64,000 nt of DNA from Desulfocapsaceae bacterium (lineage in GTDB: Bacteria > Desulfobacterota > Desulfobulbia > Desulfobulbales > Desulfocapsaceae). The notes under the pieces are model-generated. The model was not told the DNA's origin, did no database searches, and saw only the letters and a list, made by a program, of their open reading frames with translations. Numbering within the stretch: the stretch's first letter is position 1; the number at the start of each line of letters is the position of its first letter. The stretch spans positions 1-64,000 of the forward strand of contig JARLHL010000040.1 in NCBI GenBank assembly GCA_031292275.1, given 5' to 3'. Made by a program: the position numbers and the translations under genes. Below, piece by piece: positions 1 through 64,000 of this stretch.

Positions 1-1
1 C

Positions 2-721
2 GCTGTCCTCAATTACACCTTTGAGAATGAAGAAAACGATTCCACCTACATGAACCCGGTCAACGTGCTTTCATCGAAAAAGAGAAAAGCCTGGTATCAA
101 GTAGAGCGGCGGCGGACCCTGATAAAAAACAGTGATCTTCCCGAATGGAGCAAGGCCGTTGAGGACCTCAATAATTCCATAGTGCGTGACTTCCTGCTAT
201 TCCTTCTTTATACCGGCCTGCGGCGTAATGAAGCAGCAAGGCTGCAATGGGATCAGGTGGACTTTCGAGAAGGATGTTTTACGATCCCGACCACAAAGAA
301 CGGCGAACCTCACACCCTGCCTATGAGTGATTACCTGAAAACCCTTCTGATGCGTCGTAAGGCCAAGGCTTGGGCTGACAATCCATTTGTATTTCCTGGT
401 AATGGCAAGGAAGGGCATTTGCAAGAACCGAAAAAACCCATGGCAACTGTAACGGCCAACACGGGGATTGTCTTCACTTGTCACGATCTGAGAAGAACCT
501 TTGCCACCATTGCTGAAAGTCTTGATTTGTCTGGCTACACTGTAAAAGCACTCTTGAATCATAAGCAGCAACTCGGCGATGTTACCGGCGGGTATATCAT
601 CCTGAATGTCGAGCGACTCCGGGAACCCATGCAGAAGATTACCAATGCCATTCATGAGCGGATAAGGAAACAGCACGGACAGATAGTACCAATGGATCCA
701 ATACAAAGGGAGTCAATGTAA
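2..721 (+). CDS. Tyrosine recombinase/integrase, 5' end outside window
   Basis: This is the catalytic domain of a phage-type tyrosine integrase, which would excise and integrate the element. The frame stays open to the first base, so the N-terminal arm- and core-binding part is missing from view. Counting from the Met codon at 50, catalytic residues can be read in order: Arg58 in TGLRRNEA, a Lys near 83, HDLR at 145-148, His171 in LNHK and a likely nucleophile Tyr182 in GGYI. It overlaps the next gene by one base (TAATG), so the two are probably co-translated. Family assignment is firm; the subgroup is not resolved. Confidence 0.9.
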   Translation, partial: AVLNYTFENEENDSTYMNPVNVLSSKKRKAWYQVERRRTLIKNSDLPEWSKAVEDLNNSIVRDFLLFLLYTGLRRNEAARLQWDQVDFREGCFTIPTTKNGEPHTLPMSDYLKTLLMRRKAKAWADNPFVFPGNGKEGHLQEPKKPMATVTANTGIVFTCHDLRRTFATIAESLDLSGYTVKALLNHKQQLGDVTGGYIILNVERLREPMQKITNAIHERIRKQHGQIVPMDPIQRESM

Positions 722-1365
722 TGGACGAAATGAAAGAACTTGAGAAATTGCGGCTTGAATTCCTCAAAAGGGGTAAGGACCAGGGGACAGGTGCAATATA
801 TCGGGCAGAATTGGCATTAGAGCATCGTGAACAACCTACCGTTTGTGTAAAAATTCCCCAATCAGGCCCTGATAGTGTGGGATCGTTTGTCGATGGCTGT
901 AAACATTTTTACCAACTCCCACCACTTACACTCAATGTGAACCTTTATGCCACATTGGAAGAAATCGAAGAGGGTATAAAAAAAGCTGTCGTCGATGCTG
1001 TGATGGGGAGAATAAGTTTCAACAAGCAGCTGATGGATTTTGATAACCCTGAATCTACGCCTCCTGAGTTAAAAGCTCGTGGACAAGGGATAAGATATAA
1101 AGAAACCACATTTGAAGAGTTGCGAGTATGTTTGCAAGCTTATGATTTAGAGGAGGAAGGAAAATCCCGTATTGAAATCCAGAATATTCTCTACCCAGGA
1201 CAAGATCGCGCTACAGCCAAGCAAAAGGTATATCAAAAGATTATAAAGACCCGAAAACTAATCGAGGCAGCATCACAAGGAACTGGCTATTTTACCAAGA
1301 AGGTCCTCGATAACAGTCTGACACATTCTATACTCCTAGACACAGAAACCCAAAAAAGCGAGTAA
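721..1365 (+). CDS. Hypothetical protein in the integrative element
   Basis: This is a soluble 214-residue protein that I do not recognise. The start overlaps the integrase stop by one base. The C-terminal half is basic and looks helical, with a stretch around 140-190 (YDLEEEGKSRIEIQNILYPG and onward) that resembles a resolvase- or transposase-type helix-turn-helix; this is only a resemblance. There is no signal peptide, membrane segment or Cys cluster. Its position between integrase and regulator suggests a role in element control or recombination, which is inference. Confidence 0.7.
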   Translation: MDEMKELEKLRLEFLKRGKDQGTGAIYRAELALEHREQPTVCVKIPQSGPDSVGSFVDGCKHFYQLPPLTLNVNLYATLEEIEEGIKKAVVDAVMGRISFNKQLMDFDNPESTPPELKARGQGIRYKETTFEELRVCLQAYDLEEEGKSRIEIQNILYPGQDRATAKQKVYQKIIKTRKLIEAASQGTGYFTKKVLDNSLTHSILLDTETQKSE

Positions 1366-1556
1366 ACCAACTCTCTATACCGCCCACAAGAAAAAACCCC
1401 TACAAGCGTAAAACGAAATAGTCAATCTCAGGGCCATTTAAGTTCACCGACTAAAAGAATAGTCCACCTTATTATGTAGACATCAAAAGGGTTAGAGAGA
1501 TTTCAGTAAGGTTTCTCTTTCCCTACAAGATCATCTTATGAATAAGGAGTAGTACA

Positions 1557-1802
1557 ATGGAACAAAGAATCAACGTCCAAACAGCGACACCATTCACCCT
1601 CTCCCGGAACCTCACAACCATTGAAGCAGCAAGATTCCTAAACCTCAAGCCTGCGACCCTAGGACAATGGCGATGGAATGGGCGTGGCCCACGTTTCGTA
1701 AAAATCGGGCGGTCCTGCCGGTATCGATTGGCTGACCTTGAAGCCTTTCTCGAAGAGCGGGTTTTTAGTTCGACTACTGAGGCAGGAGGACGTGCAGCAT
1801 GA
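1557..1802 (+). CDS. AlpA/excisionase-like helix-turn-helix protein
   Basis: This 81-residue protein carries a MerR/AlpA-type winged helix fold. The motif runs TIEAARFLNLKPATLGQWRW, then RGPRFVKIGRSCRY, and ends with DLEAFLEERVF, matching the helix_turn_helix_17 family of excisionases and AlpA regulators. Such proteins bind att sites or promoters of P4-like elements and switch integrase or replication genes. An AAGGAG ribosome site precedes the ATG. The stop overlaps the primase start by four bases (ATGA), tying it to the replication gene. Whether it acts as directionality factor or transcription regulator cannot be told. Confidence 0.85.
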   Translation: MEQRINVQTATPFTLSRNLTTIEAARFLNLKPATLGQWRWNGRGPRFVKIGRSCRYRLADLEAFLEERVFSSTTEAGGRAA

Positions 1803-4120
1803 TTCAATCAATGCAAGGAATCCAAGGGTGCCCACCTCAAGCTCCCCAGCTTTGGCCCCTTGAGATTCCCATAACACAAGATGATTTTACCCCACTTTTG
1901 TTGGGAAAGAAAGATTATTCTCAACAGAAGATAGCTATCTCAATAGTCGATTCGGTCACTGATACCAGTCCCAAGGCTACAGAATGTACATGGGGAAACC
2001 TTATCCGCGTCTTTTCAAAGCCTAAAGGCCGCGGGGAGTTGAGTCTCTCCGATTACCTCAAGGCCGAGAAAGATGTGCAGACCAAGCAGAAGAACGGAAA
2101 GGGCTTGATAGGCGGCGAATTTTTAAGCCCAGGAACCAGGAAAAGGGAGGCTTTAATAAACCGATCCGTATTGATTTTGGATCTAGATGATGGGCATTAC
2201 GCTTTCAACACGCTTGCTGAATTACTGCAAGGGCTTGGTTTAGAATGTTTTGTCCATTCAAGCTATTCGCATTCTCAGGAAAAGGGAAAATTCCGTATTT
2301 TTGTCCTCTTGGATAAGCTCGTGGTTCAGGATATTGAAGGTGTAATCAGTCGAATGGTGGATTATTTCGAAAGTGTCATCGGGCCGCATATCGACCCTAA
2401 ATCCAGAACGGTTAATCAGTTGTTCTTCACACCTAGTTGTCCACCAGATGCAGTTGATCTTTTCCGATTTCAGCATATCAAGGGCGAACCCTTGAAGGTG
2501 TCAGATTTCGTAAAGGGAAAAGCAGTTGAAAGGAAAATTCTCCCGGTAGGAAATACCCATAATATATTGCATGGGGTCGATGAAGGCGGAAGGACTACAG
2601 CACTTACAAAAGTTGCTGGGTCTGTTATCGCCAGAGGGCTGAGCTTGGTTGAGTCTACTGAGTTCTGCCTGACCTGGAATCAGAAAAACAACCCTCCCTT
2701 AGAAGACGATGAAGTTGAGAAGACAGTCGGTAATATCTTTGCTGCCGACCAAAAGAAAAAGGAGTTGATGACGGATGCCCCTTCTGTATTTACCGACACA
2801 AGGGTTGCTCGATTTTTTACATTACAAGCCAATGGCTTAATTAAGTACTGGCCCGACAGAGGTCACTTTCTGGTTTTTGACGGTACGCGATTCAATGCAA
2901 CTTTTCCTGGAGGGCCATTTACATTTATAAAAGAGATGGTTGCCGCTTTAACTGACCAAGCTCGGTTAATCCCTGGCGAGACTGAGCGGATTGGGAAACT
3001 AAAAGACCTTCTCAAATTGGAATCCCATCAGAAACAGTGCGCTGTACTCGAATCGGCAAAAAACATCCCGGAGTTGATTGTTACAAGTGCGATGCTTGAC
3101 AGTGACCCGATGCTTTTGAATGTTTTGAATGGCACAATAGACCTTAAGAAAGGCAGGCTACTGGCTCATAACCCGGCTGACCTTATTACCCGGCGGATTG
3201 ACATGGAATATGATCCAGAGGCCACCTGCCCTGTATTTTTGGCTTTCCTTGAAAAGATAATGGGAGGTAATGCAAGATTGATTTCTTATCTCCAAAGATG
3301 GTTAGGCTACTGCTTGTCAGGGATGACCAGTGAGCAGGTACTGTTGTTTCTCTTCGGCAAAGGCAGAAATGGGAAAACTACCCTGGTGAATATTGTAAGG
3401 GAACTGCTCGGGGAATTCGCCACTACTGCCGACGGAGGGATAATTCTCAACGGAACTGGAAACGATCTTAATTCGCTTGCCACACTGGCGGGTCTGAGAG
3501 GCACAAGACTTGTTACTCTCAATGAGATCAATGACGGAGACCGCTTGAATGAGGCAGCTGTCAAAAACTTTACTGGTCAGGATGAAATCTCATGCCGGTT
3601 TCTACACCAGGGTTTTTTTTCATACAGACCCCAGTTCAAATTGCTCCTTTTCGGCAATTACAAGCCTAATATCCGGGGTCGAGATTACGGAGTCTGGCGG
3701 AGAATTCACCTTCTCAATTTCGGTGTAACGATTACCGATGCAGAGTGTGATCCGCATCTCGATCAGAAACTCCGGAATGAGCTTCCAGGAATACTCACCT
3801 GGGCAGTTAAGGGCTGTCTTGCTTGGCAGAAAATGGGTTTAAACCCACCATGTGAGGTTAAGGCTGCAGTTGATGAATACAAAAGAGCAGAGGATATGCT
3901 GCAATCGTGGATAGATGAATTCTGCGAAATCGGGCCGCAATTTTCTGAACGGCCACAAGCTTTGCTAAGCTCTTTTATTAACTTCTCCCACTGGAAGAGC
4001 TTGAACCCCAATAAGTTTGGAAGGATGCTTTCAGATGCTGGGTTTGAGAAATCGAAGAGTGGCGGAGACAGGCGCTGGAGCGGCATCCGCCTCAATCAAC
4101 AAATCAACGGAAATTTTTAA
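1799..4120 (+). CDS. P4-type primase-helicase (replication protein)
   Basis: This 773-residue protein should initiate and drive replication of the element. The N-terminal part has LILDLDDG (about 126-132) and SSYSHS (about 154-159), which fit the acidic and His motifs of archaeo-eukaryotic-type primases. A PriCT-like helical region follows at about 255-320, then a D5_N-like region. The C-terminal superfamily 3 helicase has Walker A FGKGRNGKTT (about 518-527), Walker B TLNEIND, and the typical P4 stretch LLLFGNYKPNIRGRDYGVWR. The protein looks full length. P4 alpha-type proteins bind iterons near their own gene; the repeats immediately downstream fit that. Helicase assignment is firm, primase type is inferred. 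Confidence 0.9.
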   Translation: MIQSMQGIQGCPPQAPQLWPLEIPITQDDFTPLLLGKKDYSQQKIAISIVDSVTDTSPKATECTWGNLIRVFSKPKGRGELSLSDYLKAEKDVQTKQKNGKGLIGGEFLSPGTRKREALINRSVLILDLDDGHYAFNTLAELLQGLGLECFVHSSYSHSQEKGKFRIFVLLDKLVVQDIEGVISRMVDYFESVIGPHIDPKSRTVNQLFFTPSCPPDAVDLFRFQHIKGEPLKVSDFVKGKAVERKILPVGNTHNILHGVDEGGRTTALTKVAGSVIARGLSLVESTEFCLTWNQKNNPPLEDDEVEKTVGNIFAADQKKKELMTDAPSVFTDTRVARFFTLQANGLIKYWPDRGHFLVFDGTRFNATFPGGPFTFIKEMVAALTDQARLIPGETERIGKLKDLLKLESHQKQCAVLESAKNIPELIVTSAMLDSDPMLLNVLNGTIDLKKGRLLAHNPADLITRRIDMEYDPEATCPVFLAFLEKIMGGNARLISYLQRWLGYCLSGMTSEQVLLFLFGKGRNGKTTLVNIVRELLGEFATTADGGIILNGTGNDLNSLATLAGLRGTRLVTLNEINDGDRLNEAAVKNFTGQDEISCRFLHQGFFSYRPQFKLLLFGNYKPNIRGRDYGVWRRIHLLNFGVTITDAECDPHLDQKLRNELPGILTWAVKGCLAWQKMGLNPPCEVKAAVDEYKRAEDMLQSWIDEFCEIGPQFSERPQALLSSFINFSHWKSLNPNKFGRMLSDAGFEKSKSGGDRRWSGIRLNQQINGNF

Positions 4121-4125
4121 AGCGT

Positions 4126-4221
4126 GGGCGCTTTGGACGCATTTTTGCCATTTCTTATTACCCTATAGAAAAAATCATATAGGAAAAATATATTTTAGCA
4201 AAAATGCGCCCCAATGCGTCC
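4126..4221. repeat. Nested dyad with paired iterons: candidate replication origin
   Basis: Two GGRCGC units 9 bp apart (4126-4131 GGGCGC, 4135-4140 GGACGC) are mirrored by two units in inverted orientation, also 9 bp apart (4207-4212, 4216-4221). Inside them is an 11-bp perfect inverted repeat, CGCATTTTTGC at 4138-4148 against 4198-4208. A further inner pair is CCTATA (4162-4167) with TATAGG (4178-4183). All share a centre near 4173 and surround an A+T-rich core that could unwind. Placement right after the helicase stop is what P4-like origins show. Origin function is inference. Confidence 0.5.
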
Positions 4222-4253
4222 TAATGTAAAATGTAACAGATAGGAGCTATGTA

Positions 4254-4577
4254 ATGTATACACCAGATATATTAATACGCCGCAACGACGGTAAGATTGA
4301 GACTCACGATAAAACTGATCATATTTGCTCAATGGAGTCACACGATGAGGACGGCGGAGCGAAAGTCGATCTTTATCTCGGCACTAATTACCAAGGTGCG
4401 GTACTTCGCATCGAAACAGATAAAGAATGGAACAGGCCTTTAGTCCAAGAGACATCAGAGGGCTATGAAATACACTTCGCCTCTTTCCACTCGGCGGTAA
4501 ATGTTTTCTCGGCACTGGATTCCGCACTCTCTAGGTACTTACCAGCTGCTTACGACGGAAGGTATCAAGGGGAATAA
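4254..4577 (+). CDS. Hypothetical protein in the integrative element
   Basis: This 107-residue soluble acidic protein is not recognised. It begins with the ATG seven bases after a TAGGAG ribosome site and is closed by a strong terminator. The sequence shows alternating short strands (IETDKEWNRPLVQETSEGYE) and no Cys, signal or membrane segment. It follows the candidate origin, so an accessory or passenger role is possible. Being a real gene rests on the ribosome site, the terminator and the clean frame. Confidence 0.6.
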   Translation: MYTPDILIRRNDGKIETHDKTDHICSMESHDEDGGAKVDLYLGTNYQGAVLRIETDKEWNRPLVQETSEGYEIHFASFHSAVNVFSALDSALSRYLPAAYDGRYQGE

Positions 4578-4585
4578 AAGGCAAG

Positions 4586-4615
4586 GGGGCGGGTGTGTTT
4601 AACCCGCCCCTTTTT
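4586..4615 (+). terminator. Rho-independent terminator
   Basis: A 9-bp perfect GC-rich stem GGGGCGGGT / ACCCGCCCC with a 7-base loop is followed by TTTTT. It sits 9 bases after the preceding stop codon and closes the replication transcription unit. It also rules out the GTG at 4593 as the start of the next gene. Confidence 0.85.
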
Positions 4616-4643
4616 AGCCACCACCACCAAAAAGGCGTCAACA

Positions 4644-4940
4644 ATGAGTCTCCCAAAAACATTCATGACAGAATTACGAGAGCTGGCAGCCAAGGAAAAA
4701 GAATCACAGAAATCCTGCCAAGAAACTCCCCTTGATACCTTCCGGAATTGGTGGCATAGTCTCAAAGAGGAGGAAAAGAGTCGTCCATACTACACGATGG
4801 ATTTCTTCCGATATCACTTCTACGATTCTACTGCTACCATCGGCAAGGTGTTACACCAGATGGGTTTCCGCAAATCGCGGTTATGGCGAACAGACGGTCC
4901 ATCAACAAGGATTTGGTTTCCACCTGACGAATCCAAATAA
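4644..4940 (+). CDS. Small hypothetical protein
   Basis: This is a 98-residue protein rich in Lys, Glu, Arg and aromatic residues, without recognisable family. The ATG at 4644 is chosen because the in-frame GTG upstream (4593) lies inside a terminator hairpin and an AAGG-type ribosome site precedes 4644. The C-terminal part (TIGKVLHQMGFRKSRLWR, then RIWFPP) reads like a winged-helix DNA-binding tail. That would suit a regulator carried by the element, but this is only a guess from residue pattern. Confidence 0.55.
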   Translation: MSLPKTFMTELRELAAKEKESQKSCQETPLDTFRNWWHSLKEEEKSRPYYTMDFFRYHFYDSTATIGKVLHQMGFRKSRLWRTDGPSTRIWFPPDESK

Positions 4941-5014
4941 TAGGAATGGAATCCTTGATGAGCTTATTTTATAAATAGCGGTTTCACCCTAACCAATAAC
5001 AAGGTAAGCATATA

Positions 5015-5461
5015 ATGAAAAAGCTATTTCTGAACATGGTGCTAATTTCGATTTTATGTCTCTCAGGATGTACGGCTGTAACTGTTCGACCAATAGATGC
5101 TTCATTACAATTAAAACACGTATGCATTGAGGACTGTCAGAGTACTTGTTTTGAAGGGGAAATGATGGGGGTGGTTCGGGATGGATTTGATCGCCATGGA
5201 ATTACCACACAAGTCTATTCAGGAACTCCTCCATCTGAATGTGAATACAACTTGTCGATCATGTGTGAACGCTCCTGGGACCTGGCAATGTATATGAAGC
5301 ATGCCGAACTTCGCCTCTACCACAACAATTTGCAAGTCGGATATGCAGAATATCATTTGAATGGAGGAGGAGGTCTTTCGCCTACGAAATGGGGAAATAC
5401 AAGAACGAAGATGGAACCTGTAGTAGATGAGATGCTCATTGGCTACCCAAGGAGGTACTGA
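5015..5461 (+). CDS. Small lipoprotein, Sbal_3080-like
   Basis: The 148-residue product starts with a lipoprotein signal: a basic start, a hydrophobic core and lipobox LSGC with Cys at position 19. The mature part contains RPIDASLQLKHVCI, FDRHGI, ERSWDLA, HAELRLY and GYAEYHLNGGGG, which I recall from the Sbal_3080 family of small lipoproteins of unknown function. Two extra Cys pairs around 38-46 and 74-85 could form disulfides. It would sit in the outer or inner membrane facing the periplasm. It is an unlinked passenger in the element; the family match is from memory. Confidence 0.7.
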   Translation: MKKLFLNMVLISILCLSGCTAVTVRPIDASLQLKHVCIEDCQSTCFEGEMMGVVRDGFDRHGITTQVYSGTPPSECEYNLSIMCERSWDLAMYMKHAELRLYHNNLQVGYAEYHLNGGGGLSPTKWGNTRTKMEPVVDEMLIGYPRRY

Positions 5462-5527
5462 AGAAAGCCTCTCGCCCAACCGAATTAACTAAGATCTCAG
5501 GTCCATTGAAAATTAAAGAATGCGGCA

Positions 5528-5605
5528 ATGATAATTGCTTGTGCTGGTCTTGCTGTCTTTTTTTGTGGATGTGTCAAATCAAGCGGTGCCTTAAGGTACA
5601 GTTGA
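5528..5605 (+). pseudogene. Possible remnant of a lipoprotein gene (leader only)
   Basis: An ATG is followed by 25 codons reading MIIACAGLAVFFCGC then a few polar residues and a stop. This looks like a lipoprotein signal with lipobox ending at a Cys but no mature domain. No convincing ribosome site is seen. It may be a decayed gene or chance. Confidence 0.2.
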
Positions 5606-5735
5606 CCACATTTTCAATGTTCAGCAATTAGCGTCCTAATCATTTCATAATCTGGTTTTAACTTGAGGTTTTCGCGATGAACTGTTAGTTAGTTAGGTTG
5701 AAAAGTTATTGTATTCTGATCCTTTAGGAACCCAG

Positions 5736-5777
5736 AAAGCCTGAATTACTCCAAAAGAGGTGGCTCAGGCTTTTTTT
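5736..5777 (+). terminator. Terminator-like hairpin
   Basis: A 9-bp stem AAAGCCTGA / TCAGGCTTT encloses a 20-base loop and runs into seven T residues. It would end transcription from the lipoprotein side and insulate the repeat-protein gene whose ATG lies about 40 bases on. Confidence 0.6.
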
Positions 5778-5814
5778 GTGGCTCCATACAATGCTTAACC
5801 AAGAGGATTTGTTC

Positions 5815-7269
5815 ATGAAAAATGGATTGATTGCTACTCTTACAATTTGGATTTTCATGGCCGCGACACCCTTCGCGGCGGACGCCACAGATAACGGCGT
5901 CACGCTGACTAATTACTCCGTGTTGAACAACCCCCTCGACGGCTGGTCGACCAACTCGGGTACGCTAAATAACGAATTCGGCGGCACTCTGAACTACTAC
6001 TCCTCCGGGCTGACCAACTCCGGCACACTAAACAACAACTACGGCGGCACGCTGAACAACTACTCCAATTTGACCAATTCCGGCACGCTGAACAACAACT
6101 ACGACCTGACCAACTACTTCACGAACACCGGCTTCGGGTTGGAATACCCCTTCGCGCTGACCAACTCCGGCACTCTGAACAACAACGCCGGCGGCACGTT
6201 GACAAACTACTCCATGCTGACCAACTCCGGCACGCTGAACATCAACTACGGCGGCACGCTGAACAACAAAGACAATGGCTATTTTGCCAACAACTCCGGC
6301 GGCACGCTGAACAACTATGGTTACTTGACCAACAACAACAGCTACAACGCAGGGTTATTTAATTCCGGCACTCTGAACAACTACTCTGAGCTGGGAAACT
6401 GGGGTTCGCTGACCAACTACTCCGGCGGCGCACTAAACAACTTAGGCACGCTGAGCAACTCAGGTGCGCTGAGCAACTCAGGCACACTGAACAACTACTC
6501 CGGGCTGACCAACTACTACGGCGGCACAATGGACAACTACTCCACACTGAACAACTACTCTGCGCTGGCCAACAACTACGGCGGCACGCTGACCAACTGG
6601 AACAACTACGGCGACACGCTGACCAACTACTCCATGCTGACCAACTCCGGCACGCTAAACAATAACGGCTCGCTAACTAACTCCAGCACGGGTATAATTA
6701 CGGGCACTGGCAACTATACCCAGACAGCCGGTAATACCAAAAACAACGGCAGCATGATTCAGCAAAACATCCAAATATTAGGAGGACAGTTGAGTGGAGT
6801 TGGAACGATAACCGGAAATGTGACCATCGGCTCTGGAGCGACTGTTAAGCCAGGAGACCCTAGCGGATTACTGACAATCAATGGAGATTTTACGAGCAGT
6901 GGCAACCTTTTGTTTGAAATCTTCGGAAAAGACAACGGGCAGAATAATCAGTTAAAAATTAATGGCGGCAAAGCTGTATTCAATGGCGGCGGCATGGAGT
7001 TCGATTTTATTAACGGTTATCAAGCCCAAGCCGGTGATAGATGGGACCTCCTGTATGCCACATCAATAGACGGAATAGATCAGCTCAACAATACTCTCAA
7101 CGGCCTGGATTCAGGACTTGCCTGGAAATTAGATTACGTTAACGGCATTGAAAGTCTCATGATTATTAACCCCAGCGTAGTCCCCATCCCCTCCGCTGCC
7201 TTGCTGCTTGGTTCAGGTTTAGTTGGGCTTGCTGGACTTCGTAGAAAGAAGAAACCCGCAATAGCTTAA
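5815..7269 (+). CDS. Secreted Asn/Thr/Gly-rich repeat protein with VPIPSA/PEP-CTERM-like tail
   Basis: The 484-residue product is predicted to be secreted and sorted to the cell surface. It has a signal peptide (MKNGLIATLTIWIF, then AAD cleavage region), a long low-complexity repeat region at about 40-302 built of variants of LTNSGTLNNNYGGTLNNYS, and a beta-rich segment at about 320-370 (GTITGNVTIGSGATVKPGD) like passenger regions of autotransporter adhesins. The tail VPIPSAALLLGSGLVGLAGL plus RRKKK is a PEP-CTERM/VPLPA-type sorting signal that needs an exosortase, not seen here. ATG 5815 is chosen because AAGAGGA precedes it; the TTG at 5776 lies in a terminator. Function as adhesin or matrix protein is inferred. 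Confidence 0.8.
   Translation: MKNGLIATLTIWIFMAATPFAADATDNGVTLTNYSVLNNPLDGWSTNSGTLNNEFGGTLNYYSSGLTNSGTLNNNYGGTLNNYSNLTNSGTLNNNYDLTNYFTNTGFGLEYPFALTNSGTLNNNAGGTLTNYSMLTNSGTLNINYGGTLNNKDNGYFANNSGGTLNNYGYLTNNNSYNAGLFNSGTLNNYSELGNWGSLTNYSGGALNNLGTLSNSGALSNSGTLNNYSGLTNYYGGTMDNYSTLNNYSALANNYGGTLTNWNNYGDTLTNYSMLTNSGTLNNNGSLTNSSTGIITGTGNYTQTAGNTKNNGSMIQQNIQILGGQLSGVGTITGNVTIGSGATVKPGDPSGLLTINGDFTSSGNLLFEIFGKDNGQNNQLKINGGKAVFNGGGMEFDFINGYQAQAGDRWDLLYATSIDGIDQLNNTLNGLDSGLAWKLDYVNGIESLMIINPSVVPIPSAALLLGSGLVGLAGLRRKKKPAIA
5935..6720 (+). repeat. Coding tandem repeats of the surface protein
   Basis: Many imperfect copies of a unit based on ctgaccaactccggcacg and ctgaacaac, coding for LTNSGTLNN-type blocks of about 9-20 residues. 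Copies differ by point changes and length, so the array has been expanded and then diverged. Such arrays can change length by recombination. Confidence 0.85.
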
Positions 7270-7656
7270 TAAAGTAGGAGATATATTTTAGTCACAATTC
7301 CCTCTTACGGTTGTTTTTAACTCCTGATCACTTATTCTGAGTGGTTAAATCCTTTGCATCATACGATACATAATTTCAAGCCGATATGGGTTTAAGCAAA
7401 TTTTTGGCTCTCTGAAAATTTTTAATTCCTTTCGGCATAATGGTACCGCCCCTCTTGCTGAAATCCTCACAAAAAGGTCCCCTGGATTCTTGCCTCTAAA
7501 ATGTAAGCTATTTCACTGTAGGTTATGTTGCTTTAACTGGTATCTGTAATCCCCTGACCCAAAAGTGTCACTATTAAAAGGGCATACAGATAATAAGATG
7601 CAGGTGGTTTCCCTCCTCCAAGTGTTACCCATACGTTACCCGATACGGTTGAAAAC
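7270..7656. other. Intergenic stretch at the element's right end
   Basis: No gene is recognised. The only local structure noted is a short direct repeat, GTTACCCATAC / GTTACCCGATAC, at about 7624-7646. This would be the junction region of the element if tRNA-Arg is its target. Confidence 0.4.
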
Positions 7657-7690
7657 AAAAAAGCACTTACCGAATTAACGATAAGTGCTT
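7657..7690 (-). terminator. Terminator of tRNA-Arg
   Basis: Read on the minus strand, a 9-bp perfect stem AAGCACTTA / TAAGTGCTT with a 12-base loop is followed by a run of six T. It lies 8 bases beyond the CCA end of the tRNA and would end its transcript. Confidence 0.85.
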
Positions 7691-7698
7691 GTATTTAC

Positions 7699-7775
7699 TG
7701 GTGCACCAGGAGGGATTCGAACCCCCGACCTACGGATTCGTAGTCCGTTGCTCTATCCAGCTGAGCCACTGGTGC
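7699..7775 (-). tRNA. tRNA-Arg (anticodon ACG)
   Basis: The minus strand folds as a complete 77-base cloverleaf. It has a perfect 7-bp acceptor GCACCAG / CTGGTGC, D arm GCTCAGCTGGATAGAGC, and anticodon stem ACGGA / TCCGT with loop CTACGAA (anticodon ACG, reading CGN Arg codons after inosine change). The T arm has TTCGAAT, followed by discriminator A and an encoded CCA. The gene's 3' end faces the integrative element, making it the likely insertion target. Confidence 0.97.
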
Positions 7776-7815
7776 CGATGAAGAACTGTTTATATACTTC
7801 AGTTTTGTCCTTTCC

Positions 7816-10128
7816 TCAAGCCTGTTTTTTGGCCGGGCTCTCTTTTTCGATCTTATGAAAGATAATCTCGTTGTCGGACGGTTTCAAAGAAGGACTTGTA
7901 ATAATCGAGATTTCAGTCTCATACCGATTTTCGAGATCGAGCAGCTCCTGTCTTTTATTGTTCAGGAGATACTGTGCGACGTCCAGCGGGAAATGGCATT
8001 CCACCAGACGCACCTGTTTCCTGCTGGCGCCTGTCTGGATCCTGCGCAGATAGAAAAGGGCAAGCGTCTCGACGGAGCGCACGGTCCCCCTGCCCTTACA
8101 ATGTTCACAAACACGGTAGTTGCCGGCATCGATGGGCGCCCCGAGCTTCTGCCTGGAGATCTGCATCAGTCCGAATTTTGAAATCCGGCTGATATCGACC
8201 TTGGCCTTATCCCGCTTCATGGAAATCTTGACCTGCTTTTCCACCTCCCGGATATTTTTCTGCAGGCGCATATCGATGAAATCGACGACAACCAGGCCGC
8301 CCAGATCCCGCAGACGCAGCTGCCGGGCGAGTTCGGAGGCCGCCTCCATATTGGCCTGAAAGATCGAGGCTTCAAAATTCTGCCCTTTGGAGGTAGAACC
8401 GGAGTTGACATCAATAGCCACCAGCGCCTCGGTCTGATCAATAACAATGGAACCGCCCGAAGGAAGATTGACCCGCGGCTGGTAGATGGACTCGATCTGG
8501 TCTTCCACGCTGTACTGGTTGAAGATCGGTCTCGAGCCCCGATGCAGTTTAACCCTGACGGTCCTCTGCTTGGCCGGCAACAGCTCAACAAAGCCTTTCA
8601 CCTGTTCCAGCGCGGCCTGATCATCAACCAGAATCTCTTCGATGCTGCTGTCAAAATGCTCACGCAGGAAGCGCAGGACGCTGTCGTGGTCCTGGTAAAT
8701 CAGGCCAACTCCCTCCATGTCCTGTCCCTTTTTCTTGACCTCGCTCCACAATCGGAGCAGGTAGGTTACATCCCGGGAGAGCGCCGCCTTGTTGATATCG
8801 CTGCTGGCGGTCCGCACTATCCAGCCGATCCCCTCGGGGATGGACATCGACTCCATGATATCACGAAGCTGGGTCCGCATCTCCTCGCCGGAAATTTTCC
8901 GCGAGATGCCCGAAGAATCGGAGCCGGGCAGCAGCACCACACAACGTCCAGGCAGGGAGAGGTAGGTGGTCATATTGGCCCCTTTGGTCCCTATCTCCTC
9001 CTTGACGACCTGGACCAGCACCTCCTGGCCTTTTTCCAGGACATCGGTAATGCTCAGTTTTTTCCACTGATGCTGCTCGATCAGCTTCCTGGATTTTTCA
9101 CTGACATTCTGCCGGTAATACTCGGGATGGATCTCTCCGAAGGGAAGAAAGCCGTTTTTTTCGGTCCCGTAGTCCACGAAGGCTGCCTGAAGGTTGGCCT
9201 CCAGGGCCACAATCCTGGCCTTGTAAATATTGTTTTTGGTATGGGTGCGGGTGACGGTGGACACATAGATGGACTCAAGCCGTCCATCCTCAAGCAGGGC
9301 CAGCCGGCATTCCTCCGGCTCTTCGGCATTGATCAAAAGTTTGCGGACAGGTTTCGGCCCATCCTTCATCTCCTGCTGATCCGGCTCTTCAGCCTCAGGC
9401 ACATCCTGGTCCTCATCATCGACATCTTCGGAAAGCTCAGCCTCGGCCTTTGCCTCCTCGGTTTTTTTATGCCCCCTTCTTCCCCGGCGTGACCGACCGC
9501 TTTTGCGCTTTTCACCTTCTCCGGCAGCGGGCGCAACTGCCGCCGCCTGCTCCGGTGCGGTCTCTTCGGATACGACCTCTTCGAAGACGACCTCCTCGGA
9601 TGAGACCCGGTCCTCCCCGACCGCCTCGTCTCCCGATTCAACTGCGGGGTTCTGCACCTCAGACTGACCAGGCAGGGAAACAGCAGCAACTTCCTCGGTA
9701 TTAACCGGCTCTGCCGCCTGCTGAGGTCCAGCGGCCTCAGGTGTTTCTTTCAGGGGCTCGGGCACAGCATCCTTCTTTGCCGTTCTTTTCCGGGGCGGCC
9801 TCTTTCGCGGTTTTTTCTCCGGCTCCTGGACCGGGACCTCCTCAGCTGCCGCCTCTTCGGCCTCCGCCTCCTTTTGGGGCGCCGAACGTTTCCTGCTGGC
9901 CCTCTTCCGCGGAGCTTTCACCGGCTCTGCCGAGGCGTCCGGACCCTCTTCGCCTGCTGCGGCAGGTTCTGCGGCAGGTTCTATTACAGCTGTCTCCGGG
10001 GCATCAGGGTTTTCCTGAGGGGCCGCACTCTTCCACCAGGCTCCCGTTGAGGCCTTCACTTCCTTTTTATCTTCTCCTGATTTTGCGGCAGGAGCCGCCT
10101 TTTTCCTACGTGGCTTATTTTCGACCAT
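7816..10128 (-). CDS. rng: Ribonuclease E/G with long N-terminal extension
   Basis: This endoribonuclease cleaves mRNA and rRNA precursors. The 770-residue protein has an unusual first 255 residues, rich in Ala, Pro, Glu, Lys and Arg with basic blocks such as RKRPPRKRT and GRSRRGRRGHKK, probably a flexible RNA- or partner-binding arm. The catalytic part follows: S1-type domain (about 260-380), DNase I-like core with AIDVNSG (Asp573) and VVDFIDM (Asp616), and the Zn-link motif CEHCKGRG (674-681). The E. coli RNase E scaffold arm is C-terminal, here it is N-terminal, as I recall for other deltaproteobacterial enzymes. AAAGGA precedes the ATG. Rne or Rng naming is not decidable. Confidence 0.95.
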   Translation of the reverse strand: MVENKPRRKKAAPAAKSGEDKKEVKASTGAWWKSAAPQENPDAPETAVIEPAAEPAAAGEEGPDASAEPVKAPRKRASRKRSAPQKEAEAEEAAAEEVPVQEPEKKPRKRPPRKRTAKKDAVPEPLKETPEAAGPQQAAEPVNTEEVAAVSLPGQSEVQNPAVESGDEAVGEDRVSSEEVVFEEVVSEETAPEQAAAVAPAAGEGEKRKSGRSRRGRRGHKKTEEAKAEAELSEDVDDEDQDVPEAEEPDQQEMKDGPKPVRKLLINAEEPEECRLALLEDGRLESIYVSTVTRTHTKNNIYKARIVALEANLQAAFVDYGTEKNGFLPFGEIHPEYYRQNVSEKSRKLIEQHQWKKLSITDVLEKGQEVLVQVVKEEIGTKGANMTTYLSLPGRCVVLLPGSDSSGISRKISGEEMRTQLRDIMESMSIPEGIGWIVRTASSDINKAALSRDVTYLLRLWSEVKKKGQDMEGVGLIYQDHDSVLRFLREHFDSSIEEILVDDQAALEQVKGFVELLPAKQRTVRVKLHRGSRPIFNQYSVEDQIESIYQPRVNLPSGGSIVIDQTEALVAIDVNSGSTSKGQNFEASIFQANMEAASELARQLRLRDLGGLVVVDFIDMRLQKNIREVEKQVKISMKRDKAKVDISRISKFGLMQISRQKLGAPIDAGNYRVCEHCKGRGTVRSVETLALFYLRRIQTGASRKQVRLVECHFPLDVAQYLLNNKRQELLDLENRYETEISIITSPSLKPSDNEIIFHKIEKESPAKKQA

Positions 10129-10169
10129 TTGCGTCCTTTCTTACCGGGATTCTTTATCAAGAATTTTTT

Positions 10170-10209
10170 CCCGGCGCACTGTGAACGACCGGACGGTCAT
10201 CCCGCCGGG
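10170..10209 (-). promoter_or_regulatory. Structured 5' leader hairpin of RNase E/G gene
   Basis: On the minus strand, CCCGGCG pairs with CGCCGGG across 26 bases. The loop contains a second perfect hairpin GACCG-TC-CGGTC. It sits about 42-81 bases upstream of the start codon. RNase E of enterics controls its own mRNA through leader hairpins; a similar role here is only suggested by position. Confidence 0.35.
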
Positions 10210-11043
10210 TCATTCAAAACTGTTATACGATTCTGGCAGACTGTTCTGCCAAACCGTCAAATCCGGTATCTCCACAAAAGACACTGAGAAAAAATTGAAC
10301 CCGGGGAGAGAACCCCGAATAATCTTCCTTCAATGAAGACACCTCCAACTCTGTCCAGGCGCCCACAACGTGACCTATCAACCTTCCAGACAATATTCTG
10401 CCTCGACGTTGACGCCCTCTGCAATTCCCTGCATAAAAAAGAGAACTCCTTTTTTAATCTACAGGCCTCATTCCCGATGAAAACGATCCGTGGAATCCCG
10501 CTGAATACCCTCTGTCCAGCAAAGCTATCTCTGGAGAAATCGTTTCTCCTGACCGCTGTTACAGACCGGCGCTGTTGCATTCCAAACCGAAAGGCAGGGG
10601 GCCGGAATCATTGTTACAAAAAAAACCCAGCCATCTGTCCCAGAAATATGTCCCCGGATTATGAGCCTTATTACCTTACCATATTGCAAACTTACACACC
10701 ATAGAGAAATTATTTCCAACAGAATAGAGCCTTGCGCAGCAAACGGGAAAATTGGCAAGAAAAACATTTTCATTCTCGGCGATAAGCGGTAAGTTATACG
10801 GAATATAAAGCAATTCCCTCTTATTACCAAACTATAACCATGGCAGAGCAGATGATGCCAGGTAACCGGAAAGGCACATTTTTGTCTCCGGCGGGATTGT
10901 TCCGGTATTTAATGCAGGCCGAGAGATCTGGGGAAGACTCTATTCCGCATGGCAGCTCTGCGACCAGACCGATCGTGTTCCTTTCCCTGCCCGGCGGGAT
11001 GGAGCAGATAGAAAAAGATGTATCCCCGAAAAGGAGTTTCCTT
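10210..11043. other. Long divergent intergenic region between rng and lptD
   Basis: About 830 bases with short open frames on both strands, none with a good ribosome site or a recognisable product. No tRNA, tmRNA, SRP or RNase P signature was seen. It should hold the two divergent promoters, which I could not place. Confidence 0.5.
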
Positions 11044-13434
11044 GTGACAATGTTTTTGCCACAATCCACTATATTCAAATGCTCTCTCTCCCTTTGCATT
11101 GCCCTCGCCCCTCTGGCGTATTTGCCCAGCGCCTTTGCAGAAAACGCCAACACAGAGGAATGGCAGATTACCGCCGACCGGATCATCCGCTACGACAATC
11201 CGGAAAGCATAGTCGCCGAGGGCAATATCCAGCTCATCAAACGGGAAAAAGTCCTCTCGCCAGCCCCGCCGAAGGCCGGGAGTGAAGGCGTACGGCCAGA
11301 TCTTCTGAAGGATAAGCCGCAGACTGCAGCTCCGGTTCCTGCCGATTCAGCCCCTAAAGAGGCGGAACGCTTCGAGACGAAAGCCACCATCAAGGCCGAC
11401 TGGATGGTCTATGATGTCGCTCTGGGAACCATCAAGCTCAGGGGCCACGTTGACATCGTCTCAGGCGAGGAAAGGCTGGTGGCCGAGCACGGCGTGGTGG
11501 ACCTCAGCAAAGATACGGGGACCTTCGCAGACGCCACCGTCACGCTCAACAAGAATTCGCTTCATCTCGAGGGAAAGTCCGTCGAAAAAACCGGGGTGCG
11601 CACCTATCATATTGTCAGCGGCTGGGCCATCACCTGTAAAGTTGACAAGGGGGAAACACCGCCCTGGAGCTTCGCCAGCAGCGACGCCACCGTCACCCAG
11701 GGCGGTTATGCCCTGATGAAGAACACCACGTTCAATATTAGAGGCATCCCGGTATTTTATACGCCATACATGGTAATACCGGCCAAGGACACCAGAGAGT
11801 CAGGCTTCCTCTTTCCGGAGGTATCTCATTCGACGAATAATGGTTACGGGTTCATCCTTCCGTTTTTCTACAATATTTCCGACTCCGCCGATGCAACCTT
11901 TTTCTCCGAATATTACCAGAATCGCGGATTTATGCCGGGGGCGGAATTCAGATACGTCCTCGGCGATAGCGATAAGGGGACCATCGCCGCCAGTTTTCTG
12001 CACGACAGCCTGTCGGCCCCGGCCGGTGATCGAACCGGCGAGCAGACCAGTTATTACAACAACACCCAGTTTACCCACACCAACTCCGACAGGTACTGGC
12101 TGCGGGGTAAAATGGATAAGTCCTTCGGCGACAGCGTCATCGTCCGCCTCGACCTCGACATTGTCTCCGACCGGGATTATCTGACGGAGTTCAACTCGGG
12201 CGGATATACGGGGTTCAATGAGGCCAACAACCGCTTTCTCCAGGTCTATGGCCGCGGATTCCAGGATGCCTCTCAGGACCAGCGCGAAAACAGCATCGGC
12301 GTGCTGAAGACCTGGACGGGGATGTCTCTTGTCACCAATGTCCTGGCCATCAACGATGTCCGGGTCCCCACCTCCGGCCCCTCCCCGCTCTGGCAGCTTC
12401 CCGGGGTCGGTTTTTCCGGGGTAACGCCCATCCGGAATTCCCGATTCGACTTCAGCTGGGACGCGAATTATGTCGACTATTGGAGGCAGGACGGCATCGG
12501 GGCTCAGCGGCTCGATCTCTATCCGAGGATCAGTACACCGCTGCCTCTGGGCAATTTTCTTGAATCACGGGCCGAAATCGGAGCCAGAGAGACATTTTAC
12601 GACGTAACCTCCCACGGTGACAGTCTCTGGGATCAAGGGGACAGCCCGAGCCGCACGCTCTATAATTTTCATACCGACATCGGCACCACCCTGGCCAGGG
12701 ATTATGACGTCCAGGCGGGTGATTTTCATGTGCTCAACCACAAGATCAGGCCCTATGTCCAGTACGATTACCTCCCTGACAGCGACCAGACTGCTCTCCC
12801 CTATTTTGACAGCATCGACCGTATTCAACCGGCCAATACCATCACCTACGGAATCAACAATTTCTTCAACCTCTTCAAAAATTCAGCCAACCGTGATTTC
12901 AATTCAAACAGCGAATTGACATATATCAAGATCAAGCAGAGCTATTACCTGGGAGATGTGAGGAAAAATATCCTTTACGACAGCAACAACAATCCCCTGC
13001 CGACCGACGAGACCAACAAGGCCCTCTCCCCCATCGACACCAAATTCGGCTGGAAACTCACCCCCAATCTGGATATCATCTATCAGGATGATCTGGATGT
13101 ATACGGTCACGGTTTTCTGCTTCATTCCCTGGGGGGCTCATACAGAACCAACCGGGGGGATACCTTCAGCCTGGATTACAGTTACAACAAGCTCCTGGAT
13201 GTCGAACAGATCAACTTCCAGACCCAGGCGCAGCTGTTCTCAAATATCCGGGGGGAATTCCTGATATCCCGCTCTCTGAGCCAATCACAGACCAACAACG
13301 AGTACATCTCGCTGATCTATCAGGCCGCCTGCTGGTCCGTGCAGATACGCTCCGCCTATACCCCGACGGACAGCAGCATCATGCTGATCTTCAACCTTGC
13401 CAACATGGGCACGGGTCTGCCGATTTCACTCTAG
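11044..13434 (+). CDS. lptD: LPS-assembly protein LptD
   Basis: This outer-membrane beta-barrel inserts lipopolysaccharide into the outer leaflet. The 796-residue product starts with a signal peptide ending near PSAFAENA, followed by an OstA/LptA-like jellyroll split by an Ala/Pro-rich insert, then the large LptD barrel with many alternating aromatic and polar strands to the C-terminus. The start is taken at GTG 11044, seven bases after AAGGAG; ATG 11050 is the alternative. The longer frame to 10840 adds non-signal sequence and is rejected. It heads a tightly packed plus-strand block of envelope genes. Confidence 0.92.
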   Translation: MTMFLPQSTIFKCSLSLCIALAPLAYLPSAFAENANTEEWQITADRIIRYDNPESIVAEGNIQLIKREKVLSPAPPKAGSEGVRPDLLKDKPQTAAPVPADSAPKEAERFETKATIKADWMVYDVALGTIKLRGHVDIVSGEERLVAEHGVVDLSKDTGTFADATVTLNKNSLHLEGKSVEKTGVRTYHIVSGWAITCKVDKGETPPWSFASSDATVTQGGYALMKNTTFNIRGIPVFYTPYMVIPAKDTRESGFLFPEVSHSTNNGYGFILPFFYNISDSADATFFSEYYQNRGFMPGAEFRYVLGDSDKGTIAASFLHDSLSAPAGDRTGEQTSYYNNTQFTHTNSDRYWLRGKMDKSFGDSVIVRLDLDIVSDRDYLTEFNSGGYTGFNEANNRFLQVYGRGFQDASQDQRENSIGVLKTWTGMSLVTNVLAINDVRVPTSGPSPLWQLPGVGFSGVTPIRNSRFDFSWDANYVDYWRQDGIGAQRLDLYPRISTPLPLGNFLESRAEIGARETFYDVTSHGDSLWDQGDSPSRTLYNFHTDIGTTLARDYDVQAGDFHVLNHKIRPYVQYDYLPDSDQTALPYFDSIDRIQPANTITYGINNFFNLFKNSANRDFNSNSELTYIKIKQSYYLGDVRKNILYDSNNNPLPTDETNKALSPIDTKFGWKLTPNLDIIYQDDLDVYGHGFLLHSLGGSYRTNRGDTFSLDYSYNKLLDVEQINFQTQAQLFSNIRGEFLISRSLSQSQTNNEYISLIYQAACWSVQIRSAYTPTDSSIMLIFNLANMGTGLPISL

Positions 13435-13447
13435 GACAGGAGGGAGC

Positions 13448-14404
13448 ATGCGTTATGATGTCTTCAACGGTGATGCGGACGGGATCTGCGCCCTCCATCA
13501 GCTCCGCCTGGCGGAGCCTGCACCCGAGGCCCGCCTGGTAACCGGGGTCAAACGGGACATCACCCTTCTCTCCCGGATAGCGGAACTGACAGGCTGCTCC
13601 ATCACGGTCCTGGATGTCTCCCTGGACAGCAACCGCTCCGCGCTGGACCGGCTTCTGCAGGCAGGCAACAGTATCCTCTACGTCGATCATCATTATGCCG
13701 GGATCATACCAGAAAACAATAATCTCTATGCCCGTATCGATTATTCGGCAGACCAGTGCACATCCCTGATCGTCAACACCCTTCTCAGCGGCCGCTTCAG
13801 CAAATGGGCCATATGCGGGGCTTTTGGCGACAATCTCCATGCCCCGGCAACGCAAATGGGCTCATCCCTCGGCCTTGGCGAGGATGAACTGGCCCGGCTG
13901 CGGGAGGTGGGGGAGCTCATCAACTACAACGGCTACGGCGCCACCCTGGAGGACCTGCACTTCCATCCTGCCCACCTCTATCGCTCCCTGGGAGAGTTTG
14001 AGGATCCTCTTGATTTCCATGCGGCATCTGAGACGCTGCCGCGCCTGCGGGATGGGTTCAGGGAAGATATGGCTCAGGCCCTCGGGGTCAAGGCAGCGGC
14101 TGGCGGCGGCACAAACCGGGTTTACTTTTTCCCGACAACCCCCTGGGCACGCAGGGTGGCGGGCCTCTTCTCAAATCTGAAGTCCCGGGAGCTGGTCGAT
14201 ACCGCCCATGCAGTCCTCATTGCCAATGCCGATACAACCTTCCAGGTCAGCGTCAGGGCGCCGCTCACCAACCGGCGCGACGCCGATGCACTCTGCCGCA
14301 CCTTTCCGACAGGCGGAGGCCGGGCAGCCGCAGCCGGTATCAATCGCCTGCCTGCCGATATGGTCGATACCTTCCTGTCGGCATTCAACGCCATGTACCC
14401 CTAA
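13448..14404 (+). CDS. DHH-family phosphoesterase
   Basis: The 318-residue protein shows the DHH phosphoesterase motifs: NGDADGICALHQ (7-18), YVDHHYAG (about 78-85) and a C-terminal GGGRAAAAG of the DHHA1 type. DHHA1 usually reads GGGH; here His is replaced by Arg, which may alter substrate handling. Family members cleave short oligonucleotides or cyclic dinucleotide products. ATG 13448 follows AGGAGGG and lies 13 bases after the lptD stop, so the gene is in the lptD transcription unit. The exact substrate is unknown. Confidence 0.85.
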   Translation: MRYDVFNGDADGICALHQLRLAEPAPEARLVTGVKRDITLLSRIAELTGCSITVLDVSLDSNRSALDRLLQAGNSILYVDHHYAGIIPENNNLYARIDYSADQCTSLIVNTLLSGRFSKWAICGAFGDNLHAPATQMGSSLGLGEDELARLREVGELINYNGYGATLEDLHFHPAHLYRSLGEFEDPLDFHAASETLPRLRDGFREDMAQALGVKAAAGGGTNRVYFFPTTPWARRVAGLFSNLKSRELVDTAHAVLIANADTTFQVSVRAPLTNRRDADALCRTFPTGGGRAAAAGINRLPADMVDTFLSAFNAMYP

Positions 14405-14470
14405 AAGACAATTGCCAAGGAATTGTTCCAATGTTATTATAGCGCTTTCTCTATTCAATGAGGTACCGCC

Positions 14471-15535
14471 ATCAAAAACAATTACACATTCACAAAAATT
14501 CTGGCACTGCTCATTCTCGGCTTCTTCTCTCTGGTCGCCTATTCCTATGTCGACGCAGCCGATGAGGAAAAGAAGGCCGCAGATCTGGTCACTGACGGAC
14601 AGCAGATTGATCTTCTGCAGGAAAAATACCAGGCGCTCTTCAAAGAACTCCGGGACGTCTACCATTTCGACCAGGCCAGTCTCGACCAGATCTTCAAGGG
14701 CGTCAGCATTGACAAAAGAGTCTTGGAACTCATGGACAAGCAGTGGGAGGCCAAACCCTACTACGATTACCGCCCGCTTTTCATTACTCCGGCCGTTATT
14801 GCCCAGGGGAAGGCAAAATTGCAGGAATACAAGCCCCTGCTCGACAGGATCGAGAGTAAACTGGGGGTCGACCGTGAAGTGGTTGTCGCCATTTGGGGAA
14901 TTGAATCCCGTTTTGGCAACCACCAGGGACGGTATCCTGTCTTCACCACCCTGAACACGCTTTTTGACGCCTATCCCAGACGTTCCGCCTTCTTCCGTAA
15001 TGAGCTGGTTCAGTTTCTTCTGCTGTGCCGGGATAATCAGATCGATCCTCTCGGTGTCAAGGGGTCGTACGCCGGTGCCTTCGGACAAACGCAATTCATC
15101 CCTTCAAGTTTCAGGACCTATGCCATCAGCTTCGACGGCAACAACCGTATCGATGTCTTCACCTCAGTAGATGATATCCTGGGTTCCATTGCCAACTATC
15201 TCCGTCGTTTCCACTGGACCCTGAACGCTCCGATCTACTCCGATCTCGGCAGTGAGCTCAAGTCACAGGCCCTCATCGCCGCCAATACCAAAGGTCGGTT
15301 AGCCAAGGTGGACTGGGAGTCCGTCTGTCAGACCCAGGGACTTCGGCTGCCGCAGCCCCCGGATAATTCGGGATTGATCGTTGTCGGGCTTGAAGTCAGT
15401 CCCGATGAGGGGGGGGGATTTCGCTACATCGCCGGATATCAGAATTTTCAGGCGATTACCGAGTGGAACCATTCCAGCAGATATGCAATGGTCGTGTCCG
15501 AGCTGGCGGAGGCACTTAAACAGGGGTCCAATTGA
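14471..15535 (+). CDS. MltB-like lytic murein transglycosylase, apparent ATC start
   Basis: This periplasmic enzyme cleaves peptidoglycan glycan chains (SLT_2/MltB fold). The frame yields a good signal peptide (KNNYTFTKILALLILGFF, then AYSYVDAADEE) and the core with catalytic Glu145 in IWGIESRFG and the AFGQTQFIPSSF motif. Upstream the frame closes with TGA at 14459 and contains no ATG, GTG or TTG before the signal peptide. The best start is ATC 14471, seven bases after TGAGG. The next Met (14723) would remove the signal peptide. Rare ATC initiation or a base error in an ATG are both possible. Stop abuts the next start. Confidence 0.85.
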   Translation: MKNNYTFTKILALLILGFFSLVAYSYVDAADEEKKAADLVTDGQQIDLLQEKYQALFKELRDVYHFDQASLDQIFKGVSIDKRVLELMDKQWEAKPYYDYRPLFITPAVIAQGKAKLQEYKPLLDRIESKLGVDREVVVAIWGIESRFGNHQGRYPVFTTLNTLFDAYPRRSAFFRNELVQFLLLCRDNQIDPLGVKGSYAGAFGQTQFIPSSFRTYAISFDGNNRIDVFTSVDDILGSIANYLRRFHWTLNAPIYSDLGSELKSQALIAANTKGRLAKVDWESVCQTQGLRLPQPPDNSGLIVVGLEVSPDEGGGFRYIAGYQNFQAITEWNHSSRYAMVVSELAEALKQGSN

Positions 15536-16747
15536 TTGGATTCGGATATTGCAACGCATAGGCAGCAGCCGTCCGGACGTGTCCTGCCCGTTAAAGGCAT
15601 AGGTGCACTCTTCTGCCTTATTATTCTCCTCATAGCCGGTTGTGGTATAACGCCTCCTGTCAGCACCACCCGACTCCAGAATATTCCTCCACTGATCGAT
15701 GACGCGGACCGGGCATCGCTGGTCAGGGCCACCCAGCGCCAACTCAACTATCTCAACAGGCTCCCTTCAGACGCAATCGTTAGGATCCAGGGCGATACCT
15801 ACACCATCGGCTGGCTGGCTGAATCCCTGCGCCTGTTTCTCGATATCGTCAGCCAAAACCCCACTCCTGAAGAGCTGGATGCCACACTCCGAAGCAAGTT
15901 TCTGGTCTACCAGTCTCCCGGCAGGGATGGCGCGCCTGCAGGAGAAATGCTGATCACCGGGTATTACGAACCGTCCCTGGAAGGAAGCCTGGTCAAGAGG
16001 CCGCCCTTCATCTACCCACTCTATGCAAAACCTGATTCCTTATGTACCCGCAATGACCGCGCCACCGGCAAGCTCCGCATCGGCCGCCTGGATGGCAACG
16101 GAAATATGCTGCCTTTCTGGACCAGGGGAGAGATAGAAGACCAGAGGCTCCTGGCGGGGAATGAACTGGTCTACGTGAAGGATCCCCTTGATGCCTATTT
16201 CCTTCATATCCAGGGATCAGGCCGGATCAGACTCCGGGACGGCTCCAGCCGCCTGGTTCTTTACAGTGGATCAAACGGCCGGGAATACAAAAGTATCGGC
16301 AAGCTCCTGGTCGATGAAAACAAGATGCCCAATGGAGCCGCCTCCATGCAGGCAATCAAACGCTATCTGCGCGAACACCCCGACGAGATTCGCCGCGTGC
16401 TGCACCATAACAGCAAGTTCATTTTTTTCAAATGGGGGGAAAAGGGGCCTATCGGGAGTGTCGGAGAAGTCCTGACGCCGGGAAGATCAATCGCCATCGA
16501 CCGCGATGTCCTGCCGACGGCGGTCATCGGCTACATGGTAACCAGAAGACCGCTTGTGGATCAGCAGGGGACAGTGACAGGCTGGACGCCCATGCGCCGG
16601 TTCGTCCTGCCTCAGGATTCAGGGACCGCGATCAAGGGGACTGGCCGGGTGGATTTCTTCTGGGGAAACGGCGATTATGAAGAGGCGGCAGCCGGCCAGA
16701 TGAAGGAAAAAGGCCAGCTGTACTTTCTGGTCAAGAAGCGATCATAA
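15536..16747 (+). CDS. mltA: MltA-like membrane-bound lytic transglycosylase
   Basis: This lipoprotein lytic transglycosylase acts on murein. It uses the TTG directly after the previous stop, leading to a lipoprotein signal with lipobox IAGC (Cys near 37). The 403-residue product has the MltA domain (TGYYEPSLEG at about 141, YFLHIQGSGRIRL) and the C-terminal 3D domain with LPQDSGTAIKG and RVDFFWGNG, whose Asp is the catalytic acid in MltA. It pairs with the MltB-like gene, a tandem of two different transglycosylases. Confidence 0.92.
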   Translation: MDSDIATHRQQPSGRVLPVKGIGALFCLIILLIAGCGITPPVSTTRLQNIPPLIDDADRASLVRATQRQLNYLNRLPSDAIVRIQGDTYTIGWLAESLRLFLDIVSQNPTPEELDATLRSKFLVYQSPGRDGAPAGEMLITGYYEPSLEGSLVKRPPFIYPLYAKPDSLCTRNDRATGKLRIGRLDGNGNMLPFWTRGEIEDQRLLAGNELVYVKDPLDAYFLHIQGSGRIRLRDGSSRLVLYSGSNGREYKSIGKLLVDENKMPNGAASMQAIKRYLREHPDEIRRVLHHNSKFIFFKWGEKGPIGSVGEVLTPGRSIAIDRDVLPTAVIGYMVTRRPLVDQQGTVTGWTPMRRFVLPQDSGTAIKGTGRVDFFWGNGDYEEAAAGQMKEKGQLYFLVKKRS

Positions 16748-16752
16748 CTCCG

Positions 16753-17601
16753 GTGAGCAGCTGCAAGGACAGAGCCGTCATCACCCTGACCACGGATTTC
16801 GGGCTTGCGGATGACTATGCAGGGACCCTCAAAGGGGCTATACTCTGCCACTGCCGGCAGGCAGCCATCATCGATCTTACGCATGCGATTCCGCCGCAGG
16901 ACATTGCGGCGGCGGCCACGTCCATCGGCCATTCCTTCCGTTTCTTTCCCAACGGCAGCGTCCATCTGGTCATTGTCGATCCCGGAGTCGGATCACAGCG
17001 CCGGATTCTGGCCCTCAAGGCCGCTGATCACCTCTTTATCGCCCCAGACAACGGGGTCCTGACCCCTTTTCTGACAGAGGCCCGTTTTCAGGAGGCCTTC
17101 CAGGTGAACAACCGGGAACTCTTTCCCGGGACAGTCAGCACAACCTTTCATGGCCGGGATATCATGGCCCCGATTGCCGCCAGGCTCGCCTGCGGCATGG
17201 ACATCTCCCTGGCGGGCCCGGAACTGTCCCGGCAGGAATGTCTGCAGATCTCCCTGCCGGCGGCCAGAGTCAGCGCCGAAGGCATCATCGGCGAGGTTGT
17301 GCATATCGATCATTTCGGCAACTTGCGCACCAGCATAACAGCCCGGGATCTTGCCGCGCTGCCCGCCGGGGCAGGGCTGAGCATCTCGCTCAGAGGCCGC
17401 GCCATCGCAACAGTCAGCACAACCTACAGCGATGCCGCCCCAGGCGCGCTCATCGCCCTCATCGACAGCAGAGAGCATCTTGAAATTGCCCTTGTCTGCG
17501 GCAATGCGGCCCTGGTTCTGGGCTGCCGGCTTGGAGACAGAATCTCTGTAACTACGTGGAAGTGCAAGAAAAACCAGACGGCATCGCATCGCAACCGCTG
17601 A
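16753..17601 (+). CDS. S-adenosyl-L-methionine hydroxide adenosyltransferase (DUF62)
   Basis: Members of this family hydrolyse SAM to adenosine and methionine and are related to fluorinase. The 282-residue protein shows TLTTDFGLADDYAG (11-24), VIVDPGVGS (73-81), HGRDIMAPIAA, and IDHFGNLRTSI, all typical. It starts with GTG 16753, five bases after the mltA stop. Physiological role of the family is unclear. The link with envelope genes may only be transcriptional. Confidence 0.88.
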   Translation: MSSCKDRAVITLTTDFGLADDYAGTLKGAILCHCRQAAIIDLTHAIPPQDIAAAATSIGHSFRFFPNGSVHLVIVDPGVGSQRRILALKAADHLFIAPDNGVLTPFLTEARFQEAFQVNNRELFPGTVSTTFHGRDIMAPIAARLACGMDISLAGPELSRQECLQISLPAARVSAEGIIGEVVHIDHFGNLRTSITARDLAALPAGAGLSISLRGRAIATVSTTYSDAAPGALIALIDSREHLEIALVCGNAALVLGCRLGDRISVTTWKCKKNQTASHRNR

Positions 17602-17657
17602 GGGACTTTGCGGGAATTATTATGCATTCCGATGCAAAAGATGGTATATCATGATTC

Positions 17658-18194
17658 ATGGAAAAAATCTCATCCGTAATTTCGACAACTTTGACAACGG
17701 GCTTTGGATATGCCCGCATCAGCGCCCTCACAGAAACCTTGCTTGAACGCTATGGTGTAAACACCATGGTGCTGATCATCACGGCCATTCTTGTGGTCCT
17801 GTCCGTACTGCTTTCATCCCTCGCCCTCATTGAATTTCAAGGCTACGTCGATATGCTCGGTATCGGCATCTCCTTTTCCGCACCCTCCATCCTCGTGCCT
17901 CCCCCTGCAAAACTCATCCTGTCGATGTTTGCCAGATTGAAGAAGACCGAGGCAGAGCTGCGAATGCGAAATATCGAACTTGAAAAGACCCTTGGTCAGG
18001 TCAAGACCCTAAGCGGCCTGCTCCCCATCTGTTGTTCGTGCAAGAAAATCCGCGATGACGAAGGGTATTGGAATGAAATTGAGCAGTATATCAGCGACCA
18101 TTCCGACCTGCAGCTCTCGCACGGAATCTGCCCTGAATGTGTGGGGCATCTCTACCCCGAACTGTATCCTGAATTGCAGGATCAGGATACCTGA
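17658..18194 (+). CDS. Two-TM protein with C-terminal Cys-rich sensor-associated module
   Basis: The 178-residue protein has hydrophobic segments at about 35-58 and 68-90, a coiled coil at about 92-116 (KKTEAELRMRNIELEKTL), then LPICCSCKKIRDDEGYW and HGICPECVGHLYPE. That Cys module often ends PAS/GAF sensor proteins and response regulators in Desulfobacterota and could bind metal. Here it has no PAS, GAF or receiver domain and is attached directly to membrane helices. Function is unknown. It converges with aroE with only 8 bases between stops. Confidence 0.75.
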   Translation: MEKISSVISTTLTTGFGYARISALTETLLERYGVNTMVLIITAILVVLSVLLSSLALIEFQGYVDMLGIGISFSAPSILVPPPAKLILSMFARLKKTEAELRMRNIELEKTLGQVKTLSGLLPICCSCKKIRDDEGYWNEIEQYISDHSDLQLSHGICPECVGHLYPELYPELQDQDT

Positions 18195-18202
18195 TCTCGG
18201 GC

Positions 18203-19036
18203 TCAGGAAAGGTCCCCTCCCGTACATTTTAGCAGCGCCCTGCGCATGACCTCCACCGGGGCAGAGAGTCCGGTCCACAGCTCAAACTGGGCCACGCCCT
18301 GATAGAGAAGCATCTCCAAACCGTTGATGGTCCGACACCCTGCCTGTTCGGCCTCCCTCAGCAGGGTGGTCTGGAGCGGGGCATAGACAATATCCATAAC
18401 CACCTGATACGCAGGAAGAATGGCCGCAGGCACCGGCGAGGCATCAAGCCGGGGACTCATCCCCACCGAAGTGGCATTGACCAGGACATCCCCCTCAAGA
18501 GAGGCCAGCCCGGACAAGGGGAACCACGGACAGCCCAGTTCCGCTGCCAGCGCCCTCCCCTTCGGCTCCGACCGGCTGCACAGGACAAGCCCTGCCCCGG
18601 CTTCCCTGAGGCCAAAACCAATGGCCCGGGCCGAACCGCCTGCTCCCAGCAGGACCACCCGCGCCTGCGACAGGCCAATCTGGCTCTCCAGCGCCCGATT
18701 GGCCCCCAGCCAGTCCGTATTGGAGCCGCAGAGGATCCGCGCGCCCTCCTCAGTCCGGATATCAATGGTGTTGACAGCCCCGATCTTCAGGGCCACCGGA
18801 TCAATCCGGTCAAGGGAGGGGATCACCGTTTCCTTGTGGGGGATGGTGACGCTGACCCCGCAGATATGCAGGGCCTTCAAACCGGCCAGGGCGGCCTGTA
18901 CATCCTCCACCGGGAAGGGAAGGTAGATACGATTCTCCGCCAGGGCCGCAAAGGCGGCATTATGCATTGCCGGGCTCAGCGAGTGGCTGACAGGATTTCC
19001 AATTATTCCATAAATTTTTGTCTTTCCGTCAACCAT
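18203..19036 (-). CDS. aroE: Shikimate 5-dehydrogenase
   Basis: NADPH-dependent reduction of 3-dehydroshikimate to shikimate in aromatic amino acid synthesis. The 277-residue protein has NPVSHSLSPAMHN (14-26), catalytic Lys68 in TIPHKE, NTDWLG (106-111) and the nucleotide loop GAGGSARA (131-138). The start at 19036 is preferred because GGGAGGGG lies just upstream; the longer GTG start at 19081 would overlap aroD. It is last in a pyrK-pyrD-aroD-aroE run, next to the enzyme for the preceding step. Confidence 0.95.
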   Translation of the reverse strand: MVDGKTKIYGIIGNPVSHSLSPAMHNAAFAALAENRIYLPFPVEDVQAALAGLKALHICGVSVTIPHKETVIPSLDRIDPVALKIGAVNTIDIRTEEGARILCGSNTDWLGANRALESQIGLSQARVVLLGAGGSARAIGFGLREAGAGLVLCSRSEPKGRALAAELGCPWFPLSGLASLEGDVLVNATSVGMSPRLDASPVPAAILPAYQVVMDIVYAPLQTTLLREAEQAGCRTINGLEMLLYQGVAQFELWTGLSAPVEVMRRALLKCTGGDLS

Positions 19037-19073
19037 TTCCCCTCCCAGGGACGCAAACAGGCCCCCACATTTT

Positions 19074-19757
19074 CTAGCCACGCAGGCAGGTGAGAATCTG
19101 CCGCAGGCTGTCGACAGACAGCTGTCCAGGCGCCGTCGCCCCGCCCTCTCCGACCGAGCAGTACGTCATATACCCCCCCAGTTCCAGAGTCGCCAGACGG
19201 CTGATCACCCCCGGCGTCCCCATACAGAAGGAGATCAGAGGAAACTGCATGCGTGCCGCGTCTTCCTGGAGCTGCAATACCCGCAGCACATCATGGAAAT
19301 CGGAGGCCATGGTAACGATCTTCCCGATATGGGCCCCCTTATCCTGCATGGCCTGCAGGGTGGCCAGCAGCCCGTCCCGCCCGGGCGTCTGCAAAAAATC
19401 ATGCCAGGAGAGAATCAAACGGGTGGAAGAATGGCCGAGGCAGTCTTTGAGGCGCCAGAGCGATTCCGCCGGTGATCGAAGCTCCAGATCCACATAGCCT
19501 GCCCCCAGTTCCACGGCCTCCATCAGCGGGGCAAGCCGGACCTCCTCGGCGCCGGCAAACTGGCCGCCCTCCCAGCGAGGCCTGTTGGTAAAAAGCAACG
19601 GCGTGTCGATGGCGGCAAGAATGGGGGGAATTGCAATCTCTTGCAGATAATCAAGCCTGATCTCAATTACATCAGCCCCGGAGGCCGCCTGCTCCGCCGC
19701 CGCAATGGCCTCTGCCACCGAAGAGCGGGCCACTGCCGCGCAAATTCTCTCTGTCAC
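19074..19757 (-). CDS. aroD: Type I 3-dehydroquinate dehydratase
   Basis: Converts 3-dehydroquinate to 3-dehydroshikimate. The 227-residue protein shows the class I pattern: EIRLDYL (32-38), ILSWHDF with catalytic His119, Schiff-base Lys146 in GKIVTM, Arg187, and ATAPGQLS (207-214) near the end. Size and motifs match E. coli AroD. It is directly followed by aroE, which takes its product. Type I use in an anaerobe is unremarkable. Confidence 0.95.
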   Translation of the reverse strand: MTERICAAVARSSVAEAIAAAEQAASGADVIEIRLDYLQEIAIPPILAAIDTPLLFTNRPRWEGGQFAGAEEVRLAPLMEAVELGAGYVDLELRSPAESLWRLKDCLGHSSTRLILSWHDFLQTPGRDGLLATLQAMQDKGAHIGKIVTMASDFHDVLRVLQLQEDAARMQFPLISFCMGTPGVISRLATLELGGYMTYCSVGEGGATAPGQLSVDSLRQILTCLRG

Positions 19758-19791
19758 GGGATTTCCTCCTGCATCAACGCTATAGGTTATT

Positions 19792-20733
19792 TCAGTCCGA
19801 CTCCAGAGCGCCGATGATATCCCGGACTGACTGCAGCTTCTCCCGGATCACATAGTCACCGATCCCCTCCACGACCTCCTCGCTGGCCCTGGGATTAATG
19901 AAGCTTGCGGTCCCGACCTGCACGGCGGTGGCTCCGGCCAGCATAAATTCGAGGGCATCTTCGGCTGATTCGATCCCGCCGATTCCGATTACCGGAATGG
20001 AGACGCTTCTCGCCACCAGGTAGACCATCCGCAGCGCCACCGGCTTGATGGCAGGACCAGAAAGCCCGCCGATGACATTAGCCAGACAAGGCCGTTTTGT
20101 CCGCAGGTCGATGGCCATCCCGATCAGGGTGTTGATCAGAGAAACAGCATCTGCGCCGGCCTGCTCCACGGCCATCGCAATCAGGCTGATATCGGTTACA
20201 TTGGGAGAGAGCTTCACGATCACCGGCAGAGAGGTATTGTCCCTGACCACCCGGGTAACCGCCGCGGCCATATCCGGATCGCTCCCGAAGGCCACCCCTC
20301 CCTTCTTGACGTTGGGACAGGAGATATTGACCTCGATGGCAGCAATTCCAGGAACCTGTGAGAGTTTTTCCGTTATATGCCTGTACTCCTCCAGAGAATC
20401 CCCAAGAATATTGACGATTATCTGCGTATCAATCCCCCGCAGATAGGGCATTTTCAACTCGATGAAACGGTCAACGCCCACATTCTCAAGCCCGATGGCG
20501 TTGAGCATCCCGCAGGCAGTCTCCACAATCCGCGGCGGCGGATTCCCCATCCGGGGGAAAAGGGATATACCCTTAACCACAACCCCGCCCAGCCGGTGCA
20601 GATTGACAAGATCGACGAATTCCCGGGCATAACCGAAGGTCCCGGAGGCAGTCAGCACCGGATTCTGCAGTTCAAGCGCCCCTATCTTCACCCGCAGATC
20701 CGGGAACGGATCATGATTCCCTACAAATTCCAT
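19792..20733 (-). CDS. pyrD: Dihydroorotate dehydrogenase B, catalytic subunit
   Basis: FMN enzyme oxidising dihydroorotate to orotate in pyrimidine synthesis. The 313-residue protein is of the PyrDB (class 1B) type with active-site Cys139 in NISCPN (136-141), LTASGTFGY near 28, and the FMN phosphate loops GIGGIES and GATAVQVGT. It overlaps pyrK by 13 bases. Class 1B enzymes work as a heterotetramer with PyrK and use NAD as final acceptor, which fits an anaerobe. Confidence 0.96.
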   Translation of the reverse strand: MEFVGNHDPFPDLRVKIGALELQNPVLTASGTFGYAREFVDLVNLHRLGGVVVKGISLFPRMGNPPPRIVETACGMLNAIGLENVGVDRFIELKMPYLRGIDTQIIVNILGDSLEEYRHITEKLSQVPGIAAIEVNISCPNVKKGGVAFGSDPDMAAAVTRVVRDNTSLPVIVKLSPNVTDISLIAMAVEQAGADAVSLINTLIGMAIDLRTKRPCLANVIGGLSGPAIKPVALRMVYLVARSVSIPVIGIGGIESAEDALEFMLAGATAVQVGTASFINPRASEEVVEGIGDYVIREKLQSVRDIIGALESD

Positions 20734-21509
20734 CCCAGATCCTCCGTCTTAAAAACCGGCCCATCCGAACAGACATGAACATATCTGTCATCCTTCGCCT
20801 TTATGGTACACCCCAGACAGGCACCCATCCCGCAGGCCATGACGCTTTCGACCGAGACCTGACAGTCAACTTTCTGCTCCCGGCATAAGGCGGCCACCGA
20901 CTTCATCATCGGCTCGGGTCCGCAGGTATAGACGATACAGTTATTTGGCAGGCTGAGGGTTTTCAGCACATCGGTCACCATACCGTGCATCCCTAAGGAA
21001 CCGTCATCGGTGACGGTCATGATTCCGATATCAAAAAATTGAAAATCAGACAGTAAGGGCTCGATCTCCTTTCTCGTCCGTCCGCCCAGGACAATCATGT
21101 CGGTTTCGGTATTCTGTTTGACCTGACAGATCCTTTTTGCCAAAAACAGCAGAGGCGCAATCCCCATTCCTCCACCGACAAGACAGACCGGACGCGCAGG
21201 ATCGATAGAAAAACCCCGGCCAAGGGGTCCGAAGACAGAGAGCGTCTCGCCCTCCTTGCAATGGGCCAGCAGTCCGGTACCCCGGCCCGTTACCTTGAAG
21301 AGGACCTGCATCCGGCCGTTGCTGCTGGTCTGATGGATGGAAAACGGGCGGCGGAGCAGCGGATCTTTGCTCTTTCCGGCCCGGATCATAACAAATTGTC
21401 CCGGTTTTGCGGCCTGAGCAATCTCTTCCGTCTGCAATGTCAGGCGGACGTTGGTGTCCGTCAGCTGTTCAAATCGAATAATTGTTGCATTTTCCTGGTA
21501 TTGAGACAT
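20721..21509 (-). CDS. pyrK: Dihydroorotate dehydrogenase B, electron transfer subunit
   Basis: FAD and 2Fe-2S subunit that passes electrons from PyrD to NAD. The 262-residue protein has the FAD motif RRPFSIH (53-59), the NAD loop GGGMGIAPL (112-120), and cluster Cys226, 231, 234 and 247 in CGMGACLGC plus HVC. The Met at 21509 gives the standard PyrK N-terminus; upstream in-frame sequence to 21776 does not look like coding of this family. It is first in the pyr-aro unit and divergent from the prepilin peptidase gene. Confidence 0.95.
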   Translation of the reverse strand: MSQYQENATIIRFEQLTDTNVRLTLQTEEIAQAAKPGQFVMIRAGKSKDPLLRRPFSIHQTSSNGRMQVLFKVTGRGTGLLAHCKEGETLSVFGPLGRGFSIDPARPVCLVGGGMGIAPLLFLAKRICQVKQNTETDMIVLGGRTRKEIEPLLSDFQFFDIGIMTVTDDGSLGMHGMVTDVLKTLSLPNNCIVYTCGPEPMMKSVAALCREQKVDCQVSVESVMACGMGACLGCTIKAKDDRYVHVCSDGPVFKTEDLGWNL

Positions 21510-21566
21510 AGTATACGCATACCTTGAGCAATTTAAAGTACCATCCTTCAACCTAAAAAGAGTCCC

Positions 21567-22346
21567 ATGCACCACGACCCTCTCATCCTGACACTCGCTG
21601 CAATCTTCGGCGCTGCAGTCGGCAGCTTTCTGAACGTAGTCATCTTGCGCCTGCCGCAGGAAAACAGCTCCATCGTCTTCCCGGCATCCCATTGTCCATT
21701 GTGCAAATCGCCACTTTCCTGGACAGAAAATATCCCCGTAATCAGCTATCTGTTCCTGCGCGGCCGATGCGGTCACTGCCGGGCTCCGATCTCCATCCAG
21801 TACCCTCTGGTGGAGGCGCTGACAGCCATCCTGACCACGGCCCTCGTCTACCGCTTCGGACTGACACCCACTACCGCCGGGTATTTTTTATTCGTCACCG
21901 CCCTCATCGTCATCATCTGGATTGACATTCATCACCAGATCATACCGGATGTGATCAGCCTGCCCGGTATCGTCATCGGGCTGGCATTTGCCATTATCAA
22001 CTCCTTCATCACCTGGCAGGACTCGCTGATAGGACTGCTTGCGGGAGGCGGGATACTCTATGCCGTCGCCCTGCTCTACTACCTCATCCGCAAGCAGGAA
22101 GGCATGGGCGGCGGCGATATCAAACTCCTGGCGATGATCGGTGCCTTCCTCGGCTGGCAGTCTCTGCCCTTCGTCATCCTGATAAGTTCCATCACTGGCA
22201 GCGGTATCGGCCTGCTGGTTTTAAGCCTGCAGAAAAAAGGGGCAAACACCCGCATTCCCTTCGGGCCTTTTCTCTCCTGTGCAGCCCTGGTCTATCTTTT
22301 CTTCAGAGAGACCATCCTCCATCTCTTCCGGACCTATTACCTCTAA
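21567..22346 (+). CDS. pilD: Prepilin peptidase / N-methyltransferase
   Basis: Inner-membrane A24 aspartic protease that cuts and methylates type IV pilins and pseudopilins. The 259-residue protein has the N-terminal methylation domain with two Cys pairs, CPLC (43-46) and CGHC (68-71), then membrane helices with catalytic Asp120 in IDIHHQIIPD and Asp184 in GGGDIKLLAM. Length is normal. Stands alone, without pilus genes nearby, and converges with the flavodoxin-like gene. Confidence 0.95.
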   Translation: MHHDPLILTLAAIFGAAVGSFLNVVILRLPQENSSIVFPASHCPLCKSPLSWTENIPVISYLFLRGRCGHCRAPISIQYPLVEALTAILTTALVYRFGLTPTTAGYFLFVTALIVIIWIDIHHQIIPDVISLPGIVIGLAFAIINSFITWQDSLIGLLAGGGILYAVALLYYLIRKQEGMGGGDIKLLAMIGAFLGWQSLPFVILISSITGSGIGLLVLSLQKKGANTRIPFGPFLSCAALVYLFFRETILHLFRTYYL

Positions 22347-22356
22347 GTCCAGCCCT

Positions 22357-23037
22357 TCAGTCAACCGGGACCGGCGCTGGGAAGCTCAATTCCTGCAGGG
22401 ATTTCCCCTTCTGCATGTATTTGCCGATAATGAGGCCGATAGCCTTGGCGTCATTTATCTGCAGGCTGCTGTGTCCATACTTGGGATAAAAACGATGAAA
22501 CCATGATTTTCCGGACTCGGGGACCTTGCCGGCAAGTTTTAGAAATACGCCGATGGTCCGCCAAGGCTCCGCGACGGGATGCGCGAACACCACAGGACAC
22601 AAAACCCGGGCCCCTTTACTCCGTAAAAGGCGTCTCAATCCCCAGTGATGCATACGCCAGTAACCCCGGCATGATATGAACGGAAGGACCAGCTGGTCCT
22701 TCACAAGCCTCTCGCCATCGCGGTCCAGCAGGGACAAAATCGGCCCGCTGGGATGATACGACCATGTCGGCCCGGCGACAATGATAAGGTCCCAATTCTG
22801 GAAGCAGTCCGGACTCAGCTCTTCAATGGCCAGCCTTTTACGGAAAAAAGTCGTCAGCATCATTTTTACGGTGGCCAGATAGGAACCGGGCGGAAACTGC
22901 AGAGCCTGCAGAGGTTTCAACTGCTGCCATTCAACCTGAATATCGTACTCCCGCAGTCCCTTGCTCAATCCCTGCAGAAGATTTCTGGTCTGGCTGCTGA
23001 ATGAAAAAAAAACTATTAGAACTCGCGGACTGTTCAC
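22357..23037 (-). CDS. Flavodoxin-like protein
   Basis: The 226-residue protein begins RVLIVFFSFSSQTRNLLQGL, the strand and phosphate-binding loop of a flavodoxin-like fold, and has VAGPTWSYHPSGPILSLL like the second FMN loop. The C-terminal half is longer than in flavodoxins and basic, with HRFYPKYGHSS. NAD(P)H-quinone reductase-like dialkylrecorsinol families have similar shape. FMN binding is likely; redox partner is unknown. It is read toward pilD and away from the dsr terminator, so probably independently transcribed. Confidence 0.75.
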   Translation of the reverse strand: MNSPRVLIVFFSFSSQTRNLLQGLSKGLREYDIQVEWQQLKPLQALQFPPGSYLATVKMMLTTFFRKRLAIEELSPDCFQNWDLIIVAGPTWSYHPSGPILSLLDRDGERLVKDQLVLPFISCRGYWRMHHWGLRRLLRSKGARVLCPVVFAHPVAEPWRTIGVFLKLAGKVPESGKSWFHRFYPKYGHSSLQINDAKAIGLIIGKYMQKGKSLQELSFPAPVPVD

Positions 23038-23105
23038 GACATTTTCTCTGTTTGTATTAAGAGACAGGAAATCACTAATGCACGAACTATACAGCAGTAT
23101 ACGAC

Positions 23106-23136
23106 AAAAAAAAAGCCCTCGATTTATCGAGGGCTT
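23106..23136 (-). terminator. Terminator of the dsr operon
   Basis: On the minus strand a 10-bp perfect stem AAGCCCTCGA / TCGAGGGCTT with loop TAAA runs into nine T residues. It lies about 25 bases beyond the dsrP stop and closes the operon. Confidence 0.92.
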
Positions 23137-23160
23137 AAATATCCTATCAGAAAATATCCG

Positions 23161-24330
23161 TTACTCTATCTCGTGCTCCACGCCGACGGCGATCTTATAG
23201 AGGACCGTAACCAGAAAGAAACCGGTGGCCCAGATCCCCAGCGTTATACCGACCTCATTTGCGGTCGGATAATACTCAACAACCTCGCCCAGCATCGTCG
23301 GAACGAAGCCGCCGAGGACGAAGCCAAGCCCCTTATCGATCCAGAGTGCAAGAAAGATCATGATACAGGCGGCCCCCAGCAACATATCCGACCCTTCCTT
23401 AAATTTCAGATATGCAAAGAGGCCGAGGCCAGCAAAGTTCAGGAAGACGAACATCCACATGAACGGGACCAGATTATTATAGGTATGCCCGTGCTCAGTC
23501 AGACCAAAGAACAGATACTGCAGGGTATGGATCTCGCCGGGGACGTTTGAATAGTAACCGACGAAAAACTCAAGAATAACGAAGAAGGTGTTGATGATGG
23601 CCGCATACATGATAATGGTAGACAGCTTATCCAGGGCTTTTTTACCGGCATCGAAATGGGCAACACGCTTCATGATAAGGCAGGCAAGGACAATCAGAGA
23701 AGGTCCGGCCGCAAAAGCGGAGGCCAGAAAGCGAGGGGCAATGATCGCCGACAGCCAGGAATGCCGTCCCGGCAGACCACAATACAGCATAGCTGTAACC
23801 GTATGGATAGAAACCGCAAAGGGGATCGAGGTATAGACAAAGAAATAGATCCATTTCGGCGGTGCCACTTCTTTTCTCTCCGCAGTCAGGATGACCCAGC
23901 CGCACAGGACGTTGAGGGACAGATATCCCAGCAGGACCACCATATCCCAGAAGAGCATGGAATTGGGCGTCGGGTGGATAATCATATTCAGCCCGCGCAG
24001 GGGCTGGCCAAGGTCGGCCATAATGAACATCAGACACATGATGATGGCCGCGATGGCCAGAAATTCACCAAGAATGGTCAGTTTGCCGAAGGCCTTGTAG
24101 TCATGGATATAGTAGGGCAAAACCAGCATCAGACCTCCAGCCGCGACACCGACCAGAAAGGTAAACTGAGAGATGTAGAGCCCCCAGGAAACCTCGCGGC
24201 TCATGCCGGTCAAGGCCAGTCCGAAGAGATACTGCCGAATATAACAGGCAGCTCCAATGGCAATAAATACGCCAAGAAAGGCAAGCCAAATCCAATAAGC
24301 CGGTTTGCCTTTGAGTGTTTTTTCAATCAT
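23161..24330 (-). CDS. dsrP: DsrP, NrfD-like membrane quinone-interacting subunit
   Basis: Integral membrane subunit of the DsrMKJOP complex, thought to exchange electrons with menaquinone and pass them to DsrO. The 389-residue protein has about ten hydrophobic helices of the NrfD/PsrC family, with conserved features such as ILGEFLAIAAIIMCL and LFFGLTEHGHTYNN. It is the last gene, seven bases after dsrO. Gene order M-K-J-O-P is the full complex found in sulfate reducers and sulfur oxidisers. Confidence 0.95.
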   Translation of the reverse strand: MIEKTLKGKPAYWIWLAFLGVFIAIGAACYIRQYLFGLALTGMSREVSWGLYISQFTFLVGVAAGGLMLVLPYYIHDYKAFGKLTILGEFLAIAAIIMCLMFIMADLGQPLRGLNMIIHPTPNSMLFWDMVVLLGYLSLNVLCGWVILTAERKEVAPPKWIYFFVYTSIPFAVSIHTVTAMLYCGLPGRHSWLSAIIAPRFLASAFAAGPSLIVLACLIMKRVAHFDAGKKALDKLSTIIMYAAIINTFFVILEFFVGYYSNVPGEIHTLQYLFFGLTEHGHTYNNLVPFMWMFVFLNFAGLGLFAYLKFKEGSDMLLGAACIMIFLALWIDKGLGFVLGGFVPTMLGEVVEYYPTANEVGITLGIWATGFFLVTVLYKIAVGVEHEIE

Positions 24331-24337
24331 GACGACC

Positions 24338-25156
24338 TCACACTATGTAAAAGACTGATGGTTTTGTCCCTGCGGAAGGTTTCCGCTGGATAGTAAATTC
24401 TTTTGCAAGAACCTGCCTCACCTCTGATTTTTCATCATTGATATCACCAAACACCATCGCCCCGCTTCCCTTGCAGGCTTCAACACAGGCCGGCTGCAAG
24501 CCGAGGGCCAGCCTCTCACCGCAGAAATTGCACTTTTCGACAACACCGCGCATCCGGGTCGGGAAATCGGGATTTATCGTCTTGACATAGGGCCGCGGAT
24601 CCTCCCAGTTGAAACTCCTGGCCCCGTAAGGACAGGCCGCCATGCAGAAGCGACAGCCGATACAGCGATGATAATCCATCGCCACGATACCATTATCTTT
24701 CTGTTTGAATGTCGCCTTGGTCGGGCAGACTCTCACGCAGGAAGGATGGGCGCAGTGGTTGCAGAGCACCGGAAATTGAGCCTCTTCAATAGTTTTGGAG
24801 AGATGAGTTGCACTCTCTTCTGTAAAGGCATTCTCGAAGGGAGTCTTCCAGATCCATTTGATGTCGCTTTTCTTTTTGTCCGGCGGAAACTCCGGAATAT
24901 TATGAGCTAAGGCGCAGGCCGCGATGGCCTGATCCAGGAGTTCCGGTCTCTCGATGAACTTGCGCATATCGATGACCATGCCATACTGCTTTCCACTGGC
25001 AGCTTCCTCAGCATGCGGTGCATCTCCAGCAGCATGGCCTTCTGTTCCTGCAGCAATGGCCGCTGTAGATGTCAATTTGGCGATAGCGGGGGCGCCGATG
25101 CCGGCCAGCGCAGATATACCGGCAATCTTCAGGAATTTTCTTCTCTCGTTATCCAT
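24338..25156 (-). CDS. dsrO: DsrO, periplasmic iron-sulfur protein with Tat signal
   Basis: Periplasmic ferredoxin-like subunit linking DsrJ and DsrP. The start at 25156 follows AAGGAG and gives a twin-arginine signal, NERRKFLKIAGISALAG. The TAATG overlaps the dsrJ stop by one base. Cluster-binding motifs are plentiful: CNHCAHPSCVRVC, CIGCRFCMAACPYGA and CNFCGERL followed by CVEAC, typical of NrfC-like proteins with several 4Fe-4S clusters. The longer frame to 25210 would disrupt the Tat signal and is rejected. Confidence 0.95.
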   Translation of the reverse strand: MDNERRKFLKIAGISALAGIGAPAIAKLTSTAAIAAGTEGHAAGDAPHAEEAASGKQYGMVIDMRKFIERPELLDQAIAACALAHNIPEFPPDKKKSDIKWIWKTPFENAFTEESATHLSKTIEEAQFPVLCNHCAHPSCVRVCPTKATFKQKDNGIVAMDYHRCIGCRFCMAACPYGARSFNWEDPRPYVKTINPDFPTRMRGVVEKCNFCGERLALGLQPACVEACKGSGAMVFGDINDEKSEVRQVLAKEFTIQRKPSAGTKPSVFYIV

Positions 25157-25560
25157 TAGTGCGTCTCCTTCTTTAATGCGGCCTTCTGCTGCGCAGGGGT
25201 CAGGTGACAATCCCAGCAGTATGGCTTAACAGATGCATATTCATGACAGCTGTCGCAGAACTTTTCTTTATTGGTATGACACTGCATACATGCCAACTGC
25301 AGCCCCTTACGATATTGTTTCCCGTCCGCTACCACGGTTACGCGCTCGTCGTCCCGGAGCACCTCATCACGCCACTCGTTGAGCAGCTGCATGTGCTTGT
25401 CCCTCATCTCACTGACAGGGAGAACGCACTGTTTTTCTCCGCCCGGCGGCGGCTCCGGCTTCGGCACGGAACCTGCCTTCAGTCCGTTATATAAGACAGG
25501 AGACATCACAATAAGGACGAAGATAATCAGTCCCGGTATTATTGTTCCTTTGTTATACAT
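25156..25560 (-). CDS. dsrJ: DsrJ, triheme cytochrome c
   Basis: Small periplasmic triheme cytochrome of the Dsr complex. The 134-residue protein has an uncleaved N-terminal anchor (about 6-26) and three heme sites: CMQCH (91-95), CDSCH (102-106) and CWDCH (115-119). DsrJ is known for a heme with His/Cys ligation. The only other Cys here is Cys45 in the sequence GEKQCVLP, so it is the likely ligand by comparison with the family. Heme attachment needs a cytochrome c maturation system, and a ccsA-like gene is present further right. Confidence 0.95.
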   Translation of the reverse strand: MYNKGTIIPGLIIFVLIVMSPVLYNGLKAGSVPKPEPPPGGEKQCVLPVSEMRDKHMQLLNEWRDEVLRDDERVTVVADGKQYRKGLQLACMQCHTNKEKFCDSCHEYASVKPYCWDCHLTPAQQKAALKKETH

Positions 25561-25589
25561 TATCGCTACTCCTCTATTCCCGGTCAGAA

Positions 25590-27218
25590 TTAAAGCATAG
25601 TTCGAAGGCCGTCATCAAGATCGCCTCGTGTTTCGCCATCGATCACCAGAGCGTTGCCCACTAGTTCAGATACGCCGCAGACCCTGACGTCAGGATTCCA
25701 ATAGTTCATCAGAGAGGTCAGGGTTGCCCGGTCAATGGCGCAGACGCAGGACAGCATGTTGACGCCCTTCTTATCGTGGACATATTTGACCGCATTGGCC
25801 CGCGGCAGACCCGCACGCATCCTGAGTTCCATGATCTCATCGGTGTTCAGACCTGTGCCCGAACCGCAGCAGAAGGTCTGTTCCCGAATGGTATTCTCGG
25901 GCATCTCGACCCAGTCGACGACATGGTCAAGGATGTAACGAGGCTCGTCCATCAGTCCCATGGCCCGGGCCGGGTTGCAGGAATCGTGATAGGTCGCCTT
26001 GACATGACTGTTCCGGCTCTTGTCCAGCTTGATCTTGCCGTGCTTGATCAGATCTGCGGTAAACTCGCTGATATGCACCATCTTGGTCGAGGCGGCATTG
26101 GTAAACCTGGTGCCGGTAATGGACGACACGGGCGTCTCCAGAAAGTCTGCCGGGCCGTTCATCGTATCCATATACTGATGAAGGACGCGCCACATATGGC
26201 CGCACTCTCCGCCAATGATGTATTTGACTCCGAGCCGCTTGGCCTCGGCGTACATCTTGGCATTGAGTTTTTTCATCAGCTCGTTATTGGTAAACAGACC
26301 GAAGTTGCCGCCCTCGGAGGCATAGGTGGACCAGGTATAATCCAGACCGATCGCCTCGAAGAGCAGGAGATATCCCATGGCCGTATACAACCCGGGCTCG
26401 GCAAAAACGTCGGCTGAAGGGGTAATAAAGAGGACCTCAGCCCCCTTGCGGTTGAAAGAGTGATTGACCCTGATGCCGGTGAGATTTTCGATGTCATCGG
26501 CCAGGAAATCGACATTATCCTTGAACGTATGAGGCTGAAGCCCCATGTGGTTACCGGTCCTGTTGGAATTCGAGGCAGGCTCCAGAATCCAGTTTATGCC
26601 GACACCGACGAGATGCAGCAGCTCACGTATCATCATCGTCACCTCGGCGGTGTCGATGCCATACGGGCAGAAGACCGAGCATCGACGGCATTCGGTGCAC
26701 TGATAGGAGTACATGAACCACTCCTTCAGGACGCCCACCGTCATCTCCCGGGCACCGGCCATCCTGCCCATGATCTTCCCGGCCAGGGTGAAATCATTCC
26801 GGTAGACAGAACGCAGCAACTCGGCGCGAAGGACCGGCATGTTTTTCGGATCGCCGGTGCCAAGGAAGAAATGGCACTTATCAGCACAGGCGCCGCAGCG
26901 GACACAACAGTCCATGAATATCTTCAGAGAGCGGAATTTCTCAAGCCTCTCCTTCAGGCCTGCCAGGATGATCTCCTTCCAGTTCTCCGGGAGTTTCCAG
27001 TCGTCATGCTCCGGCGACCACTCCCTGGCATTGGGGAAATGCAGCCCTTTCTGGCTGTTCAGGTATTCAACCTTTTCCTTTTTGGCGGGATACGCAAAGT
27101 TCCCCTCTTTAAAGACCACAGGAATATCCATCCAGTCCCTGGTTGGTATTGCTCCAGTTGCCAAGGATGGTCCCTGCACTACGCTTTTCGATAATTGTTC
27201 TAATTTTGGAACTGCCAT
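25590..27218 (-). CDS. dsrK: DsrK, HdrD-like catalytic iron-sulfur subunit
   Basis: Cytoplasmic subunit related to heterodisulfide reductase HdrD, which is believed to reduce the trisulfide of DsrC. The 542-residue protein has two ferredoxin-like motifs, CCVRCGACADKC (104-115) and CTECRRCSVFCPYG (about 173-186). Two CCG-type regions follow, with HDSCNPARAMG near 418 and CCGSGTG near 459 that bind the noncubane cluster. Its membrane partner is DsrM, encoded just upstream with 47 bases between. Confidence 0.96.
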   Translation of the reverse strand: MAVPKLEQLSKSVVQGPSLATGAIPTRDWMDIPVVFKEGNFAYPAKKEKVEYLNSQKGLHFPNAREWSPEHDDWKLPENWKEIILAGLKERLEKFRSLKIFMDCCVRCGACADKCHFFLGTGDPKNMPVLRAELLRSVYRNDFTLAGKIMGRMAGAREMTVGVLKEWFMYSYQCTECRRCSVFCPYGIDTAEVTMMIRELLHLVGVGINWILEPASNSNRTGNHMGLQPHTFKDNVDFLADDIENLTGIRVNHSFNRKGAEVLFITPSADVFAEPGLYTAMGYLLLFEAIGLDYTWSTYASEGGNFGLFTNNELMKKLNAKMYAEAKRLGVKYIIGGECGHMWRVLHQYMDTMNGPADFLETPVSSITGTRFTNAASTKMVHISEFTADLIKHGKIKLDKSRNSHVKATYHDSCNPARAMGLMDEPRYILDHVVDWVEMPENTIREQTFCCGSGTGLNTDEIMELRMRAGLPRANAVKYVHDKKGVNMLSCVCAIDRATLTSLMNYWNPDVRVCGVSELVGNALVIDGETRGDLDDGLRTML

Positions 27219-27265
27219 CGTTTTTTAATCCTTATAAGCTAGTATTGGGTCAACAATAAGTGATT

Positions 27266-28282
27266 TCATCCTTTTTCAACTGGCAACTCTTTCTCAACAG
27301 GAATACCGGCATCGACCATGAACTCTCTGAATTCATCCTCATATCCTGCATAGGAGTGAGGTTTGATATCCGGATTCCAGGGATTTATATGACGAACAGC
27401 ACGGCTGTTGTTCTTCAGGTTTCTGGTGGGGCTCAGGAAGACGCCACCCATGTGCATGAGTTTACTGAAGGGGAAGTAAATAAGAAGAGTTGAAACCAGG
27501 AAAAGATGAATATAAAAAATTGCCCCGATCTTGACACCGATCACAGGAGAGAAGGTGACCAGACCGACAGCCAGCCGTTTGATGGCAAGGATATCGACAT
27601 CGGTCCGCAGGAAATAACGCATCAGAATCCCGGTGCAGGCAATACCAAAGATCAGAACCAGCGGGAAAAAGTCATTGATCAGCGAAATATATTTTACATG
27701 GCGGTTGATAATACGCCTGCCGAAGAGATAGACGATCGCCATCAGAATGGTGGCATCGGTGATATACGCATTGGGCGCACCGACCTGAAAAATACCGTCC
27801 CCGAATTCGATCCAGGCCATCCAGAACGGGGCCGGATCCAGAAACAGCCGCATATGCCTGATGATGATAAGCAGGAAGGAATAGTGGAACATCAGGGAAA
27901 AAACCCAAAGCCATTTCGAAGACTCATAGGTAAGTTGCGGGCCCTCGTGAATCTCCGACTTGGTGTTCCTGAACAGGGACCTGAAGGTTACGATCTCAAG
28001 AATCATTCTTGCCACTACCTCAGAGGTGGTGTTCGGGCACTCCAGCTTGTTCTGTTTTATGAAATCCAGAGATGCCGCCTGACCGCAGGTTGTCTGAATG
28101 GGAAAGGGTACCGGAGATTTTGCCCATTGCACAACCCTGTAGATAAAGCCACCCGCAAAGACCAAAATGGCCAGATATGGTAACGCAACACCGAAAACGT
28201 ATTGCATGCCCTGTATCTGGGATCCGAGCCCGGCAACCACGATCAATACGATGACCACCAGGAATGAGAAGGCGTACTTCAT
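27266..28282 (-). CDS. dsrM: DsrM, NarI/HdrE-like cytochrome b subunit
   Basis: Membrane cytochrome b that passes electrons between the menaquinone pool and DsrK. The 338-residue protein has an N-terminal pair of helices and a NarI-like core with several His in helices (LMFHYSFLLIIIRHMRL, FYIHLFLVSTLLIYFP) fit for two hemes b. It is the first structural gene of the complex. A leader gene lies 80 bases upstream. Confidence 0.95.
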   Translation of the reverse strand: MKYAFSFLVVIVLIVVAGLGSQIQGMQYVFGVALPYLAILVFAGGFIYRVVQWAKSPVPFPIQTTCGQAASLDFIKQNKLECPNTTSEVVARMILEIVTFRSLFRNTKSEIHEGPQLTYESSKWLWVFSLMFHYSFLLIIIRHMRLFLDPAPFWMAWIEFGDGIFQVGAPNAYITDATILMAIVYLFGRRIINRHVKYISLINDFFPLVLIFGIACTGILMRYFLRTDVDILAIKRLAVGLVTFSPVIGVKIGAIFYIHLFLVSTLLIYFPFSKLMHMGGVFLSPTRNLKNNSRAVRHINPWNPDIKPHSYAGYEDEFREFMVDAGIPVEKELPVEKG

Positions 28283-28362
28283 TTCTTACCTCGCTTCAAA
28301 TTGAACTGAATTTTTGGAGACCGCACCGGTGAGGTACGACACTCACACGGCCCGGAAACCAG

Positions 28363-28905
28363 TTAATTACTCTTGACCGTTTCGGAATTTTCATTCCTGA
28401 TATTATTCAGCAATGCCGTTGGGCACTGACTGTCTGTAAGAATATGGGAACCGGTTTTAATCTCTCTGATCCTGACTTTATACAAGCGTTCCCGGCATTG
28501 CATATAGATGTCAAAACCGGACAGAAGCGCCAGATCAACTGCGAATTCAAAGTCATAGAGGTCACCTACCAGCCCGCTGGCCTGCTTGTCCGCCGCAAGA
28601 ACCGCACGGGTTATATGCTTGACCGCGTTGATGGGAGCCAGGGCCTGGGAAGGGGTGAACTCCTGTACGGACCGTATCAGCATGATCTGCTCAAGCGGAG
28701 CCAGGAATTCTTTGGGATCGGCATTTTCCGCCAGAAGGACGAACAGTTTCTTGAGGGCCTGGCGTATGGTACTGCCGACGGGGTTTGCAAAGGCATCCTT
28801 TTCCTTCAAGAAGAAAGCAGATGACTGGTAGGTGGAAAGGGTATAGTCCACCCACTTGGAGACAATCTCCTCCCTCTTGTTCTTCAATGCCTCGCCAAGT
28901 TCCAT
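28363..28905 (-). CDS. RsbRD N-terminal-domain-like protein leading the dsr operon
   Basis: The 180-residue soluble, helical protein matches in pattern the RsbRD/globin-like N-terminal sensor domain: LKNKREEIVSKWVDYTLSTY, then FANPVGSTIRQALKKLF, and a FTPSQALAPINAVKHITRA centre. RsbR proteins sense signals for stress regulators; similar stand-alone genes sit before dsrM in sulfate reducers as I recall. A regulatory or assembly role for the Dsr complex is inferred from position only. Start 28905 is preferred over 28947 because homologous proteins begin near LGEALKNK; both are open. Confidence 0.75.
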   Translation of the reverse strand: MELGEALKNKREEIVSKWVDYTLSTYQSSAFFLKEKDAFANPVGSTIRQALKKLFVLLAENADPKEFLAPLEQIMLIRSVQEFTPSQALAPINAVKHITRAVLAADKQASGLVGDLYDFEFAVDLALLSGFDIYMQCRERLYKVRIREIKTGSHILTDSQCPTALLNNIRNENSETVKSN

Positions 28906-28971
28906 CGACAAACCGCCTCTGCTCCGTTGAATTGCCTCTATAATCATGTAAAATCACAAATCATAATTGAA

Positions 28972-28985
28972 TGAATGACCATTCA
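28972..28985. promoter_or_regulatory. Perfect palindrome upstream of the dsr operon
   Basis: TGAATG-AC-CATTCA is a perfect 6-2-6 inverted repeat about 67 bases upstream of the leader gene's start. The spacing and shape recall TetR-family operators. Next to it (28946-28959) is ATGTAAAATCACAA, with a partial likeness to a Rex half-site. Operator function is inferred. Confidence 0.35.
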
Positions 28986-29099
28986 CAAAAGAGCATTTTT
29001 AGCACCTTTCCCTCCCTTTTTCAAGAACATTCTTCTCTGGAAAGGATCGGACTTGCCCCTGAACTCCCCCTGCTGATCCGGATGCATGGACCGCCCAGC

Positions 29100-31223
29100 T
29101 TATCGGTCCATATCCAAAATGATGTTTTTTGCCTCACCCACATAGGGATCCTGCTTCAGATCTTCCTGCCAATTGGGTGGCTCGTCTTTTTTCGCCGGTT
29201 TCTTACCCGAGTCGTTCTGATCCTCAGCCTCCATCGCCTTCTGGTACTTCCGGTACTGGGCGCCGATCTTTTTCCTCTCCTCGCGGGCCTCTTCCATTTT
29301 CTGCCGCATATCCGCTAACTTCAGTGATATTGTAGTCTGCTTACTGCGCTCATCGCTCTTTTTTGCCTCCTGGGCAATGACCTGCAGCCCCTCGTCATGC
29401 TCGACCCTCTGCATGCTCTTCCGCTTGATCATCTCCAGATTAATCGGCCTGCCGCTGAACGGCGTGAAGGCCACAGGTCCGACCTGATCCCAGGGGAGAG
29501 AGTAGTCGAGATATTTTTCTCCCGACTTCAAATTCTGGAACAGACTGGGCAGGACAATGTCCGGTTCAACGCCCTTATACTGGGTCGAGCCTCCGGTGAT
29601 CCGGTAGAATTTCTGTATCGTCACCTTCAACGCGCCGAGATCACCCATTTTCTTCATCTGCAAAACCGGCATGTTGTCATTGAGGTTTATAATGGTCTGC
29701 ACGGTGCCCTTCCCGTGGGTATGGGCGCCGCCGACGATGACGGCTCGTTTATAGTCCTGCAGGGCCGCAGCGACGATCTCAGAGGCAGAAGCCGAAAACT
29801 GGTTGACCAGCACGACAAGCGGCCCGCCATAACTGAGGTTCTGCTCATCGTCGCTTAAGACCCTGGTCGAGCCGTAGCTGTTCTTGACCTGGACAACAGG
29901 TCCCGCCCCGACAAAGAGGCCGGCCACATCCACCGCATCGACCAACGAACCGCCGCCGTTATCGCGCAGGTCCAGGATGACCCCTTCAAGTTTGGTTTTT
30001 TTCAGATCCGCGATGGCCTTGCGGGTGTCGTCTGTCACGTTTCTGGCGTCATCACCATTTTTGGATTTATCGAAGTCCCGGTAAAAACTGGGGATAAGGA
30101 TATAGCCGATCTTGCCGCCATCGGGAGAGTCGAGCACCGTGTCCTTGACGAAGGTCTCCTCAATCTGGACCACGTCCCTGATGATCGGGATGACGACTTT
30201 GGTCCCATCCGGTTTTTTCACGGTCAGGCGGACCTCGGTGCCTTTGGGCCCCCGGATCAGACGAACGGCATCAGTGAGGCGCATATCCGAGATCTCCACA
30301 GGATCGGCTCCCTTTTCCGCGACCTGGAGGATGGTGTCCTCGGCCTGCAGCAGCCCCTGCTTGGCGGAAGGACTGCCGGGGATGATGCTGACGACCTTGA
30401 TCAGGCCGCCTTCTTCACGCAGCAGGGCTCCAATGCCATCCAGACTGCCGCGCATCTGGATATCGAAATCCTCCTTCTTGTCGGGAGGGAGATAATCGGT
30501 ATGGGGATCAAAGGCCCTGGCGACGGAATTGAAAAAGCGATCATACTGATCCTGCGGGGTCTCCTGATTAAGACGGAGGAAAAAGTCTTTGTTGATCTTG
30601 GCGACCTTGTCCGTCGCATCCTTCCACAAGGTGTCCCCGGCATTCTTGGCATGGGTATTGGGGCCGGCATTCTGACTGTTTTTCTGGTCTTCCAGCAGAT
30701 CGAGGTATTTGGTAATAACCTGGGCCCGGACGATTTTCCGCCATCTGTCCTTCAGACCATTCAGATCATCGGCATAGGCCAGTTTTTCCGGATCGGTCTC
30801 CAGGGTCTCGTCGCTGTTCATGTCGAAACCTGCGGCTAAAATCTGATCCACCATCTTCTCGACCTGGGCTATGCGCTCCTTGATGATCTCGTAACCGGCC
30901 TGCGGCAGGACGATGGTTCCATGCTCGAGACTATCAGCAATATAAGGGGCAAAGGTCCGCAGTTGCTCGACATCTCTGGCCAACAGGAACCGTTTCTGAT
31001 AGTCAAGCTGCTTGAGATACAGATTGAAGGCCGCCGTGGACAGACTGCTGTCCATCTTCTTGTCGCTGAAATGGATGGAAGGAAGCTGTTTGTCCAGCAT
31101 GTAACCGATCAGTTGGTTTCTCTTCTGGTCAACTTCCTGGCTCTCTTTCGCACCTGCAATACCGGCAGTCAAAAACAGAAGAACGATACATGCTGATAAA
31201 GAACGTTGAAATAAATTTTTCAT
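29100..31223 (-). CDS. prc: Carboxy-terminal processing (tail-specific) protease
   Basis: Periplasmic S41 protease of the Tsp/Prc class that trims or degrades envelope proteins. The 707-residue product has a signal peptide (MKNLFQRSLSACIVLLFL) and a large helical N-terminal domain. A PDZ domain follows with GIGALLREEGGLIKVVSIIP, then the protease core with catalytic Ser in FSASASEIVA and Lys in HTHGKGTVQ. The size and the long C-terminal Lys/Glu-rich region match Tsp, not the shorter CtpA. The Met at 31223 starts the signal peptide; in-frame sequence to 31322 is not used. Confidence 0.93.
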   Translation of the reverse strand: MKNLFQRSLSACIVLLFLTAGIAGAKESQEVDQKRNQLIGYMLDKQLPSIHFSDKKMDSSLSTAAFNLYLKQLDYQKRFLLARDVEQLRTFAPYIADSLEHGTIVLPQAGYEIIKERIAQVEKMVDQILAAGFDMNSDETLETDPEKLAYADDLNGLKDRWRKIVRAQVITKYLDLLEDQKNSQNAGPNTHAKNAGDTLWKDATDKVAKINKDFFLRLNQETPQDQYDRFFNSVARAFDPHTDYLPPDKKEDFDIQMRGSLDGIGALLREEGGLIKVVSIIPGSPSAKQGLLQAEDTILQVAEKGADPVEISDMRLTDAVRLIRGPKGTEVRLTVKKPDGTKVVIPIIRDVVQIEETFVKDTVLDSPDGGKIGYILIPSFYRDFDKSKNGDDARNVTDDTRKAIADLKKTKLEGVILDLRDNGGGSLVDAVDVAGLFVGAGPVVQVKNSYGSTRVLSDDEQNLSYGGPLVVLVNQFSASASEIVAAALQDYKRAVIVGGAHTHGKGTVQTIINLNDNMPVLQMKKMGDLGALKVTIQKFYRITGGSTQYKGVEPDIVLPSLFQNLKSGEKYLDYSLPWDQVGPVAFTPFSGRPINLEMIKRKSMQRVEHDEGLQVIAQEAKKSDERSKQTTISLKLADMRQKMEEAREERKKIGAQYRKYQKAMEAEDQNDSGKKPAKKDEPPNWQEDLKQDPYVGEAKNIILDMDR

Positions 31224-31406
31224 AAATGTTCCATTGAAAAAGAAACGCGGCAAAAGCTCAGGAAATACCGCCGTCGGGAGATTCGCTTGAAAGACATAAC
31301 AAAAGCGGAATACAAATACCATCGAAAAGAAGGGGATTTAAAAAATAGGCTTTGGGGAGACCGCCCTTTTCTTTCAGGGCAGCCTTCAGGATGACCGGCA
31401 TCAGCA

Positions 31407-31916
31407 TCAGCCGCCCCGCCCTTCACCCTGGAGACAGTACGCTCCAATATTTTCGGGAAGCTGGTGGCGAATCAGCCCCAGGTCGTGGGCGAAAGACAAC
31501 AGCTCGGGCAATGTGCAGTTGAATCCCGCTCCTTCCGGGCTCCCGTTTCCGACCTCCGAGGCAAGAAACGAGAGCAGCGTGCTTGCCGCCTCCTGCCGCA
31601 GAAAGAGCGATTCCACCGCGTTACGGGCCTGGAACACCTTGAAGCGCTGCCAGTTCTCCATGGATCGTTTCAGGCCACGGTACAATGATTTTCCCCGGTT
31701 TTCCGGCAGCATGTCGCGGAGGATGATATCACGGTACCGCCTCTGGGCAGCCTCAAGCAGACGCCCTCTCTCCGCGTCGGTCAACTGCAGATGCGGGCCA
31801 TTCTCGTCCTGGGTCAGATAATAGAGAGAGGCATTATAGGCCACCTCGGGAAGTTCGCCCGAATCACGGACCAGATGCCACTCATTGTCAAGCAACTCAG
31901 CCCTGTTACTGCTCAT
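31407..31916 (-). CDS. Hypothetical protein at the end of the hemA cluster
   Basis: This 169-residue soluble protein overlaps the hemA stop by 11 bases and is the last gene of the cluster. I do not recognise it. It has features of a mostly helical protein: LTDAERGRLLEAAQRRYRD, then SMENWQRFKVFQ, and a Cys at the C-terminal GAYCLQGEG. The longer frame to 32147 overlaps hemA and its extra part is out-of-frame hemA sequence, so it is rejected. Position suggests a link to tetrapyrrole or cytochrome assembly. Confidence 0.7.
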   Translation of the reverse strand: MSSNRAELLDNEWHLVRDSGELPEVAYNASLYYLTQDENGPHLQLTDAERGRLLEAAQRRYRDIILRDMLPENRGKSLYRGLKRSMENWQRFKVFQARNAVESLFLRQEAASTLLSFLASEVGNGSPEGAGFNCTLPELLSFAHDLGLIRHQLPENIGAYCLQGEGRGG

Positions 31917-33183
31917 CGTCACCCAATCCGAAAATGGTACGCAACATGTCCGCCTTGACATTGCTGTCCTGTTTGCAAGAGTCTTTTTTGAGAAAGAGCA
32001 GGGGATCGTAGAGCATCTTCGAAACGATGGCGCCTGCCATTTTCTCGATGGACTGCTGTTCCTTCTCCGAAAGCCCCTGCAGCCGGGGCAGTGTCTTATC
32101 GAGCTCGAATCTGCAGATCTCCCGGGCCTTTTTCTGCAAGGCGGCAATGGTGGGCGTTACGGCCATCCCCTTATACCAACGCTGAAACTTCAAAACCTCC
32201 TCATCGACGATACGAGCGGCCTTGACCGCCTCCTTCTCCCGCTCGGATTTATTCAGTTCGACCACACTGGTCAGATCGTCGATGTCGTATACGAAGACAT
32301 TTTCCAGATCATTCAATTCGGGATCGAGATCGCGGGGGACGGCTATATCGATGAGGAAAAGCGGCTTGTTCCGTCTGAGCCGCATAACCGGCCGGACATC
32401 CTCCTTTTTCAGGATTATGCCGGAGGCCCCGGTGGAGCTGATCATGATATCCACCCGTTCAAGCTGCAGGACAAGCTCTGCCAGCGACACAGCCTTGCCG
32501 TTGAACCGCTCCGCCAGATCCACCGCCCGGGAGAGGGTCCGATTGGCCACCACCACCTCGTCCACCCCCTGCCCCAGCAGATGCTCGGCGGCAAGTTCCG
32601 CCATCTCGCCAGCACCGACCAGCAGGACCTTTTTGTCCTGGAGACTGCCGAAGATCTTCTTGGCCAGCTGGACCGCCGCATAGCTGATGGAGACCGCGGA
32701 CGAACCGATGCCGGTCTCGCTCCTGACCCGCTTGGCAACCGAAAAGGATTTATGCAGCAGCCTGTTCAGGAGAGGACCGGTACAGTGCAGCCTGGAGGCA
32801 TACCGGTAGGCCTCCTTCAACTGCCCCAGGATCTGGGCCTCGCCGATGATCATGGAATCGAGACTTGCCGCCACCATAAAGAGGTGGTTTACAGCCTCTT
32901 CATCATAGTACAAATACATATATTCATTGAATTTTCCAGCTGATACCCGGCCTGCGAACAGGAATCTGACCAGTTCATCCTCCAACCGGACGCCGGGTTC
33001 TACGATCAGCAGGATCTCCACCCGGTTACAGGTGGAGAGCAGGTAGCACTCCCGGCACCCGGGTATTCCCGCCAGGCGCTTCAACGCCTCTTCATAGCCA
33101 TCGGTAAGGGCAAGCAGTTCGCGGATCTGCAGGGGTGTCGACTTATGGTTGACCCCGGCCAGGAGAATTCTTTCAGCGGGCAT
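31906..33183 (-). CDS. hemA: Glutamyl-tRNA reductase
   Basis: NADPH-dependent reduction of glutamyl-tRNA to glutamate-1-semialdehyde, the first step of the C5 tetrapyrrole route. The 425-residue protein has GVNHKSTP (10-17), catalytic Cys52 in TCNRVE (51-56), the Ser/Met-rich HLFMVAASLDSMIIGE, and nucleotide loop GAGEMAELAA. ATG 33183 is preferred over TTG 33201 because GGAGGGG lies upstream; it overlaps ccsA by 11 bases. It serves siroheme for sulfite reductase and heme via siroheme in sulfate reducers. Confidence 0.97.
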   Translation of the reverse strand: MPAERILLAGVNHKSTPLQIRELLALTDGYEEALKRLAGIPGCRECYLLSTCNRVEILLIVEPGVRLEDELVRFLFAGRVSAGKFNEYMYLYYDEEAVNHLFMVAASLDSMIIGEAQILGQLKEAYRYASRLHCTGPLLNRLLHKSFSVAKRVRSETGIGSSAVSISYAAVQLAKKIFGSLQDKKVLLVGAGEMAELAAEHLLGQGVDEVVVANRTLSRAVDLAERFNGKAVSLAELVLQLERVDIMISSTGASGIILKKEDVRPVMRLRRNKPLFLIDIAVPRDLDPELNDLENVFVYDIDDLTSVVELNKSEREKEAVKAARIVDEEVLKFQRWYKGMAVTPTIAALQKKAREICRFELDKTLPRLQGLSEKEQQSIEKMAGAIVSKMLYDPLLFLKKDSCKQDSNVKADMLRTIFGLGDDEQ

Positions 33184-34003
33184 AACTATGCGCCCCTCCA
33201 AGCAGAAAGGTCACGCCCCAGAGGGTGAAGAGGACAGCGCAGAAACCCAGGATCGCCATCACCGCCGCCCGTTTACCGCGCCAGCCTACGGTGAGGCGCT
33301 GATGCACCTGAATGAGATAGATAAACCAGGTAATGAGAGACCAGGTTTCCTTCGGGTCCCATTGCCAGTAGGTCCCCCAGGCCTGATGCGCCCACAGCGT
33401 ACCGGTGACGATGCCCAGGGTCAAAAACAGAAAGCCCGCGGTCAGACAGTGGCTGTTGAGCTGATCCAGAGCCTCCAGGGAAGGAAGTCTGGAGAAAAAA
33501 TAGCCGAAACGCTTGGTCTTGAGCTCCTTTTCCTGCAGGAGGTACATGAGTCCGCCGCAGAAGGCCAGGGCAAGAAAACCATAGGCGACAAGCGAGACCC
33601 CCGCATGGATGGGGAGCCACGGACTCTGCAGCGCCGGCGCCAGCGGCGCCGTTCCCCGGGAAACCGAGGCGGCAATGACCAGGAGGATAAAGATCAGCAG
33701 GGAGACGAAGGTGCCGAAGTTTTTGACCGTATACCGCCACCTGAAGGAGAGATAGGCCCAGGTTGAAGCCCAGGCGAAAAAGGTAATGGTCTCATGCTGC
33801 GAGGTCACGGGGGCATAGCCTGTCATCCAGTACCGGGAAAGGATATAGCATGTCTGCAGGATTCCCGAGAGAGTCAGGATCCATCGGGCCAGGGTGCGGA
33901 CCTCTTTTTTCCTGCTGATGAAAAAAACGATGTAGGCGGCGCAGGAGAGAAAGGTTGCGGCCAGGACTGTCTGAAAAAGCAGATAACTTATCTGGGTCAT
34001 CAT
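33173..34003 (-). CDS. ccsA: CcsA/CcsB-type cytochrome c biogenesis protein
   Basis: Membrane heme-handling protein of system II cytochrome c maturation. The 276-residue protein has about eight hydrophobic helices and the Trp-rich WWD motif WGTYWQWDPKETW (209-221), with His at 70, 133, 185 and 234 available as heme ligands. A ccsA-like gene next to hemA and a precorrin-2 oxidase is also known from Desulfovibrio. It overlaps hemA and lies five bases after the met8-like gene, so one transcript is likely. Confidence 0.92.
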   Translation of the reverse strand: MMTQISYLLFQTVLAATFLSCAAYIVFFISRKKEVRTLARWILTLSGILQTCYILSRYWMTGYAPVTSQHETITFFAWASTWAYLSFRWRYTVKNFGTFVSLLIFILLVIAASVSRGTAPLAPALQSPWLPIHAGVSLVAYGFLALAFCGGLMYLLQEKELKTKRFGYFFSRLPSLEALDQLNSHCLTAGFLFLTLGIVTGTLWAHQAWGTYWQWDPKETWSLITWFIYLIQVHQRLTVGWRGKRAAVMAILGFCAVLFTLWGVTFLLGGAHSYAR

Positions 34004-34007
34004 AGTC

Positions 34008-34754
34008 TCAAGGTAGAGGATTTACACCGTTCTTCAGGAGACCACCGTCCTGCAGGCCCGTTTCCCGCTCCGCGCCTGCCCCTTCCGGGCAGGCAATGAA
34101 GGCCACCAGTTCTGCCACATTGATGGTCGCCGGCAAAATCCCGGCCAGCCTCTCTCTCAGCCCCCCCCAGTCTTCATTCCGGATCAGGGACAGCAGATCC
34201 CCCTCCAGCATTTTCTCAAAGAGGATCTGATGGAGGGAAGACGAGGCGCCGTCGCCGATGACAGCGCCCCTGATGGTGGAAAACAGTCGAACCAGCGCCC
34301 CATATTCGGGGCCGAACTCCCGTTCCAATTTTCTTCTGATCCATGCGGACAGGGCAGGGCTGCCGCCACTGGTCGAGATGGTGAGAAGCAAGTCCCCCCG
34401 TCGCACTGCGGCCGGAAGCTGAAAGCAGCATTCGGGGGAATTATCGGCTATATTAATAAGGATATTCAGTTCCCTGGCCTCATCGGTCACCTGCCGCTGG
34501 ATAGCCGGGTCATCCGTTGCCGCAAAGACCAGAAAGGCGCCGCGCAGATCGCCGGGGCGGTATCCCCTGTGCTGCCATTCGATTTTCCCCCGGGCGGCAA
34601 GTTCCGTGATCCGGGCGCAGGCCGCAGGGCTTATCACCCTGACCCTGGCACCGCAGTCCAGAATCGGGCCCACCTTGCGGGCAGCGACGCCTCCACCGCC
34701 GACTATCAGGCAGAAGCGATTTTGTATATTGAGATTAACCGGATAAAAAGGCAT
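34008..34754 (-). CDS. Precorrin-2 dehydrogenase / sirohydrochlorin ferrochelatase-like (Met8)
   Basis: Catalyses NAD-dependent oxidation of precorrin-2 to sirohydrochlorin, and in some members iron insertion. The 248-residue protein has IVGGGGVAARKVG (17-29), FAATDDPAIQRQVTDEAR with the catalytic Asp region, and TISTSGGSPALSAWIRRKLE. It is a stand-alone CysG-B domain without the methyltransferase half. Siroheme is the cofactor of dissimilatory sulfite reductase, so this gene and hemA supply the dsr system. Confidence 0.93.
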   Translation of the reverse strand: MPFYPVNLNIQNRFCLIVGGGGVAARKVGPILDCGARVRVISPAACARITELAARGKIEWQHRGYRPGDLRGAFLVFAATDDPAIQRQVTDEARELNILINIADNSPECCFQLPAAVRRGDLLLTISTSGGSPALSAWIRRKLEREFGPEYGALVRLFSTIRGAVIGDGASSSLHQILFEKMLEGDLLSLIRNEDWGGLRERLAGILPATINVAELVAFIACPEGAGAERETGLQDGGLLKNGVNPLP

Positions 34755-34765
34755 GGTTCAGTGCA

Positions 34766-35467
34766 TTACGCCCTGTTCTTTCGTTTAAGGCAGTTGACAA
34801 GGATGGCAACCTCTCCCCGCGAGGTCTTCATGGTCTGCCTGCCGACGGCAATATCGAAGTCCTCTCGGGCGATTTCCAGAAACTGCGGCAGGCATTTCCG
34901 ACGGGCATCATGGGCCAGATAAACGACCCCGTCAGGTTTCAGATACGTCTTTAATATTGTGAGGATGGGCTGGAGAAACTCCTTCCTGAAAAGGACTTCG
35001 GCCCCGGCGATCACGTCAAAAAGCGGCAGATCCGCAGGCGGGGCAAGCCAGTCGAGAAGGATGGGCCGGACGCCGGACAGACCCGAGGCTGCGCAACTCA
35101 CCCTCTGAAAATCCAGGATAATCTCTTCATAATCGCTAAGGGTGACCTCAAAGCCGGCGGCGGCGGCGGCAAGTCCGGGAGCACCAAGTCCCGCCCCCAG
35201 TTCAAGCAGCGTCCGGCCCTGTCTTTCAGGTTGTGAACACAACACGTAAGAAAGGACCAGGGCAGCCTCCCAAAGTCTGATCCAGAAGGGAAATTCCGAG
35301 ACATCGGCAAAAGGATCCTTGCCGGCCAGGACCTCTTCGAGATCGGCAGCCTTCAGGATCCGGACAGTCCGTTCCCCCACCTTCAACTTATCAAAGGTAA
35401 GCGTATATTTTTCCCTGATCCGGTTGTAGATACCGCGTTCTTGTTCCGGTAAATTTCGTATATCCAT
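34766..35467 (-). CDS. Class I SAM methyltransferase, METTL21/lysine-methyltransferase-like
   Basis: The 233-residue protein has the SAM motif LLELGAGLGAPGLAA and a following acidic strand LSDYEEII. FDVIAGAEVLFRKE resembles the protein Lys methyltransferase group (METTL21/Nicotinamide N-methyltransferase-like), whose usual post-SAM motif is D-x-x-Y. Start at 35467, as the extra 12 upstream codons lack family character. It is first in the hemA cluster, 11 bases before the met8-like gene. Substrate is unknown; small-molecule methylation is the alternative. Confidence 0.8.
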   Translation of the reverse strand: MDIRNLPEQERGIYNRIREKYTLTFDKLKVGERTVRILKAADLEEVLAGKDPFADVSEFPFWIRLWEAALVLSYVLCSQPERQGRTLLELGAGLGAPGLAAAAAGFEVTLSDYEEIILDFQRVSCAASGLSGVRPILLDWLAPPADLPLFDVIAGAEVLFRKEFLQPILTILKTYLKPDGVVYLAHDARRKCLPQFLEIAREDFDIAVGRQTMKTSRGEVAILVNCLKRKNRA

Positions 35468-35643
35468 AACACTACGGGCGGCAAACCGCCCAACACTCCA
35501 CACCAGGCGCTCCCCGCCGGAACCAGAATCCCGGCAGAAAGGGCCTATAAAGATTAGTCAAACCGGCCGGCACCGCACAGCATCTTCCCGCCAACCGACG
35601 CCTCGATGCCGAGACGGCAAGCCCTGCATGACCATGGCGGTCC

Positions 35644-36150
35644 TTACTGCATCACGGCTTTGATATCGCTGACCAGAACAGTATGCGGAACCAGGCCGCT
35701 GTATTTTTTGACAATAACACCTTTCTGATTTACGAGGAAGGACATCGGGATACCGTAGACACCGCCGAATCCCCTGATCGTCCGGCTGTCTGCCATCGCC
35801 ACGGGATAATTTATCCCCTGTTGTTTGATCAGATTTTTGACAACCTGGGGGCCTTCCTCATCCACAGACAGGCCGATGACCGTAAACCCGTCTCTGACAA
35901 ATTCCTTTTGCAGATTAATCAGACTGGGAACCTCCTCCATACATGGCGGGCACCAGGTGGCGAAGAAGACCACCAGCAGGACCTTGCCGCTGTATTCACG
36001 GCTATCGACAGCCTTATCCCCGGCCACGTCCGGCAGGGAAAAAGCCGGCATATCTGTTGACGCCAGCGACACCCCCGCCGACCAGGACAGCAGGACCGCA
36101 GCAAGAACAATTACGGTCAAGAACACAGAAAAAGAGTTTTTTTTCATCAA
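35644..36150 (-). CDS. TlpA/ResA-like thiol-disulfide oxidoreductase
   Basis: Periplasmic thioredoxin-fold protein. The 168-residue product has an N-terminal signal or anchor (about 8-28), a TlpA-type redoxin core with active site ATWCPPCMEE (CPPC 67-70) and cis-Pro region YGIPMSFLVNQKG. Such proteins keep heme-binding Cys of apocytochromes reduced, which fits the nearby ccsA gene, but other thiol roles are possible. It is separate from the hemA cluster by about 180 bases. Confidence 0.9.
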   Translation of the reverse strand: MMKKNSFSVFLTVIVLAAVLLSWSAGVSLASTDMPAFSLPDVAGDKAVDSREYSGKVLLVVFFATWCPPCMEEVPSLINLQKEFVRDGFTVIGLSVDEEGPQVVKNLIKQQGINYPVAMADSRTIRGFGGVYGIPMSFLVNQKGVIVKKYSGLVPHTVLVSDIKAVMQ

Positions 36151-36568
36151 TGAGCACCTTTGATAAATTCAAAAATGAGTTTTTCATGATACACTCCTCC
36201 AGAAAAATATTCCTTACTTTTCGTCATCTCTTCGTTTTGCAGCCTCCCCCCTTCAAACCTGCCCTCTCCACCCTTGCCGAACGGACCGGAGTTCACAAGA
36301 CCCTGTTCAACAAAACCGTCCCCGCCCATCGATGCAGATTCAGGCCCTGAATTTTATAGTATTTTCCAGGCACCTGGTCCAAGGCTTTTGCCCGGCCCCA
36401 TTGATCACCAGCATCTCCAAACACGCTTTCCCGACACTTTTCCCTCACCTATAATCCTCGGAATCGTGCAAAAAAGGGAGAGAGATGGGTGTAATAAATT
36501 GCAAAACATGCTAGAGTGTGCTCCGTTTACACTTTATTTATGATGTTACCGCATGCAAGGAACCCGCT
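36151..36568. other. Intergenic region between tlpA-like gene and surA
   Basis: Divergent genes start at both ends, so two promoters are expected. TATGAT at 36539-36544 could be a -10 box for surA, but no good -35 is visible. No coding frame is convincing. Confidence 0.35.
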
Positions 36569-37603
36569 ATGATGATTTTTCGATCTCCTCTATCACGGCC
36601 TGTACGGAAAAAAACGATTGTACTTTTTTCCTGCTTATTCAGTCTTCTTCTGGCTGGAAGCTCTATCGCCAAGGTTGTTGACCGCGTGGTGGCCGTTGTA
36701 AATGACGATGTCATCCTCCTCTCCGATGTTGAAGACACCGGCAAGGCATTTTTTGACAAGATCAGGGCTGAGGCCCCGGAACAATCACGGGAAGAGGCCC
36801 TTAAAAAGGCCCGGAACGAGGTCATTGAGAGTCTGATCGAAAAGAGTCTCATTATCCAGAAGGCGAAAAAAGATAATGTCAGCGTATCCGATGAAGAAGT
36901 GAAAAGGGCCTACGAGCAGATGCAGAAACGCAGCGGCCTGTCAGAGGACAAGTTTCTGGAAAAGGTAAAAGAGGCGGGTCTGACCAAGGATAAATACCTG
37001 AGCAATCTCCGCCAGCAGGTCCTCCAAGACAAGCTCATCAATACGGATGTCCGGTCAAAAATAGTTATCACCGACGCCATGGTCAAACAATACTATGACG
37101 ACCATCACGGTATGGTGCAGACAAAGGCCACCAAAGGGGGGTATGCTCTCCTGCAGATCGGCTTTGCCTGGGGGAAAGTGGAAGGCGCCCCGAAATCGGT
37201 ACCGGTCTACGCAGATGAGGCAAGCGCCGCGAAGACCGCGGAACGAGTGCTCGGCCTGGCAAGGGAAGGCCAGGATTTTAGTGAGCTTGCAAAAAAATAC
37301 TCCAATATGCCGTCGGCAGCGGACGGAGGCGATATCGGAGTCTTTCAGGATGACGAAATCGCAGGAGATATGCGGGAGGCCATAATCCATCTCAAACCGG
37401 GAGAGATCAGCAGCATTATCAGGACACCGGCAGGCTACCAGTTTTTCAAGCTCCTCGCCAGCAAGGAAGGGGTGGATACCCAAACCTCATATGAATCCGC
37501 CAAGGAAGCAATCAGACAGACCCTCTACGAGCAGGAGTTGAGGAAGACGTTTGAGGTCTGGGTAAAAAACCTTAAGGATGAAGCATACATACAGAAATTG
37601 TAA
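36569..37603 (+). CDS. surA: SurA-like periplasmic peptidyl-prolyl isomerase chaperone
   Basis: Chaperone for outer-membrane proteins such as LptD. The 344-residue product has a signal peptide (after RPVRKK, ending near SSIAKV), the SurA N-terminal domain (VDRVVAVVNDDVILLSDVED), and one parvulin domain (about 165-275, GQDFSELAKKYSNMPSAADG, GDIGVFQDDE). E. coli SurA has two parvulin domains; one is common in this phylum. Start 36569 follows AAGGAAC; the frame to 36518 would break the signal. Confidence 0.88.
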   Translation: MMIFRSPLSRPVRKKTIVLFSCLFSLLLAGSSIAKVVDRVVAVVNDDVILLSDVEDTGKAFFDKIRAEAPEQSREEALKKARNEVIESLIEKSLIIQKAKKDNVSVSDEEVKRAYEQMQKRSGLSEDKFLEKVKEAGLTKDKYLSNLRQQVLQDKLINTDVRSKIVITDAMVKQYYDDHHGMVQTKATKGGYALLQIGFAWGKVEGAPKSVPVYADEASAAKTAERVLGLAREGQDFSELAKKYSNMPSAADGGDIGVFQDDEIAGDMREAIIHLKPGEISSIIRTPAGYQFFKLLASKEGVDTQTSYESAKEAIRQTLYEQELRKTFEVWVKNLKDEAYIQKL

Positions 37604-37725
37604 CTCGAACTCCTCCTGAGTTCGGCTTATTACGCTCCAAGGTTTCGTCCTTACAGCCGCTCCTATCCGGAGGGCAGGTATACCGGACCGGACCTTTAAC
37701 ACTCAACCCCACATTTTTATCCCCC

Positions 37726-38595
37726 ATGAATCAACAGACGGTTACTGTCACCGCCTCGTCCGAGACTGAATCTCTCGGTCAATATCTCCAACGGCAACGG
37801 ACGGAAAAAGGTATCGATCTCTTTCAGGCAGCTGAAGAAACACGAATTCCGCAGCCCACGATCCAGGCGATGGAAAGCGGCGACTATGCCAGCCTGCCGG
37901 CCGACGCCTTTGCCCGCGGCTTCTATGCAATTTACGCCCGCTTCCTTGAGCTGGACACCAGGGAGGTGCTGGAGCGCTATACCAGAGAGCGAGGCATCGC
38001 CCTGAAAAACCAGAAACATACCGTCCAGGCCCCGTCAGTGCTGGGCAATTCTGTAAGCCCGATGGCGGAACGGCCTCTTGTTACGCCTCTCTCCATGCTG
38101 GCCTGCGGTCTGGTTATCCTGATCCTGCTCACGGTTGGCTTCAGTTGGTTTTTCTCTTGGAATCCAGCCAACTTTCTAAGCGACAAACTGCGCAGCTTCG
38201 GCAATCAGCCGGTTATTGAGCACAAAACTGACGGCGACACCTCTTCGACCACCCCCGCCGCACCGGCAGACAAACCTCTTGCTTTTCGGGCCGCCGTCCC
38301 GGCAGGGCACCAGGAGGCCGGCCAGAATGCGGCAGGAACGTCCGCAATAAAATACACACTCATGGCAGAATTTTCGGATCTGACCAAAACGACAGTTACA
38401 GTCGATGATGAATTCCCGGAAGAAATGACCTTTTCAGCGGGTCAAACCCACAGCTGGTACGCCAAAAATGCCCTGACCATGGTCCTCCCCTCCCAGACCA
38501 GAACACGTTTAACTCTGAATGGGGTGAGCACTCCGCTGCCGGCCCCCGTCGATGGATTCATCACCGTTTTAATTCCCGGTTCTCCAGCCCAATAA
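37726..38595 (+). CDS. RodZ-like helix-turn-helix membrane protein
   Basis: The 289-residue protein has an N-terminal HTH_25-type domain (17-85: LGQYLQRQRTEKGIDLFQAA), a single membrane helix at about 121-144 and a periplasmic DUF4115 beta domain (about 210-289), the RodZ layout. RodZ links MreB filaments to the wall machinery. No ribosome site is obvious before the ATG. A hairpin CGAACTC / GAGTTCG follows surA, separating the two genes. Confidence 0.88.
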   Translation: MNQQTVTVTASSETESLGQYLQRQRTEKGIDLFQAAEETRIPQPTIQAMESGDYASLPADAFARGFYAIYARFLELDTREVLERYTRERGIALKNQKHTVQAPSVLGNSVSPMAERPLVTPLSMLACGLVILILLTVGFSWFFSWNPANFLSDKLRSFGNQPVIEHKTDGDTSSTTPAAPADKPLAFRAAVPAGHQEAGQNAAGTSAIKYTLMAEFSDLTKTTVTVDDEFPEEMTFSAGQTHSWYAKNALTMVLPSQTRTRLTLNGVSTPLPAPVDGFITVLIPGSPAQ

Positions 38596-38694
38596 GCCTG
38601 TCACCGGCAGGCGAGACTGTCCCTCGACCATCTTCTGGTCACCCCGGGGAAAACAGGCAGTGCATCCTTAACCTTCATTTTTTCAGCAGATTGT

Positions 38695-39483
38695 ATGTCC
38701 CCACTTGAAATGGAGACCTCCGCCATCGTCCTCGATTGCCGCGACTATGGTGAATCTGACAAGATCGTGACTTTTTTATGCCCAAAAGCCGGTCGCCTCT
38801 CCGGCCTCGCCAAGGGGGCAAAACGAAGCAAGCGACGTTTCGTCAACAAGCTAGAGCTCTTCTCCCTGCTTCACCTCACCTACTCCCTGCCGCGCCATGG
38901 GGAGCTGGCCTTCATCGCCGCCGCCGAGCTGCAGGCAAGTTTTCTGAGCCTGCGCCATTCCGTCGGACTCTACAATGCCGCCACGGTGATCCGAGAATGC
39001 ACCCTGATGGGAACAAGCGAGAAAGAACGCAGCGAGAAGGCCTTTGAGATCCTCCTCTGGGCACTGCGGGCGCTGGACAGAAAGCAGCCCAGCCACACGG
39101 TGGTGATCCTCTTTCTCATCCGTTTTTTTGAGTATATCGGCTACAGGCCCGATCTGCTCCACTGCCACCATTGCGGCCGGTCGACAGCCACTGAGCGGAC
39201 CTCCGAGTTCAACTATATGACGGGCTGCCTGATCTGCGAGGCCTGTTCCCGCCACAGCCTGCAGACCACCGTCCCTTTGTCGCTGGGGACGATTAAGCTC
39301 CTGGCCAATGCCCAGAGCCAACCCCTGGAACGGCTGCATCGTCTGCAGTTTTCTCTCCGGGCCCGGGAAGAATCCCTGAATATGCTCCACCATTTCGGAC
39401 GCCAGCTCTTCCAGCGGGACATCCACTCCTGGAAGGCGCTTCTGGACCCGGAGGGCGCAGGGCTCAAGGCTCGTTACTCTTGA
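38695..39483 (+). CDS. recO: DNA repair protein RecO
   Basis: Helps RecF and RecR load RecA on gaps. The 262-residue protein shows the RecO OB-fold start (TSAIVLDCRDYGESDKIVTF), LAKGAKRSKRRF, and the zinc-binding Cys157, Cys160, Cys178 and Cys181 set (CHHCGR and CLICEAC). Length is typical. Its 3' end overlaps the convergent birA-like gene by 20 bases. Confidence 0.95.
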   Translation: MSPLEMETSAIVLDCRDYGESDKIVTFLCPKAGRLSGLAKGAKRSKRRFVNKLELFSLLHLTYSLPRHGELAFIAAAELQASFLSLRHSVGLYNAATVIRECTLMGTSEKERSEKAFEILLWALRALDRKQPSHTVVILFLIRFFEYIGYRPDLLHCHHCGRSTATERTSEFNYMTGCLICEACSRHSLQTTVPLSLGTIKLLANAQSQPLERLHRLQFSLRAREESLNMLHHFGRQLFQRDIHSWKALLDPEGAGLKARYS

Positions 39484-40465
39484 GCGGTCTGGCTGCCTCA
39501 GTTCGCTTTGCCTCTGGGCTCCCGGGGCAATAGCGTATTTCTCCGCACAGCTGGGCAAGGGATGAGCCGTCGTCCAACCTCATCATGAGGGCGCCATCGT
39601 CCCGCAATCCGGTCACTGTCGCCTCATACAGGGGAGTTTCGAACAGGTCCTGGCCGAAGACGATCCTTCTGCCGATGGTATCGGACAGCTCCTTCCAGCC
39701 GTGGAGCAGCAAATGCTCCCCTCCGGCGCCGGAAAAACCCTCTTCCCGCAGAGACTTTGCCTCCTCAAAATAGAGCAGTCCCAGATTCCAGGTCAGCTTG
39801 GCCAGAAAGGTCGATTGAAAATGGGGGAGGTCGATGGGGCGGCCCAGGCTCGCTGCCAGAGAGGTCGCACTCTCCCGCAGTTCTTCGGGGAAGATCCGGT
39901 TATTGAGGTTGACCCCGAAACCGATCAGGTCGTAGTCATCCTGACGCTGCGGCCCGGAAAAACCCTGGATCAGGGATCCTGCCACTTTTTTACCATCGAG
40001 CAGGACATCATTCACCCAGCGCAGACGGGCATCAAAGGCCCCCGCCTGCCGGATCGCCTCACAGCAGGCCACCCCCACCGCCAGCGGCAGCAGGGATCTC
40101 GATGCAGGCAACAGGGTATTGGCGTGGATCAGGCAGCCCCAGAACCCGCCGGCCGGTGCAAACCAGCGGCGGGCAAAACGCCCCCGGGAATCGCTGAGAC
40201 TGCCGGCCGTAATAACCGTGCCGCTGGCCACGGAACGGGCGCCTGCCTCCTGGGCGGCAATATGGGCACGGGCCTGGTCCATGGCCCGGGTCAGGCGGGG
40301 ATAATGCTGGATCGCCGAGCCGACAAAAGCACCGTAGCGCAGGACTGCCGCAGCGAGATCGCCATGGACCTGCCTGCGCAGGGGCAGTTCATGGTCGGCG
40401 ACGAACCGCCGCAGTGCCCCGGTCGGATCATCCTCAATCTCTGCACCGCTGCTCTTCTTCATCAA
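39464..40465 (-). CDS. Divergent biotin-protein ligase-like protein
   Basis: The 333-residue protein has the BirA/LplA catalytic fold: RWVNDVLLDGKKVAGSL (149-165) equals the usual KWPND motif region. The biotinyl-AMP loop usually read GRGRxGR is here DSRGRFARR (92-100), missing the first Gly-Arg, and no N-terminal DNA-binding domain is present. An extra N-terminal 50 residues precede the core. It may be the main biotin ligase or a specialised paralog. The downstream-neighbouring lipoyl-like gene suggests a dedicated substrate. Function by family, specificity uncertain. Confidence 0.75.
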   Translation of the reverse strand: MMKKSSGAEIEDDPTGALRRFVADHELPLRRQVHGDLAAAVLRYGAFVGSAIQHYPRLTRAMDQARAHIAAQEAGARSVASGTVITAGSLSDSRGRFARRWFAPAGGFWGCLIHANTLLPASRSLLPLAVGVACCEAIRQAGAFDARLRWVNDVLLDGKKVAGSLIQGFSGPQRQDDYDLIGFGVNLNNRIFPEELRESATSLAASLGRPIDLPHFQSTFLAKLTWNLGLLYFEEAKSLREEGFSGAGGEHLLLHGWKELSDTIGRRIVFGQDLFETPLYEATVTGLRDDGALMMRLDDGSSLAQLCGEIRYCPGSPEAKRTEAARPLKSNEP

Positions 40466-40480
40466 AGCTCAACCCGATGG

Positions 40481-41134
40481 CTATTCAACATCCCAGTCGG
40501 CCTTGACCTTGGCAATGACCCTCTGGATCAGAGGCAGCTTCTCCGGTGCGCAGACACCGATCAGGGGTTCGCCCTGAGCCACGGAAATGCCCGGTCTGAA
40601 ATAGATCGAATAGATCACACCCGATTCCCCATCATAATAGACGGGGCTGTCACGTTTCATCAGGGACATGGTGATGATCTCATCACCCGGATTGACCGTT
40701 ATCGCCCGGGCGCCCTTCTTCTCGATACGGGATTGGACATCCAGCGAAAAGAAATACTTCGCCTTTTCAGGTGCCGGAAAGAGAAAGAGGACCTCTCTGA
40801 GAATATTTTCAACAATCTCTTTTTTTTTCAGCGGATGGCGGATAGTCATGAGCCTCTCTCCGGCCTCGACAAATGTACCGTCCAGCGCGGTGTTGATACT
40901 GGCCACGGTACCATTGGTCTGGGCGCTCACGAGCTTGGAATTCCGCTCCCTGGTTATCTCATAGAGGCCCGTTCCCGACACATGCATCCACTCGCCGCCG
41001 GGGCCGGCTACCGGGGCGCCCTCTGTCGTCAGGCAGCGAACGACCCCGGTGTGGATTGCGCAGACATCAATATAATCATAAGGATCAGATCTGTATTTTC
41101 TGAAAACCGCTTCAAAATCTATTTCATTCGCCAT
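40481..41134 (-). CDS. Biotin/lipoyl-like barrel-sandwich protein without MKM motif
   Basis: The 217-residue soluble protein contains barrel-sandwich hybrid halves: LVSAQTNGTVASINTALDG with VEAGERLMTIRHP, and SGVIYSIYFRPGISVAQGEP with LIGVCAPEKLP. These look like biotinyl or lipoyl domains, but the attachment tripeptide MKM or DK is absent (PLKKK follows instead). It lies 15 bases upstream of the ligase-like gene in the same unit. Start 41134 is chosen from the likely domain start; a longer frame to 41233 exists. Being modified is not shown. Confidence 0.65.
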   Translation of the reverse strand: MANEIDFEAVFRKYRSDPYDYIDVCAIHTGVVRCLTTEGAPVAGPGGEWMHVSGTGLYEITRERNSKLVSAQTNGTVASINTALDGTFVEAGERLMTIRHPLKKKEIVENILREVLFLFPAPEKAKYFFSLDVQSRIEKKGARAITVNPGDEIITMSLMKRDSPVYYDGESGVIYSIYFRPGISVAQGEPLIGVCAPEKLPLIQRVIAKVKADWDVE

Positions 41135-41582
41135 TCTGCAAGCCTGGATACTCCTTCGAAAATCGGGTTCTGTACGCCTGAAGACATCCTCTTGAAAATT
41201 GCAACGGTCCCGACCATTCACGCCTTTCATCACTGTTGCACAAATTCGGGACCGTCAGAAAATCAATGCGCCATCCTCAGGCATTTAAGGACACCAAAGA
41301 ATATACAAATTTACTGAGATAATACCCCCGAGGCAAGTCTATTCTGAGCAGGCCTCCACTGCAGGCAAGCCTGAAGAGTGAAAGGACCGCGGGAGGATCT
41401 ACCCCGGACACCGCAGCCGGGCTCGAACCTGTCGGGCCGACCCTGAGCGGGCGCTTTTCTGTTTTCCCGCAGAAGCAGAAGTGGTATAGTGGGCGCCGGT
41501 TGATTGGCGGCCGCTCATTGCAGACGCGCCATTGAGACCGGTAATTCCAGAAAAAATTTCATCACCCCACATTCCGCCGACC
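41135..41582. other. Intergenic region before cmoA
   Basis: About 450 bases with A+T-rich patch around 41290-41330 and then G+C-rich sequence. Small open frames on the minus strand are shadows of cmoA. No RNA gene or operator was recognised. Confidence 0.4.
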
Positions 41583-42326
41583 ATGTCAGAATCAAACCCG
41601 CCCAGAGACACCCTGTTCAAGGTTGCATCCGTCCCTGAGGATTTCGTCTTTTCAGAACGCGTCGTCGAGGTCTTCGACGACATGCTGGACCGGTCCGTCC
41701 CTTTCTACCGGGACGTCATCCGGGCCACGGCCAGTCTCCTGCAGACCTCGTTGACTCCGCAGGACCGGGTGGTGGATTTGGGCTGCGCCACAGGGACGAG
41801 CCTGCTCGAACTGAGCAGGCTCCTGCCCCAGGCGGGACTGCGTTTCATAGGCGTCGACAATTCCGCGGCCATGCTGGATAAGGCCAGGCTGAAGGCCGAA
41901 CTCTTCTCCAAACAGGACCGCATCTCCTTTGTCGAAGAGGATATCACCCGACTGCATCGGCCCGGGACCGGGGCCTTCATCATCAACTACACCCTGCAGT
42001 TCATCCGGCCACTGCTGCGCGAAGAGCTGCTCCAACGCCTGCATGCCGACCTGCGGCCGGGGGGCATCCTGATCGTAAGCGAAAAAACCATCGGCCAGGA
42101 TATCCGGTTAAACAGGGAATTTATCGAAATCTATCACCAGTTTAAACGCGACAGCGGCTATTCTGAGCTGGAGATCGCGAAGAAACGGGAGGCCCTGGAA
42201 AACGTCCTCATCCCCTTCACCATCGAGGAGAACAAGGCACTCCTGAAGCGGGTCGGTTTCGTCTCGGCGGAGACCTTCTTCCAGTGGTTCAATTTCGCCT
42301 CCTTCGTCGCAGTCAAAGGAGTCTGA
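41583..42326 (+). CDS. cmoA: Carboxy-S-adenosyl-L-methionine synthase
   Basis: Makes carboxy-SAM from SAM and prephenate for tRNA wobble uridine modification. The 247-residue protein (the E. coli length) begins MSESNPPRDTLFKVA and has FSERVVEVFDDMLDRSVP, VVDLGCATGTS (63-73), and KTIGQDIRLNREFIEIYH, typical of CmoA. It is followed by cmoB six bases on. The upstream TTG at 41532 is rejected on length. Confidence 0.96.
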   Translation: MSESNPPRDTLFKVASVPEDFVFSERVVEVFDDMLDRSVPFYRDVIRATASLLQTSLTPQDRVVDLGCATGTSLLELSRLLPQAGLRFIGVDNSAAMLDKARLKAELFSKQDRISFVEEDITRLHRPGTGAFIINYTLQFIRPLLREELLQRLHADLRPGGILIVSEKTIGQDIRLNREFIEIYHQFKRDSGYSELEIAKKREALENVLIPFTIEENKALLKRVGFVSAETFFQWFNFASFVAVKGV

Positions 42327-42332
42327 ACTGCA

Positions 42333-43292
42333 GTGGACTATCTTTCCTTACTTCCCAAAACGGCCAAAGGCGATGAGATCCGGGCCATCCGCCGGAAGCG
42401 CCTGGACTGGGCAGGCCAGGATAAAAAAGGATTCCTGCGCTACCGTCTCCCCTGCGAGCGCCTGGCTTCCTTTAGGGCCAGACATATCGACTGCGGGGGC
42501 GATGTGGTGACCATCGGCGCCGAGGCCGAGGTAAGCGCAGACGAACGCCATGCGATACGGGAGGATCTTCGCGCCTTCATGCCCTGGCGGAAGGGCCCTT
42601 TTTCGGTCTTCGGCATTGATGTCGATGCCGAGTGGCGCAGCGAGCGGAAATGGCGGCGGCTGCAGCCGGCGCTTCCGGACCTGAAGGACAGGATCGTGGC
42701 CGATATCGGCTGCAACAACGGCTACTACATGTTCCGGATGGCCCCCGCCCAGCCAAAACTCGTCCTCGGCCTGGAGCCGACCATCCAGCATTACACCTGC
42801 TTCAACGCCCTGAACGGGATGGCCGGGCTGGCGAATCTGCATATCGACCTGCTGGGCGTCGAACATCTGCAGCTCTTTCCCGCCTGCTTCGACGTGATCT
42901 TCCTGATGGGGATCATTTACCACCGGCCATCCCCCATCGACGTCCTGCGGGATGTGTTTGCCGCCCTGCGGCCCGGCGGCACACTGATCCTGGAATCTCA
43001 GGCCATACCCGGAGCCGAGTCCGTGGCCCTCTTCCCTCAAAAGACCTATGCCAAGGTCCCCGGGACCTATTTCGTCCCCACAGGCGCCTGCCTCGGCAAC
43101 TGGATGAAACGAACCGGATTTGCAGACGTGGACCTCTTCTGCAGCCATCCGATGTCCGAGGCCGAACAGCGCTGTACCGACTGGATGGTCTTTGAGTCCT
43201 ACCGCGATTTTCTCGATCCCGAGAATCCGGCCCTGACAGTGGAGGGCTATCCGGCTCCGCAGCGCGTCTTCCTGAGCGGCCGGAAAAACTGA
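42333..43292 (+). CDS. cmoB: tRNA U34 carboxymethyltransferase
   Basis: Transfers carboxymethyl from carboxy-SAM to 5-hydroxyuridine at position 34 in tRNA. The 319-residue protein starts with GTG after AAGGAG and shows the CmoB pattern: WRKGPFSVFGIDVDAEWRS, VADIGCNNGYYMFRM, and YHRPSPIDVLRD. It is co-transcribed with cmoA; product of one is used by the other. The hydroxylase step genes are elsewhere. Confidence 0.96.
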   Translation: MDYLSLLPKTAKGDEIRAIRRKRLDWAGQDKKGFLRYRLPCERLASFRARHIDCGGDVVTIGAEAEVSADERHAIREDLRAFMPWRKGPFSVFGIDVDAEWRSERKWRRLQPALPDLKDRIVADIGCNNGYYMFRMAPAQPKLVLGLEPTIQHYTCFNALNGMAGLANLHIDLLGVEHLQLFPACFDVIFLMGIIYHRPSPIDVLRDVFAALRPGGTLILESQAIPGAESVALFPQKTYAKVPGTYFVPTGACLGNWMKRTGFADVDLFCSHPMSEAEQRCTDWMVFESYRDFLDPENPALTVEGYPAPQRVFLSGRKN

Positions 43293-43333
43293 AGGGACAG
43301 CGACCAGGACCTGGGGCGTCCCTCATGCTGTAA

Positions 43334-43576
43334 TCAATCAGGCGGCAGGGAAATATTCTTCATGCACATCGGGAGCCTGCCCTTGCGTCCGTGAAAAGCG
43401 GTGCAGAGCAGACACTGGCCATGCAGGGTGCAGTTGCCAGGACAGGGACAAGCTGCAAAACCGCGCTCTTCGGGCGTAGCCGGTACCCCCTCATCCAGGT
43501 CGGCGAGATGGGCCATGGCAATACTGCGTTTCCGGTCCTCCGAAGCAGGCCCCTTATTCCGGCTGCCATCAGACAC
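43334..43576 (-). CDS. Small Cys-rich protein, DUF6485-like
   Basis: The 80-residue protein starts with GTG six bases after GGAGGTG. The C-terminal half holds ACPCPGNCTLHGQCLLC and CTAFHGRKGRLPMC, with seven Cys. This spacing resembles a small DUF6485 family of anaerobes whose function is unknown; metal or cluster binding is plausible. It faces away from the convergent cmoB gene. Confidence 0.65.
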   Translation of the reverse strand: MSDGSRNKGPASEDRKRSIAMAHLADLDEGVPATPEERGFAACPCPGNCTLHGQCLLCTAFHGRKGRLPMCMKNISLPPD

Positions 43577-43678
43577 GACACACCTCCGCGCATCCTGTAA
43601 AGGAAAAGAGGGCCGGAACGCGGTCGCAGGAACGTGTTCTGCAATTGAAGGCGGCAGGCATAGTTTCCTCTTGCAGCA

Positions 43679-43873
43679 TCATGGCCGGGAAGAGAGGGCT
43701 CTCTCGATCTTCTGATCGGTTTTATACTGGCTCAGGGCATAAACCGACCAGATTGAGGCCGGAACCCAGCCGATGAGTGTGATCTGCAGGATCAGACAAA
43801 AAATCCCTGCAAAGGGACGGCCAATGGTGAAGAACTGCAGCCAGGGCACGATGATTGCCAGGATCAGACGCAT
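43679..43873 (-). CDS. YqaE/Pmp3-family membrane protein
   Basis: The 64-residue protein begins MRLILAIIVPWLQFFTIG, then a second hydrophobic helix with LQITLIGWVPASIW, the Pmp3/YqaE double-helix pattern, and ends in a basic tail. In other bacteria such proteins are stress-linked membrane peptides. ATG 43873 follows GAGGAG, so the much longer upstream frame is not used. Confidence 0.85.
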   Translation of the reverse strand: MRLILAIIVPWLQFFTIGRPFAGIFCLILQITLIGWVPASIWSVYALSQYKTDQKIERALSSRP

Positions 43874-44069
43874 GTTTATTCTCCTCAAAAAAGCAAGGCG
43901 CCGGGATGTGCCATTGCAGAAGACAAGCAGGTAAAAACCTTTTGAAAGGTGTGCAGACGACGCGCAGAGAGAAGAAAAAGCCCGGCGGGGCCTCCTTTTG
44001 ATCCCTCTCTGATCAGGATACATATATTCCTTCCGCATGAATTGCGCAAGCCCTGCCCTCCTCCTGCCG

Positions 44070-44912
44070 CTACGACAGAGTCAGGATCGCAATCTCCGGC
44101 CGGCAGTTCAGACGCAGGCCCTTGGCATTGCCGACACCACTTGTTGTATATATCAATCTGTCCTGCCATTGATTCAATCCGTAGACATACCGGCGATCGC
44201 GCACCGGGACAAGAGGCGCGCCGAGAAAAGGCAGAGAGATCTGGCCTCCATGAGTATGGCCGCAGAGCATGAGATCCCAGGCATAGTCTTTCACCAGTTC
44301 CTTAGAATCGGGATTGTGGGACAGCACAATCCGGGTGGCCTGAGGGGTCTCGCCCATCAGTGCCAATTCCGGATGGGCATCCCTGGCCCAGAGGTCGCCG
44401 AGGCCGACCAGCTCAACGGCCGTCTCGCCAATCGTCACCAGCTCTGATCTATTGAAGAGAAGTGTAATCCCGGAATCCTCCATCAGCCGGCGGATCTCTC
44501 TGAGATCCTTATGCCCGCCCCGCCGCCCCGCCCAGCGTCCGCCGTCGTGGTTACCGACGCAGGCAAAGCAAGGACAAGCTGCCGAGAGCAGGCTCAGACT
44601 GTCGACATAGTCCTGCCGGTCCGGTATACGCCCGGAGATCATATCTCCGGTAATACAAGCCAGATCCGGCTCCTGGGCAATCCCCAGCTCAATTGCCCTT
44701 CTGATGAAGGCGATGGGTACATGGAGGGATGCGTGCAGGTCGGAGATATGAAGAATCGTGATCGGCCGCGCCAGCCGTCCGCCCGGCAGGGCGACATCGA
44801 CACGGGCCAGGCTGAGCCAGCGCGGTTCAATAATGCTCATATCCACCGCAATGCCGACAGCTGCGGCGAGAGATCCGATCAGGAAACGACGACGCGTCAG
44901 CTTGAACTCCAT
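44070..44912 (-). CDS. Metallophosphoesterase with Tat-like signal (YaeI/LpxG-like)
   Basis: The 280-residue protein has a twin-arginine-like start (LTRRRFLIGSLAAAVG) followed by a calcineurin-like core: ISDLH (56-60), TGDMI (88-92), GNHD (120-123), LSHNPD and CGHTHGGQ near 215. These bind two metal ions. YaeI-type enzymes cleave UDP-diacylglucosamine or other phosphodiesters. Start 44912 sits just after TGAGGATC; 44921 is possible. The substrate is inferred by family only. Confidence 0.88.
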   Translation of the reverse strand: MEFKLTRRRFLIGSLAAAVGIAVDMSIIEPRWLSLARVDVALPGGRLARPITILHISDLHASLHVPIAFIRRAIELGIAQEPDLACITGDMISGRIPDRQDYVDSLSLLSAACPCFACVGNHDGGRWAGRRGGHKDLREIRRLMEDSGITLLFNRSELVTIGETAVELVGLGDLWARDAHPELALMGETPQATRIVLSHNPDSKELVKDYAWDLMLCGHTHGGQISLPFLGAPLVPVRDRRYVYGLNQWQDRLIYTTSGVGNAKGLRLNCRPEIAILTLS

Positions 44913-44996
44913 GATCCTCATATCCAGAATTTTGCAGGCGGACACTGCACCGCCTCAGCAGGCACCGGACTGCATGAAGTCCGACATATCGACGCC

Positions 44997-45386
44997 TCAG
45001 CCTTTCCCGATGGCACGCTCCGCAAAGACTTCCCTGGCGACGAAAAGTCCGTTGAGTGCTGCAGGAAAACCAGCATAAACCGCCATCTGCATAATCACCT
45101 CCACGACCTCCTGCTCCGTACAGCCGACATTTAAGGCCCCATGGATATGGACCTTCAACTGCGGGGCGGCATTTCCCAGGGCCGTGAGAGCGGCAACCAC
45201 GGCTATCTCCCTGGATTTCAGGTCCAGACCCGGCCGCGAATAGATATCTCCAAAGGGAAATTCAATCAGGAGCCGGGCAAAGTCGGGAGCAATATCCTTG
45301 AGACTTTCCACCACGCGTGCCCCCGCCTCCCCATCAATTTCCGTGAGTTTTTCCCAACCCCTCCGATAACGGTCATCATCCTGCAT
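44997..45386 (-). CDS. Carboxymuconolactone decarboxylase / AhpD-like protein
   Basis: The 129-residue helical protein fits the CMD family: [20 protein letters not shown], then [22 protein letters not shown]. It resembles the gamma-carboxymuconolactone decarboxylase type more than AhpD, because the CxxC pair is absent; only one Cys lies at the C of VGC. Start 45386 follows GGGAGA. No catabolic cluster is near, so its real substrate is not known. Confidence 0.85.
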
Positions 45387-45744
45387 TGCTGATCTCCCTG
45401 TTGGCTTCACACGCGCACCCTATCCGGCACACATCTCCCGCGTGCAGGAAAGGCCGCCACCTCTTCCGCACCGACACCTGAGACGGAAGGATACATTTTC
45501 CAAAGTACATGCCGATCATTGCTGCCCTAAGAGGATGAACAGCCCTCCGCCGGCACGGCTTTTAAGAACGCATATGGTGAAAAAATACCCCGATGCAGCG
45601 AAGGTTTCACCGCAGTCCTTCATCTCCCGATCGCAACGACCGTTCCGGCGAGTGTCCATTGATTGCCGGTCCCCTCCGATCATCACAATCCTAAATCGGA
45701 GGCGCGCGCTCTCTGCGGGGCCTCCCGCGCCCCCAGAGGTCCCG
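45387..45744. other. Intergenic region with two hairpins after aqpZ
   Basis: No gene. Two strong inverted repeats lie just past the aqpZ stop: CCTCCGAT (45673-45680) with ATCGGAGG (45695-45702), and CTCTG-C-GGGGC pairing to GCCCC-CAGAG (45711-45738). Neither has a T run, so they are processing or weak termination signals at most. Confidence 0.4.
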
Positions 45745-46434
45745 CTAAGCCTGTTCGCAGCCGATAAAACGATAGACTGCAGCCCCCAGCAATGCACCGA
45801 CAATCGGCGCCGCCCAAAAGAGCCAGAGCTGTTCAATCGCCCAACCGCCTGCAAACACCGCCACCCCTGTACTGCGGGCAGGGTTTACCGATGTATTCGT
45901 AACCGGGATGCTGATGAGATGGATCAGCGTCAGGCAGAGGCCGATGGCAATCGGGGCCAGGCCCTGCGGCGCCCGTTTGTCGGTTGCACCGAGGATAACG
46001 AGGAGAAACATCATAGTCATCACCACCTCGGTAATCAGGGCCGCCGTCAGGCTATAGCCGCCCGGCGAATGGGGACCATACCCGTTCGACGCAAATCCTG
46101 CCGACAGTGTAAAGCCCTGCTTGCCGCTGGCTATGAGATAGAGTACGCCGCCGGCAGCCACCGCCCCCAGGACCTGAGCGATGATATACGGAAGCAAGTC
46201 CTTTGCCTCAAAACGCCCGCCGGCCCAGAGACCGATCGACACCGCCGGGTTGAGATGACAGCCTGAAATGTGGCCGATGGCAAAGGCCATGGTCAGCACT
46301 GTCAGGCCAAAGGCCAAAGCCACGCCGAGAAAGCCGATCCCTGTATTGGGAAAGGCCGCAGCCAGCACCGCGCTGCCGCAGCCGCCAAGCACCAGCCAGA
46401 AGGTTCCAAAAAATTCGGCACCAAATTTCTTCAT
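45745..46434 (-). CDS. aqpZ: Aquaporin Z
   Basis: Water channel of the inner membrane. The 229-residue protein (E. coli AqpZ 231) has six helices and the two NPA boxes HLNPAVSIG (60-68) and SVNPARSTG (182-190), with Arg187 of the selectivity filter. [20 protein letters not shown] is typical. A purine-rich GGGGGGAAA site precedes the ATG. The upstream region carries a motif also seen before mscL. Confidence 0.95.
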
Positions 46435-46457
46435 ACGTTTCCCCCCCATAATTTTTT

Positions 46458-46474
46458 TTGCAATACTGTACAGT
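46458..46474. promoter_or_regulatory. TTGCA...TGTACAGT motif upstream of aqpZ
   Basis: TTGCAATACTGTACAGT includes a 10-bp palindrome ACTGTACAGT about 30-40 bases before the aqpZ ATG. A very similar string lies at the same distance before mscL. A shared regulator or promoter element is possible. Confidence 0.3.
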
Positions 46475-46692
46475 TTGAGCGCCACAGCACCGAAGGCCCG
46501 CCGCCATCCCACAGCTCAGGCGAAGCCTCAGGGGCTGTGTCCCTCTGCCTTCCGCCAGGTCAGGTCTCCCCGAAAACAGCAGGAGCCCCCGTGCCTTTGC
46601 CCCCACACCCTAATCCCCGGCCCTGAAATCCCCTCATACTTTACAAAAGGTCATCAAGGCAGGCTGAGCACAGATGCAGGCGCTACCGGATC

Positions 46693-46992
46693 TCATTTAT
46701 CCGGGTCCTCGCCGAGTATCAGTTTTCGCTCCTCACTATAGGTCCACCAGGGACGCGGCTCTTCGCCGTTCATGAAACGGACAACCGAGATGAAGACGTC
46801 AAGGACGCAGGGATCCTGACGGCTTGCCGTTATTTCGCAGAGCCGCTCATAGAGGTGAAGCGGACTCAGGCCTTTGAGCTGCTGCGGCCTGTCAATGCCC
46901 AGAAGGCGGAGATCCGCGGCCACTGCCCTGCCTACATTGGGGAGATCACTGAGCAACTGCACGCGGCTTCGTTCCACCTTGGCCGGATTCAT
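46693..46992 (-). CDS. Cdd1-type helix-hairpin-helix protein
   Basis: The 99-residue protein belongs by pattern to the Pathogenicity locus/Cdd1 family: LLSDLPNVGRAVAADLRLLG is a helix-hairpin-helix, then LKGLSPLHLYERLCE, DPCVLDVFISVVRFMNG and PWWTYSEERK. The fold binds DNA in related proteins; the function is not known. The spacing of Cys residues in the DPC region is conserved in the family. Confidence 0.85.
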   Translation of the reverse strand: MNPAKVERSRVQLLSDLPNVGRAVAADLRLLGIDRPQQLKGLSPLHLYERLCEITASRQDPCVLDVFISVVRFMNGEEPRPWWTYSEERKLILGEDPDK

Positions 46993-47613
46993 GGCAGATC
47001 AGCCTCTGCCCCGGAACGGCACGGGAACTGTTTATCCATCGTTCTCATTTTCTTTCCGATTCGGTGTAAACCATGCCGATCCCCATTGGAATGAGGGGGA
47101 GGTGATGATGCCGGCGAGATGCACGGAGCAGCCATGTGCCGAGGGTGCGGAGAGGGGACAGCCCTGCCAAAGGGCCATGGGCCCCGCTCTCCATCGGTCT
47201 TCAAACCTCGCCGGGGCAGGAAAGCCCTCTGCTGGCGTTTTCCAAGCCCCCACGTCCCCCATATATACAAATTGCAAGTAATTCCAATTTTATATGTTAT
47301 CAGGCATTTTGCAATCATTTATTTGTTATTTTTGTGTTACAGCCAAGTTTTGCTGGCCTCCGAACACCTGGCTGTACTCTGCTGGTCGCAACTGCAAGCC
47401 GGTGCCCGCAGTCGAAGAGACGAACCAGGCTTCTGGTGCCTGGCAGAGCTGCAGGACTTCCTGAAATCCGGAATCGTCCTCATCCACCTGCAAGAGAGAT
47501 CCCGGCTTCCGATAAAAAATAATGCTAGGCGTTGCCTTTACTGAAGGCTATGGTATACAATTGCAAAAATTTACCACAATTTATTTCTCGCAACCCACAA
47601 GGAGCCATATTCA
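46993..47613. other. Intergenic region before the SLOG-like gene
   Basis: About 620 bases with no recognised gene. The first part is G+C-rich; at 47270-47345 it turns strongly A+T-rich. A promoter for the following gene lies near its right end. Short open frames on both strands lack ribosome sites and family features. Confidence 0.45.
47532..47559 (+). promoter_or_regulatory. Sigma70-like promoter of the SLOG-like gene
   Basis: TTGCCT and TATACA are 16 bases apart, with transcription expected near 47566 and a 48-base leader containing ACAAGGAG before the ATG. Confidence 0.45.
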
Positions 47614-48156
47614 ATGGACCATACGAAATGCACACTGTTCAGCGGCGGCCTGAAGGGCGCCGAGGCGACCTTCGGCGAGACAGCCGAGAAGATGAAGATC
47701 AAAGAGGTTATCTATACCTTTGAGGGTCATAAGCTCAGTCGGGATAAAAATGCCGTTATTCTCAACCAGGAAGAACTTGAACGCGGCGATATCAGCATGG
47801 AACTGGCCTCCAGGATGCTGAACCGCACCTATTACGAGACCGACAAGATCAGAAAGGTCCTGCAGACTATTTTTCATATGGTCAACAGCGGCCACCAGGT
47901 CTTCGTCATCGGCTCCATCCAGGTCGACGGCTCAGTAAAGGGCGGAACCGGCTGGGCCGTCGAGCTTGCCAAGATGTTCAACCGTCCGCTGCATGTCTTC
48001 GACCAGCCCGGCAAGCAGTGGTTCACCTGGAAGGACGGCTGGAAGGAAGATTCCCCGAAAATCGAATATGACACTTTTGTCGGCTCCGGCACCCGCTATC
48101 TCAACGACGCAGGGCGGGAGGCCATTGAAAAACTCTTCACCGATTCTTTTGCCTGA
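47614..48156 (+). CDS. SLOG/nucleotide-binding-like orphan protein
   Basis: The 180-residue protein begins FSGGLKGAEATFGETAEKM, similar to the SGG-TGAD loops of the SLOG/YpsA nucleotide-binding group, and later has VFVIGSIQVDGSVKGGTGWA and PLHVFDQPGKQWFTW, fitting the second phosphate loop and end of a Rossmann-like fold. I recall similar small proteins in anaerobes but know no function. A strong promoter and ribosome site support the start. Ligand binding is inferred from motif shape. Confidence 0.7.
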   Translation: MDHTKCTLFSGGLKGAEATFGETAEKMKIKEVIYTFEGHKLSRDKNAVILNQEELERGDISMELASRMLNRTYYETDKIRKVLQTIFHMVNSGHQVFVIGSIQVDGSVKGGTGWAVELAKMFNRPLHVFDQPGKQWFTWKDGWKEDSPKIEYDTFVGSGTRYLNDAGREAIEKLFTDSFA

Positions 48157-48396
48157 TCAGCATGGCCGAATCAGACTGTGCCGGCCACAACACAATCTGA
48201 AAGTCTGGTTTACAAGCGGCTTACCGCTTTAAACAGGATTTTCAGATTAAGACGGGCTGCAGCAGCTGAAAACAGGAATGCCATGGCCGGGATCGTTGTG
48301 AGCCATGGTTCCAAACCGGAACGATTTCTCCGTGGCTGACCTCGCCTGTCAGTCACGGAAGGGGTTGAGGCGTCAGGACCGGGACAGGTGACGATA

Positions 48397-48756
48397 ATGA
48401 CCGAAAAGAGACGGTTCATCCGTATTGGCTTCCAAGTCGCGGCCGAGTTGAAGGTTCAAGAGGCAGTTCTGAAAATTGAACGGCTGGAGAATCTCAGTAT
48501 CGGCGGCTGCCTGCTGCAGACCTCGCAGGATTTTCCCCAGGGAAGCTCCTGCCGGCTGACCATCTCGCTGGACGGATCCACCGAAAAAATTCTGGTGACA
48601 GGCGTGATCGCCCGCTCGGAGCCGGGCAGAATTGGTATCAAATTTACAGGAATCGACCCTGACAGCCTCTTCCATCTGCACAATATTCTCCGTTACAACG
48701 CCCCGGACCCGGATCAGATCGAACAGGAGATCGACGATCATCCGGGCCTGATCTGA
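48397..48756 (+). CDS. PilZ-domain protein (c-di-GMP receptor)
   Basis: The 119-residue single PilZ domain has RRFIR (5-9) and NLSIGGCLL (33-41), the RxxxR and D/NxSxxG motifs that bind c-di-GMP, and a C-terminal tail rich in Asp and Glu. ATG 48397 follows AGGTGA; the GTG at 48388 lies inside that site. Its partner is unknown; no cyclase is adjacent. Confidence 0.9.
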   Translation: MTEKRRFIRIGFQVAAELKVQEAVLKIERLENLSIGGCLLQTSQDFPQGSSCRLTISLDGSTEKILVTGVIARSEPGRIGIKFTGIDPDSLFHLHNILRYNAPDPDQIEQEIDDHPGLI

Positions 48757-48768
48757 TCTGTCCGGGCC

Positions 48769-49764
48769 TTATTCCAGATCCAGATTGATCAAGACCCTGC
48801 CCTGCTGCCTGCCCTGCAGAATCAGGGCGACATTATCGCTGATCCCGCTCAGGCCGATCTCCCGGTGCAGACTGCCAAGCTGCGTGAGCTTCCAGATCCC
48901 CGCCAGCCGCTCCCAGACCTGCAGGCGCTCCGGCATAGGACAGTTCTGCGAGTCTATCCCCTGCAGACGCACTCCCCTGAGAATAAATGGAAAGACCGTC
49001 ATCGGCAGATCGGGCGAGGCCACGTTGCCGCAGCAGGTGACGGTACCGAAGGGCCGGGTCGACCTGATGGCCGTGCTTAGAAGGGCTCCGCCCACCGTAT
49101 CCACGACTCCCGCCCAGCGTCCGTTCAGCAGCGGCCTGGCGCTGGTCTCGGCGGCCTCCTCTCTGCCGATGATCCCCGAGGCCCCGAGATCGGTGAGGAA
49201 GTCATGGGATTCCGGTTTGCCGCTGACGGCTATAACCGAATAACCGAGTCTGGCCAGAATGGCCACAGCGATGCTGCCAACCCCGCCGGAGGCCCCGGTA
49301 ACCAGGATCTCGCCGTCTTCCGGTCTGACGGAAGCGACAAGCGACGAGACGGACATGCCGGCCGTGAATCCGGCCGTGCCGAAGATCATACTCTCCTTAA
49401 GGCTCAGTCCCGCCGGCAGGGGAACCACCCAACCCGCCGGGACCCGGATATACTGTCCGAATCCGCCGGAGGTGTTCATCCCCAGATCATAGCCGGTGAC
49501 CAGGACCGGATCGCCCGGCCTCCAAGCAGGATCTGCGCTCTCTTCGATGGTTCCGGCGGCGTCAATTCCCGGCGTATGCGGGTAATGACGGGTAACCCCC
49601 CTGTTGCCGGCAGCAGACAGGGCGTCCTTATAGTTCAGCGAGGAATACCGGACCCGGATCAGGACATCGCCTGCAGGCAGATCCTCGATATCACGCTCGA
49701 CAATACTGCCGGTGTACCGTTTGTCCCTAACCTCAGCCACGACCAGGGCCCTGAATGGTCTCAT
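48769..49764 (-). CDS. AcuI/YhdH-type NADPH-dependent acryloyl-CoA or quinone reductase
   Basis: The 331-residue MDR-family protein has the YhdH/AcuI pattern: YSSLNYKDALSAAG, GNRGVTRHYPHTPGIDAAG, VTGASGGVGSIAVAIL (nucleotide loop), and VDTVGGALLSTAIR. Close relatives reduce acrylyl-CoA to propionyl-CoA. There is no Zn site. Neighbours give no pathway hint, so the specific substrate is open. Confidence 0.88.
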   Translation of the reverse strand: MRPFRALVVAEVRDKRYTGSIVERDIEDLPAGDVLIRVRYSSLNYKDALSAAGNRGVTRHYPHTPGIDAAGTIEESADPAWRPGDPVLVTGYDLGMNTSGGFGQYIRVPAGWVVPLPAGLSLKESMIFGTAGFTAGMSVSSLVASVRPEDGEILVTGASGGVGSIAVAILARLGYSVIAVSGKPESHDFLTDLGASGIIGREEAAETSARPLLNGRWAGVVDTVGGALLSTAIRSTRPFGTVTCCGNVASPDLPMTVFPFILRGVRLQGIDSQNCPMPERLQVWERLAGIWKLTQLGSLHREIGLSGISDNVALILQGRQQGRVLINLDLE

Positions 49765-49794
49765 AGTTTTTCCTCCTTTTCTCTGATCGGAAGA

Positions 49795-50874
49795 TCAGGC
49801 CGTCGTCTCTTCTCCGCCCTGCAAGATCTCCTTTAAGACCTCAACCAGCCTTGCGCAGGCGTCATCGGTCCCGACCGTGATCCGCAGAAACTGATCGATG
49901 CGCTCCTGCCGGAAATGGCGGACCAGAATCGATTTCTGCCGCAGGGAACGGGCAAGCTCTGCGGCATCCCTGCCCGGGTGGCGGGCAAAGATGAAATTGC
50001 ACTGCGACGGCAGGACTATAAAACCCAGCGCCTGCAGATTGGCCGTAAGCCTGTCCCTGGTTACCATTATCCTTCTTCTGGTCTTTTCAAAATAGTCGGT
50101 ATCTTCGAAGGCCGCCACCGCCCCGCTGATGGCGAACCTGTCCAGCGGGTAGGAGTTGAAGCTGTTCTTGACCCGATCCAGGGCCTCGATCAGATCCGCA
50201 TGGCCCAGGGCCAGCCCGACCCTCAATCCCGCCAGAGACCGAGACTTGGAAAGGGTCTGGATGATCAGCAGGTTGGGAAACCGGTCGATGAGGCCCGCGG
50301 CGGTCTCGGCCCCGAAATCCACATAGGCCTCATCGATCACCACCGCCGAATCGGTATTGCGGACAAGAAATCGCTCAATCTCCCCGAGCGGCAGGGCCCG
50401 GCCCGTCGGGGCGTTGGGATTAGCGAAGATCACGCCGCCGTTGGGTCGACAGTAGTCGTCCAGGTTGATCTGATAATCTGCACTCAGGGGTATGGTCCGG
50501 AAATCTATCTGATAGAGCCCGCAGTAGACCGGATAAAAACTGTAGCTGATATCGGGAAAGAGCAGAGGAAGATCATGGTTCAGCAGGGCCAGAAAGGCAT
50601 GGGCCAGGACCTCGTCCGACCCATTGCCGACAAAGACCTGCGCAGGCGCAAGACCGTAGTACCCGGCTACAGCCTCCCTGAGCCTGTCCGAATTGGGATC
50701 AGGGTAGAGACGCAGCGTTTCCGCCGCCTCAGCGGCCAGGGCGCTGAGGACCCGGGGAGAGGGGCCATAGGGATTTTCATTGGTGTTGAGCTTGATTAAT
50801 CCGCTTATCTTCGGCTGCTCACCGGGGACATAAGGTGAAAGTCCCCGGACAACCGGACTCCAGTAAGGATTCAT
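49795..50874 (-). CDS. hisC: Histidinol-phosphate aminotransferase
   Basis: PLP enzyme of histidine synthesis. The 359-residue protein has the class II fold features: [45 protein letters not shown] and the PLP-Lys motif [14 protein letters not shown]. Length is standard. It stands apart from other his genes. In some taxa HisC also acts on phenylpyruvate. Confidence 0.95.
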
Positions 50875-50921
50875 GGTGTATTCCCGATATAAGTTGCTGT
50901 AAAAATGCGGCAGAGACTGAA

Positions 50922-51311
50922 TTATTTCTGACGCAGGATATCCCTGATCTCCTCCAGGAGAACCTCCTGTTTCGGCGGAGGAGTAGCCGCTTTCTCACTT
51001 GACTGCAGGGCGTTCATGACCTTGACCATCATGAAAATTGCGAAGGCAACGATGAGAAAATCAAAGACCGTCTGCAGAAAATTGCCGTAATTCAGCGTTA
51101 CTGCAGGGGTCTTGCCGGCGGCCTCTTTCAAGGTGATTACCAGACTGCTGAAATTAACCCCACCCACCAGCAGACCGATGGGCGGCATGATTATATCCGC
51201 AACCGCCGATGAGACTATTTTCCCAAAGGCACCGCCGATGATAATGCCCACCGCCAGATCGACAACGTTTCCTCGCATTGCAAATGTTTTGAATTCCTTA
51301 ATAATACTCAT
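50922..51311 (-). CDS. mscL: Large-conductance mechanosensitive channel
   Basis: Stretch-gated pore that releases solutes on hypo-osmotic shock. The 129-residue protein begins [20 protein letters not shown] and has the pore-lining helix [15 protein letters not shown], a second helix around 75-95, and a C-terminal helical bundle. Size matches the family. The start at 51311 follows AGAGGAG; the longer frame lacks such a site. Upstream a palindromic motif resembles that of aqpZ. Confidence 0.95.
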
Positions 51312-51331
51312 AATTGCACTCCTCTTTAAAA

Positions 51332-51360
51332 TTGCATGTACAGTACTGCACACAGTACTG
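51332..51360. promoter_or_regulatory. TTGCA...TGTACAGT motif and CAGTACTG repeats upstream of mscL
   Basis: TTGCATGTACAGTACTG is followed by a second palindrome CAGTACTG (51353-51360) 12 bp from the first (51341-51348). The spacing close to one helix turn suggests a tandem operator. Confidence 0.35.
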
Positions 51361-51540
51361 CTCCCCCCCAACGCTCAACTCCAGGTTCTCCTGATTGCTG
51401 AACGCTTTCGTCCCTGCCCACGGCCCGATGAGAAATTTTATCGCAAGCGGTAAGACACTCCTTGCTCGGATAAAATTGCAAGCAGGCTCGTGAAACACGA
51501 CGAAAGGGCAGACACGCAGGAAAGCCCGTGACGCAACAAT

Positions 51541-53979
51541 TCAATTTCCCGACAGACACTGGGTCAGCTTATCCCATCTTCCCGCTACCACCGCAGAGTA
51601 TTTTTCCGAGAACAGCGTGTCATAGGACAGCATCTTTCCCCTCTTCTGGCGCAACAGGAACTCGCGATACTGTGCCGGTCCGCCGTTGTACATGGCATAA
51701 ACCAGGCGGGCCAGGGTGGCATCGTCCAGCTTCTTGGCCATACTCCTGTCGCGGAGGGCATACTTCTGCAGATAGAGGGCGGCGATTTCCCCCCCGGCCG
51801 CGGCATTGTATTCGATATCCCACCGTAAGCGTTCCTGGTCGTAGATCCCCCGCCAGACCCTCTCATTGACCTGCATCAGGCCGACCGAGGTATTATTCGA
51901 GGACAGGAGATAGGTCATCTGCCGGTCCTTTTCGATAAACTGACGGAAACAGCTCTCCTGCCAGGCCATGGCGATCATCAGCGAATGGTACATCCCCTGC
52001 ATGGAGGCGGGGAGATCCCCTTTATTGAACAGCGAATGGGTTGCCCTGCCCAGCACCTCCAGGACATTCTTGATATACTGCTCCCCCCCGACGTCCGGCA
52101 CCTTCCAGCGCTGAATATCATATTTGATTTCGTACCTGCTCAGGTCCCCGGCATTTGCCGGGGTCAGGAAAAAATCCCGGACTATCGCCAGAAACTGCCG
52201 CGAACCCATAAAAACGCTGCCCTGGCCATCTTTAGGCACGACGGTTCCGTCCCCCTGATCTCGGGGCTGCTCCGGGACTTTTATCTGGCCCTTCGGCGAG
52301 ACAGGCTGAGCGGGAGCGCCATCGCCCCGGCTGTCCGGACTCGTGGCTCCCCCCTGGGGTTTCTCCGGTGCAATCGCCTTGCCCGGCAGAGCAAAGGCAC
52401 GATCGACGTCGAGATCCTGAGCGCCGGGTTTCTCCGGAACCGGCTGCGTCCTTGCGCCTGCAGGGTTCCCCTGGTCCCCCTGGGTCCCCGGCGCGGTCTG
52501 CAGACCATCCTGGTCCCTGCGGCCCGTTCCCTGATCCAAAGGCATTCTGCTCTGAGGACTGGAGGAGCGATCGATCTCCAGATTCCGCTGCTCGATTGGC
52601 CTGGCGGGGGCAGCCTGGCGATCCCGGTCCGGAGTTGCGTCTCTTCTTTCTTCCGGGACGGACTGATCGTCCCTGCCGCCTTTATCCGGCGCCGCCTGCT
52701 GTTCCCGTCCGCCGCCGTTCTGCAGCCCTTCGCCTCCTTCTTTGGGCTGGCGTTCCTCAATCCTCCTGCCTTCACCGGAGTCGACGCCGCCTTTGCCCGA
52801 CTGCAGCATCGGCATGAGCTGAAAGAGCTTCTGCAGATCCGGGTTCACCCCGGCACCATAGTTCAGGATGGACGGATCGGCGGTCAGCATCCGCGCCATA
52901 CGAATCAGACCGTCGCGGCTCACCTCCACCCCGAAGGTCGGCCCCAGCCCGTCCAGGACCGAAAGCGCGTCGGCAGTAGAAAAAAAGGCCAGATAGCCCA
53001 ACGTCTGCTGGTCGGGATTCTGCCCCAGATGATTCCTGAAGAGGGGCGACAGCCGCCTCCAGGCCTTCACAAACTGTTCACGGACAAAATCATGGGTCAG
53101 GTGCTGGCTGCTCAATCCCTCGACGAAGGCGTAGCGCGTCTCCAGCAGGACGTCCCGGAGGACCTGCTGCTCATCCTCCGTCAACGAGTTTCTGGACAGG
53201 GTCGAGACCAGAAAGCCCAGCAGGGCGTCCCACTGCTCCCAGATCCCCACCATATCCTCCAGATCCTTGCCGGAGAGCACCTCGGTCTGATGGGCATCAC
53301 CCGGGCGGTACACCTCCTTGACGTCGGCCAGGAGGTCGACGACAACGGCCCGCGGGGTAACCCGGGTCTCACCGGTCCGCAGGGTTCTCAACATCGCTCT
53401 GGTCTGCTCCTGTACCTGCTGCGGGAACATGGGCAGCAGAGAGCTTTTTACATCATTGACAGGAGGAGCCAGATCGATCCTGATACTCTCGAGATAGGTA
53501 AAGACCTGGGCTTTAATCAGGTCCCAGAGCACTGCGGCAATCTTGGCGGACTGCCTGTCGTTGTTCAGCAACGACGAACTCACGGTGACAAAGGAAAGCT
53601 TCCAGGTGTTCCCGTCAACGACCGGCCGCTGGTTAAGGACCAGAAAGCCCTGCCATTCGACTGGCACAAGACACTGATCCGCAACCGGAGTCCCGGCCCG
53701 AACGATGACCTGGGTCTCAAACCGAACAAGGCCGCCCGCCTCCGATACCGCGGGCTTTGACAGCGAAAGGAACAGACACCTGTTGCCCCTGTTCAGCAGG
53801 GTCACAGATTGATTGGCCTCGGAAAAGGCGTTACGGACAATCAGGGCCTGCAGTAAACTATAGTCAACGGTGATGGGCAGCTTGACGGTCTGGGCGCCGA
53901 CCTCCCCAGGGGCTGCAAAAACGGCCAGCAGCAAAAGCAGGACTACAGCCCATTTTCTCATGGTTCCGGGAACCGGCAT
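51541..53979 (-). CDS. Large secreted SLT-domain lytic transglycosylase with disordered linker
   Basis: The 812-residue protein has a signal peptide (MRKWAVVLLLLLAVFAAP, then VGAQ), an unknown mixed domain of about 370 residues, a low-complexity Gln/Gly/Asp/Pro/Arg linker (about 395-590), and a C-terminal SLT domain with catalytic Glu near 675 in AMAWQESCFRQ, then SVGLMQVNERVW and AMYNGGPAQY. The start at 53979 has AAGGAG nine bases upstream; the longer frame to 54300 is excluded. The N-terminal domain is not recognised. Confidence 0.85.
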   Translation of the reverse strand: MPVPGTMRKWAVVLLLLLAVFAAPGEVGAQTVKLPITVDYSLLQALIVRNAFSEANQSVTLLNRGNRCLFLSLSKPAVSEAGGLVRFETQVIVRAGTPVADQCLVPVEWQGFLVLNQRPVVDGNTWKLSFVTVSSSLLNNDRQSAKIAAVLWDLIKAQVFTYLESIRIDLAPPVNDVKSSLLPMFPQQVQEQTRAMLRTLRTGETRVTPRAVVVDLLADVKEVYRPGDAHQTEVLSGKDLEDMVGIWEQWDALLGFLVSTLSRNSLTEDEQQVLRDVLLETRYAFVEGLSSQHLTHDFVREQFVKAWRRLSPLFRNHLGQNPDQQTLGYLAFFSTADALSVLDGLGPTFGVEVSRDGLIRMARMLTADPSILNYGAGVNPDLQKLFQLMPMLQSGKGGVDSGEGRRIEERQPKEGGEGLQNGGGREQQAAPDKGGRDDQSVPEERRDATPDRDRQAAPARPIEQRNLEIDRSSSPQSRMPLDQGTGRRDQDGLQTAPGTQGDQGNPAGARTQPVPEKPGAQDLDVDRAFALPGKAIAPEKPQGGATSPDSRGDGAPAQPVSPKGQIKVPEQPRDQGDGTVVPKDGQGSVFMGSRQFLAIVRDFFLTPANAGDLSRYEIKYDIQRWKVPDVGGEQYIKNVLEVLGRATHSLFNKGDLPASMQGMYHSLMIAMAWQESCFRQFIEKDRQMTYLLSSNNTSVGLMQVNERVWRGIYDQERLRWDIEYNAAAGGEIAALYLQKYALRDRSMAKKLDDATLARLVYAMYNGGPAQYREFLLRQKRGKMLSYDTLFSEKYSAVVAGRWDKLTQCLSGN

Positions 53980-54292
53980 CGAAAAAATCTCCTTGCAGTG
54001 GGATAAGATCAGCACAAGAACAGACCCCTGCCTCTCCTTGCGCGAGACAACTCCAGGACGTTTGGTATTATGGAGAGAGCTGAAGAAGTTCAGCTCGTCG
54101 GGTCTTATCCGGACATGCATCTGCAATATACAAGTGAAACTCTCGGAAACAAAGAAAAATATTCTTTCTTCACCGCCAATGGCCCATTTTCTCCTGTCAT
54201 CCGGATATGACAACTTGACAAATTCCCGCAGGAAATGTTTGATGAAAGCCGGGGTTTGGATATTCAGCCAAAAAATGTGCCAGGAGTGGACT

Positions 54293-54520
54293 GTGAACAC
54301 CGAAAATCACATCGTCATGACCTTTCGATCATATCCCTTCCAGATCGGGCAAAAAATATATATCAAAGATGGTCCCCGGCGAGGAGACTGGGAAGTCGCA
54401 GATGTCACCGACCGCAAGGTCACCCTGCGCTGCCCCGTATCTCACCGGGAATTCACCTGGGATCGTTTCTGCTATTTCGCTGAAGAGCAGCAGGACGGCC
54501 CCTGGCCCCATCCCGACTGA
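54293..54520 (+). CDS. Small hypothetical protein of about 75 residues
   Basis: GTG 54293 follows AGGAG by six bases. The product reads MNTENHIVMTFRSYPFQIGQ, then IYIKDGPRRGDWEVADVTD and KVTLRCPVSHREFTWDRFCY. The last part looks like a small beta-rich conserved domain, which I have seen in similar small proteins of Desulfobacterota but cannot name. It is divergent from the SLT gene. Alternative start ATG 54317. Confidence 0.6.
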   Translation: MNTENHIVMTFRSYPFQIGQKIYIKDGPRRGDWEVADVTDRKVTLRCPVSHREFTWDRFCYFAEEQQDGPWPHPD

Positions 54521-54858
54521 AAGTCTGCGGCACCTGCAGGGCGCCGCCCCCGCTGCAGGCAGGCGCATCTGCCCTGTGCAGCGTGTTTTCCCACCGCAGG
54601 CTTTTTCCCCGATCGGACACCTTATTCCTGTTGACGGATATCGATTTACCGGGTTTAATACTGTAATTTTGCCTGCTCGACCTGAAGACTGGAAAAATGG
54701 AGGCAGTCCACCCCGACACGCAGATTCCCAGCGAACCGCCATTCCTGCCTTCCCGGTCAGGCGGCAGAGTACAGATCAAATCAATTACACCTGACCGCCG
54801 GTCTTCTCTGACTCCCTGGAAAGCCGGCCAGGAACGGGCACCAACCAAGGAATAAGGT
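54521..54858. other. Intergenic region before carA
   Basis: No gene. It begins with CCTGCAG / CTGCAGG inverted repeats near 54534-54561 and contains a good promoter (54631-54659), leaving a leader of about 190 bases before carA that could hold an attenuator, none of which is evident. Confidence 0.45.
54631..54659 (+). promoter_or_regulatory. Sigma70-like promoter of carAB
   Basis: TTGACG and TTTAAT are separated by the ideal 17 bases. Transcription would start near 54666. Confidence 0.5.
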
Positions 54859-55980
54859 ATGAAAGCACTCATAGCCCTGGAAGATGGCACGCTCTTTGAA
54901 GGGCAATCGTTTACCGGGCCCGGAGAGGCAATCGGAGAGATTGTCTTCAACACCTCCATGACCGGATACCAGGAGGTACTGACCGACCCCTCCTACACCG
55001 GCCAGATCGTCACCATGACCTATCCCCTTATCGGGAACTACGGCATCAGCATTGACGACATGGAATCGGCAGCCGTCCATCCCATGGCCTTTCTTGTAAA
55101 GGAGTACAACCGTATCCCCTCCAATTTCAGATCCACGATGACCTTGGCGGATTTCTTGAAAAAATACGGAGTACTCGGTGTCGAAGGATTTGATACCCGC
55201 GCCCTGGTCCGGCATATCCGCACCCGAGGTGCGATGAAGGGAATCGTCTCGACCCTAGATCTGGACCGGGATTCGCTGGTCGAACGGGCCCGGTCCTGGA
55301 CCGGGCTGCTGGGCGTCGACATGGTGGAGAGAGTAACCTGTTCTGAGCCTTTCGGCTGGACGGACCTCGGTCCGGTCCCCGGCGCCAATTTCACAACAGC
55401 CCAACGTAACATTGCGGATCCGCTAAAGATTGTTGCCTTCGATTTCGGCATCAAGTACAACCAGCTCCGGATTCTGACCGACAAGGGTTGCCAGGTGCAG
55501 GTGGTGCCCGCAACCACCGATGCCGGGACGGTCCTTGCCATGCGCCCTGACGGCGTCTTCCTCTCCAATGGACCGGGTGATCCGGCCGGAGTCCGGGGAG
55601 TGGTGGAAACAGTCCGAACCCTGCTGGGCCAGGTGCCGATCTTCGGGATCTGCCTCGGCCATCAGATGATGGGACTGGCCTATGGCGGCACCACCTACAA
55701 GCTGAAGTTCGGCCATCGCGGCGGTAACCAGCCGGTCAAGGACCTGACCACCGGCCACGTGGAGATCACCGCCCAGAACCACGGCTTCTGCGTGGACCAG
55801 AACAGCCTGAATCCTGCAGAAGTCGAGATCACCCACATCAATCTCAACGACGGCAGTGTCGAAGGCATGCGTCATAAAAAATATCCGGCCTTCTCGGTCC
55901 AGTATCATCCCGAATACGCGCCCGGGCCACACGACGCCCTGTATCTCTTCGATCGCTTTATCACCATGATCCGGGGATAA
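54859..55980 (+). CDS. carA: Carbamoyl-phosphate synthase small subunit
   Basis: Glutamine-hydrolysing subunit that feeds ammonia to CarB. The 373-residue protein has the N-terminal domain ([30 protein letters not shown]) and the class I amidotransferase with Cys265 in FGICLGHQ and QYHPE (348-352). AAGGAATAAGG precedes the ATG. It forms an operon with carB, 68 bases downstream. Confidence 0.97.
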
Positions 55981-56048
55981 AGGCCGCCATGCATATCCAT
56001 TGTCCGTCCACAATGAACCCTCTGCCCTTATTGACCTGAAAGTACGCC

Positions 56049-59000
56049 ATGCCGAAACGAACCGATATCCACAAAATTCTCATCATCGGCTCAGGGCCGA
56101 TCATCATCAGTCAGGCCTGCGAGTTCGATTACTCCGGAGCCCAGGCCGTTAAGGCGCTCAAGGAAGAGGGATATGAAATTGTCCTGATCAACTCCAATCC
56201 CGCCACCATCATGACCGATCCCGAGCTGGCGGACAGCACCTATATCGAGCCGATCACCCCGGAGATGGTCATCAAGGTCATTGAAAAGGAGCGTCCTGAC
56301 GCCCTGCTGCCCACCCTGGGCGGCCAGACTGCGCTCAATACCGCCATCAAGGTGGCCGAGACCGGCGTGCTGGAGAAGTATAATGTGGAGCTTCTGGCTG
56401 CAAAGATAGATGTCATCAAGAAGGCCGAAGGCAGGGAGGAGTTCAGAAACGCCATGCATGCCATCGGCCTCAAGGTGCCGGAATCCGCCATCGTCCATAC
56501 CAGAGCCGAGGCTATGGAGGCCGCCGACGCCATCGGCTTCCCGGTGATCGTCAGACCGAGTTTCACGCTGGGAGGCACCGGCGGCGGCGTCGCTTACAAC
56601 CGCCAGGAACTCGAACAGCTCTGCACCTCGGGCCTGGACCTGTCCATGACCAGCGAGATCATGCTGGAGCGGAGCCTGCTGGGCTGGAAGGAATTTGAGT
56701 TGGAGGTGATGCGGGACAAAAACGACAATGTCGTCATCATCTGCTCCATTGAAAACATGGATGCCATGGGCGTTCACACCGGGGACTCCATCACCGTCGC
56801 CCCGGCCCAGACCCTGACCGACCGCGAATACCAGGCGATGCGGGATGCGGCCATCGCCATCATCCGCGAGATCGGGGTCGAGACCGGCGGGTCCAACGTC
56901 CAGTTTGCGGTAAATCCCGTCGACGGCGAACTGATGGTCATTGAGATGAACCCCAGGGTTTCCCGGAGCTCGGCGCTGGCCTCCAAGGCCACCGGCTTCC
57001 CGATAGCCAAGATCGCCGCCAAGCTGGCCGTGGGCTACACCCTGGACGAGATCAGAAACGACATCACCCGGGAGACCTATGCCTCTTTCGAGCCGTCCAT
57101 CGACTATTGTGTGGTCAAAATCCCCCGCTGGACCTTTGAGAAATTCCCCGAGGCCGACGACGTCCTGACCACGGCGATGAAGTCGGTGGGCGAGACCATG
57201 GCCATCGGTCGAACCTTCAAGGAAGCCTTTCAGAAGGGTATGCGCTCCCTGGAGACCGGCCGGTTCGGTTTTGGCGGCGACGGCCGCGACATGCTCGACC
57301 ACCTGGAGGCCGAAGACCTGGAGAAGGGTCTGCGGGTCCCCAATTCCAAACGTATTGCCCACATATATGAGGCAATGAAACGGGGCATGTCCATCGAACA
57401 GCTCTATGCGCTGACCAGTATCGACCCCTGGTTCCTGCGCAACCTGCAGCAGATCGTTGCCACTGAGGGGCTCATCCGGCAACGGGGCTTCAAAGGCCTT
57501 GACCCTGATTTCCTGCGAAAATGCAAAGCGGAGGGTTTTTCCGACTGGCAGCTCTCCTACCTGACCGGGACTTCCAGGGATGACATCCGCAATCTACGGA
57601 AAAAATCCGGCGTGGTTCCGGCATACAAGCTGGTTGACACCTGTGCCGCTGAGTTTGAATCCTATACTCCTTACTGTTATTCGACCTACGAAAGCGAAAG
57701 CGAGGCCGTTGTTTCCGACCGCAAGAAGATCGTCATTCTGGGCGGCGGCCCCAACCGGATCGGCCAGGGCATAGAGTTCGACTACTGCTGCGTGCATGCG
57801 GCCTTTGCCCTCAAGGAGATCGGCGTCGAATCCATCATGATCAACTCAAATCCGGAGACGGTTTCCACCGACTACGACACCTCGGACAAGCTCTACTTCG
57901 AGCCCCTGACCCGGGAGGACGTGCTGAACATCCTCGACCTGGAAAAACCCGATGGCGTGATCGTCCAGTTCGGCGGCCAGACTCCGCTCAACCTGGCAGT
58001 GGCCTTGGAGCAGGCCGGAGTCACGATTATCGGCACCCCGCCCGACGCCATCGATCGGGCCGAGGATCGCAAGCGTTTCCAGCAATTTCTGCAGAAGCTG
58101 AACCTCCGCCAGCCGGAAAACGACACGGCCCATACCCTGGAAGAGGCGCTGGCCGCCGCCCGCAGGATCGGCTATCCGGTAGTGGTCCGTCCCTCCTACG
58201 TCCTGGGGGGCCGGGATATGCGCATCGTCTATACCGACCAGGGCATCCGGGACTTCATGCAGGCCATCGGCGGCACAATTCAGGAGCACCCGGTGCTGAT
58301 CGACAAGTTCCTTCAGGATGCCATTGAGGTAGACGTGGACGCCATCTGCGACGGAAGGATGACGGTGATCGGCGGCATCATGGAGCATATCGAGGAGGCA
58401 GGCATCCACTCCGGCGACTCCTCCTGCGTACTGCCGCCGCACACCCTCTCATCTGCAATGATCGAGGAGATAAAACAGGCCAGCAGGGCCATGGCCGAAG
58501 AACTCGGCGTCATCGGTCTGATGAACGTCCAGTACGCCATAAAAGATAACGATCTCTATGTCCTTGAGGTCAATCCGCGGGCATCGCGCACCGTGCCTTT
58601 CGTCAGCAAGGCCACCGGCGTGCCGCTGGCCAAGCTGGCCACCAAGATCATGCTGGGAGCAACCCTGACCGAACTGGGCCTGACCCGGGAGGTTGTCGTC
58701 AGCCACTGGGCGGTCAAAGAGGCCGTCTTCCCCTTCGACCGTTTTCCCAAAGTCGACACCCTGCTCGGCCCGGAAATGAAATCCACCGGCGAGGTCATGG
58801 GCATCGACGACAACCTGGGCCTGGCCATCGCCAAATCCTATCTGGCCGCAGGCTCCAGGCTTCCCATCTCCGGCAATGTTTTTATCAGTGTCCGCGACAG
58901 CGACAAGAAGGCGCTGGTGCCGGTCGCAAAGAGTCTGGTCGATCTGGGATTCATCATCCTGGCAACCGACGGGACAGCCGACTACCTCCAACACAATCAG

Positions 59001-59273
59001 GTCAGCTGCACCAAGGTCAACAAAATCTCCCAGGGCCGCCCCCACATCCTGGACCGGATCCAGGATAATGAAATTTCCTGGATAGTCAACACCTCGCTCG
59101 GCAAGCGGACCACTGAAGATTCCTATACTATCCGGCGGGCCGCCCTGGACTTCCATATCCCCTACACGACCACGGCAACCGGCGCTGCCGCCCTGGTCAG
59201 GGCCTTGAAGGAGATGCGGGAGACCAGCATAGGGGTCAATCCGGTTCAGTACTTTACGCAGTTGAAGCGGTAG
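56049..59273 (+). CDS. carB: Carbamoyl-phosphate synthase large subunit
   Basis: The 1074-residue protein has two ATP-grasp halves: [19 protein letters not shown] opens the first, and [17 protein letters not shown] opens the second. An allosteric MGS-like domain (about 935-1074) ends the protein. Length is typical. It makes carbamoyl phosphate for pyrimidine and arginine synthesis and pairs with pyrD/pyrK earlier in the window. Confidence 0.98.
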
Positions 59274-59425
59274 AAAAAAACTGACATGCACCTCGACTTC
59301 CAGTAATAATGTTTTACAATTATGAAATCTATCCAGGGTAATGGCAGTATAAAACCGCATCTGCGCTCTCCACTGCGCAGATATCGCAGTACCTTGATAA
59401 TTCTCAGGAGCCACCGGAGGACTCT

Positions 59426-61369
59426 TTGAATACATTTTATAAAAATCTCAGTATGTGGCTGGTGATCGGCTTGACCATGATCCTGCTTTTTAATATCTTC
59501 AACAAGCAGCAATCCAACACCAGCACCCTGACCTACTCACAATTTATAGCCAGCGTGGAGAGCAAATCCATCAGCCGGGTCAATATCAACGGCGACACGA
59601 TCACCGGCGCCCTGAAGGACGGCAAACCCTTCAAGACTATCTATCCGTCCACCGACAGTGAACTCATCCCCACCCTGAGAAAGGCGGAGGTTGACATCAC
59701 CGTCCAGGAGAATCAGAAGGAAAGCTGGCTGATGACCGTCTTCGTCTCCTGGTTCCCTATGCTGCTCCTGATCGGGGTGTGGATCTTCTTCATGCGTCAG
59801 ATGCAGGGCGGCGGCAAAGGGGGAGCCCTTTCCTTCGGGAAAAACCGCGCCCGTTTGATGGAGCGCGGCAAAAACAAGGTAACCTTCGAAGATGTGGCGG
59901 GTATTGACGAGGCCAAAGAGGAACTGGAGGAGATCATCGATTTTCTCAAGGATCCGCAGAAATTCACAAAGCTCGGCGGCCGCATCCCCAAGGGTGTGCT
60001 GCTGGCAGGTTCTCCCGGTACAGGGAAGACGCTCCTGGCCAAGGCCATCGCCGGTGAGGCCGATGTGCCCTTCTTTACCATCTCCGGCTCAGACTTCGTC
60101 GAGATGTTCGTAGGCGTCGGTGCCTCCCGGGTCCGGGATCTCTTTACCCAGGGAAAAAAGAACGCCCCCTGCATCATCTTCATCGACGAAATTGACGCAG
60201 TGGGACGACACCGTGGCGCAGGGCTCGGCGGCGGTCATGACGAACGGGAACAGACCCTGAACCAGCTCCTGGTCGAGATGGACGGTTTTGAATCAAGCGA
60301 AGGTGTCATCATCGTCGCCGCCACCAACAGGCCTGACGTCCTCGACCCGGCTCTGCTTCGTCCGGGCCGTTTTGACCGTCAGGTCGTCGTCCCCGTGCCT
60401 GACGTCGGGGGACGAAAAAAGATTCTGGAGATCTACGGCAAGAAGACCAAGATGGCCCCAAACGTGGACATGGAGGTCCTGGCCAGGGGAACCCCCGGAT
60501 TTTCCGGCGCCGATCTGGAAAACCTGGTCAACGAGGCTGCACTTATGGCGGCCCGAACCGGGGCAGTTGAGATCACCCTGGAACTCTTGGAGAGGGCCAA
60601 AGACAAGATCATGATGGGAGCGGAACGCCGATCCATGATCATCACCGAGAAGGAAAAAGAGGTTACGGCCTACCATGAGGGGGGCCATGCCCTGGTGGCC
60701 AGGCTGCTGCCCGACACCGACCCCATCCACAAGGTGACCATTATTCCCCGCGGCCGGGCGCTGGGGCTCACCATGCAGCTGCCCATCGATGAAAAATACA
60801 CCCATTCCAAGAAGTTCCTGGAAAACACCATCTGCATCCTCTTCGGCGGCCGGATTGCCGAGCAGCTTATCTTTGGAGAAATAACCACCGGGGCTGGCAA
60901 TGACCTGGAGCGGGCCACCGACCTGGCCAGAAGGATGGTCTGTGAGTGGGGCATGAGCGAGGAGTTGGGACCGCTGACCTACGGCAAAAAGGAAGAGCAG
61001 ATCTTCCTGGGCCGGGAGATCGCTCAGCACCGGGATTTCAGCGAAGAGACGGCCCGGCAGATAGACATCGCCGTTAAGAAGATCATCTATCAGGCCAAGG
61101 ATACGGCCATAGCGCTTCTGGAAGAGAACAAGGACATCCTTGCCAGGATGGCAGAAGAGCTGCTGGAACGCGAGACCATTGTTCTGGCCGATATCGAAAG
61201 GATCATGACTGAACTGCACCCGGAAAGATTCCCGCAGAAGGAGCCAAAGGCCGCCTCATCATCCACCGGCCCGGACCTGCCGGAGCAGCCTGACATGCCC
61301 GCAGACACGACCGCCGTCCAAAACCCTCTCCCGGAGACAGGAAAGGACGGTCTGACCGAAGTGCCTTGA
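59426..61369 (+). CDS. ftsH: ATP-dependent zinc metalloprotease FtsH
   Basis: Membrane AAA+ protease for quality control of membrane and regulatory proteins. The 647-residue protein starts with TTG after GGAGG and has two membrane helices (about 8-25 and 105-125). The AAA domain follows with Walker A GSPGTGKT (about 195-203), Walker [11 protein letters not shown] and RPGRFDR. Zinc motif HEGGH (417-421) and an acidic Pro-rich tail end the protein. The folP gene follows 73 bases later. Confidence 0.97.
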
Positions 61370-61442
61370 TCTGACATCCATTTTCAACATCCGGCCGGAT
61401 TCGCTGGGGGCTCTCGCCCCTGCCCGGCTTGAAGGAGGGGGT

Positions 61443-62249
61443 ATGCCGACAGCTGCAATCAGGATCATGGGCATTTTGAACGCAACACCCGACTCATTCT
61501 CCGATGGCGGCAGGCACTTCACCCTGCAGGCGGCCATGCTTCAGGTTGAACGGATGATTGCGGCCGGAGTGGATATCATCGATATCGGCGGAGAGTCCAC
61601 CAGACCCTTTGCCGAACCCGTGTCCCCGGAAGAAGAATTAGGGCGGGTCATTCCTCTTGTCCGGGAGATCCGCAGATCGTATAGCACCGCCATCTCCATC
61701 GATACCACCAAGGCGGCCGTCGCCAGGGCTGCATTGGACTCCGGCGCCGATATTATCAATGATATCTCGGCCATGGAAAAGGATAAAGAGATGCTCGCAC
61801 TGGCAGCGGCTACCACTGTTCCCTTCATCATCATGCATATGCAGGGGACCCCCGAGACCATGCAGGTCAACCCTCACTATGATAATGTGGTCGAAGATAT
61901 CCTGGCTTATTTTCGGAAGCGGGTCGCCCAACTTGAAGATAAGGGCATTGACCGAGGACGGCTGATCATCGATCCTGGTATCGGATTTGGCAAGAACCTT
62001 GAACATAATCTGTCCATCCTCAAACACCTGAAGCGTTTTTCAGAACTCGGTCTCCGGGTCCTGCTGGGGCACTCGCGCAAACGCTTTCTACGGACCCTGA
62101 CGGGCCTTGAGGCCAGCGAATGCGACCTGCCCACGGCCGTCGTCTCCGCCCTGGCGGTAGACCAGGGCGTTTCGATAATCCGTGTCCATGATGTTGCAGC
62201 AACCAGGCAGGCTCTCCTCATTGCCGAAGCAATACGAACGGCTCCCTGA
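61443..62249 (+). CDS. folP: Dihydropteroate synthase
   Basis: Joins p-aminobenzoate and the pterin diphosphate in folate synthesis, the sulfonamide target. The 268-residue protein has MGILNATPDSFSDGG, IDIGGESTRPF, IIMHMQGTPETMQ, DPGIGFGKNLEHN and GHSRKRF. AAGGAGGGGGT precedes the ATG. The ftsH-folP order is common. In many bacteria a cyclic-di-AMP synthase gene follows; none is visible here. Confidence 0.97.
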   Translation: MPTAAIRIMGILNATPDSFSDGGRHFTLQAAMLQVERMIAAGVDIIDIGGESTRPFAEPVSPEEELGRVIPLVREIRRSYSTAISIDTTKAAVARAALDSGADIINDISAMEKDKEMLALAAATTVPFIIMHMQGTPETMQVNPHYDNVVEDILAYFRKRVAQLEDKGIDRGRLIIDPGIGFGKNLEHNLSILKHLKRFSELGLRVLLGHSRKRFLRTLTGLEASECDLPTAVVSALAVDQGVSIIRVHDVAATRQALLIAEAIRTAP

Positions 62250-62718
62250 AAAACAGATCAAGCCAGCCTCCCTCTGGTAAAACCCAGCGCCGGAGGACTA
62301 ATCACACCGATGAGCGACGGTCGGCCGCAGCCCCTGGCAGCTCAAACTGATGAACCGCCACCGCTGTTGCCGCGCAGGAAACGGCGCGGCTGCCCCTTGT
62401 CGATTCCCGAAAGAAAGGGAACGGTTTTTGAGACATCAGCAAGTCACCTCACATCCGCACCTCACGGTCATCATTTTTAGACAGAACCATTTCCAGCAAA
62501 ACGAATTGCACTCAGGGGAAAAAAGCGGGCCCGCATCCCTCCCTGAAATGGGCAGGAAAATCGGCAGTCACAACTTTCCAATTGACTTGCCTGTCCATTT
62601 AGTGTATTAATTAATATAGTAACATTTTTCAGGATTTTCTATTATCAGGCAGAAAAGGAGTCTCTATCTGTCTGCGCCGGGTAAAACTGGTTACGAATTC
62701 TTTTTCCAGCAGGCCAAC
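62250..62718. other. Intergenic region after folP
   Basis: No convincing gene. A short frame (62310-62480, 56 codons, with GGAGGA upstream) reads as a basic peptide and was not accepted. A strong promoter at 62582-62610 belongs to the response regulator. Confidence 0.45.
62582..62610 (+). promoter_or_regulatory. Sigma70-like promoter of the response regulator
   Basis: TTGACT and TATTAA are 17 bases apart. Transcription would start near 62617, leaving a leader of about 100 bases. Confidence 0.5.
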
Positions 62719-63135
62719 ATGAAGAGCAACGCGTCTCTGCCACAGGAACGATCTGAAAACGTCTCTGCCAAACGTACCGTTGTCTATATAGAAGATAATA
62801 CAACCATTCGTCAGTTGGTCCGGTATATTATGGAGATGCATCCGGACATAAGCCTGATGGAGGCTGAAACTGGGACCCAGGGTCTGGCAATAATTAAACA
62901 ATGTCAGCCGGACCTCATCCTCCTGGACCTCCATTTGCCCGACATGGATGGATTCACCCTCTTCAGCCTTCTGCAGAATGATCCCATGACTGTGAACATC
63001 CCTGTTGTTGCTTTAAGCGGCAGCGCTGCACCTGCAGATATCCAGAGAGGAAAGGCTATCGGTTTCAAGCGATTTCTGGCAAAGCCCATCAATGTCAAAG
63101 AATTCAATAGCACACTCAGCACAATATTGGGCTGA
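62719..63135 (+). CDS. Single-domain response regulator (receiver)
   Basis: A stand-alone CheY-like receiver of 138 residues with acidic pair ED (25-26), phosphoacceptor Asp70 in LILLDLHLPDMDG, switch Ser100 and Lys122 in FLAKPI. No output domain. It could start further up at CTG 62668, which has AAGGAG seven bases before it, adding 17 residues; ATG 62719 has only a weak AGG. A membrane sensor gene follows after about 370 bases. Confidence 0.92.
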   Translation: MKSNASLPQERSENVSAKRTVVYIEDNTTIRQLVRYIMEMHPDISLMEAETGTQGLAIIKQCQPDLILLDLHLPDMDGFTLFSLLQNDPMTVNIPVVALSGSAAPADIQRGKAIGFKRFLAKPINVKEFNSTLSTILG

Positions 63136-63509
63136 AGGGCCGGTTTTAGACGTCCGATCGGCATTCGAAGCATCAGAATTTATTTTGTTTTGTTCTTTTT
63201 TCTTCCGCTCCAACGACCGTCAGAACTGCAAAGTATTTCCTTCGCCGGTAAACTCTGCTCTGCATGGGTGTCCTGAAATTCCAGGAGGGCGCTCCTGAGG
63301 TGAATTGCATATTTTCCCTGAACCACTCTTCGGAAGACAGACTACCCCGCCCCGCAGCTGCTGAAAATACCCTTGCCAATTACTGCTGAACTTGCTAATG
63401 CTCTGTGGATTATCACTGAGACGTACACCCTTTTTTGGTCTCTCTCATTTCAGGAAATTATGATCTCCTGTCCGAATATACAACTGTACGTAAATTAACC
63501 GGAAATCAC
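63136..63509. other. Intergenic region before the sensor gene
   Basis: About 370 bases, partly A+T-rich. No terminator, RNA gene or operator was recognised. Confidence 0.4.
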
Positions 63510-64000
63510 ATGAAGATCCCGCTGGAACTCTCCAACCGTGTCAGATCGGAGGATATTATTAAACGCTTTCTCATAATCTTCCTTCCTCTGGCTATCTTTT
63601 TTGGAAGCTTGACTTTTTTCCTTTATTTCAAGGATGTTAAGATCGAACGAAAGACTGTTGAAAGCAATGAGGTCATCAACATTCAGACCCAGATGGAAAC
63701 CGTTGCAGCCACCTTCAACCAAATCAGCATGGATCTGAAATTCCAGGCCAGCCAAAACGAACTGGCAGGCTTTCTCCAGAACGGAGGCCCTGAATACCTT
63801 AAACTACTCAGTGACGAATGGCGCTCATTATGCACTATAAAATCATTTTACTATAAAATCAGATACATCGATGAAAACGGAATAGAGATCCTCAGCGTCA
63901 GCCGTAACAGGCAGGGGGGAGGAAACGTCCTGTCCACCGCACCTGTCAACGTCTCTGAAAAAGACTATTTCAAAAGGACAATAGGTTTGCCCGAAGATGC
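63510..64000 (+). CDS. Membrane sensor protein, 3' end outside window
   Basis: The frame starts at ATG 63510 and runs open through the right edge for at least 163 residues. A hydrophobic helix lies at about 20-41, followed by an extracytoplasmic region with KTVESNEVINIQTQMETVAA and later YKIRYIDENGIEILSVSRNR and SEKDYFKRT, typical of dCache-like sensor domains in histidine kinases and diguanylate cyclases of this phylum. The output domain is not visible. It may work with the response regulator upstream. Confidence 0.8.
   Translation, partial: MKIPLELSNRVRSEDIIKRFLIIFLPLAIFFGSLTFFLYFKDVKIERKTVESNEVINIQTQMETVAATFNQISMDLKFQASQNELAGFLQNGGPEYLKLLSDEWRSLCTIKSFYYKIRYIDENGIEILSVSRNRQGGGNVLSTAPVNVSEKDYFKRTIGLPED

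Follow-up and report, generated by a model that had tools for sequence, protein, structure and literature searches.

The integrated element and its primase-helicase

The window, by which we mean the whole 64,000-nucleotide stretch analysed, begins at a contig end that cuts an integrase gene. The gene order is integrase, a 214-aa ORF, an HTH/excisionase-like gene, a primase-helicase gene, the proposed origin, a 107-aa ORF, a 100-aa ORF, a lipoprotein gene, a gene for a VPLPA-CTERM protein, and tRNA-Arg(ACG). The features that frame this region are listed below.

50-721 (+): tyrosine integrase, truncated at its N-terminus by the contig end
1557-1802 (+): HTH_17/excisionase-like protein, 81 aa, directly upstream of the proposed initiator gene
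1799-4120 (+): primase-helicase, 773 aa, with PriCT_1, D5_N, TIGR01613 P4-family primase C-terminal domain and a predicted C-terminal winged helix
7688-7745: element end, tRNA-Arg(ACG) 3' end; host homology to two same-genus genomes starts at 7688
7699-7775 (-): tRNA-Arg(ACG)

In another genome of the same genus, a different island of 20.8 kb occupies the same tRNA-Arg site (G094, C113:1001-21860, loci L147 and L148). This island has a tyrosine integrase next to the tRNA, and 58 bp of the tRNA end are present at both of its ends as a direct repeat. Hence, the tRNA-Arg site is a used integration site. Most simply, positions 1-7687 are the right part of an integrated element. The left attachment site lies outside this contig, and a search of the rest of the assembly did not find it either.

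Three further genes of the element are described here for completeness. The 100-aa ORF (4638-4940) has a C-terminus (GKVLHQMGFRKSR..R.W) resembling the helicase C-terminal winged helix, and its relative in L045 (1393-1701) comes immediately after the gene for a DUF3631 protein. Judging by these resemblances, the product may be a small replication-associated DNA-binding protein. The ORF at 5015-5461 encodes a Sbal_3080-family lipoprotein. Phage family phrog_20612 matches it too, and phages or satellites may carry it. At the element's right end, 5818-7269 encodes a low-complexity protein, with repeated NSGTLNN units and a VPLPA-CTERM sorting tail, which is possibly cell-surface cargo.

The primase-helicase matches Pfam D5_N (1.2e-20) and TIGR01613, 'phage/plasmid primase, P4 family' (277 bits, cut-off 108.7). 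By reading, its Walker A motif (GKGRNGKTT) is intact. We built an AlphaFold2 model with an alignment of 31 homologues; its confidence is high between about residues 330 and 770. Using VIA-align, this model matched the African swine fever virus PrimPol (Z 30.9, 455 residues, rmsd 3.4) and the SaPI5 primase-helicase (7ola/7om0; Z 30.0, 402 residues, rmsd 5.0, model residues 313-772). The latter alignment takes in the C-terminal winged-helix part, through residue 772, and a PDB profile search agreed, with 7ola found at 2.8e-21. By the model, no solved structure from a bacterial mobile element is closer than that of the SaPI5 protein. The C-terminus is predicted to fold as helix-helix-strand-strand, with block pLDDT values of 83 or more between residues 711 and 770, and we predict that it is a winged helix that binds double-stranded DNA. 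The N-terminal domain is poorly modelled (mean pLDDT 48). It contains a conserved DxD, weakly resembles phage primases and, taking these together with PriCT_1 and the PHROG primase matches, looks AEP-like. The first-pass annotation had called the protein a 'P4-type' helicase. This describes the helicase half well but not the whole protein, for which SaPI5 is closest and the N-terminus looks AEP-like. Note that a single-protein search for related loci, in genome contigs and viral contigs, returned no relative.

Mirrored iterons and an AT-rich core

The helicase stop codon ends at 4120 and the first repeat begins at 4126, so the site is directly 3' of the proposed initiator gene. All of the repeats fall in the 133-bp intergenic region (4121-4253) between that stop codon and the ORF at 4254-4577. 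They are arranged as follows.

4126-4134 (+): outer left iteron GGGCGCTTT, 1 mismatch to GGRCGCATT
4135-4143 (+): inner left iteron GGACGCATT, head-to-tail with the outer left iteron, 9 bp
4138-4148 (+): left arm of the 11-bp perfect inverted repeat, CGCATTTTTGC (inner iteron and T-tract)
4144-4202: AT-rich core, the proposed melting region, 59 bp, 78% AT
4162-4183: inner pair CCTATA (4162-4167) and TATAGG (4178-4183), centre 4172.5, read directly
4164-4175 and 4178-4189: near-identical A-tract direct repeats TATAGAAAAAAT and TATAGGAAAAAT, within the core
4198-4208 (-): right arm of the 11-bp perfect inverted repeat, GCAAAAATGCG
4203-4211 (-): inner right iteron GGGCGCATT
4213-4221 (-): outer right iteron GGACGCATT, 10 bp from the inner right iteron

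The first-pass annotation had listed short GGRCGC units, and these are present: GGGCGC at 4126-4131 (+) and GGACGC at 4135-4140 (+), with mirror copies GCGCCC at 4206-4211 and GCGTCC at 4216-4221. The repeated unit is better described as the 9-bp sequence GGRCGCATT, in four copies, one of which has one mismatch. The 11-bp perfect inverted repeat and the CCTATA/TATAGG pair were also correctly listed; the former arises because the inner iterons have a common flank, ATTTTTGC. A unit spacing of 9 bp had been noted, which holds for the left pair but not for the right, where it is 10 bp. Because of this difference, the dyad centres coincide to about 1 bp at best. Hence, the common centre proposed near 4173 is approximate rather than exact, the nested dyads being centred at 4172.5, 4173, and 4173.5. 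The core, described as AT-rich at the outset, ranks among the most AT-rich 0.16% of 59-bp windows in the element, and among the most AT-rich 0.03% across the 64 kb. Its A-tract direct repeats are 12 bp each and 14 bp apart.

In dinucleotide shuffles of the intergenic region, an inverted repeat as good as the 11-bp example occurred in 0.55% of 2000 (p about 0.006). The full >> core << arrangement, scored as that pattern of any 6-mer with one free position, was seen in 0 of 3000 shuffles. Elsewhere in the 64 kb, it was found in 7 of 1927 other overlapping 133-bp windows, which represent about four places. No GGRCGCATT copies with up to one mismatch occur in 1-7700 besides the four, and no second copy of the 4126-4221 region was found elsewhere in its own genome. 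The exact double-iteron pattern has three matches in genome contigs (Novosphingopyxis, a Proteobacteria MAG, and Campylobacter), which we presume to be due to chance. Cumulative GC skew, suggested as a check by the first-pass annotation, has no turning point at 4173, which counts against an origin there. The only Rfam matches were to tRNA.

Repeats downstream of homologous helicase genes

The closest helicases are 32-44% identical to the window protein. We counted inverted 7-mer pairs, 15-150 bp apart, in the 250 bp downstream of homologous genes, and compared the counts with shuffles at a threshold of p<=0.01. Upstream and inside-gene regions served as a comparison. Among genome loci from the same order and phylum, a set that includes the window itself and some close relatives, mirrored repeats were detected downstream in 20 of 36 cases, upstream in 2 of 35, and inside the gene in 1 of 37. 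Among viral contigs, with the set reduced for similar downstream sequence, the equivalent counts were 34/57, 0/56, and 1/57. For annotated phages and plasmids, six of eight loci had mirrored repeats downstream of the homologue. About 40% of homologues did not reach the threshold. Some of these have weak or degenerate arms; others may have coding sequence in this position.

Repeat spacing in the homologues is mostly 8-12 bp, about one helical turn, although some of the listed spacings were picked out by a simple word rule, which breaks down at low-complexity loci. The repeat sets face each other over a gap of about 40-80 bp. The nearest relatives have the most similar layouts. The window arm reads GGGCGCTTT GGACGCATT TTTGC, with a gap of 49 bp. 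The arm of Acidithiobacillus phage AcaML1, GGTCTGACGGGTCTGACGGATTT, is GGTCTGACG GGTCTGACG GATTT, with a gap of 45 bp; that of L032, AAGTGAACCAAGTGAACCACTTTT, is AAGTGAACC AAGTGAACC ACTTTT, with a gap of 43 bp; L031 has 26-nt arms, ending in CTTTT, and a gap of 42. Separately, we noted four alternating iteron sets downstream of the L037 and L029 genes (e.g. CGCCACT >>> << >> <<<). These arrays are about twice that of the window and resemble the duplicated crr of P4.

The first-pass annotation had proposed alignment downstream of homologous helicases, and had named loss of the repeats there as evidence against an origin. Most homologues do have such repeats, and the geometry recurs, but the sequence differs. 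This combination, with iteron sequence diverging while geometry is kept, is expected of an initiator-iteron pair.

A candidate replication origin and its known counterparts

We consider it very probable that a small integrated element has its replication origin region at 4126-4221, and that the product of the adjacent upstream gene, the primase-helicase, recognises this site. Several hallmarks of this origin class are found: a D5_N/TIGR01613 initiator adjoins the site, the site is 3' of the gene, opposed iteron sets flank an AT-rich core, and the initiator has a predicted C-terminal winged helix. As first proposed, then, the region is best read as an origin, with most homologues having mirrored iterons around a core directly 3' of the gene. 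Specifically, we infer an initiator-binding origin of a P4/PICI-like element integrated at a tRNA-Arg gene. What the analysis itself shows is the repeats and how they are laid out, the family to which the protein belongs, a winged helix predicted at its C-terminus, and a similar layout found again 3' of homologous genes.

Binding, melting, loading, and replication would, by extension from homologues, proceed as follows. The C-terminal winged helix would bind the two adjacent 9-bp iterons on each side. Since the iteron pairs run in opposite directions, two helicase rings would face each other, assembling over the AT-rich core. The rings would melt the core and then unwind outwards, with the fused N-terminal primase part priming synthesis. 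The weakest points of the origin reading are the iteron word and the two-copy arms, which have fewer iterons per side than many relatives. No identical word was found among the homologues compared, so the window's particular sequence has no support from conservation.

The site could instead be a cis element like crr of phage P4, where the initiator binds while synthesis begins at another origin in the element. In P4, the site at the equivalent position is indeed crr, with an annotated rep_origin elsewhere. Conversely, a second cluster of GGRCGCATT is absent from 1-7700 and, in PICIs and SaPIs, the site 3' of rep is the origin itself (PMC6092414, PMC7581432). We judge a division of this kind to be improbable, and keep it in consideration because the contig does not reach the element's left end.

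We think it about as improbable that the region is a stem-loop origin of the pRN1 kind, in which the feature that matters is not the separate iterons but an extruded hairpin (stem about 17-24 bp, loop 49 nt). The strand folds far better than shuffles (z -4.2), and its dimensions are near those of the pRN1 stem-loop required for replication (21-nt stem, 58-nt loop; PMC4234260). However, the R position varies in swapped order on the left and right and the spacings are 9 and 10 bp, which breaks the stem, while each arm is a good direct repeat. Furthermore, many homologues (among them L019, L023, and L025) have copy numbers and spacings that are unequal between the two sides, as is allowed for iterons but not for a stem. 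Finally, a regulatory role, as an operator for the HTH protein (1557-1802) or a helicase-transcript terminator, is highly unlikely and was set aside: dyads are common operators, and a weak terminator-like match (4116-4137) overlaps the start of the region, but the dyad is 96 bp long, 59 bp of it core, the number of terminator matches is close to that expected from shuffles (2 against 0.9), and an operator would not explain why such arrangements recur downstream of helicase genes in different phyla and in phages.

With the origin reading, an environmental mobile element gains a precise, testable candidate origin and initiator. More generally, on the homologue survey, the region 3' of D5-type primase-helicase genes is often readable as an origin in many phages, plasmids, and islands. 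Initiator-iteron pairs, matched by experiment, could reveal a winged-helix recognition code.

The design itself is already known, from phage P4 and the staphylococcal pathogenicity islands, and 4126-4221 is a clear new example of the P4/SaPI/PICI class. In PICIs, the origin directly follows the initiator gene, always with two iteron sets around an AT-rich region, and a PICI pri-rep-ori segment replicated in E. coli (PMC6092414). Similarly, SaPI Rep uses its C-terminal domain to recognise an origin that comes right after its own gene (PMC7581432). As in EcCICFT073 and SaPI5, opposed iteron sets flank an AT-rich region 3' of the gene for a D5-type helicase with a primase part, here with a structure match to SaPI5. 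The gene order is also PICI-like (int 50-721, HTH_17/excise 1557-1802, primase-helicase 1799-4120, site 4126-4221). No terS, capsid, or interference genes were recognised among ORFs to 7690, the left end of the element being off the contig, and we do not class the element as a PICI. The window differs in having another iteron word, with two copies per side, and in its setting: PICI/SaPI hosts are an enterobacterium or a Gram-positive coccus, whereas this element comes from an environmental genome.

In the P4 record, crr is directly 3' of alpha, with type 1 repeats at 4314(+), 4323(+), 4366(-), and 4384(-). The > > core < < layout, and the 9-bp spacing on one side, are shared with the window. 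In contrast, P4 has a separate annotated origin, ori1, about 4.5 kb from crr; 1-7700 has no second cluster. The P4 crr is also duplicated (two 120-bp repeats), and alpha has a Toprim primase (PMC4234260), instead of the PriCT_1 and apparently AEP-like N-terminus of the window protein. In phage AcaML1, the site is 3' of Gp17, a homologous primase-helicase with 37.8% identity, and again has 9-bp iterons twice per arm, a T-tract ending, and a 45-bp gap. Its iteron is GGTCTGACG, the phage is a complete tailed phage, and an origin is not annotated there.

The last counterpart is archaeal plasmid pRN1, whose replication requires a 100-bp stem-loop directly 3' of the gene for an AEP-SF3-winged-helix protein (PMC4234260). 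The inverted repeat is of similar size to ours and in the same position, but is described as a stem-loop without iterons (PMC4234260). It is conceivable, though we rate this as unlikely, that one origin design serves the D5/P4 primase-helicase superfamily as a whole, with P4 and SaPIs at one end of it and pRN1-like plasmids at the other. The mirrored arms would then be both iterons and an extrudable stem, with iteron words changing fast alongside the initiator, and arm and core length (about 40-70 bp) nearly fixed. If so, the pRN1 'stem-loop' and PICI 'iteron' origins would be the same thing.
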